Positions 1 to 27,656 of a DNA stretch of 27,656 nt are shown here, piece after piece. The notes beneath the pieces were generated by a model. It saw only the letters and a list, made by a program, of their open reading frames with translations, searched no databases and was not told the DNA's origin. Numbering within the stretch: position 1 is the stretch's first letter; each line of letters begins with the position of its first letter. This DNA is from a virus: positions 1 through 27,656 of IMG/VR virus record IMGVR_UViG_3300047319_002374; one strand, written 5' to 3'. Made by a program: the position numbers and the translations under genes.

Positions 1-711
1 CTACGCTGCGGCGGATTGCGTCTTCCATCGGATCGCCATTTGGTTGCCGGTGAGCGTGACATTCGTGATTCGCTCGCCTTGGTTGATGGATGCACCTGGT
101 CGCAACCCGGGAAGGGCCGCGATCATCGCGCTCTGATTGTTTTGGTAGCCGTTGAACAGCTCGACGGGCAGCTGCAGCGGCGATCGGGAACCGAAAAAGC
201 CGTCAGCCCAACTGCCCACAAACACTTCGCCGTCGCCTTGCTGCTGCCAGATAAAGTCGGGAATCCCGAACACCCGGGACAGGCTGTCCATGGCCTGGTA
301 GCCGGCGGCCAGGTTGTAGAAGAATGGGGCTTTGACTTTGGCGTATGCCTTGTCCGGCACTCGAAAGCTCAGCCCGGTTTTCTGGTTGATTTCCCCCAGC
401 ACCGTCGTCAGATCCGCATGGCGCAGGTTGAGCGGCAAAGGGTTGGCCAGGATCGCCGCCAGTTCACGACAGAACAGCACTTGCTCGATCGCATTGGACG
501 ACGTGCAACGCTCAACATACCCAATGAAGTGGCGCTGCAGCAGGCTGTCGTTGTAGCCGATATCGAGCGTCACCAGTCCCTTCACCGGCGCTACGGCTTG
601 AATGGTCAGCGTGGCGCGACCGGGTGTGCGCAGTTCAAGGCGAACGTCATCGGCGATCAGGGGATAGACCACGCCACCGACGGTCAGCACCTTGTGCAGC
701 TTCATGCTCAT
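1..711 (-). CDS. Phage baseplate hub-like tail protein (gpD-region)
   Basis: A complete 236-residue protein; its stop codon occupies the first three bases of the window. It is the last visible gene of the late operon and its ATG overlaps the stop of the upstream gene (ATGA). The position matches the end of the P2 tail operon where hub protein D lies. The pattern supports a hub-type protein: a beta-rich N-terminus, then an RELAAILANPLPLNL segment and a long region with QKTGLSFRVPD. At 236 residues it is clearly shorter than P2 gpD (almost 400), so it may be only one part of a hub split over several genes, together with the two genes upstream. The role in the baseplate is inferred from position; a specific family is not certain. 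Confidence 0.6.
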   Translation of the reverse strand: MSMKLHKVLTVGGVVYPLIADDVRLELRTPGRATLTIQAVAPVKGLVTLDIGYNDSLLQRHFIGYVERCTSSNAIEQVLFCRELAAILANPLPLNLRHADLTTVLGEINQKTGLSFRVPDKAYAKVKAPFFYNLAAGYQAMDSLSRVFGIPDFIWQQQGDGEVFVGSWADGFFGSRSPLQLPVELFNGYQNNQSAMIAALPGLRPGASINQGERITNVTLTGNQMAIRWKTQSAAA

Positions 712-1250
712 GCTCCACCGCCCAGGTAGTTATCCAACTTTTTCAGGGTGGCTTCGAAGCCGCTCAGTTCCTGTCCTGGTGCGCCAGGTTCACCTGCACC
801 TGGTGCCGTGACTGACTGCCCCGGGGCGCCTTGTTGCGCGACATCCTTGGATGCTCGACGCGTCTCGACCCGCTCGGGGTTGGAGAGCTTTTCAGACAGC
901 GTGAATTGAACGAGCCAGGCGCGAAGCGAGTCGTCCTCCCGGGCGCTGACACCCTCAGAGAACTGCACCTGGCGCACGCCGAACGCGGACGCGGTGTCGT
1001 TGACCAGCCGGTAGGTTTTGAGCTGACCACCGGTGTCGGTCGCCTCGGCCAGGCGCATCAGGTTGCGCAACTGCGACTCATCGACAAACGGGATCAGCAA
1101 TGTGACCGCCAGTGTCTTGGGTTTGAAGCCTTTGTGGGCCGAGTCGGTGTTGCTGGTTTGGCCGGACAGGTCGTCGCTTTCGATCCGCAGGTTGGCGGTG
1201 ACCTTGAGGTTCTTGCCGCGTACCTGTTCGCCATCGAGCAATAAAGTCAT
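708..1250 (-). CDS. Phage tail/baseplate protein, 180 aa, unassigned
   Basis: The 180-residue protein begins at the ATG that overlaps the upstream stop codon (ATGA at 1247-1250); the frame stays open further upstream but that part is the shadow of the preceding gene. The first 120 residues look like a compact beta/alpha domain (starting MTLLLDGEQVRGKNLKV). The last 50 are an Ala-Pro-Gly-Gln linker followed by a short amphipathic end, LKKLDNYLGG. It sits between two other tail genes with 4-base overlaps, so it is translationally coupled. A plausible job is a small adaptor between tail tube and hub, but I do not recognise the family with certainty. Confidence 0.6.
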   Translation of the reverse strand: MTLLLDGEQVRGKNLKVTANLRIESDDLSGQTSNTDSAHKGFKPKTLAVTLLIPFVDESQLRNLMRLAEATDTGGQLKTYRLVNDTASAFGVRQVQFSEGVSAREDDSLRAWLVQFTLSEKLSNPERVETRRASKDVAQQGAPGQSVTAPGAGEPGAPGQELSGFEATLKKLDNYLGGGA

Positions 1251-2167
1251 AGGCCCACCAGTTCCCGAACAAAGCCCAACCCTTTCAGGGAGCCGACCAG
1301 GAGCAAGCCGGCCGACAGTCCCCACTCGTGACCTGGTGCGTCGCCCTGCAGCAGCTGGTGCCGCAACTCGGCTGCATTCCCCGGACCGATCAGGCGGGCG
1401 CGCATGGTGTCGTCGGCCGTGCCGCCGGCGAACTGTGATTGGAGGTCGGCCAACTGTTGGGCCTGCGCCTGGGCCTGGCTGGCTTTGCGGGCGGCCAGCC
1501 GCGCCAGATCCGCCATCGGCGAACTGTCCGCGTAGCTTTCCAGTGCTGACAGCTGACTGTTCAAGGTTTGCGTGGCGGCCTTGGTCACGGTGCAACGCTC
1601 CAGGGGCAGCGCCCCCCAACGTGGGAGCGTGCCGGCGGTGGGCAGTTCCCACTTTTCAGCGTCCAGCGCGAACAGGTTTTTCGCCCGACGCTCGGCGCGC
1701 TGCAGGTCCGGCATGGGCAGGACGGCGTTGAATCGGGACAAGGTTGCCGCGAATTTGTCGTAGCGCGTACCCAGGAACATCACCGCCAGTGCGTATTGCG
1801 CCCCGGCCGGACGCCCGTCGTCACCGGTGTCTTCCAGCTTCTCGCCCAGCTGCTGCAGCAAGTTCGGCGCGGACAGGTAACGTTGGTTACCTCGGCCCTG
1901 CCCTACCCCACTTTGGAATGGCGTCACCACCAGGCAGGCCGGTACTTCGCCCAAGGCATCACTGAGCCCGGCGCGGCCAGCGGCCACGGCCGCTGCTGCA
2001 GCGGCGCCGACCGGTCCCGGTGAAGTGGTGGCCAAGTCGGCCAGATCTGCCAGGCGTTGCCCGGTGCTGGTCAGTTCGAGACTCGCCAGATTTTTGGCCT
2101 CCTCGAGGTCGGCGAGCCACTGGGTGGACTGCTCCGGCCAGCGCATGGTGATAGGCGCCCAATTCAT
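1247..2167 (-). CDS. Phage tail/baseplate protein, 306 aa, unassigned
   Basis: A 306-residue protein starting at the ATG at 2165-2167, which overlaps the stop of the DUF4376-like gene. Its N-terminal third is helical and ends in an Ala-rich stretch near residues 55-70 (AAAAAAVAAGRAG) that could be a flexible or membrane-active segment. The middle has a conserved-looking LPRWGALPLERC segment. The C-terminal third carries a Gln/Ala-rich coiled-coil-like stretch (QAQAQAQQLADLQSQ). Codon use and overlaps match the tail operon. In related P2/kappa-type prophages unnamed genes occur here between fibre and hub genes; a baseplate or DNA-circularisation-like role is possible but unproven. Confidence 0.6.
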   Translation of the reverse strand: MNWAPITMRWPEQSTQWLADLEEAKNLASLELTSTGQRLADLADLATTSPGPVGAAAAAAVAAGRAGLSDALGEVPACLVVTPFQSGVGQGRGNQRYLSAPNLLQQLGEKLEDTGDDGRPAGAQYALAVMFLGTRYDKFAATLSRFNAVLPMPDLQRAERRAKNLFALDAEKWELPTAGTLPRWGALPLERCTVTKAATQTLNSQLSALESYADSSPMADLARLAARKASQAQAQAQQLADLQSQFAGGTADDTMRARLIGPGNAAELRHQLLQGDAPGHEWGLSAGLLLVGSLKGLGFVRELVGL

Positions 2168-2874
2168 ACTAGGGCGGACTCCCACACCACGGCGTTGAGC
2201 GCGTCCAGGTCCGACGTCGCTCGCGCCGCTGCCAAGGCTTGCTTGAGGTCGTTGGCTTTGAGCAGACGCTGCAGCTTGAAGTCGGTGAACTCGTCGCCGA
2301 TCTGGCGCAGCTGATCGCTGGTGTGTTCCAGGAAGGCTTTCACCCCGGCTTGATCCTGGCAGGGGTACACGCCACCCAACCCGCGCAAAATCATGCTGGT
2401 CAGGTTTAACTGGTCCTGCAGCTGGGTTTCGTAGAAATAGCGATTGCCCAACACCATCGACCAGAACCCGCCGGTGATCTCCTGCAGACACGCCGTGTTG
2501 ACCGCCGACAGTTGGGCGACGTAGCGCAACTCGATCACCGCAGGGATATCGTCAACCCAGTGGCCATTGCCCCAGATCTGCCCCGGGCCTGGCACTTCCA
2601 GCGTGTAACCGGTCGGCAGAGAACCCGCCCGCTCGATAACCAGGGGCTCACGGGTTTGGATGTTGTAGGCCGTCAGCCCCTGGTAAGAGTCAACCAACTG
2701 CCAGCGTCGACCATCCCAAAACGCCGCCTTTCTTTCCGGTACCGCTGGCGGCGCCACTTCGACACACCCGCCGGGAATCAACCAAACATCCGGTTCCAGC
2801 GGCGAGCGATCGGCCACGGTCTTGCCGGTGAAGATGCCCAGGTGATCGGTTTGATAGACGGTTTTGGTATCCAT
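2164..2874 (-). CDS. Tail fibre assembly-like protein (DUF4376-type C-terminus)
   Basis: Follows the tail fibre directly, the usual place for the fibre chaperone. I start it at the ATG at 2872-2874 (MDTKTVYQTDHLGIF); a TTG at 2886 is in frame but would overlap the fibre stop. The first 110 residues match the N-terminal pattern of tail-fibre-assembly proteins (YQTD.LGIFTG, WLIPGGCVEVAPP, KAAFWDGRRWQLVDSY). The C-terminal 110 residues (from about LRYVAQLSAVNTACLQEITGG onwards) are helical and resemble DUF4376. Such proteins help fold and trimerise the fibre tip or attach to it. Family placement is by pattern recognition, not search. Confidence 0.7.
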   Translation of the reverse strand: MDTKTVYQTDHLGIFTGKTVADRSPLEPDVWLIPGGCVEVAPPAVPERKAAFWDGRRWQLVDSYQGLTAYNIQTREPLVIERAGSLPTGYTLEVPGPGQIWGNGHWVDDIPAVIELRYVAQLSAVNTACLQEITGGFWSMVLGNRYFYETQLQDQLNLTSMILRGLGGVYPCQDQAGVKAFLEHTSDQLRQIGDEFTDFKLQRLLKANDLKQALAAARATSDLDALNAVVWESALV

Positions 2875-2882
2875 GGCGGGTC

Positions 2883-4550
2883 TCAATACTTAATGCAGGC
2901 AAGGAAAGCGATGTTTTGAGGGCGCGTTTCCGCGCCTCCCGAATAGCCCACGGTGATGGTGTGAGCATGATCGCCAACAGCGCCGACGGTGATGACGTGC
3001 GCGTGGTCGCCGACGGCGCCCACGCTGATGTTGTGGGAGTGGTTACCGGCTTCGTTGGTGATGTTGGCCGGTTGATCGACGCCGCCGCCGAAATCCGCGA
3101 AGGTCCAACTGCCGGGAAAGACGCCCGCCGCACTGGAGTTGTTGACGGTGTGGGCATGGTTGCCTTGCGCATCCGCCGATGCCGAGTGGTTGTGGCTACC
3201 GGCGGCGCCTGAACTGCCTGAGTGGCTGTGGCCACCCGCAGCCGCCGAACTGCCGGCGTGATTGTGAGCGCGCGTTTCATCCGCTTGCGAGCTGCCCAAT
3301 ACCCGGCCGGCATCGATGCCGCGACCGTCATCCAGCACGCGGATGAACTTGCCGCGTGGGTCCGGCAGGTTGAACGTGTTGACGCCGTCACCGGCGCCGT
3401 AAAGGGTGCCGATCTTGGCGAACAACGCGGCGTACACCGTGCGCGACACCGCCGCGCCATTGGCCCGAAACCATCCCGGCGGCGGGGTGGCCATCGCAAA
3501 GGTGCCGATGCGCCCGACTTCGGAGTCAGCGATAACCTTGCGCAGGGCGTTGAGCGCCTTGGTGGTCGCCAGAATCTCGCTGCTGTCCGTGCCTGGGTCG
3601 TCGCTTTTCGCGTTGGGCAGCTCGCCCAGGTCGACATCATCTTTGGTCGTGGCCCGGGCGCGCAGGTTTTCGTAGTCGCCGTTGCGCAGCGCGAATTGCT
3701 TGACCAGGGCGCCGGTGATCGGCTCGCTTTGGCGCAGATCCGTGATGTCCTCGGACACCGACACCTGGGCGAGCTCCACCAGGTAATGGGCGGTACCGTT
3801 GCTGTCGACGTAGTCCGTCTTCGCGGCGCCGAATACCACCTTCCAGGCAGCGACCGCATCGCTCCCCTCTCGGGCCAGCGCCACGTCGAGCCAGGCTTTG
3901 ACGGGCAGCGCCGGCAGTTGCACCTGAACCGGCTCGGCCAGCTCGACGCGAATCCCTTCCACGTAGGCAATGCCCGCTTTCACCTGGTACAGGTCAAAAC
4001 TGCGTTCCATCTGCAGGCTGTCGGCCAGATAGCAGACACGACCAAAAACGTCGCGGTTGCTCATGCGCTCGCGCAGATCGATGCCGTTCAGGCGAATCGT
4101 GAAGTCGTGCTGCCAGGTGCTGGCGTCGACAGTGATGCCCGTCAGTGCCTGGGCCCCGTTGAACTCCACCAGGAAGTTGCGGGTGACGTTGTTGCCAATC
4201 TGCAGCGGCGGAATGTTCTTGCGCTTCTGCTGCACCGGCACCGTCGCGACCGCAAGCAACACGCCCTCCGATGCTTCCAGGCCGATCCAGTTAAAGTCCC
4301 AGTCACCCACGTCTGAGCCCACCATCAGGCTGTAGATCACCTGATTGGGGCTGACGTAGCCTTTGCGGTCGTAGGCCTTGGTGAAGACAATCTGAGACGC
4401 TGGCGGCTTGCCGGCGGCGCGATCAACCGGGGCGTTCGGATCAAGGCCTGGCACAAGTGCCAGGACGAAGCGAGCAACCTCGAGCTTCTCCCCGGCGCCT
4501 TGCTTCTGGGCAATAAGACTCTCGCCGGCAAGCGTGATGCTAGCTCCCAT
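2883..4550 (-). CDS. Tail fibre protein (collar-domain, HxH-repeat tip)
   Basis: A 555-residue receptor-binding fibre equivalent to P2 gpH. The N-terminal about 150 residues (MGASITLAGESLIAQKQGAG... then a WDFNWIGLEASEGVLLAV segment) match the phage tail-collar fibre domain (DUF3751) that anchors the fibre to gpI. Residues about 370-425 form a tail-collar domain (PPPGWFRANG, then TFNLPDPRGKFIRV). The C-terminal 127 residues carry seven HxH motifs and end in ETRPQNIAFLACIKY, the usual conserved end of this fibre class. HxH motifs coordinate iron in the T4 gp37 needle. The ATG lies inside the last codons of gpI, so the two are coupled. The fibre decides host range. Confidence 0.88.
   Translation of the reverse strand: MGASITLAGESLIAQKQGAGEKLEVARFVLALVPGLDPNAPVDRAAGKPPASQIVFTKAYDRKGYVSPNQVIYSLMVGSDVGDWDFNWIGLEASEGVLLAVATVPVQQKRKNIPPLQIGNNVTRNFLVEFNGAQALTGITVDASTWQHDFTIRLNGIDLRERMSNRDVFGRVCYLADSLQMERSFDLYQVKAGIAYVEGIRVELAEPVQVQLPALPVKAWLDVALAREGSDAVAAWKVVFGAAKTDYVDSNGTAHYLVELAQVSVSEDITDLRQSEPITGALVKQFALRNGDYENLRARATTKDDVDLGELPNAKSDDPGTDSSEILATTKALNALRKVIADSEVGRIGTFAMATPPPGWFRANGAAVSRTVYAALFAKIGTLYGAGDGVNTFNLPDPRGKFIRVLDDGRGIDAGRVLGSSQADETRAHNHAGSSAAAGGHSHSGSSGAAGSHNHSASADAQGNHAHTVNNSSAAGVFPGSWTFADFGGGVDQPANITNEAGNHSHNISVGAVGDHAHVITVGAVGDHAHTITVGYSGGAETRPQNIAFLACIKY
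2961..3266 (-). repeat. Seven HxH motifs at a 12-residue period in the fibre tip
   Basis: Within the fibre C-terminus, HxH motifs start at residues 429, 441, 453 and 465, then 504, 516 and 528. The spacing is exactly 12 within each block, with 39 residues between the blocks. The two last units repeat VGAVGDHAH almost identically. In needle-like fibre tips such as T4 gp37 these triplets bind metal along the trimer axis; metal binding here is inferred. Confidence 0.85.
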
Positions 4551-5151
4551 GGGTGCTCCTAAACGGGTTGTTCAAAAAGGTGAGCAGTGCGAGCTCGTTG
4601 ATCACGACCAGGCGACTGGCGCTGTCGTCCAGAGTGGCAATTAGGGTTTGTTGGTCGTCGTTAAGATCGGCCACGCCGATGTTCAGCTTCACGGGGGTGA
4701 TCGTGACGAAGTCGTAGCGCCGGCACGTGCGGCCGTATTGCTGCATCAGGACGCGCAGCAACACCGGGTTTTCGCTCAGCTGCGTGTCGGACAGGTGCAA
4801 CAGGACCACGTCCCAATCGAGGTCCGGCAGGCGCTCCTGGATCTCCACATAACCGACGCCCAGGCGTTCGAAAATGCGGACCATGCCGGCGGTGCTGCCC
4901 GCGTCCACAGCATTGATGAAGGCGTACTTCACCCGCCGGCGGTAGAGCTTTTCGGGTTCGCCGTGAAAGCGTTGGATGTCGCGCTGCCAGGCCAGCAGAT
5001 CGAGCACGCTCAGGTGGCAGGTCTCGGCGTCCATTTGCAGCAACGGCCAGTGCAGCCAGCCTTCGACCTTGATCCACCAGGCTTGCGCGGCCGCTTTCAG
5101 CTTGGCCAGCTCCGGCCCATCCAGCCAAAACGGGAGACTCAACTTAAGCAT
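4540..5151 (-). CDS. Phage tail protein I (baseplate, gpI family)
   Basis: A 203-residue protein between baseplate J and the fibre, the conserved J-I-H order of P2. The N-terminus (MLKLSLPFWLDGPELAKLKAAA) with the QMDAETCHLSVLDLLAWQRDIQRF and YRRRVKYAFINAVDAGS segments matches the P2 gpI family, which forms the baseplate wedge point to which the fibre attaches. Start is the ATG at 5149-5151, overlapping the J stop; its own end overlaps the fibre start by 11 bases. Family length is about 175-205 residues, so it is full length. Confidence 0.85.
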   Translation of the reverse strand: MLKLSLPFWLDGPELAKLKAAAQAWWIKVEGWLHWPLLQMDAETCHLSVLDLLAWQRDIQRFHGEPEKLYRRRVKYAFINAVDAGSTAGMVRIFERLGVGYVEIQERLPDLDWDVVLLHLSDTQLSENPVLLRVLMQQYGRTCRRYDFVTITPVKLNIGVADLNDDQQTLIATLDDSASRLVVINELALLTFLNNPFRSTHGS

Positions 5152-6319
5152 TCAACATCACCTCAACCCCGGACAGGCGCGGGATGGTCAGCTTGGAAAT
5201 GATGTCGGCGTTGTCAAAGTCGAGCGAGTCGATGCCCGGGAATTGCTGGTGCAGCTCCTCGCCCAAACGGCTGAAGGAGAACCGCGACTGGGGGTGAGTC
5301 AGCGTCGGTTGGTAATCACTGGCCGTGCTCTCACGAAATGCGGCGCGGATGAACAACTCGATGTCAGATTTCAGCGCAGGCCAGCGCTCGGCACCCACTT
5401 CGGCCTTAGGCCAGACCGCCAACCTCACGGTGTGCAGCGTGGCGGGCATCTCCAACACCAGCAGGTCGTCACCGTGGCCATGGTTGCCCTGGTCGCGGAT
5501 GTAGTGGTTGATTTCAGCCAGGAAGGTATCCGCCGGCGAGTCGGCTTCGAACAGCACAAAGGCATTGGCACTGCCGGGGCCCCGGGGCGCGTTGTGTTCA
5601 AAGTAAACGCCGTCGGGCTGCACACCGGGGAACACGGCAATCATGGCGCGATACACGGCGTCGGTGTGCCACTGGTTGACCGCTGAGAATTGGTTGCGCA
5701 CGCGCAAACGCAGCTCGTCGTCAGGCTCAGTGTCGGCGCCGGGTTGGCTCAGCCAACCGTCAGCGTTCACCACCTGGACCACCCCCGGCACCGGCTCCGG
5801 CAGAATGGAAAAGTAACCTGGTGCGAGATTGAATCCGCTACCGGCCTGCTTGGCCCGGGCCAACACCCGGATCTGGGATTCGCCGTCGGCAAAGCTGGCC
5901 GCTGCCACCGTCACCAACTCGTAGACGTTGCCGTTGATTGCGATCGACTGCACTCGAGTACCGACCGGGACTTCCAGCAGCCCCGCCAGCGCGCTACGGG
6001 TGAACAGCAGCAACCCCTCGGCCTTGGTCGCCGGCTTGCGGGTAACGTTTACTGCCCAGGCCAACATGTCCAGCCAGGCACCGGCGGCGGTCTTCACGAA
6101 GAAGTTCGGCAACACGGTGCCGGCAATAAAATCGATCAGCCACATCACCGGCTTGGTCACCAGCGCGGTGATCACCCGCCAGAACGGCGACCAGGCGCTG
6201 GTGTTGCTCAACTTACTGCCCTGGGCGACGACTTCCAGTTCCCAGGCAGCGCGCAGCTTGGCCTCTGTGGTCGGAATACCGGCGTCACTCAACGCCTGTT
6301 TGAAATCTACGTCACTCAC
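5144..6319 (-). CDS. Baseplate wedge protein J (gpJ-like)
   Basis: A 391-residue baseplate J-like protein. Typical features are the N-terminal MSDVDFKQALSDAGIPTTEA region, the segment LLLFTRSALAGLLEVPVGTRVQS followed by ASFADGESQIRVLARAKQAGSGFNLAPG (the VPAGT.V / A...G...N...G pattern of the family), and the PGADTEPDDELRLRVRNQF motif. The J protein builds the outer baseplate wedge together with W and I. The start is GTG at 6319, coupled to the preceding gene by a GTGA overlap. Longer than P2 gpJ (about 300), as in kappa-type relatives. Confidence 0.9.
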   Translation of the reverse strand: MSDVDFKQALSDAGIPTTEAKLRAAWELEVVAQGSKLSNTSAWSPFWRVITALVTKPVMWLIDFIAGTVLPNFFVKTAAGAWLDMLAWAVNVTRKPATKAEGLLLFTRSALAGLLEVPVGTRVQSIAINGNVYELVTVAAASFADGESQIRVLARAKQAGSGFNLAPGYFSILPEPVPGVVQVVNADGWLSQPGADTEPDDELRLRVRNQFSAVNQWHTDAVYRAMIAVFPGVQPDGVYFEHNAPRGPGSANAFVLFEADSPADTFLAEINHYIRDQGNHGHGDDLLVLEMPATLHTVRLAVWPKAEVGAERWPALKSDIELFIRAAFRESTASDYQPTLTHPQSRFSFSRLGEELHQQFPGIDSLDFDNADIISKLTIPRLSGVEVMLNA

Positions 6320-6633
6320 AGCACTACCTCGACAGATCCGAATTCAACGGTTTTGGCGGTGACCAGGTACTTTCCTTTTCCCTCTTCCAGGATGCGGACG
6401 GTGCCTGGTACCAGGCGCACGTCCGCCTCAACCAGCAGTTCCAATTGCTGGATGCAGTCGGCTTGACGGAAGCGATCGCGCTCGGCGACCTGCGTCACCA
6501 ACAACCCGCTTTCGCGGATCATGTGACCGATGTCCTGGGCGATGCTGGCCCGATCGTCCACCAGCAACGGCTGATTCGAAGGGTCCAGGGTCAGGTCGTT
6601 ATCGGTGATCAGCAGATCGATATAGAGACTCAT
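6316..6633 (-). CDS. DUF2590-type tail protein (W-like position)
   Basis: A 105-residue protein (MSLYIDLLITDNDLTLDPSNQPLLVDD) matching DUF2590, a family known from Vibrio phage kappa-type P2 relatives. It lies directly upstream of baseplate J, where P2 has the gp25-like protein W. It also has the general gp25 pattern: a D...D.. N-terminus, then an ASIAQDIGHMIRESGLL helix and a terminal beta-rich half. I infer a role in initiating sheath attachment or the wedge; that is not shown by the sequence. It overlaps both neighbours by 4 bases. Confidence 0.75.
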   Translation of the reverse strand: MSLYIDLLITDNDLTLDPSNQPLLVDDRASIAQDIGHMIRESGLLVTQVAERDRFRQADCIQQLELLVEADVRLVPGTVRILEEGKGKYLVTAKTVEFGSVEVVL

Positions 6634-8612
6634 CCGCCTACCCCCATCGCGACCATGTTTTCCAGCTCCAGCGGGGTCAGTGGTTTGGCGGTGTGAATGT
6701 TCACGTTTTCAACGTGGGTGCCCTTGTTCTGGCTGTTGGTGTTCTGAATGCTGGTCAGCAACCCGCCCGGGGGCACAGCAGACGCCCGCGACGGTGAAAG
6801 GCTGGGGATTGCCGCATTGATGCTCTGCTGGGTTTTCTGCGCGGTGCTGGCGGCGTTGGCCGCGCTAATTGCCGCGTCGACACCGGGCACTTCCGGCATG
6901 CCACCAAAACGCGCCTCGATGTTCACGCCGGGGATACTGTTGATCATCTCGATCAGGCTGTTGATGGCCTTGTAAAAGACACCGACGATGCTGTCCCAGG
7001 CGCCCTTGGCCATGCTCGACCAGCCGCCCATGGAGCCGAACCAGTCAGACAGCGCCTTGAACTGGTCGCTGACCCACTTGAAGGCCTCGCTGTTGAGCAG
7101 CGCGGCGGTCCATTCGTCCCAGTAGTAGACGGCGGCAATGACCAGCGCGACCAGGGCGGCAATCCCCATCACCACGACGCCGATCGGGTTAGCGGTCAGG
7201 GCAAAGTTGACCAGCCAGATCGCGCCCTGCCACAGCATCATGGCGCCCCGAATGACAGCCAGGCCGGCGCTCAGGCCATAGATCACGCCGGTATAGGCCA
7301 GGATGGCCAGCTTTTGTAGGACGAACCCTGCGGCGGTGCGCAGATTGAGGAGCTGCACCACTTTCCACACCGTGACCAACCCAAGCCAAGTGGTCCTGGC
7401 GATTCCGACCACGAGGGTGAGCAACGACATGCTGGCCACGATGCCCAGAACAGTCAGCGTGGTGATGCCGATCACGCGGGTGATGTTCGGAAAAATCTGC
7501 GTCCAGCGCGTAAGGGTTTTCCCGATGCCCACCAGCTTATCCATGAGGGGTGCCAGGATCGGAATCAGCACCTGGCCGAAGGCAATACGCAACGCCTCGA
7601 CGGCAGCGGCGAACTGTTGCCACGGATCGACCATGGCTTTGGCCATGTTCTCGGCGTTCTCCAGGCCTCGGACTTTGCCCAGTTGGTCCATGCCGTTGCG
7701 CAGGCGGTCGGTGTCCTTGGTCAATGCGGTGATGACGCGGGCGCCCTCCCCGCCAAAGGCTTCGATCAGCTTGGCGCCGGTGCTGGCACTGTTCAGGTCG
7801 CCAAACTTACCTTCCAGCTTGTCGAGGATGTCGAGCATCGGCAGCAACTTGCCGTTCTGGTCGACGAACTTCATTCCCAGCTTGTCCGACGCCCCGCCGA
7901 TGTTTTCGAAAAATGATTTGTAGATACCGCCAGCGTCCCCGCCTTCCATGGTGCTGCTGAGTGACCCGATCACTGCGAACTGCTCGGCCAGGTCCACACC
8001 AGCGGTGGTGGCGATCGAGCCGACTTCCTTGAACGCGTCCTTCAACTGCGCGCCGTCGGTGCGAAACAGCTGCACTGCCAGCGCCGTTTGACCGCCGAGT
8101 TTTTCCACCCATTCGCCCTTGCCCATGGCGTCGGCCTGGCCTTTGAACAGGTTGTACATGGTGCCCACGTAGTGCCCCATTGTTTCGGCGTCGGTCCGGG
8201 TCGCCTTGGCCATCACGTCGGAAGCATTGGTGAACACCGCCAACTGGTTGCCGGTCAGTCCCTTGATGGCGCCCTCAACGGTGGTCGCCGAAGCGACAAA
8301 GTCCCGGGCGCTTTCGCCGTAGGTAACCGAGAATTCCAACGCCTTCTGATTGAGCGCGGACAACGCATCCTCGGCCACGCCCAGCGAGCGGACCTCGCCC
8401 AGGGCGCGGTTCACCTCCAGCGCCGGCGCCAAAGACTCGGTAATGGCCACACCGGCACCGACCAGGCCACCCAGTCCCAAGCCCATCGTCTTGATGTTTT
8501 TTTCGCTCTTTTCGGCAAGGTCGGAAAACCCCATTTTCACTTTGCCCAGGGGCGCGGTGACCTTGTCGGTCAGACTCAAGATGAAGGCCAGGCGAGCAGC
8601 GCGGTCAGCCAT
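6630..8612 (-). CDS. Tail tape measure protein
   Basis: A 660-residue protein, longest of the tail operon, directly after the two-frame chaperone gene as in nearly all tailed phages. The first 330 residues match the phage minor tail/TP901 tape-measure domain (SALNQKALEFSVTYGESARDFVASATTVEGAIKGL, LKDAFKEVGSIATTAGVD, AFGGEGARVITALTKD). The middle third holds several strongly hydrophobic segments (for example ITTLTVLGIVASMSLLTLVV and NPIGVVVMGIAALVALVIAA) expected to insert in the host inner membrane during DNA ejection. It sets tail length and is the substrate of the chaperone encoded upstream. It is short compared with P2 gpT (about 815). Confidence 0.92.
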   Translation of the reverse strand: MADRAARLAFILSLTDKVTAPLGKVKMGFSDLAEKSEKNIKTMGLGLGGLVGAGVAITESLAPALEVNRALGEVRSLGVAEDALSALNQKALEFSVTYGESARDFVASATTVEGAIKGLTGNQLAVFTNASDVMAKATRTDAETMGHYVGTMYNLFKGQADAMGKGEWVEKLGGQTALAVQLFRTDGAQLKDAFKEVGSIATTAGVDLAEQFAVIGSLSSTMEGGDAGGIYKSFFENIGGASDKLGMKFVDQNGKLLPMLDILDKLEGKFGDLNSASTGAKLIEAFGGEGARVITALTKDTDRLRNGMDQLGKVRGLENAENMAKAMVDPWQQFAAAVEALRIAFGQVLIPILAPLMDKLVGIGKTLTRWTQIFPNITRVIGITTLTVLGIVASMSLLTLVVGIARTTWLGLVTVWKVVQLLNLRTAAGFVLQKLAILAYTGVIYGLSAGLAVIRGAMMLWQGAIWLVNFALTANPIGVVVMGIAALVALVIAAVYYWDEWTAALLNSEAFKWVSDQFKALSDWFGSMGGWSSMAKGAWDSIVGVFYKAINSLIEMINSIPGVNIEARFGGMPEVPGVDAAISAANAASTAQKTQQSINAAIPSLSPSRASAVPPGGLLTSIQNTNSQNKGTHVENVNIHTAKPLTPLELENMVAMGVGG

Positions 8613-8618
8613 GTGTAT

Positions 8619-9070
8619 TTATCCGTTCAGTGCATGAGCGATACCGTTAGCCACGGCGATTTCCATGCGTCTCCAGTGTTCGTCCTCCAACCACTTGGCC
8701 GCGCCCATCACCTCGGGTGTGGGCTCAGCACCAGGCAGCCAGCGACTGGACAAGGTCATCAGTTGACCAAGCCCGTCCTCACTCAGGCGCTCAGCGTGCT
8801 CGAGTGCTTTTTTACGATGATTTCAACGTCCGGGGCGTACTCCTCGAGCAGCGCGCCGGCGATCTGCATCGTCATCACCGGGTTGGCCAGCAGCGTGCGC
8901 AGCTCGGTGCGTTGATCGGCCGCCACGGTGTTGCTGAGCAGGTTGTGCGACGGCGACACCTTGTTGTTGGCGGTCATCGCGTTGAAGTACTTGGTCACGT
9001 CTTGCGGGGTCATGGAGAAGGTGAATTCTTTGTCGCCGACTTCCAGGGTGATATCGCGTTTATCGGTCAT
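8619..9070 (-). CDS. Tail assembly chaperone, -1 frameshift fusion product (gpE+E'-like)
   Basis: Zero frame and -1 frame together give about 150 residues. Ribosomes start at the ATG at 9070 and read 88 codons ending in EIIVKK on the heptamer A AAA AAG (8813-8807). After a -1 shift they continue for 62 codons, beginning ALEHAERLSEDGLGQLM and ending GIAHALNG, to the TAA at 8621-8619. That stop lies six bases before the tape-measure ATG. The -1 frame has no stop in this stretch and no good start of its own, so it explains the otherwise empty 8619-8782. The arrangement parallels P2 E/E+E' and lambda G/GT, where both products guide the tail tube around the tape measure. Confidence 0.85.
8783..9070 (-). 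CDS. Tail assembly chaperone, short product (gpE-like)
   Basis: The unshifted product of 95 residues (MTDKRDITLEVGDKEFTFSM; then QDVTKYFNAMTANNKVSPSH), ending HSSTLSA and TGA 24 bases past the slippery site. It resembles the putative phage tail assembly chaperone family by its beta N-terminus, DVTKYFNA helix and acidic LLEEYAPDVEIIV end. It lies between the lysis genes and the tape measure gene. In P2 and lambda the short form is made in large excess over the fused form and the ratio matters for tail formation. The upstream TGGAAC is only a modest ribosome site. Confidence 0.85.
   Translation of the reverse strand: MTDKRDITLEVGDKEFTFSMTPQDVTKYFNAMTANNKVSPSHNLLSNTVAADQRTELRTLLANPVMTMQIAGALLEEYAPDVEIIVKKHSSTLSA
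8807..8813 (-). promoter_or_regulatory. Programmed -1 frameshift heptamer A AAA AAG
   Basis: Read on the minus strand the codons are GTA AAA AAG, exactly the X XXY YYZ arrangement in the zero frame; A AAA AAG is the slippery heptamer of E. coli dnaX. Immediately downstream, CACTC (8806-8802) can pair with GAGTG (8784-8780), with an inner CGC/GCG stem (8796-8794 with 8790-8788) around a TGA loop. This is a possible stimulatory structure, though it begins closer to the site than is usual. Confidence 0.82.
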
Positions 9071-9101
9071 GTCGTTGTTCCATTCAGGTTTAAAGGTGAG
9101 G

Positions 9102-9569
9102 TCAGCGCAGGCAGATCCGGCGCACGTGGTCCTGCAGGCCCAGGATCATTTGCCGACTGAGGGCAAGTTGATTTCTGAGGGTGAAATAATCCGATCGAGC
9201 GTCTGCTGTGAGTTCGGCGGTGCCAGCATCAGCCAGGCGGCCGGCGCCGGATTGGGCGGGCGTTGCGGTGCTGCAGGTGGCGGCGAGGCGCAGCCGCTGA
9301 CGGCCATCGTCCACAGCGCGGCGCAGGTCATCGTTTTGATTGAGCGCATGGCTCAGCTCCTGGGTACGTTGAAGATCGATCGCATCGCGGTCGGCCAACA
9401 TCTCACCGCTGATGCGGGCCGCTTCGCGCAGGCCTGTAACCTCACGCTGCACGTCGTCGCGTTCGCGGCGAGCGGTGTCGAGCTGATCGATCACCTGGTC
9501 AAACGCGACCCAGACCAGCAACCCGGACAGCAGAAGACAAAGGACGAGGCGCAACGGTGGAATGGTCAT
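9102..9569 (-). CDS. Rz: Rz-like inner-membrane spanin
   Basis: A 155-residue protein starting at the ATG at 9567-9569, which overlaps the endolysin stop. Residues 6-24 (LRLVLCLLLSGLLVWVAF) are one N-terminal membrane anchor. Residues 25-95 are charged and heptad-like (QLDTARRERDDVQREVTGLR), the periplasmic coiled coil of i-spanins. The protein stays in the inner membrane and, with Rz1, fuses inner and outer membranes as the last lysis step. The order holin, endolysin, Rz/Rz1 is the standard lysis cassette. The nested Rz1 frame strongly supports the call. Confidence 0.9.
   Translation of the reverse strand: MTIPPLRLVLCLLLSGLLVWVAFDQVIDQLDTARRERDDVQREVTGLREAARISGEMLADRDAIDLQRTQELSHALNQNDDLRRAVDDGRQRLRLAATCSTATPAQSGAGRLADAGTAELTADARSDYFTLRNQLALSRQMILGLQDHVRRICLR
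9146..9349 (-). CDS. Rz1: Rz1-like outer-membrane lipoprotein spanin, nested in Rz
   Basis: A 67-residue protein encoded entirely inside Rz in another frame, from the ATG at 9347-9349. It has a basic start (MRSIKT), a hydrophobic signal segment and the lipobox VSGC with the lipidated Cys at residue 20. The mature 48 residues contain 12 prolines (CASPPPAAPQRPPNPAPA). That is the standard picture of an o-spanin: lipidated, anchored in the outer membrane and binding the C-terminus of Rz. Nested Rz1 genes are commonly missed. Confidence 0.88.
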   Translation of the reverse strand: MRSIKTMTCAALWTMAVSGCASPPPAAPQRPPNPAPAAWLMLAPPNSQQTLDRIISPSEINLPSVGK

Positions 9570-10093
9570 TGCGCGCACAGGCTCGCTTCCGCCAGGCGCC
9601 GTGCATGCAGTCCGCGAACAAACTGTTTGCGGCCCTGGGCGTCGGTAACAAAAGCCCACACCGGTGTCTTGCCATCCGGAGTCCAGGCCATCGCCTTGCA
9701 GCCGTCCGCAATGCGGCCGGCGTTGATCAGGCCGACCGCACGACTGGCGCACGTCGTCGGCACGCCGAAGTTGTGCGCGTGGCTGCTCAGCGCGTCGAAG
9801 GTGTTCTGCCCCACTTGCTGATTGGTGATGCAGTCGGCCAGCTGCAGTTGCCCTTTCACGATCACCAGCTGCTCCACCTGGTCACAGCGAGCGTCCGACC
9901 AGTAGTCGCCGATCACGACCGGATAAGGGCTGGTGTGGCGAGTGATGCCTTTGCACACCGTCGGCAGTCCCCGGGCCAACTGGTCGGGGTAGACCACGTT
10001 CTGGCCCTCTCCTTCCCATTGGCCTAGAAAACCGAGCAAGGAAGCGCTGACCAGCGCAATAGCGCCGGTGGCGATCTTGGTGCGCAGGTTCAT
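9566..10093 (-). CDS. Endolysin, lysozyme-like with SAR-type N-terminus
   Basis: A 175-residue protein. Residues 7-24 (IATGAIALVSASLLGFLG) form a weakly hydrophobic, Ala/Gly/Ser-rich segment typical of signal-anchor-release endolysins: exported by Sec, held in the membrane, released when the holin collapses the potential. The catalytic Glu is probably E27 in QWEGEGQ, right after the anchor as in phage P21 endolysin. It is followed by YPD (D37) and GLPTVCKGITRHT, the GH24-type active-site region. Spacing from E27 to D37 is one residue longer than in T4 lysozyme. The gene is coupled to holin and Rz by 4-base overlaps. Confidence 0.85.
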   Translation of the reverse strand: MNLRTKIATGAIALVSASLLGFLGQWEGEGQNVVYPDQLARGLPTVCKGITRHTSPYPVVIGDYWSDARCDQVEQLVIVKGQLQLADCITNQQVGQNTFDALSSHAHNFGVPTTCASRAVGLINAGRIADGCKAMAWTPDGKTPVWAFVTDAQGRKQFVRGLHARRLAEASLCAQ

Positions 10094-10296
10094 AACTTGC
10101 CCTTCCAGTCGCGCAGCATCTGACGGTACTTGGGGACCAGCAGCACGATCTGCAGCACCATGTAGAGCGCGGTCAGCATGTAGGCTACCGCTGACCAGTC
10201 GATGGCCCCTGTCACACCGGTAGCGGCCACGCCGATTGCCGGTGATGCCTTGAGGAATACAATGGCGGTGTCTTGAGCGGCCTGATTAGTGCTCAT
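10090..10296 (-). CDS. Holin (HP1-type)
   Basis: A 68-residue membrane protein, immediately before the endolysin with a 4-base overlap. It has a short polar N-terminus (MSTNQAAQDTAIVF), a first weak hydrophobic stretch (ASPAIGVAATGVTGAI), a clear membrane segment (AVAYMLTALYMVLQIVLLV) and a basic tail (PKYRQMLRDWKGKL). Size, topology and place match the HP1-family holins. It would collapse the membrane potential at the timed moment and so release the SAR endolysin. Confidence 0.85.
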   Translation of the reverse strand: MSTNQAAQDTAIVFLKASPAIGVAATGVTGAIDWSAVAYMLTALYMVLQIVLLVPKYRQMLRDWKGKL

Positions 10297-10505
10297 CGGC
10301 GAGCCTCTTTTTCAAAAATTGACTGGCATGGCACGCAACGCAAGATTCCGCCAAGCGCCTGGCGCGCAGCTGGAATCTCGTTGTCGCAGTCATCGCAATG
10401 GGACCGGCTCGGCCCCGATGGCCGCGGTTTGGCGAGCTGGGCGGCGATTGAACGCTCACGCTCCAGCTCCTCGATCGCTTTGGCGTTGTCGAGCCAGTCC
10501 CCCAT
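10293..10505 (-). CDS. TraR/DksA-type C4 zinc finger protein
   Basis: A 70-residue protein with a helical N-terminus (NAKAIEELERERSIAAQLA) and one C4 zinc finger: C37-x2-C40 ... C57-x2-C60 (HCDDCDNEIP and ILRCVPCQ). This is the layout of the short TraR-like proteins of plasmids and P2-like phages, which bind in the RNA polymerase secondary channel and change host promoter activity without ppGpp. It is transcribed with the late genes, so it would act late in infection. Its start and end overlap the neighbours by 1 and 4 bases. Confidence 0.85.
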   Translation of the reverse strand: MGDWLDNAKAIEELERERSIAAQLAKPRPSGPSRSHCDDCDNEIPAARQALGGILRCVPCQSIFEKEARR

Positions 10506-10954
10506 CAGCGCAGCCCCTCGATCTCGGCGGCGGCCAGGTACGGCACGCCGTTGATGCGGATGAAGTCCGGACTGGTGACGTCAAACGGCACCTTGTGTTT
10601 GGATTTCTCGCCACCTTTCGGATCGATGCTCAACAGGCTCGAGACCTTCAACTTGCAACCGAACGCCTCAATACGCAGTTCCTCGTCGCCAGCCTTGGCG
10701 AAGAAAATGGAGTCGAACGGCTCGAGCTCGCGAAAGCTGCCAGCGGTGCGAGCGGCTTCGATCAGCAGATTGAAGTTGCTGGTGTCGAACTCCATTTCCC
10801 CACTGCCCGACACGTCGCCGTCGACGTGTCCGTTGGGCACCCCGCCGCTCTGCGCCACGGCAGTGTTGTCCGTGATATCCAGGGTGCAGCTTTCGACGTG
10901 AACCAGCAGATCGCCCAGGTTCACGTCGAAGTTCTTGCCGCCAATACGTGACAT
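10505..10954 (-). CDS. Tail tube protein (DUF2597-type)
   Basis: A 149-residue protein beginning MSRIGGKNFDVNLGDLLVHV and containing DVSGSGEMEFDTSNFNLLIEAARTAGSF, the pattern of DUF2597, the tail tube protein of kappa-type P2 relatives. It directly follows the sheath gene, the usual sheath-then-tube order. The beta-rich composition fits a tube ring protein. It replaces the FII protein of P2 proper. The ATG lies six bases after the sheath stop. Confidence 0.85.
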   Translation of the reverse strand: MSRIGGKNFDVNLGDLLVHVESCTLDITDNTAVAQSGGVPNGHVDGDVSGSGEMEFDTSNFNLLIEAARTAGSFRELEPFDSIFFAKAGDEELRIEAFGCKLKVSSLLSIDPKGGEKSKHKVPFDVTSPDFIRINGVPYLAAAEIEGLR

Positions 10955-10960
10955 AGGGGG

Positions 10961-12076
10961 TTACTCCGAATCGTCGTTGGAAAGGTCGAGGGCGATGTTG
11001 GCCGTCAGGTCTTTCGGGCAGTTGAGGGGGCGGAACTTGATGTAAACCTCCACCCTGGTTTTGCTGTGCCACACCAGGACGATGTCGCCGTCCTTGGGTG
11101 CCTCGATCTCGCCCGGGAACACCTGGCCGGCGAACGTGGCGGACTTGGCCATCTGACGCAGGGGTTTCATGAACGCGCTGATCGCGGCGGCCATGCTGTT
11201 GGGGGTGTTGTTGAGGCGACGGTCACCCACGCGACGAATCAACAACGGACGCACCTGGCGCGCAGCCTTGTCGGCCAGACGAAGGTACTCGATCACCTGG
11301 AAGTCACTGGCCGGCGCATCGAGCATGTTGCCGTCGCCCCAAAACACGCCTGGGTAATCCGGGTAGGTCTGCGACACGGAGAAACGCGCCTTGTCCAGCT
11401 CGGCCCGGGTTGCCGATGGCAGCGGTACGCCTTCGACGTCAGCGGGCACCGGACCCAAGCCCAGCACTGCTCCGGACGCCACACGCATGGGGCTGTCGGC
11501 AACGCTCACGGCGGCGTTGGCCAAGCGGCCAGCCAGCACGCCCAGGTCATTGCCATGCAGTTGAGGGACGACCAGGACACGCGGCGCAGCCAGGCCGGTG
11601 GTGATCGCCCGCTGTTCGACCAGGTATTGATCCCAGGTCTGCAGCACGGTGATGCCGGCACTCGCGGCCATGACGAAGGCCCGACGGCCATAGGTGTTGT
11701 TCAGCGCGATCGCCGCGTCATGCATGGCGGACAATTGGGCTGCCGTGGTCACCGGCTTGGTGATCACCACCGCCTCAACCGAATAGCCTTGCTGCTGGGC
11801 GTTTTCCAACGCTTCGGACCAGTCGGTGTCGGCCGCGATCGGGGCCGCCAGACAGGCCCAACGATCGCCGCCATTGAGGCGTGCGGCGGTGATCTGGGTT
11901 TTCAGGTCACTGGCCGGAATGCCCAACGCGCTGTCCAGGTCACTGTCGTTGTTCAGCGCGATCAGTTGGCCGATGCTTTTCGCGCCGGTGCCGATGAAAA
12001 GGAAATAGCGCTCGATCTCAGTCACGGCGCCTTGGCCCAAATTGAGATTGTTTACGCTGACTTTGCCGAGTGCCAT
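10961..12076 (-). CDS. Contractile tail sheath protein (DUF2586-type)
   Basis: A 371-residue protein (MALGKVSVNNLNLGQGAVTEIERYFLFIGTG at the start; avoidance of long quotation aside, the first ten residues are MALGKVSVNN). The pattern matches DUF2586, the tail sheath of kappa-like phages: an N-terminal sheath fold, the RVLVVPQLHGNDLGVLAGRL region, and a C-terminal half with FSVSQTYPDYPGVFWGDGNM followed by VIEYLRLADKAARQVRPLL, typical of sheath C-terminal domains. The sheath contracts to drive the tube through the cell envelope. It precedes the tube gene by six bases. Confidence 0.85.
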   Translation of the reverse strand: MALGKVSVNNLNLGQGAVTEIERYFLFIGTGAKSIGQLIALNNDSDLDSALGIPASDLKTQITAARLNGGDRWACLAAPIAADTDWSEALENAQQQGYSVEAVVITKPVTTAAQLSAMHDAAIALNNTYGRRAFVMAASAGITVLQTWDQYLVEQRAITTGLAAPRVLVVPQLHGNDLGVLAGRLANAAVSVADSPMRVASGAVLGLGPVPADVEGVPLPSATRAELDKARFSVSQTYPDYPGVFWGDGNMLDAPASDFQVIEYLRLADKAARQVRPLLIRRVGDRRLNNTPNSMAAAISAFMKPLRQMAKSATFAGQVFPGEIEAPKDGDIVLVWHSKTRVEVYIKFRPLNCPKDLTANIALDLSNDDSE

Positions 12077-12087
12077 GCAGTGCCTCG

Positions 12088-12768
12088 CTAGCGGGGAGAA
12101 TTAAGGATTTGTTGGAGCACCTGATTCAGCAGCAAGCTGGTGTCTCGCTCGGTGCTGACGCCGATGAACCGGCGTTTGGGCAAGGTGATTTCCCAGCTCT
12201 GCGCACCACTGCTCTCGGCTTTTTCGTCATCCAGGATGCGGATCAGCAGGCCAGCCTTGGCGTAGTTCACATGCTCTTGAATCCACGCCACGGACGGGCG
12301 CGTAAGACTCTTTTTGCCTTGTTGGCGGACCTTGAAGCCCAGCCGACGCAGACGCTTGGCCTGCTTTTCGGTGGCGGCCAAGCCAACGGGAACGGTGTTC
12401 CATTTGCGCATTTGTGCGGCGGTGCGGCGCTCGCTGGCGCCGTTGTGTTGCTGCGCCGCGACCCAACTGGTCAGCGCGTTACGCCAACCCAGTTCGGCTT
12501 CGTCGGCACTCACGCGGGTGACCTGCATCAGCTTGGCCAGGCCGGCTTCCATCTTCTTTTTGCCTTTGCCAGAACCCTTGCGCGCCTCAAATGGCGAGCC
12601 GTCCAGGTTCTGCTGATCACGTACACGCTTACGGCTCATCGTCCGCACGCGTTTGGTGACGTTGTTCAGCAGGCGACGGCGCAGCTGTGGCGGGAGGCTG
12701 AGCAACGCCAGTTGCTCGCGCACACCCAGATAGCCCCGGGCATCGAGCTCGAAAGTGCTACGCCCCAC
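12088..12768 (-). CDS. Tail completion/virion morphogenesis protein S (gpS)
   Basis: A 226-residue basic protein of the phage virion morphogenesis family (P2 gpS). Supporting segments are LLSLPPQLRRRLLNNVTKRVR, RKRVRDQQNLDGSPFEARKG (the QN.DG..F..RK signature), a charged KGSGKGKKKMEAGLAKLM stretch, and the terminal RRFIGVSTERDTSLLLNQVL. It lies after R, as in P2. It starts with GTG at 12768 inside the end of R. gpS is needed to complete the head-proximal end of the tail. It is longer than P2 gpS (150), with an inserted central region of about residues 90-150. Confidence 0.85.
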   Translation of the reverse strand: MGRSTFELDARGYLGVREQLALLSLPPQLRRRLLNNVTKRVRTMSRKRVRDQQNLDGSPFEARKGSGKGKKKMEAGLAKLMQVTRVSADEAELGWRNALTSWVAAQQHNGASERRTAAQMRKWNTVPVGLAATEKQAKRLRRLGFKVRQQGKKSLTRPSVAWIQEHVNYAKAGLLIRILDDEKAESSGAQSWEITLPKRRFIGVSTERDTSLLLNQVLQQILNSPR

Positions 12769-13201
12769 GGCTGCCTACCTCGCCGTGTTCGGCAATCCAC
12801 AGGTCGAACGGAACAAACGCCCAGGTTTTGCCGAAAGCCTCGATCTCGCCGGCAGGATCCTCGGCCAGGTATTGCGGCTCGTTGAATTCCAGAGTGATGT
12901 CGACGTCGGCCAGATCGTTGTCGAGCATGGTGATGTCGAATTTCGCCGCCGGCAGATCGTCGCGGTCCTGGTCGTTGCCCTCGAGCCAGCTGCCAACCAA
13001 CGCCATCAAACGCCCCGGGTGATCAGCGAAACGCTCGAGCGCGATCGTGGCGCTGTAACGCATGTCACCCATGCGCAGGCCGTCGAGGTCCGGTTTCCAG
13101 ATCAGCTCCAGCTTCACCTGGTCGGTCCAGCTGTCGAGCTGTTCCGGCAACACCAGGCGCCGCTCGATCAGGTAGGTGGTCAGGGCGCGGAGTTTGATCA
13201 C
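12758..13201 (-). CDS. Tail completion protein R (gpR)
   Basis: A 147-residue protein matching the P2 gpR family: MIKLRALTTYLIERRL at the start, a WTDQVKLELIWKPDLDG segment, then RMGDMRYSATIALERF and LADVDITLEFNEPQYL. It acts at the head-to-tail joint. It follows head completion L directly (GTGA overlap) and its end overlaps S. P2 places its lysis genes and X between L and R; here these are moved downstream of the tail tube gene. The start codon is GTG at 13201. Confidence 0.85.
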   Translation of the reverse strand: MIKLRALTTYLIERRLVLPEQLDSWTDQVKLELIWKPDLDGLRMGDMRYSATIALERFADHPGRLMALVGSWLEGNDQDRDDLPAAKFDITMLDNDLADVDITLEFNEPQYLAEDPAGEIEAFGKTWAFVPFDLWIAEHGEVGSRGA

Positions 13202-13659
13202 AGCAGCACCGCCGTGATGCGGCCCCGGCCTTGGAGCGAGCGAACGGCCTGCTGGCTGAATTCGAGGAAGGCTTCGCCGCGCTCGGGCAGTTCTTTGCCG
13301 GTGCTTTCTGCACTTTCACGGCGGGTGACTGTAGCGAACTGGGTCAGCAGGCTGGCCTTGGCGCGGCAGTACACGGCGCGCTTGTACGTCGCTGCGTGAA
13401 ATGTGCGCTCGGGCAGCACCGTGGTGTCCGCAGATTCCACGGTGGTGACGCCGACGTTCTGCCATTGGCCTTTGCGCTTGGCCAGATCGCGATTGACCTC
13501 GGTCATTGCAGTGGTCAGTTCAGCGGCCAGCATGTCTACCAGGTACTCCGCCGGCAGGCGGTGACCCTTCTGAAACTCGGCCACGGAGAGGTTCGGCCAG
13601 AAGCCGTCGTTCTCGATCGCCTGTTCCACAAAGGTCGTGGGTTTCCCGGAAAAGCTCAT
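13198..13659 (-). CDS. Head completion/stabilisation protein L (gpL)
   Basis: A 153-residue protein of the P2 gpL family. It starts MSFSGKPTTFVEQAIENDGFWPNLS, with the ENDGFWP.LS.AEFQ.G.RLP pattern that marks this family, and a central AELTTAMTEVNRDLA helix followed by YKRAVYCRAKASLL. It stabilises filled heads after DNA packaging and forms part of the neck. A 98-base gap separates it from the small terminase gene, the largest gap in the late operon, so its expression may be set by RNA structure there. No clear ribosome site precedes the ATG. Confidence 0.88.
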   Translation of the reverse strand: MSFSGKPTTFVEQAIENDGFWPNLSVAEFQKGHRLPAEYLVDMLAAELTTAMTEVNRDLAKRKGQWQNVGVTTVESADTTVLPERTFHAATYKRAVYCRAKASLLTQFATVTRRESAESTGKELPERGEAFLEFSQQAVRSLQGRGRITAVLL

Positions 13660-13757
13660 TGCTGGGCACTCGAATAGGGGCGGGAAAACTGTTTCAGTGG
13701 GTCAGGCCATAAATGGTTGGCTCACATCCACAGTTTCTCGCCGGGGGGGGTAGTCGG
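13660..13757 (-). other. Structured intergenic gap between small terminase and gpL
   Basis: AAACTGT (13686-13692) and ACAGTTT (13730-13736) form a perfect 7-bp inverted repeat. It encloses smaller pairs such as CCAT/ATGG near 13707-13715, and it is followed on the minus strand by TTTT then CCCG. A run of eight G (13743-13750) lies near the M stop. It could be a weak terminator or mRNA processing site. Confidence 0.45.
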
Positions 13758-14471
13758 TTATTCGGCGGCTGTCACAGCCAGTTGTTTGGCCAAGGCCTTG
13801 CGAGCGCCTTCCAGGCGGGTGCCTACACCGACACCTGCGTGCAACTCAGTGGCGCGCTCAAAGTGAGTGATGGCCTTGGCCCACTCCTTGTCATCCAGGG
13901 CACGGATACCCAGCAACTTGTGATACTTGGCTGGGATCTGTTCGGTGAGCTGCCATTCATCATCGACACGCGGTAGCAGGTCGGACACATACGGCTCAGG
14001 ACTGCGACCGGCCTTCTGCTCAGCCTCGGCCCACTCGATCACCGCATCGGCGACAAAGGTCTGCACGTTGCGTTTGAAACGCTCGGGCATCGGCTGGCCT
14101 TGTTCCATGGCGAAGTCCGCCAGGTCGAGGCCCGCTTCGAACTGCTCCGTGTCGAACAGCCACACCAGGACCTGCATCACCACCGGGTTCGGGAAACTCA
14201 ATCCGGAATCGCGATAGCGCTGCACGTAGTCCAGGTACTTGGGCACCAGCTCGTCGCGCTTGAGTTGTTGGCGCAATCCGAGGTTATCGATCGCGCTCAG
14301 TCGCTCGAGGTCCTGGGCCAACGCGTCTTCCATCAGCTTCAGGTGTTTTCTGGCGTTGGCTGGGCTGGCCAGCGCGGTGGCAGCGGAATAGACCACCGCG
14401 ACGGCACTGGCATCGGCCGTGGCTGGACCTTCGGCCTGAATGCGGCGTTTGTGCGCCAGGGCCAGGCTCAT
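13758..14471 (-). CDS. Terminase small (endonuclease) subunit M (gpM)
   Basis: A 237-residue protein of the P2 gpM family: MSLALAHKRRIQAEG at the start, a conserved central part (LMEDALAQDLERLSAIDNL, LVPKYLDYVQRYRDSG, PNPVVMQVLVWLFDTEQF), and a C-terminal extension with RALDDKEWAKAITHFERATELHAGVGV. With the large subunit it recognises and cuts cos. It follows the capsid gene N with an overlapping ATGA-type junction (14469-14473). The family length in P2 is about 247, so it is full length. Confidence 0.9.
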   Translation of the reverse strand: MSLALAHKRRIQAEGPATADASAVAVVYSAATALASPANARKHLKLMEDALAQDLERLSAIDNLGLRQQLKRDELVPKYLDYVQRYRDSGLSFPNPVVMQVLVWLFDTEQFEAGLDLADFAMEQGQPMPERFKRNVQTFVADAVIEWAEAEQKAGRSPEPYVSDLLPRVDDEWQLTEQIPAKYHKLLGIRALDDKEWAKAITHFERATELHAGVGVGTRLEGARKALAKQLAVTAAE

Positions 14472-15487
14472 CAGACCAACTCCACGTTTTCAGCGGCGGC
14501 GAATTTTTCCAGCTGCTCGATCACGTAGCCTTCGTTGCGGCCGTTGTAATCCTCGACGCGGGAGCGCTTTGGGTTCTCGATCAGGTGACGGCGCCAGCTG
14601 CTGTCCTGGAAGTAGATCGACAGGTTGTCCCAACTGGTGACGACCACGGCGTTGACCGGGAAGTGCGGCACGGTGAAGGTCGGCAGACCGCCATAGGTCG
14701 CGATGACCTGGGCGCTTTCAATGCGTTCTTTCTCGGTGGGTTTGCCAGCCTGGTTCGAATACAGCTTGGCCTTGTCACTGGCCAACAGGTCACTGCCGAC
14801 GATGGCGATCAGGTCGCCGCCGTCACGGAACACGGAGTCGATCATCTGCTTGGTGTCATGCACCAGGGCGTCGAGGTTTTCGTAATCGCCGCCGGCGCCG
14901 AGGGTGATTTTCCCGGCCGTTTTGCCTTCGTGCAGCACCTGTTCAGGAATCTGTTCACGGGCCAATTGCAGCCAGCCTTTGTTCACGTCCTGCAGCATCG
15001 GGCTGGTGGCCAGATTGGTCTGGATGGCAGCGGTCAAACCGTGCCAGCCAATCATGATGCGATCCAGAGCGATCTGTTTCTGCACGGCCGCCGAGTAGCG
15101 ATCGGCAAAATCCGGAAACTTCGCCCAGCTGTCGATCTTGGCGAACGGCAGGCCGACATCCGACTCGGTGTGAAACAGCTCGTAGCCCAGGCCGTTCAGA
15201 TCGGAAAAGTCTTTGGCTTCGCGGTCGGTGGTCTTGGTGTTGGTGCGGCTGGTCACGGGACCATTCACGCCAAACATGACCTTTTCGCCCTTGATCTCGG
15301 TCACCGGCACCACGTTGATGCGCTCGAGGAAATCCGCACGCTCGGTGATCTTGTCGTTCAGTTCCTGGGCAATGCTCGGCTCGACATTGAACTGGCGAGA
15401 GACGTCGACACTGTAGGTCTCGGCGATCGCCTCACGCAGCGCGGCGTATTGCTTCAGAGCACGATTGCTCAAAGATTGCTGACTCAT
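14471..15487 (-). CDS. Major capsid protein N (gpN)
   Basis: A 338-residue P2-type major capsid protein starting at the ATG at 15485-15487 (MSQQSLSNRALKQYAALREA); an open extension further upstream is the shadow of O. Typical segments are FNVEPSIAQELNDKITERADFLERIN, TEIKGEKVMFGVNGPVTSRTNT, SWAKFPDFADRY and NRGW-like NKGWLQLAREQIPEQVL (each is shorter in the sequence than the domain it marks). P2 gpN is 357 residues and is cleaved near its N-terminus by O during maturation. It directly follows the scaffold gene, the O-N-M order of P2. Confidence 0.92.
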   Translation of the reverse strand: MSQQSLSNRALKQYAALREAIAETYSVDVSRQFNVEPSIAQELNDKITERADFLERINVVPVTEIKGEKVMFGVNGPVTSRTNTKTTDREAKDFSDLNGLGYELFHTESDVGLPFAKIDSWAKFPDFADRYSAAVQKQIALDRIMIGWHGLTAAIQTNLATSPMLQDVNKGWLQLAREQIPEQVLHEGKTAGKITLGAGGDYENLDALVHDTKQMIDSVFRDGGDLIAIVGSDLLASDKAKLYSNQAGKPTEKERIESAQVIATYGGLPTFTVPHFPVNAVVVTSWDNLSIYFQDSSWRRHLIENPKRSRVEDYNGRNEGYVIEQLEKFAAAENVELV

Positions 15488-15488
15488 G

Positions 15489-16391
15489 TCACAGCACCCG
15501 CTTTTTAGTGTCGGTGGAACCGGTGGTTTTCGGCAGCGGCAAACCGGTGGTGGTGTTGAAGGCTTTTTCCAGCAGCGCTTCGATGCGATCCAGACGCTTG
15601 CTGTCGCCGCCCTGCTTGGCGAATTCGCGATCCGCTTCGGCCTGGGAGACGATCGCGTCAACGGCGGTTTCGACGTCATCGACTTCGGCAACAACCGGGT
15701 CAACGACTTCAACAGTCACAGGCTCGATCACAGCGGCGAGGCCGGTGACGACGAGGCCGAGTTGTTCGATCAAGGCTTTCAACGCCTTGGCTGTAGCTTC
15801 ATCCATTGGGGGTTTGCTCTCGGTGGGAGTGGTCGTTTCGGTGGCCGTGTCTTCAACAGCGAAGCGCTTGAACAGGCGGGTCAGCAGGCTGTTCAACTTG
15901 CCAATCTCGCCCTTGGGCTCCTCATCACCCAACACGCCGAGAGGAACAGAGGCGGCGTAATGCACGGGCTCGCCGGTCTTGCGGGAAAAGTAGAGTTCCT
16001 GAGTACCCAGGCTGGCCGGCGAATCGGTCACGGCAAGGCCGGACAGGTAGGCTTTGCCGCTGCTCGCGAAGTTCGGGGTGATTTCAATACTGGTGAACAG
16101 CTTTTCGCCCTGGTCGTTGAGGCACAGCAGCTTGTCGTTGGGCTTGAGCTGAGCTTCCAGCGCGACTTGGCCGGGCTCCAGGCCTTCGGCGTCATCAACC
16201 AGACGCACCGCAAAGACGGTCCCGTGAGAACCGAACCAGCGATCGTGTTCACACCAGATCACGGCCGTGTATTTGGCTGGGTTGTAGGTCTCAGCGATAT
16301 CGCGCAGTTCCTGGGGAAGGATTTCACGACCGTCAGCGGTAGTGCCGCTGGTGGCGACACGTTTCCAGAACGAAACAAGGGAACGGGGCAT
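15489..16391 (-). CDS. Capsid scaffolding protein and maturation protease O (gpO)
   Basis: A 300-residue protein. The N-terminal about 130 residues carry the gpO serine-protease triad: D20 in TTADGRE, H49 in WCEHDRW and S101 in LFTSIEITPNF, equivalent to D19, H48 and S107 of P2 gpO. A flexible Thr/Glu/Pro-rich linker follows near residues 185-200. The C-terminal part is helical and acidic (VSQAEADREFAKQGGDSKRL), the scaffold domain. It shapes the procapsid, cuts N, L and itself. It is the first gene of the leftward late operon, next to the divergent control region. No strong ribosome site precedes the ATG. Confidence 0.92.
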   Translation of the reverse strand: MPRSLVSFWKRVATSGTTADGREILPQELRDIAETYNPAKYTAVIWCEHDRWFGSHGTVFAVRLVDDAEGLEPGQVALEAQLKPNDKLLCLNDQGEKLFTSIEITPNFASSGKAYLSGLAVTDSPASLGTQELYFSRKTGEPVHYAASVPLGVLGDEEPKGEIGKLNSLLTRLFKRFAVEDTATETTTPTESKPPMDEATAKALKALIEQLGLVVTGLAAVIEPVTVEVVDPVVAEVDDVETAVDAIVSQAEADREFAKQGGDSKRLDRIEALLEKAFNTTTGLPLPKTTGSTDTKKRVL

Positions 16392-16553
16392 GGGCGATAA
16401 CTGCGCTCAATCGGTGATTTGAGCCGCCACGATAGGCACCGGCCGAGCACCAAACAAACGGTTCACTTTTGCGCTGGTCCTATTTCGCAGATATAGGACG
16501 AACACGGATTTTAACCCCGCGTTTCCCGCGTTTTCGCCGCATAGACTGCGGCC
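16392..16553. promoter_or_regulatory. Divergent late promoter region between O and large terminase
   Basis: A 162-base gap separating the leftward and rightward late operons. It holds a perfect 7-bp inverted repeat, GTCCTAT (16477-16483) and ATAGGAC (16493-16499), 9 bases apart. This is a good candidate for the binding site of the Ogr-like activator, since P2 Ogr binds a dyad upstream of each late promoter, although the P2 sequence (TGT-N12-ACA) is not matched. A second hairpin, GCCGCA/TGCGGC (16536-16541 and 16547-16552), lies just before the terminase ATG. No good -35 box is seen, as expected for activator-dependent late promoters. Confidence 0.55.
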
Positions 16554-18617
16554 ATGCCCTACGCCCCCGAACTTAAAGAAGCCGCCAAACGCCTTTATTT
16601 GCGCCGCTGCAAGCCGCGTGAAATTCAGGCGCAATTGTCCCTGCCCAACATCCGGATCATTTACTACTGGATCCGCCAGGGTGAGTGGGACGACATGCTG
16701 TCGGATGAAGAACCGCTGACCGCCGTCGGACGGAGGATCACCCTCCTCCTGGACAAAGCCACGTCGCTGACCAAGAGCGATTTGGACGAACTAGATCGGC
16801 TGACCACCATTCGTGATCGGCTGTTGAAGCAATCCATCAAACCGGTACCGGCGCCGATCGGTGATCCGCCGGCGGACGATGGCCAGCGCCGTGAAGGACA
16901 ACGCAACGAGCGCCGAGAGCGAGGCGACCGCTCCGACAAGAGCGGCAAGAAGCGCGAGAAGAAAGCCAAAAACGAAGTCGGCGCACTGACCGAAGTCGAC
17001 TTTCTCGACAAGTTCATCAGCAAAATGTACGGCTACCAAAAGGAGCTGTTTGCTGCCAAACAGAATCCGCTGACGAGTAGGATCCGCAACATTCTCAAAA
17101 GCCGCCAGGTGGGCCTGACCTACTACTTCGCCGGCGAAGCGTTCATGGACGCCGTACTGACCGGCGACAACCAAATTTTCCTGTCGGCCAGCCGCGCGCA
17201 GTCCGAGATTTTCCGTAGCTACATCGTGTCGTTCGCCCAGGAGTGGTTCGGCCTCGAGCTGACCGGCAACCCAATCGTGTTGAGCAAAGACGGCAAGCCA
17301 TGGGCCGAGTTGCGGTTTCTCAGCACCAACAGCAGCACCGCCCAGGGTCACCATGGCCACGTCTACGTTGACGAATATTTCTGGATCCGCGACTTCGAAA
17401 AACTGAACACCGTCGCCAGTGCCATGGCCACCCACAAGAAGTGGCGTAAGACCTACTTTTCAACGCCCAGCGCCGTATCGCATCAGGCCTATCCGTTCTG
17501 GACCGGCGAGAAATTCCGCAACAGCAAGCGCAAGAACGCCAAGGATCCGTGGCCCAGTGAGGCGCAAGCGGCGGCGGGTTCGCTGTGTCCGGACGGGCAA
17601 TGGCGCAAGGTCATTACGATCCTCGACGCCATCACCGGTGGCTGTGATCTGTTCGACCTCGAGCAGCTGCAGCTGGAGTACGACGAAGACAAATTTCAGC
17701 AGCTGTTCATGTGCAAGTTCATCGACAGCACACAGAGCGCCTTTTCCCTGGCGGACCTGGAACGCTGCTACTCCGACCAGTCGTTGTGGACCGACTACGA
17801 CCCCGACAACCCGCGTCCGTTTGGCAACAGCCCCGTCTGGATCGGCTACGACCCGAGCCGCACCCGCGACGATGCCAGTTGTGTGGTCATCGCCCCACCG
17901 CTCGAGAACGGCGGCAAGTTCCGGATTCTGGAAAAGCACAGCTGGCGTGGGCAGTCGTTCAAGTACCAGGCCGAGCAGGTCAAGAAACTCACCGAGCGCT
18001 TCAACGTGCAGCACATCGGCATCGACACCACCGGGATCGGTTACGGCGTGTTCGACCTGGTGCGCGACTTCTACCCGCGCGCGACCTCGATCCACTACAG
18101 CCTTGAGACCAAAAACACCCTGGTACTCAAGGCCCAGGACACGATCCAAGGCAGCCGCATCGAGTGGGACGCCGGCTGGAACGATATCGCTCAGGCTTTC
18201 CTGACGATCAAGCGCGGCACCACCGGCGGCGGTCAAGTGACCTACAGCGCGTCGCGCACCGACGCCTCCGGCCACGCCGACATTGCCTGGGCGATCATGC
18301 ACGCCCTCGCCCATGAACCCCTCAACACCAACAAACAGCGGCGCAGCCGCTACACCTTCAGCGGATCAAGCACCCATGGGCAAACCAGCAAAAAATCAGC
18401 AGCAACCACCGGCAACCAGTCCGATGCGGGCCTTTTCATTCGGTGCGCCGGAACAGGTACTGAGCGAGAACATCGGTCATTACCTGGGCGTATTCGCCAC
18501 CCACGACGGGCGAACCTACACCCCGCCGGTGTCACGCCAGGGCCTGGCCAAACTGCTGCGCGCCAACGCGCACCACGGCGCCATTCCGGGCTTCAAACGC
18601 AACCTGTTACTGCGTGA
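16554..18617 (+). CDS. Terminase large (ATPase/nuclease) subunit P (gpP), with C-terminal overrun
   Basis: The frame gives 687 residues. The N-terminus (MPYAPELKEAAKRLYL, then PREIQAQL) is a small helix-turn-helix part. An ATPase follows, with a deviant Walker A (KSRQVGLT, 182-189) and Walker B (VYVDE, 270-274). A nuclease domain of RNase H type carries acidic residues D433 (IGYDPS), D491 (IDTTG) and D576 (GHADIAW). The subunit packages and cuts DNA at cos. The P2 protein is 590 residues; here the recognisable part ends near residue 607, where the portal gene begins. The remaining 80 residues are Arg/Pro-rich and overlap the portal by 242 bases. There is no ribosome site at the ATG. Confidence 0.88.
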   Translation: MPYAPELKEAAKRLYLRRCKPREIQAQLSLPNIRIIYYWIRQGEWDDMLSDEEPLTAVGRRITLLLDKATSLTKSDLDELDRLTTIRDRLLKQSIKPVPAPIGDPPADDGQRREGQRNERRERGDRSDKSGKKREKKAKNEVGALTEVDFLDKFISKMYGYQKELFAAKQNPLTSRIRNILKSRQVGLTYYFAGEAFMDAVLTGDNQIFLSASRAQSEIFRSYIVSFAQEWFGLELTGNPIVLSKDGKPWAELRFLSTNSSTAQGHHGHVYVDEYFWIRDFEKLNTVASAMATHKKWRKTYFSTPSAVSHQAYPFWTGEKFRNSKRKNAKDPWPSEAQAAAGSLCPDGQWRKVITILDAITGGCDLFDLEQLQLEYDEDKFQQLFMCKFIDSTQSAFSLADLERCYSDQSLWTDYDPDNPRPFGNSPVWIGYDPSRTRDDASCVVIAPPLENGGKFRILEKHSWRGQSFKYQAEQVKKLTERFNVQHIGIDTTGIGYGVFDLVRDFYPRATSIHYSLETKNTLVLKAQDTIQGSRIEWDAGWNDIAQAFLTIKRGTTGGGQVTYSASRTDASGHADIAWAIMHALAHEPLNTNKQRRSRYTFSGSSTHGQTSKKSAATTGNQSDAGLFIRCAGTGTEREHRSLPGRIRHPRRANLHPAGVTPGPGQTAARQRAPRRHSGLQTQPVTA

Positions 18618-19395
18618 GTTCGTATCGTCCAAAGGCTGCTCGATCAAGACCATGAGTTGTGCAGCGCTGGATTTCATGGTGTTCGGCGAAGCGTATTTTC
18701 GCCGTAACCGCAACGCCTTCGGCCAGGTGTTGGAGATGGATCACCTGCCGGCGATCAACATGCGGGTGAAAGTGGGTGGCGGGTTTGTGATGCTGCAGAA
18801 AGATGGCAAAGAGCTGGAGTTCAGCGAAGACGAGGTTGAGCACGTCATGAACTATGACGTAGAACAAAACATCTACGGCGTGCCCGAGTACTTGGGCGGC
18901 ATGCAGGCGCTGCTGCTCAATGAGGCCGCTACCCTTTTTCGCCGGCGCTACTACAGCAACGGCGCCCACGCAGGCTACATCTTCTACACCAACGACCCGA
19001 ACCTGACCGAGGAAGACGAGGTATCGCTGCGCGATCAGATCAGTGCGAGCAAGGGTGTGGGTAACTTTCGATCGCTGTTCGTGAACATCCCGGGCGGTAC
19101 CGAGAAAGCGATTCAGATCATCCCGGTGGGTGACTTCCAGGCCAAAGACGAGTTGGAGAAGGTCAAGAACATTACGCGTAACGACGTGATCGCCGCCTGG
19201 CGGATGAACCCAGCATTGGCGGGCATCATTCCGGAAAACAACGCGGGTTTTGGTGATATCGAGAAGATCGATCGGGTGTACACCAGCAACGAGATTCGTC
19301 CGATCTGCCAGTTGTTCAACCAGTTGAATGATTCGCTACGCGAAGACAGGCGATTCACCTGGCGAACCCCAAATGACGCAGTTGTTTCAACTTAG
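18376..19395 (+). CDS. Portal protein Q (gpQ)
   Basis: A 339-residue P2-type portal starting at the ATG at 18376 (MGKPAKNQQQPPATSPMRAF). Family segments are YTPPVSRQGLAKLLRANAHHG, SCAALDFMVFGEAYFRRNRN, HVMNYDVEQNIYGVPEYLGG, RRRYYSNGAHAGYIFYTND and the WRMNPALAGIIPENNAGFGD C-terminal part. P2 gpQ has 344 residues, so it is full length, though its last about 15 residues (WRTPNDAVVST) look unlike typical family ends. The dodecameric ring is the DNA gate at the head vertex. The start lies inside the terminase frame. A possible ribosome site is only weak (GGATCAAG upstream). Confidence 0.9.
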   Translation: MGKPAKNQQQPPATSPMRAFSFGAPEQVLSENIGHYLGVFATHDGRTYTPPVSRQGLAKLLRANAHHGAIPGFKRNLLLREFVSSKGCSIKTMSCAALDFMVFGEAYFRRNRNAFGQVLEMDHLPAINMRVKVGGGFVMLQKDGKELEFSEDEVEHVMNYDVEQNIYGVPEYLGGMQALLLNEAATLFRRRYYSNGAHAGYIFYTNDPNLTEEDEVSLRDQISASKGVGNFRSLFVNIPGGTEKAIQIIPVGDFQAKDELEKVKNITRNDVIAAWRMNPALAGIIPENNAGFGDIEKIDRVYTSNEIRPICQLFNQLNDSLREDRRFTWRTPNDAVVST

Positions 19396-19410
19396 TAAAA
19401 TCGATATACA
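19382..19410 (+). promoter_or_regulatory. Possible promoter for the Ogr-like gene
   Basis: TTGTTT (19382-19387) and TATACA (19405-19410) are 17 bases apart, overlapping the end of the portal gene and about 60 bases before the Ogr-like start. Match to the sigma-70 consensus is only moderate. Confidence 0.3.
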
Positions 19411-19472
19411 AGAGATTACCACTGCGCACTATGGCAAAATGGCGGTAATTGGATGCCCTGGGGAGGGACACA

Positions 19473-19730
19473 ATGCGAGTTGAATGCAAGTGCGGACACC
19501 GAGGACGGATCGCTTCAAGAGAGAAGTTTTCCGTGGATTTCGTGAAGTTGTACTGCCAGTGCCTGGATGCAAAGTGCGGGCACACATGGGTTGCGGAATT
19601 GACCTTTTCCCACACGCTGAGCCCGTCGGCTCAGTCATACGAAAGGATGTTGCTCGATCGCTTGAAAGAGATGCCCAAGGCAAAACAGCGCGAGCTATTT
19701 GAGAAGTTGGGAACACAGGCAGTGGCGTGA
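19473..19730 (+). CDS. Ogr/Delta-like late gene activator
   Basis: An 85-residue zinc-binding regulator. A strong ribosome site (GGGGAGGG, 19460-19467) fixes the start at the ATG at 19473. The N-terminal domain has C5 and C7, then YCQCLDAKCGHTW with C30 and C35. This corresponds to Ogr of P2 (C4, C7, C30, C35), where the Cys4 zinc site contacts DNA and the RNA polymerase alpha subunit. Here the first pair is CxC rather than CxxC. The terminal part (ERMLLDRLKEMPKAKQRELF) is helical. It would turn on the late operons through sites such as the dyad at 16477-16499. In P2 ogr lies next to D; here it is next to the portal. Confidence 0.88.
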   Translation: MRVECKCGHRGRIASREKFSVDFVKLYCQCLDAKCGHTWVAELTFSHTLSPSAQSYERMLLDRLKEMPKAKQRELFEKLGTQAVA

Positions 19731-19769
19731 GCTGTAAACCGCCGACCCCGAAGGCGTCGGCGATCAGCT
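19730..19769. terminator. Hairpin between convergent genes, possible bidirectional terminator
   Basis: CGCCGAC (19740-19746) pairs with GTCGGCG (19756-19762), flanked by an outer AGCTG (19730-19734) with CAGCT (19765-19769) and an inner CC/GG pair around GAA. It lies between the ends of the Ogr-like gene and the leftward 62-residue gene. There is no long T run on either strand, so termination is only inferred. Confidence 0.5.
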
Positions 19770-19791
19770 ACACAAAAGACTGCTTAAGCAA

Positions 19792-19980
19792 TCAAGAGCT
19801 CTTGCCTGTCTCTGTTGGATTGATGGCAAGCACCTCGGAAAGCCGACGGATCTGAGCTCTCTCCTTGTCACTCAATGCCCGGTAAAGATCAATGAGGCGG
19901 CGTTCCACATTGCTTAGGCTTTGCCATTCGAATTCGACAAACCCAACGTAGACGGGCTCTTTTTTGATGCGATCCAACAT
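19792..19980 (-). CDS. Small protein with a repressor-like C-terminal segment, 62 aa
   Basis: A 62-residue protein with its ATG at 19978-19980 preceded by TGGAG at eight bases, a good ribosome site. The N-terminus is MLDRIKKEPVYVGFVEFEW. Residues 28-52 (RLIDLYRALSDKERAQIRRL then SEVLA) align without gaps to residues 89-113 of the neighbouring repressor (ELINQFRSITEEDQAAIRRF then LQAMA), with 8 identities in 25 and many conservative changes. It has no helix-turn-helix. It lies downstream of the repressor on the same strand, separated by 99 bases. It may share an oligomerisation segment with the repressor; function unknown. Confidence 0.7.
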   Translation of the reverse strand: MLDRIKKEPVYVGFVEFEWQSLSNVERRLIDLYRALSDKERAQIRRLSEVLAINPTETGKSS

Positions 19981-20079
19981 GCGTACTACTCCATAAAATG
20001 CATTGCTGAACCGTAATCGGGGCGGTTGCGCACATTGAAATGGAGCTCGCAGAAAACAACCTAAACGAATTGTTACAAG

Positions 20080-20445
20080 CTAAATCAGATGGCGAGCAGC
20101 GTCATCGGCCATAGCTTGAAGAAACCGGCGGATCGCCGCTTGATCCTCTTCCGTAATACTCCGGAACTGATTTATCAGCTCCTCCTCGTCCGCTGAAAAC
20201 AGTTGGCCAAGTGGCGTGCAGCGACGGCCTGTCAGTACAAACGCCGCGTCGGCACCGTGTTCCTCAAGAGCCGAAACATAGCGAAGGTCGAGCGAGTTCG
20301 CTCCCTGTTCGTAGTTCTTTTGCGTTCCCCGACTTACACCTAAAAGCGCTCCAAACTCTGTTTGATTCAAACCTAAGCGCTCGCGCTCTTCCTTTAGGCG
20401 TTCACCTACACCATCCGCTATGAGCATTTTTTTATTCACCGCCAT
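20080..20445 (-). CDS. CI-like phage repressor (XRE helix-turn-helix)
   Basis: A 121-residue protein from the ATG at 20443-20445. Residues 14-50 are an XRE-type helix-turn-helix (ERLKEERERLGLNQTEFGAL, then GVSRGTQKNYEQG). A middle part with YVSALEEHGADAAFVLTGRR and a helical C-terminus from residue 89 follow; there is no peptidase domain, so it would not be induced by RecA-stimulated self-cleavage. A second ATG at 20427 (MLIADGVGERL) with GGTGA upstream is also possible; a TTG at 20469 is less likely because it lies inside the operator-like repeat. It is divergent to the Cro-like gene and holds lysogeny. Confidence 0.85.
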   Translation of the reverse strand: MAVNKKMLIADGVGERLKEERERLGLNQTEFGALLGVSRGTQKNYEQGANSLDLRYVSALEEHGADAAFVLTGRRCTPLGQLFSADEEELINQFRSITEEDQAAIRRFLQAMADDAARHLI

Positions 20446-20519
20446 TGACTTGATCAAATTTTTGACCAAGAATCACCACAGACAAACACAAGTAAACACA
20501 ATCGAACAGAGTGCGCACT
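20446..20519. promoter_or_regulatory. Lysogeny switch operator/promoter region
   Basis: This AT-rich 74-base gap lies between the divergent repressor and Cro-like genes. CTTGATCAA (20449-20457) and TTGACCAAG (20462-20470) are an imperfect inverted repeat, one mismatch, 4 bases apart. Beyond it the motif CACA recurs at 20477, 20487 and 20497, a 10-base period, with AAACACA exact twice. This suggests one operator for the repressor and a second, direct-repeat site for the Cro/CII-type protein. Promoter boxes are not clear enough to place. Confidence 0.55.
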
Positions 20520-20720
20520 ATGCCCGCCACCGTTACACCCGAGCAAGCCCGAGAGGCGTTGGATCGCAAAGGTATGAGTATTGCGGAGTTCAGTCGGAAA
20601 AACGGATTGAACAAAAATTTAGTCAGCGACCTGTTGAACGGTCGGATCAAAGGTCGCCGTGGGGAGGCACATCGCGCCGCCGTGCTGCTCAAAATCAAAG
20701 ACGGCGTTATTGAACAGTAA
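20520..20720 (+). CDS. Cro-like DNA-binding protein
   Basis: A 66-residue protein from the ATG at 20520 (MPATVTPEQAREALDRKGM); a GTG nine bases upstream is also in frame. Residues 11-41 form a helix-turn-helix (MSIAEFSRKNGLNKNLVSD then LLNGR), and the basic GRIKGRRGEAHRAAVLL follows. The place, divergent to the repressor and first in the early operon, is that of P2 cox or a cro-like gene, which represses the lysogenic promoter and favours lytic growth. Similar small DNA-binding proteins occur at this place in Pseudomonas phages. Confidence 0.78.
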   Translation: MPATVTPEQAREALDRKGMSIAEFSRKNGLNKNLVSDLLNGRIKGRRGEAHRAAVLLKIKDGVIEQ

Positions 20721-20749
20721 CGGCCGTGATCAACAGGGAAAAGTAGAAA

Positions 20750-21229
20750 ATGAAAAGCCCGGTTCTAGAAACACGCAAGGACGCCATGAGCAAAATCATT
20801 CGCAGCTACCCCGGTGGACGTGAAGGCGCAGCAGCTCGCTTAGATATGAAAGTCAAAAAATTCGACAACCACGCCTATGAAAACGCGGGGTGCAGTCCGC
20901 TCAGTGATGCCCAGATTTTCACGCTGGAACAAGTAAGCGGCACCAGCCACCTCCCAAACTATGTTGCACAAATGTACGGCGGTCTGTTTGTCCCGGTCGT
21001 AGACCCAGAAACGTTGGATAACGTCGAGTTGTACGCCCGATCAGTTCAGGTTTCGGCAAAGCGTGGATGTGTTGACCAAGCGATTGCCCAAGCATTGGAA
21101 GACGGCGCTATCAGTGCAGAAGAAGCGGAAATAATCCTAAACGCTCACAACGTCCACATGGCCGCACGTCACGCCGAAGTGCTGGCAGCCATCGACCTAT
21201 ACCGTGCCAATCCGGGGAAAAAACAATGA
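20750..21229 (+). CDS. CII-like phage regulatory protein (CP76/YmfL type)
   Basis: A 159-residue protein starting MKSPVLETRKDAMSKIIRSY. The pattern TRKDAM..II..YPGGREGAAARL, then FDNHAYEN.G.SPLSDAQIFTLEQ matches the phage regulatory protein CII/CP76 family found in the same place in P2-like and kappa-like phages, where it acts on early transcription. The C-terminal half is helical (QAIAQALEDGAISAEEAEII). AGGGA lies 11 bases before the ATG. It ends with a 4-base overlap with the next gene, so the early genes are coupled. Confidence 0.82.
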   Translation: MKSPVLETRKDAMSKIIRSYPGGREGAAARLDMKVKKFDNHAYENAGCSPLSDAQIFTLEQVSGTSHLPNYVAQMYGGLFVPVVDPETLDNVELYARSVQVSAKRGCVDQAIAQALEDGAISAEEAEIILNAHNVHMAARHAEVLAAIDLYRANPGKKQ

Positions 21230-21591
21230 ACATTCCGCCGCCGGTACAGGAGTATCAGGACAGCCTCAAAGCCGCTGCACTTGTGTTCCTGGAACGTCAC
21301 CAATGTGAACATCTGGGCGACGATCAGCAGTTGTTCGATCGAGCTATGCATCACCTGATAACTGACTATGACGTGTCGACGACAACCGCTGAGAAGATGG
21401 TGCATTTGGCCAGTTCCGATATGTCAGCAATTCGCGATCGGCAGCGATTGGACATCGTCAGCAGCACGGCGACACACACCGTCATCATCGACCCCGCCAC
21501 AGGTAACGTCTGGGCAATTCCAGTAAGTCTGATCTACGAACGCATTCTCAATACACCGGACAACGGCCGGTTCCGCGTAGTCGCACTGTAA
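21226..21591 (+). CDS. Unknown early protein, 121 aa
   Basis: A 121-residue protein coupled to the CII-like gene by ATGA. It starts MNIPPPVQEYQDSLKAAALV. The first 70 residues are helical and rich in His, Gln and Asp; the last 45 (STATHTVIIDPATGNVWAIP, then VSLIYERILNTPDNG) look like a small beta domain. I do not recognise the family. Codon use matches the early operon and it lies among replication and regulation genes, so an early function is likely. No signal or membrane segment. Confidence 0.65.
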   Translation: MNIPPPVQEYQDSLKAAALVFLERHQCEHLGDDQQLFDRAMHHLITDYDVSTTTAEKMVHLASSDMSAIRDRQRLDIVSSTATHTVIIDPATGNVWAIPVSLIYERILNTPDNGRFRVVAL

Positions 21592-21603
21592 CTCCTAACC
21601 AAT

Positions 21604-21629
21604 AACCCACCTGTCCCCCCCCGTGGGTT
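21604..21629 (+). other. Hairpin with a C8 loop between early genes
   Basis: AACCCAC (21604-21610) pairs perfectly with GTGGGTT (21623-21629) around a 12-base loop containing eight C in a row (21615-21622). No T run follows, so this is not a standard terminator; it may modulate passage into the replication genes. Confidence 0.45.
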
Positions 21630-21662
21630 TGGGTGAGCTGCGCCCGAAATTGAGGTTTGACG

Positions 21663-21908
21663 ATGGAAAACGCCATGAACATCAACGCAAAGCTGACGCC
21701 CGATCAGGCGAAAGCGCTCTTGGCCAGCCTGCGCGAGCAATACCGTCTCAGCTTCAACGACCTTTGGTACGCAGACCAGTACCGCCTGATTCCCGATGGC
21801 TTACGCCACGGATCGATCCTTGCCAACAGCCCTGTGATGGCCGCTCAAAAACACTTGATCGGCGCCCTCACCCATAGCCTCGGCCTCAGCCTGAAAGCAG
21901 TGAAATAA
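21663..21908 (+). CDS. Unknown early protein, 81 aa
   Basis: An 81-residue protein from the ATG at 21663, preceded by TTGAGG at eight bases. It starts MENAMNINAKLTPDQAKALL and contains LREQYRLSFNDLWYADQYRL, a helical pattern, then a GLRHGSILANSPVMAAQKHLI segment. It ends two bases before the primase gene. Small proteins of this kind regularly precede the primase in Pseudomonas P2-like prophages. No domain recognised; a replication-accessory role is only suggested by position. Confidence 0.65.
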   Translation: MENAMNINAKLTPDQAKALLASLREQYRLSFNDLWYADQYRLIPDGLRHGSILANSPVMAAQKHLIGALTHSLGLSLKAVK

Positions 21909-21910
21909 CC

Positions 21911-24604
21911 ATGAGAGACGATCTGCGTCACGACGTCCTGCAACGTATCGAGTCCGAATTCGGCCTTAAACACCGCACCCCCACCAACTACATGCGTGGT
22001 GGGACCTGCCCCAAGTGCAACAAAAAAGAGCTATACACCCGCTTCGACAGTCCGTGGCAGCTCATTTGTGGACGCCAGGAAAAATGCGGCCATACGGTGC
22101 ATGTGAAAGAGATCTACGACGACCTGTTTGAAGACTGGAGCAAGCGTGTTCCCGCCACAGAGAGCGCCCCCACAGCGACCGCACGGGCATACCTTGAGTT
22201 TGCCCGCGGATTCGACATTTCACTGATCGCCGGTTGGTTTACACAGGATACGTACTACTCGACCCAACACGATGCTGGAACCGCGACGGTGCGATTCGCC
22301 CTAGAGAAAGGCGGATACTGGGAACGCTTGATCGACCGGCCTGCGCGCTTCGGCAAGATGAAGGCCCGCTTCAAGCCGGGTGAGTCCTATAAAGGCGTGT
22401 GGTGGTGCCCGCCGTGCGTCGACGTGCTCGAGGCGAAAGAGATCTGGATTGTTGAGGGGATCTTCGACGCGCTCGCCCTGGTACACCACAACATTACCGC
22501 CGTATCGGCAATGTCCTCAAACGCGTTCCCATCAGGATCATTGGAAGCACTTGTAGCGGCTCGCCCAGGCAACCTGCCAAAGCTTGTTTGGGCGCTGGAT
22601 AACGAACCTGGTGCACACGCTTACACCAAACGCTGGGTCCGTATGGCCCGTGAACTGGGATTCACCTGCGAAGCAGCCCAAATCCCTCAGCGGGATAACA
22701 AGAAGGTCGACTGGAACGATCTGCACCAGCGTTGGCAGTTCCTGGACGAAGGCGAGAAGCGCGATGCTCAGGTCGACAAAGACATCACCACTGCGCGGCA
22801 TTACGGCGCGCTGCTGATCGCTGAGAACGCCACCGAGAAAGCCCTGGTGATGTTTGATTGGAAACGCCGCAGCGAATTCCACTTGGAGTTCGGCAATCGC
22901 CTGTACTGGTTCAAGCTCGACCTGGAGAAGTACAACAAGGCTATTCAGGAACTCGAGGACAGCGATCACCACGACGACCAACAGCTTAACAATAAACAAA
23001 TGCGGGCCAAGGCTATGCAGCAGTGCGGCGCGCTGCAGCGTATTGCTACTTGTAATCCGAAGGCCCTTTACTACCAGGAAAACAAGCTCACCGACGAGTC
23101 CTGGTACTACTTCCGGATCACGTTCGCCCACGATGCTGCACCGATCAAGAACACCTTCACCAGCTCGCAGATCGCCTCGTCTGCAGAGTTCAAGAAGCGC
23201 CTTCTCGGCATTGCCCCGGGCGGGATGTTCACTGGTACCACCCAGCAGTTGGACGCCTTCATTGAGGAGCAAACCGACGCCCTCAAAACCGTTCAGACCA
23301 TTGACTTCACCGGCTACACCCGTGAGCACAGCGCGTACGTTTACGGCGACGTCGCGGTGCGCGATGGGAAAGTGTTCAAGCTAAACGAGGAGGATTTCTT
23401 CGACATGGACCGGCTGAGTATCAAGACCCTCAGCCAGTCGGTGATCCTCAACCTGAACACGGAGCTGGAGAAGTTCGACACAGAGTGGCTGGACATCATC
23501 TGGCAATGCTTCGGTGCCAAGGGCCTGGTCGCGCTCGCATTCTGGTTCGGTTCGCTGTTCTCCGAGCAGATCCGGCAGCACCAGAAAAGCTACCCCTTCA
23601 TGGAAATCATCGGTGAGCCAGGCGCCGGTAAGTCCACGCTGATCGAGTTCCTATGGAAGCTCTGCGGTCGTATCGATTACGAGGGTTTCGATCCTACCAA
23701 GGGCACCCCAGTTGCTCGAGCACGTAACTTCGCCCAGGTCGGTAATCTGCCTGTGGTGCTGATCGAATCGGAGCGGGAAAAGACCGATGGCAGCCAGACC
23801 AAACAGTACGACTGGGACGAACTAAAAACCGCCTACAACGGCCGCAGCGTCCGCTCCACCGGTGTAAAGAACAATGGCAACGACACTCGTGAACCTCCAT
23901 TTCGCGGAGCTGTAGTTATCGGCCAGAACCACGCCGTGAATGCTTCCGAGCCGATTCTGCAGCGACTGGTGCACATCGCCATGACGAAAGACGGCCAGAC
24001 TCCGCAGACAAAGTTGTTGGTGGAAAAGCTCGAACGTATGCCCGTTGATCGCGTCAGCGGCTTTCTGGTCAAGTCCACCATGATGGAAAGCAAGGTGATG
24101 GAGACCGTTCGCGAAAAGGGACCTAAATACGAACAGCAGCTGCTGGCCCTACCCGAGATTCGCACCGTCCGGATCGCGAAGAATCACGCCCAGTTGCACG
24201 CCTTGGTCGACGCCTTGGTTCACGTTATTCCCCTGAAAATGCACCAGGTGTACGCGGCCCACGCCGAGATCCAGAGCATGGCCAAGGAACGCCAGCTGGC
24301 GATCAACGCTGATCACCCGATCGTCGTCGAGTTTTGGGAACTGTACGAGTACTTGAACAGCACTGCAGGTGGGCTAAACCACTCCCGCAATGACGGCCTG
24401 ATCGCGGTGAACCTTAACGACTTCGCCAAAGAAGCCGCAGAGAAACGCCAGAAAGTCCCGGATCTAACTGAGCTGAAGCGCCACCTGAAAACAAGCAAGT
24501 GCCCCAAATTCGTCGAGACCAATAGAAACGTCTGCTCTGCGTGGGATACCGATGCCGCCAACAAACCGAAGACTGTGCGGTGCTGGATTTTCCAGGCCGC
24601 ATGA
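21911..24604 (+). CDS. Phage primase/helicase with Toprim and P-loop domains
   Basis: An 897-residue replication protein. A Cys-rich zinc-binding site comes first (C33, C36, C53, C59: TCPKCNKKE and LICGRQEKCGH), as in DnaG-type primases. A Toprim domain follows with the catalytic Glu E182 in IWIVEGIFDALAL and D230 in WALDNEPGAH. The C-terminal half holds a P-loop ATPase: Walker A GEPGAGKST (568-576) and a Walker B-like VVLIESE (E619). It joins priming and unwinding in one chain, replacing the rolling-circle protein A of P2 itself. It implies a different mode of replication from P2. It is the main gene of the early operon. Confidence 0.88.
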   Translation: MRDDLRHDVLQRIESEFGLKHRTPTNYMRGGTCPKCNKKELYTRFDSPWQLICGRQEKCGHTVHVKEIYDDLFEDWSKRVPATESAPTATARAYLEFARGFDISLIAGWFTQDTYYSTQHDAGTATVRFALEKGGYWERLIDRPARFGKMKARFKPGESYKGVWWCPPCVDVLEAKEIWIVEGIFDALALVHHNITAVSAMSSNAFPSGSLEALVAARPGNLPKLVWALDNEPGAHAYTKRWVRMARELGFTCEAAQIPQRDNKKVDWNDLHQRWQFLDEGEKRDAQVDKDITTARHYGALLIAENATEKALVMFDWKRRSEFHLEFGNRLYWFKLDLEKYNKAIQELEDSDHHDDQQLNNKQMRAKAMQQCGALQRIATCNPKALYYQENKLTDESWYYFRITFAHDAAPIKNTFTSSQIASSAEFKKRLLGIAPGGMFTGTTQQLDAFIEEQTDALKTVQTIDFTGYTREHSAYVYGDVAVRDGKVFKLNEEDFFDMDRLSIKTLSQSVILNLNTELEKFDTEWLDIIWQCFGAKGLVALAFWFGSLFSEQIRQHQKSYPFMEIIGEPGAGKSTLIEFLWKLCGRIDYEGFDPTKGTPVARARNFAQVGNLPVVLIESEREKTDGSQTKQYDWDELKTAYNGRSVRSTGVKNNGNDTREPPFRGAVVIGQNHAVNASEPILQRLVHIAMTKDGQTPQTKLLVEKLERMPVDRVSGFLVKSTMMESKVMETVREKGPKYEQQLLALPEIRTVRIAKNHAQLHALVDALVHVIPLKMHQVYAAHAEIQSMAKERQLAINADHPIVVEFWELYEYLNSTAGGLNHSRNDGLIAVNLNDFAKEAAEKRQKVPDLTELKRHLKTSKCPKFVETNRNVCSAWDTDAANKPKTVRCWIFQAA

Positions 24605-24628
24605 TTACTACTAAGGGAGGAATCGCAG

Positions 24629-24862
24629 ATGCAAGTTCAAGAGCCCATAGGCAATGCTGGCGACGGTAAGACCAGCAAGCTGCAGGAGATCCAAGACCCG
24701 TTGATCGAGGCAGGGCACCTGACCCCCATCATTCAAGCGGGTGCGTATGAAGAGGGTCTGAGCGGCAGGTGGGCAACGCGTGCCCACTCTCAGGCCGATT
24801 TGATGGTGTGCAAGGTCAGTCACGCGGTTTCAAAAGCGAAAGAGGATTCAAGGTGTGAGTAA
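24629..24862 (+). CDS. Unknown small early protein, 77 aa
   Basis: A 77-residue protein with a strong ribosome site (AGGGAGG, 24614-24620) before the ATG at 24629. It starts MQVQEPIGNAGDGKTSKLQE and includes GLSGRWATRAHSQADLMVCK. It lies between the primase and AlpA-like genes and overlaps the latter by 8 bases. No domain is recognised and no membrane segment is seen. The ribosome site and overlap support it being translated. Confidence 0.65.
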   Translation: MQVQEPIGNAGDGKTSKLQEIQDPLIEAGHLTPIIQAGAYEEGLSGRWATRAHSQADLMVCKVSHAVSKAKEDSRCE

Positions 24863-25067
24863 GTTGGATCGTTTCATGCGGGAAAGGGATGTCCTCGAGG
24901 TCACATCCCTATCCAGAACTACCCTCTGGCGCGTTATCAAACTGGGGAAGTTTCCAAGGGCGGTGGCCATATCTCCGGGGCGAGTCGGTTGGCGTGAATC
25001 CTCGATCGCAAATTGGCAACAAGACCCGCAGAAATGGATATCGTCTGACCCAATCGAAGCCGCGTAA
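24855..25067 (+). CDS. AlpA-like DNA-binding regulator
   Basis: A 70-residue protein starting with GTG at 24855 after AGAGG (24841-24845). Residues 8-35 match the AlpA family winged helix-turn-helix: MRERDVLEVTSLSRTTLWRV then IKLGKFPRAVAISPGRVGWR and the ESSIANWQQ end. AlpA-type proteins control integrase genes or act as excision factors. As last gene of the early operon, near the integrase, it is a good candidate for the recombination directionality factor, although this is not shown by the sequence. It ends in the TAA within the hairpin loop at 25056-25075. Confidence 0.82.
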   Translation: MSKLDRFMRERDVLEVTSLSRTTLWRVIKLGKFPRAVAISPGRVGWRESSIANWQQDPQKWISSDPIEAA

Positions 25068-25075
25068 GCGGCTTC
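25056..25075 (+). terminator. Perfect hairpin at the end of the early operon
   Basis: GAAGCCGC (25056-25063) and GCGGCTTC (25068-25075) form an 8-bp perfect stem with loop GTAA, which includes the stop codon of the AlpA-like gene. ACTCATTT follows, a weak T tract. Its place at the end of an operon facing a leftward gene suggests a terminator. Confidence 0.6.
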
Positions 25076-25214
25076 ACTCATTTCGGCGTTTACTGGGTAA
25101 TTGCACAGACATGCCTTCCCATTTGCACTCGATCTGACCAGTCATTGTCCTCGGTTTCCAAAGTGAGAAGGCACGAGGATTCGCCACTGACTGCAGCAAG
25201 CAGTCGACCCTCCG

Positions 25215-25460
25215 TTAGCCTTCGGCGATCATCGTACTTCTATTGGCCATTTCAGTACGTAATTCCCCGATTAGCCTAGCGATTGCATGACTGGACGTGA
25301 GTGTCTCTGTCGTGATCGCTGTGACCAATAGCTCAACCCGACCGCTCGACGCGTCGAACACTTTGATCATGAGCGATCCATCAGGATTGGTCGTGCAGCT
25401 GCAGGAAAGCGGTAGGAAGCCACACTCAATAATGGGGCGAAGCTCAAGTGTAGAAATCAT
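25215..25460 (-). CDS. DUF1652-type protein, 81 aa
   Basis: An 81-residue protein with ATG at 25458-25460 and GAGGA nine bases before. The pattern MISTLELRPIIECGFLPL, then CTTNPDGSLMIKVFDASSGR and VELLVTAITTETLTSSHAIA matches DUF1652, a family known mainly from Pseudomonas and of unknown function. Pseudomonas chromosomes often carry several copies outside prophages, so this looks like a host-derived accessory gene (moron). It is leftward, against the early operon, with its own promoter-like sequence at 25504-25533 in AT-rich DNA. No enzyme motif, signal or membrane segment is seen. Confidence 0.82.
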   Translation of the reverse strand: MISTLELRPIIECGFLPLSCSCTTNPDGSLMIKVFDASSGRVELLVTAITTETLTSSHAIARLIGELRTEMANRSTMIAEG

Positions 25461-25775
25461 GACTTACGTCCTCATAGTCACTGTTGTTAAAAATATCCTC
25501 ATAAATATAGGCGACCTGAATATCGCTGACCAAAAATCACAAATCCGATCGTCTGGTGCCATCCTTCAAACCTTCCAATGTTGGCTATGGGTCCGATTGC
25601 GGCTGACAGAATTAGTCAGGACGCCGTTTATGGCGAATAGCCCCCTATACTTTGTCTCGTTGCGTCGGACCTTTGCTGGCAGCGCGGAAACCAAAACGGC
25701 CTGGGATGGTCTAACGCTAGCCGGTTCTCGTGTTTGCTGTACACACCGCCACTTTAGCGAAAAGGAAAGCCCCCG
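25461..25775. other. 315-base non-coding stretch between divergent accessory genes
   Basis: No convincing gene; one rightward open frame here is a shadow. The left part is AT-rich and carries the promoter-like sequence for the DUF1652 gene. The right part has CTGAC (25603-25607) and GTCAG (25615-25619), an inverted repeat 7 bases apart, and TATACT (25646-25651), a good -10 box without a clear -35. Together they look like an activator-dependent rightward promoter for the gene at 25776. The TCCTCATA octamer occurs twice (25469-25476 and 25496-25503). Confidence 0.5.
25504..25533 (-). promoter_or_regulatory. Probable promoter of the DUF1652 gene
   Basis: On the minus strand TTGGTC (25533-25528) and TATATT (25509-25504) are 18 bases apart, placing the transcript start near 25497, some 37 bases before the ATG. 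The surrounding DNA is AT-rich compared with the rest of the window. Confidence 0.5.
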
Positions 25776-26102
25776 ATGCCCTTCACCTATGAAGGCCCCG
25801 CCACCGTCACCGTCATCGCGTTACACCGGGGCCGGCCACCCAGCGAATTGACCACCCTGGAGTTGCCGGTGGTGCTGAGCGACCGCGGTTCGGGTCACAC
25901 TCGGATCGGCTTCGGCCATTACCTGCAAGGCCCCAAGCACGCCAATGCACTGCGTGTGGTGTTACCTGGCGGCCGACAGCTGCAGGGGTGGATTATCGAC
26001 GGATGCAACGAGCCTTTAGGCGGCTGGCTGGAATTTGCCATTGAGCCGCACGCGCTGGCTTTGGACCCACCGGCAAACCGGAATGGTTGGCAATGGGAAT
26101 GA
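25776..26102 (+). CDS. Unknown accessory protein, 108 aa
   Basis: A 108-residue protein with AAAGGAAAG (25761-25769) before the ATG at 25776. It starts MPFTYEGPATVTVIALHRGR and appears all beta: LTTLELPVVLSDRGSGHTRI, ANALRVVLPGGRQLQGWIID, then GGWLEFAIEPHALAL. No signal peptide or membrane segment. The family is not recognised. It is the first gene of a two-gene cassette facing the integrase and ends in an ATGA overlap. This is where P2-like phages carry accessory genes such as phage-exclusion functions, but no such function is shown here. Confidence 0.7.
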   Translation: MPFTYEGPATVTVIALHRGRPPSELTTLELPVVLSDRGSGHTRIGFGHYLQGPKHANALRVVLPGGRQLQGWIIDGCNEPLGGWLEFAIEPHALALDPPANRNGWQWE

Positions 26103-26356
26103 GCACGCGCGTAAGCACCGGTAATCCATTGGCAGCGTCGGACCTGCCGGCGGCGCTCCGCGCTCAGGGCCGCACACTGCTTGAGGCGATCAGAAGTGCG
26201 CCCACCTTGGTGGAGACACTGCGCGCGGCGGATCGCGCCGAGGGTTTTGTCCTGGGACTTGAAACCGTAGGCGCGCTGAATGCGGACGAGATTGAAGGGC
26301 TGAATTGGGTGTTTGATCGGGCCGCCCGCGCACGCCGGGTTGAGTTAGGAGCATGA
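26099..26356 (+). CDS. Unknown accessory protein, 85 aa
   Basis: An 85-residue protein from the ATG at 26099, which overlaps the previous stop (ATGA); in-frame ATG at 26093 and TTG at 26087 lie inside the previous gene. It starts MSTRVSTGNPLAASDLPAAL and is helical: LLEAIRSAPTLVETLRAADR, then LETVGALNADEIEGLNWVFD and a basic RAARARRVEL end. No domain recognised. Tight coupling suggests that it works with the protein upstream. It ends 16 bases before the integrase stop, with no terminator in between. Confidence 0.68.
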   Translation: MSTRVSTGNPLAASDLPAALRAQGRTLLEAIRSAPTLVETLRAADRAEGFVLGLETVGALNADEIEGLNWVFDRAARARRVELGA

Positions 26357-26372
26357 TCGGGTAAACAGGTGG

Positions 26373-27584
26373 TTAAGTGGAGTGTAATTTCGCATTTACC
26401 GCATGCCTATGTAGCCACACAGACCATCGCAGCAAGCCTTCCTGCTTCTCCTTGAAGTAGTCGTGACGGTCGTAATGCTTAGACGAAACATCGCTGAATG
26501 CATGGCCCTGAATTCGATCGCGCACCTCCTTGCTCAACCCGGCAACGCCCATCAGAGTTTTGCAGGTTCGTCGTATGTCTCGCAAAGTAAACGGTCCATT
26601 GAATTTATCGGTATGGCGGCCGTACAGCTTGGTGACAGCTCGAGATAACGACTGCGTGTGTAGGGCCTTCCCTTCCACCTTGCCTTCGAACGGGTAGATG
26701 CTGGTTTCGCAGATCTCGTCCATCACCTTCAAACTACGGCGCATCAGCGTGTTGTACGGCACGGCATGCAGCGACCGCTCCCCCTCCCTTCCCTTCTTGT
26801 TCCGAATGACCAGGTGGTCTTTGAAGTAGTGCCGACGCTCACTTGCTAGCAGTTGCTCCGGACGCTGTCCTCCTGAAGCAATCAGAAACTTAAGCAACTC
26901 CGACGTCACCAGCGTCAAGTGTTCCGGCAGCATTTGCCAGAGCCTGGCCAACTCGTCTGAGGATAGTGCTCGATCACCAGGTCGTTCCCAGTCGGCCTGA
27001 ACAGGCACACTGGCCACCGGGTTGCTGGTGAGGCCGAACTTCAATGCTTTTTTCTGGTAGCTGCGGGGGTTGAACTCTTGCTCCAACCCCACCTGGAACG
27101 CAGCGTGCAGCTGTGACCGGACTCTATTGCAGTACGTGGTGACACCGGCATTGATCATCTTGGCCAGGATGTCGCGGATCTCACCAGGCCCGATCAACGC
27201 GGCAGGCCGTGACGCCAAATTGGGGAACGGGTCAGAGACGTAATGCTTCAACGACCACTTCACGTCTGAGGCAGAGGCGGCGCCTTCGCCCTCAAGTTTA
27301 TTCGTGTAGGCATCCAGCAGGTTTTGAAAGGTGCCGGCGGCAATCACCACCTCTTTTTCAACTCGGCATAGATCTCGTGCGCCAGTCAGAGTCATCCCTG
27401 GCCATGTACCGAGTTTGGTTTTGATCTTTTTTCCATTCAATCGTCGCTGGAAATAAAACTCCTTGGTGCCGGTTGGTCGTACTCGCAGCATCAAGACGCC
27501 TTCGCCTCTCGCACTGCGTCCATCCGAAACCGTGTATTCCCGTTCCTCAGGCTTCATTGCCCTGATCTGTTTGTCCGTAAGCAT
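26373..27584 (-). CDS. int: Tyrosine site-specific integrase (P4/P2-like)
   Basis: A 403-residue tyrosine recombinase from the ATG at 27582-27584. The N-terminal part MLTDKQIRAMKPEEREYTVS then YFQRRLNGKKIKTKLGTWPG is the DUF4102-type arm-binding domain of P4-like integrases; a core-binding domain lies at about 84-175. The catalytic domain shows R241 (ASGGQRPEQ), a basic beta-hairpin (RNKKGREGER), R338 in FTLRDIRRT (Arg instead of the usual His before it), H361 (GHAF) and the nucleophile Y371 (KHYDRHDY). No ribosome site precedes this ATG, and the frame stays open to the window edge, so a start further upstream is possible. Confidence 0.9.
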   Translation of the reverse strand: MLTDKQIRAMKPEEREYTVSDGRSARGEGVLMLRVRPTGTKEFYFQRRLNGKKIKTKLGTWPGMTLTGARDLCRVEKEVVIAAGTFQNLLDAYTNKLEGEGAASASDVKWSLKHYVSDPFPNLASRPAALIGPGEIRDILAKMINAGVTTYCNRVRSQLHAAFQVGLEQEFNPRSYQKKALKFGLTSNPVASVPVQADWERPGDRALSSDELARLWQMLPEHLTLVTSELLKFLIASGGQRPEQLLASERRHYFKDHLVIRNKKGREGERSLHAVPYNTLMRRSLKVMDEICETSIYPFEGKVEGKALHTQSLSRAVTKLYGRHTDKFNGPFTLRDIRRTCKTLMGVAGLSKEVRDRIQGHAFSDVSSKHYDRHDYFKEKQEGLLRWSVWLHRHAVNAKLHST

Positions 27585-27586
27585 TT

Positions 27587-27627
27587 GGGGGCCGTATCTG
27601 GGGGCCGTTAGGCCGAAATAAGGGGGC
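27587..27627. repeat. GGGGGCC repeats before the integrase gene
   Basis: GGGGGCCGT occurs at 27587-27595 and again at 27600-27608 (13-base period), and GGGGGC once more at 27622-27627. Placed right at the integrase start they may be arm-type integrase sites of the attachment region, and binding there could also limit int expression. Confidence 0.5.
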
Positions 27628-27656
27628 AACCGGCGGAACAGTATGAAACTGACCAC

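Follow-up and report, generated by a model that had tools for sequence, protein, structure and literature searches.

A predicted −1 frameshift cassette for the tail assembly chaperone of an HP1-like prophage of Pseudomonas

The stretch of DNA analysed here (the window), 27,656 bases in length, is a virus record, and its closest relatives suggest Pseudomonas as the host. Genes run in the order tail sheath, tail tube, DksA-like, endolysin, Rz, E, E′, tape measure and baseplate, an order that the Pseudomonas phages UFJF_PfPro and phi3 share and that HP1 and HP2 broadly follow. The tail tube gene (10505..10954, minus strand; PHROG 1182 tail protein, E-value 2.3e-69) is upstream of the lysis cassette, in the position of the putative tail tube gene of phi3. 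Endolysin, Rz and the DksA-like zinc-finger gene (9102-10505, minus strand) lie inside the tail operon in the interval between tube and chaperone, as they do in related HP1-like phages.

The gene for the tail assembly chaperone E (8783..9070, minus strand) encodes 95 aa in the zero frame. Its C-terminal end is IIVKKHSSTLSA (translation of the minus-strand ORF 9070-8783), and its last codons are ATC ATC GTA AAA AAG CAC TCG AGC ACG CTG AGC GCC TGA. The slippery heptamer A AAA AAG, inside GTA AAA AAG, is recognized by sequence, phase and conservation at 8807..8813 (minus strand; read 8813-8807). As the original prediction had it, the heptamer stands in the zero-frame phase of the chaperone, which is the right phase for a tandem −1 slip; it is the single in-phase A AAA AAG among the 19 ORFs of the window. 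The site was also correctly placed before the zero-frame TGA, but the distance is 21 nt and not the predicted 24 bases, because the stop codon had been counted. After a slip, the −1 frame would run through 62 sense codons (8807-8622) to a TAA (8621-8619), giving the extension E′ (8619..8807, minus strand). Six nucleotides (ATACAC) separate this TAA from the ATG of the tape measure gene at 8612, coordinates that agree with those first proposed. The tape measure gene itself (6630..8612, minus strand; PHROG 28, E-value 8.1e-86; Pfam PhageMin_Tail) follows directly downstream. Predicted products are a protein of 95 aa and a fusion of 150 aa (88+62). A second in-phase heptamer, A AAA AAC, occurs near the 5′ end of the tape measure gene (8502-8496, minus strand), and is not conserved in the relatives compared.

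Both parts of the predicted fusion belong to defined protein families. By hmmscan, E matches Phage_TAC_10 (PF10963; E-value 1.3e-21, 76.9 bits, cut-off 25.7) and E′ matches DUF6890 (PF21830; E-value 1.5e-20, 73.1 bits, cut-off 23.6). The AlphaFold2 model of E (pLDDT 91) has two strands and four helices, with a loose C-terminus of lower confidence around the shift site. Its best match among solved structures is 3fgx_A (probability 1.00, TM 0.65, E-value 2.2e-3), and the HK97 tail assembly chaperone 2ob9 appears as a lower-ranked match of low confidence. Several viral structure matches of E are tail assembly chaperones, none of them below an E-value of 0.001. E′ is modelled with higher pLDDT (95) as helices 2-10, 12-23 and 31-60; a fold search with this model returned only noise, and profile searches of solved structures with the E and E′ alignments found no convincing relatives.

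The shift site is strongly conserved. All 154 Pseudomonas sequences carry A AAA AAG, and among 141 distinct Pseudomonas alleles the three codons GTA AAA AAG show zero synonymous changes; nearly all of the upstream E codons vary synonymously in the same alleles. In the phage as a whole GTA accounts for 5.2% of Val codons, and Lys is encoded by AAA (38.6%) and AAG (61.4%). The low use of GTA, the invariance of the three codons and the lack of another in-phase A AAA AAG in the window speak against a chance heptamer. An in-phase A AAA AAG, AAC or AAA is found at the end of the chaperone in 382/384 loci with upstream sequence, counts that are not independent, many loci being near-identical and some even lying on the same contig. 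In 19/19 named phages, from Haemophilus, Pasteurella, Vibrio, Aeromonas, Escherichia, Cronobacter, Salinivibrio, Pseudoalteromonas and Pseudomonas, A AAA AAN stands in phase at the VKK or VKN end of E. The zero-frame stop adjoins the heptamer in the Aeromonas, enterobacterial, Haemophilus and Vibrio relatives; in Pseudomonas and in phage ACA1 it comes 7 codons past it. Two loci depart in the length of the A run. One (L252, 900-1390) has eight A in place of seven, which makes E and E′ a single ORF with the junction VKK-IDAL, a protein of the same kind as the frameshift would make; either a natural fusion or a mistake of assembly may account for it. The other (L188) has five A, which gives the wrong frame, and may likewise result from misassembly; its neighbour L187 keeps the heptamer and shares 99.5% identity with it in the extension.

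Four codons before the shift site, GTT GAA (8822-8827, minus strand) places a TGA in the −1 frame of 77/103 Pseudomonas alleles, and elsewhere in E stops make up 1.2% of −1 frame codons. The Val codon at this place is GTT in 109/125 alleles with Val, and GTT makes up 12.5% of Val codons. The TGA shuts the −1 frame just upstream of the shift site.

Coding constraint on E′ was measured as dN/dS (Nei-Gojobori) among the Pseudomonas alleles in all three frames. In the −1 frame, codons 9-61 together give 0.14. The seven codons shared with the zero frame give 0.17, and codons 9-16, from the zero-frame stop to an internal Met, give 0.09. The same three stretches (codons 9-61, overlap, 9-16) give 1.1, 4.8 and 0.73 in the zero frame and 3.1, 4.5 and 23 in the +1 frame; the value of 4.8 shows that the zero frame is under no constraint in the overlap. 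Stops in E′ are found in 0/141 alleles in the −1 frame, against an average of 3.6 in the zero frame. Eleven diverse phages can be aligned from the first E′ codon onwards, with a Leu-Pro, a Trp-Leu and a Gly nearly invariant. By these comparisons, conservation of the −1 frame at the protein level begins with its first codon. The check proposed with the original prediction, an alignment of this frame with its synonymous/non-synonymous pattern, came out on the side of such conservation.

E′ might instead be a separate small gene, started at the ATG that the window has at E′ codon 17, in which case a short independent product is possible in principle and the heptamer would be incidental. Annotation follows this reading, with a separate ORF of 46-47 aa in the records of phi3, phiO18P and A051 and in E. 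coli RefSeq records. However, codon 17 is ATG in only 76/141 alleles, being CTG or GTA in others, and the 16 codons before it are conserved (−1 frame dN/dS 0.09-0.17), in distant phages as well. The modelled helix 12-23 of E′ would span codon 17. Between the upstream stop and the shift site, the −1 frame is devoid of ATG, GTG and TTG in 395/402 loci, and a separate gene leaves the frozen heptamer unexplained. On codon 17 variation, upstream constraint and the absence of start codons E′ as its own gene was rejected, and we consider it most improbable. Slippage of RNA polymerase on the six-A run, yielding mixed mRNAs rather than a ribosomal shift, also seems very unlikely. The shift site is indeed a run of A, and its length varies, as the eight-A and five-A loci illustrate, but transcriptional slippage has been implicated for runs of more than seven A (PMC3711429), against six here, and in most clades the run is closed by G or C. 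The AAG form of the heptamer suits tRNA-Lys(UUU), and ribosomal frameshifting typically goes with hairpins like those that enterobacterial and Vibrio relatives have about 7-8 nt downstream. For a ribosomal −1 frameshift, site, phase, conservation, coding constraint on E′ and the apparent dependence of E′ on E for translation starts can all be read from the sequence.

How the shift might be stimulated is a different matter. The original prediction drew attention to a CACTC/GAGTG stem (8780..8806, minus strand), and this does stand directly after the heptamer: CACTC is at 8806-8802 and GAGTG at 8784-8780, 0 nt from the heptamer and with a 17-nt loop. It is part of the minimum-energy fold of the window, and close relatives carry CACTC...GAGTG or CGCTC...GAGCG. 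To take this stem as the frameshift stimulator, a proposal that concerns stimulation only and not the frameshift as such, nevertheless seems unlikely to be right. In 69 alleles 67.5% of its cells are paired, against 67.7% in shuffles, and two of the five pairs are disrupted in most sequences. The lack of a spacer is unusual for a stimulator, the hairpin of relatives being about 8 nt off. As a conserved stimulator the stem was rejected on the 69 alleles; from the alignments, it is probably not the stimulator.

A candidate distal hairpin, with 4 outer bp and an inner GGTCA/TGACC (8748..8774, minus strand), was recognized by pairing and covariation. It begins 32 nt after the heptamer, just past the zero-frame stop. 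Here 89.2% of cells are paired, 13 cells have both sides changed, and 0/500 shuffles came as high on pairing and covariation score, although the same bases are also under protein constraint and lie far from the shift site. Folding excess was measured for each clade against a synonymous-codon null. By this measure +5 shows no excess in the Pseudomonas clade and −1 a moderate one (z −3.4). The excess is clear at +23 to +29 (z about −6), the signal of the distal hairpin, with excess up to +35, and at +77 to +83 (z about −10). The region of strong excess in this clade extends over about 8740-8690 (minus strand), 77-118 nt past the heptamer. Among 25 enterobacterial relatives, a hairpin CGAGTCCG/CGGACTCG located 8 nt past the heptamer has 100% of its cells paired, and in eight G-C is exchanged for A-U. 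Folding excess peaks at the hairpin, with z −13.6 in the enterobacterial and z −19.8 in the Vibrio set, and Aeromonas relatives have a long stem that opens about 5 nt past the heptamer and closes about 110 nt downstream. A 3′ structure 5-9 nt downstream is present in enterobacterial and Vibrio relatives; in the Pseudomonas clade none is evident at that distance, and structure lies ~30 nt downstream. RNAalifold gave no strong common structure as consensus for the Pseudomonas and Vibrio sets, and no Shine-Dalgarno-like sequence was seen by inspection 8-14 nt upstream of the heptamer. That Pseudomonas shifts by way of A AAA AAG together with a distal structure 30-60 nt downstream, with DUF6890 occurring only as a frameshift extension, is a tentative proposal and on balance a doubtful one; if true, a stimulator just beyond the zero-frame stop would be an unusual arrangement.

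The locus is almost certainly where an HP1-like Peduoviridae prophage of Pseudomonas carries its frameshift cassette for the tail assembly chaperone. That a programmed −1 frameshift produces a fused tail chaperone, as originally predicted, we hold on sequence grounds with very little doubt; it came through every computational test applied and is supported by the frozen site, the low dN/dS over E′ and the L252 fusion. Slippage itself, its rate, its stimulator in Pseudomonas and what each protein does are inferred. Most ribosomes would stop at the TGA of gene E, which yields the 95-aa chaperone. A minority, with two tRNA-Lys(UUU) on AAA AAG, would slip one base back onto AAA AAA and continue for 62 codons in the −1 frame; their product would be the 150-aa E-E′ with DUF6890 at its C-terminus. 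If the two proteins act like lambda gpG and gpGT, the tape measure protein would be coated by the short form, the long form would recruit the tail tube subunit via its E′ domain, and both would be absent from the finished tail. Pseudomonas aeruginosa PA7 has tRNA-Lys(UUU), in two copies, as the sole tRNA-Lys among 55 decoded tRNAs. In E. coli, A AAA AAG is shift-prone when a single tRNA-Lys(UUU) reads both AAA and AAG (PMC5009743).

DUF6890 is likely to be a frameshift-made C-terminal domain of HP1-like tail chaperones. No mention of it was found in the literature searched, and E. coli RefSeq has one gene for a putative tail assembly chaperone and another for a DUF6890 family protein. Public annotation truncates DUF6890 at an internal start or leaves it out. 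At one homologous site the relatives differ in heptamer (three kinds), stop position (two) and 3′ structure (several), and form a good natural series for how frameshifting persists while its signals change.

The closest parallel already described as such is gp36/gp36a of the Pseudoalteromonas phage ACA1 (OR438928), which is likewise a Phage_TAC_10 protein, with A AAA AAA in the same place, a zero-frame stop that also comes 7 codons later, and a −1 extension before the tape measure gene. The ACA1 record annotates the join CDS as a projected programmed P2-like frameshift; it differs from the window in its heptamer (A AAA AAA vs A AAA AAG), and identity between the E proteins is low (35%). The arrangement of E and E+E′ in P2 resembles the window in its position before the tape measure gene, in a −1 shift near the 3′ end of E, and in an E′ extension that reaches the tape measure gene, and it is conserved among P2-related phages (PMC3931495). 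P2 was said at the outset to slip on a different heptamer, and T TTT TTG was confirmed in its sequence; the difference from A AAA AAG arises because the window chaperone belongs to another family (Phage_TAC_10/DUF6890). P2 E is PF10109 (Phage_TAC_7) and P2 E′ is PF06528 (Phage_P2_GpE), whereas the window proteins match PF10963 and PF21830, and the window cassette is therefore not of the P2 E family but would work in the same way. Unlike the window, P2 has no lysis genes between tube and chaperone. Lambda is a siphophage, with a shift site and protein families unlike those of the window. As is proposed here, the −1 shift of lambda gpG/gpGT yields two products in a set ratio for tail assembly, and such shifts are widespread in tail chaperones (PMC5009743). 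The use of A AAA AAG, singled out in the original prediction as a point of interest, turns out to be unsurprising, since it is the site of E. coli dnaX, where it is read by tRNA-Lys(UUU) as proposed for the window, since few heptamers shift more readily in E. coli (PMC5009743), and since A AAA AAN is the rule throughout the HP1-like family. E. coli dnaX is an unrelated gene in which the frameshift product is the shorter one, and it has an upstream Shine-Dalgarno-like element as well as a hairpin (PMC3711429). The kind of frameshift is thus already known, from P2 E+E′, lambda G-T and the ACA1 join, and the example in the window is an ordinary one; what it adds is the likely identity of DUF6890 as the frameshift-made domain, and the finding that stop position and RNA structure differ from clade to clade.
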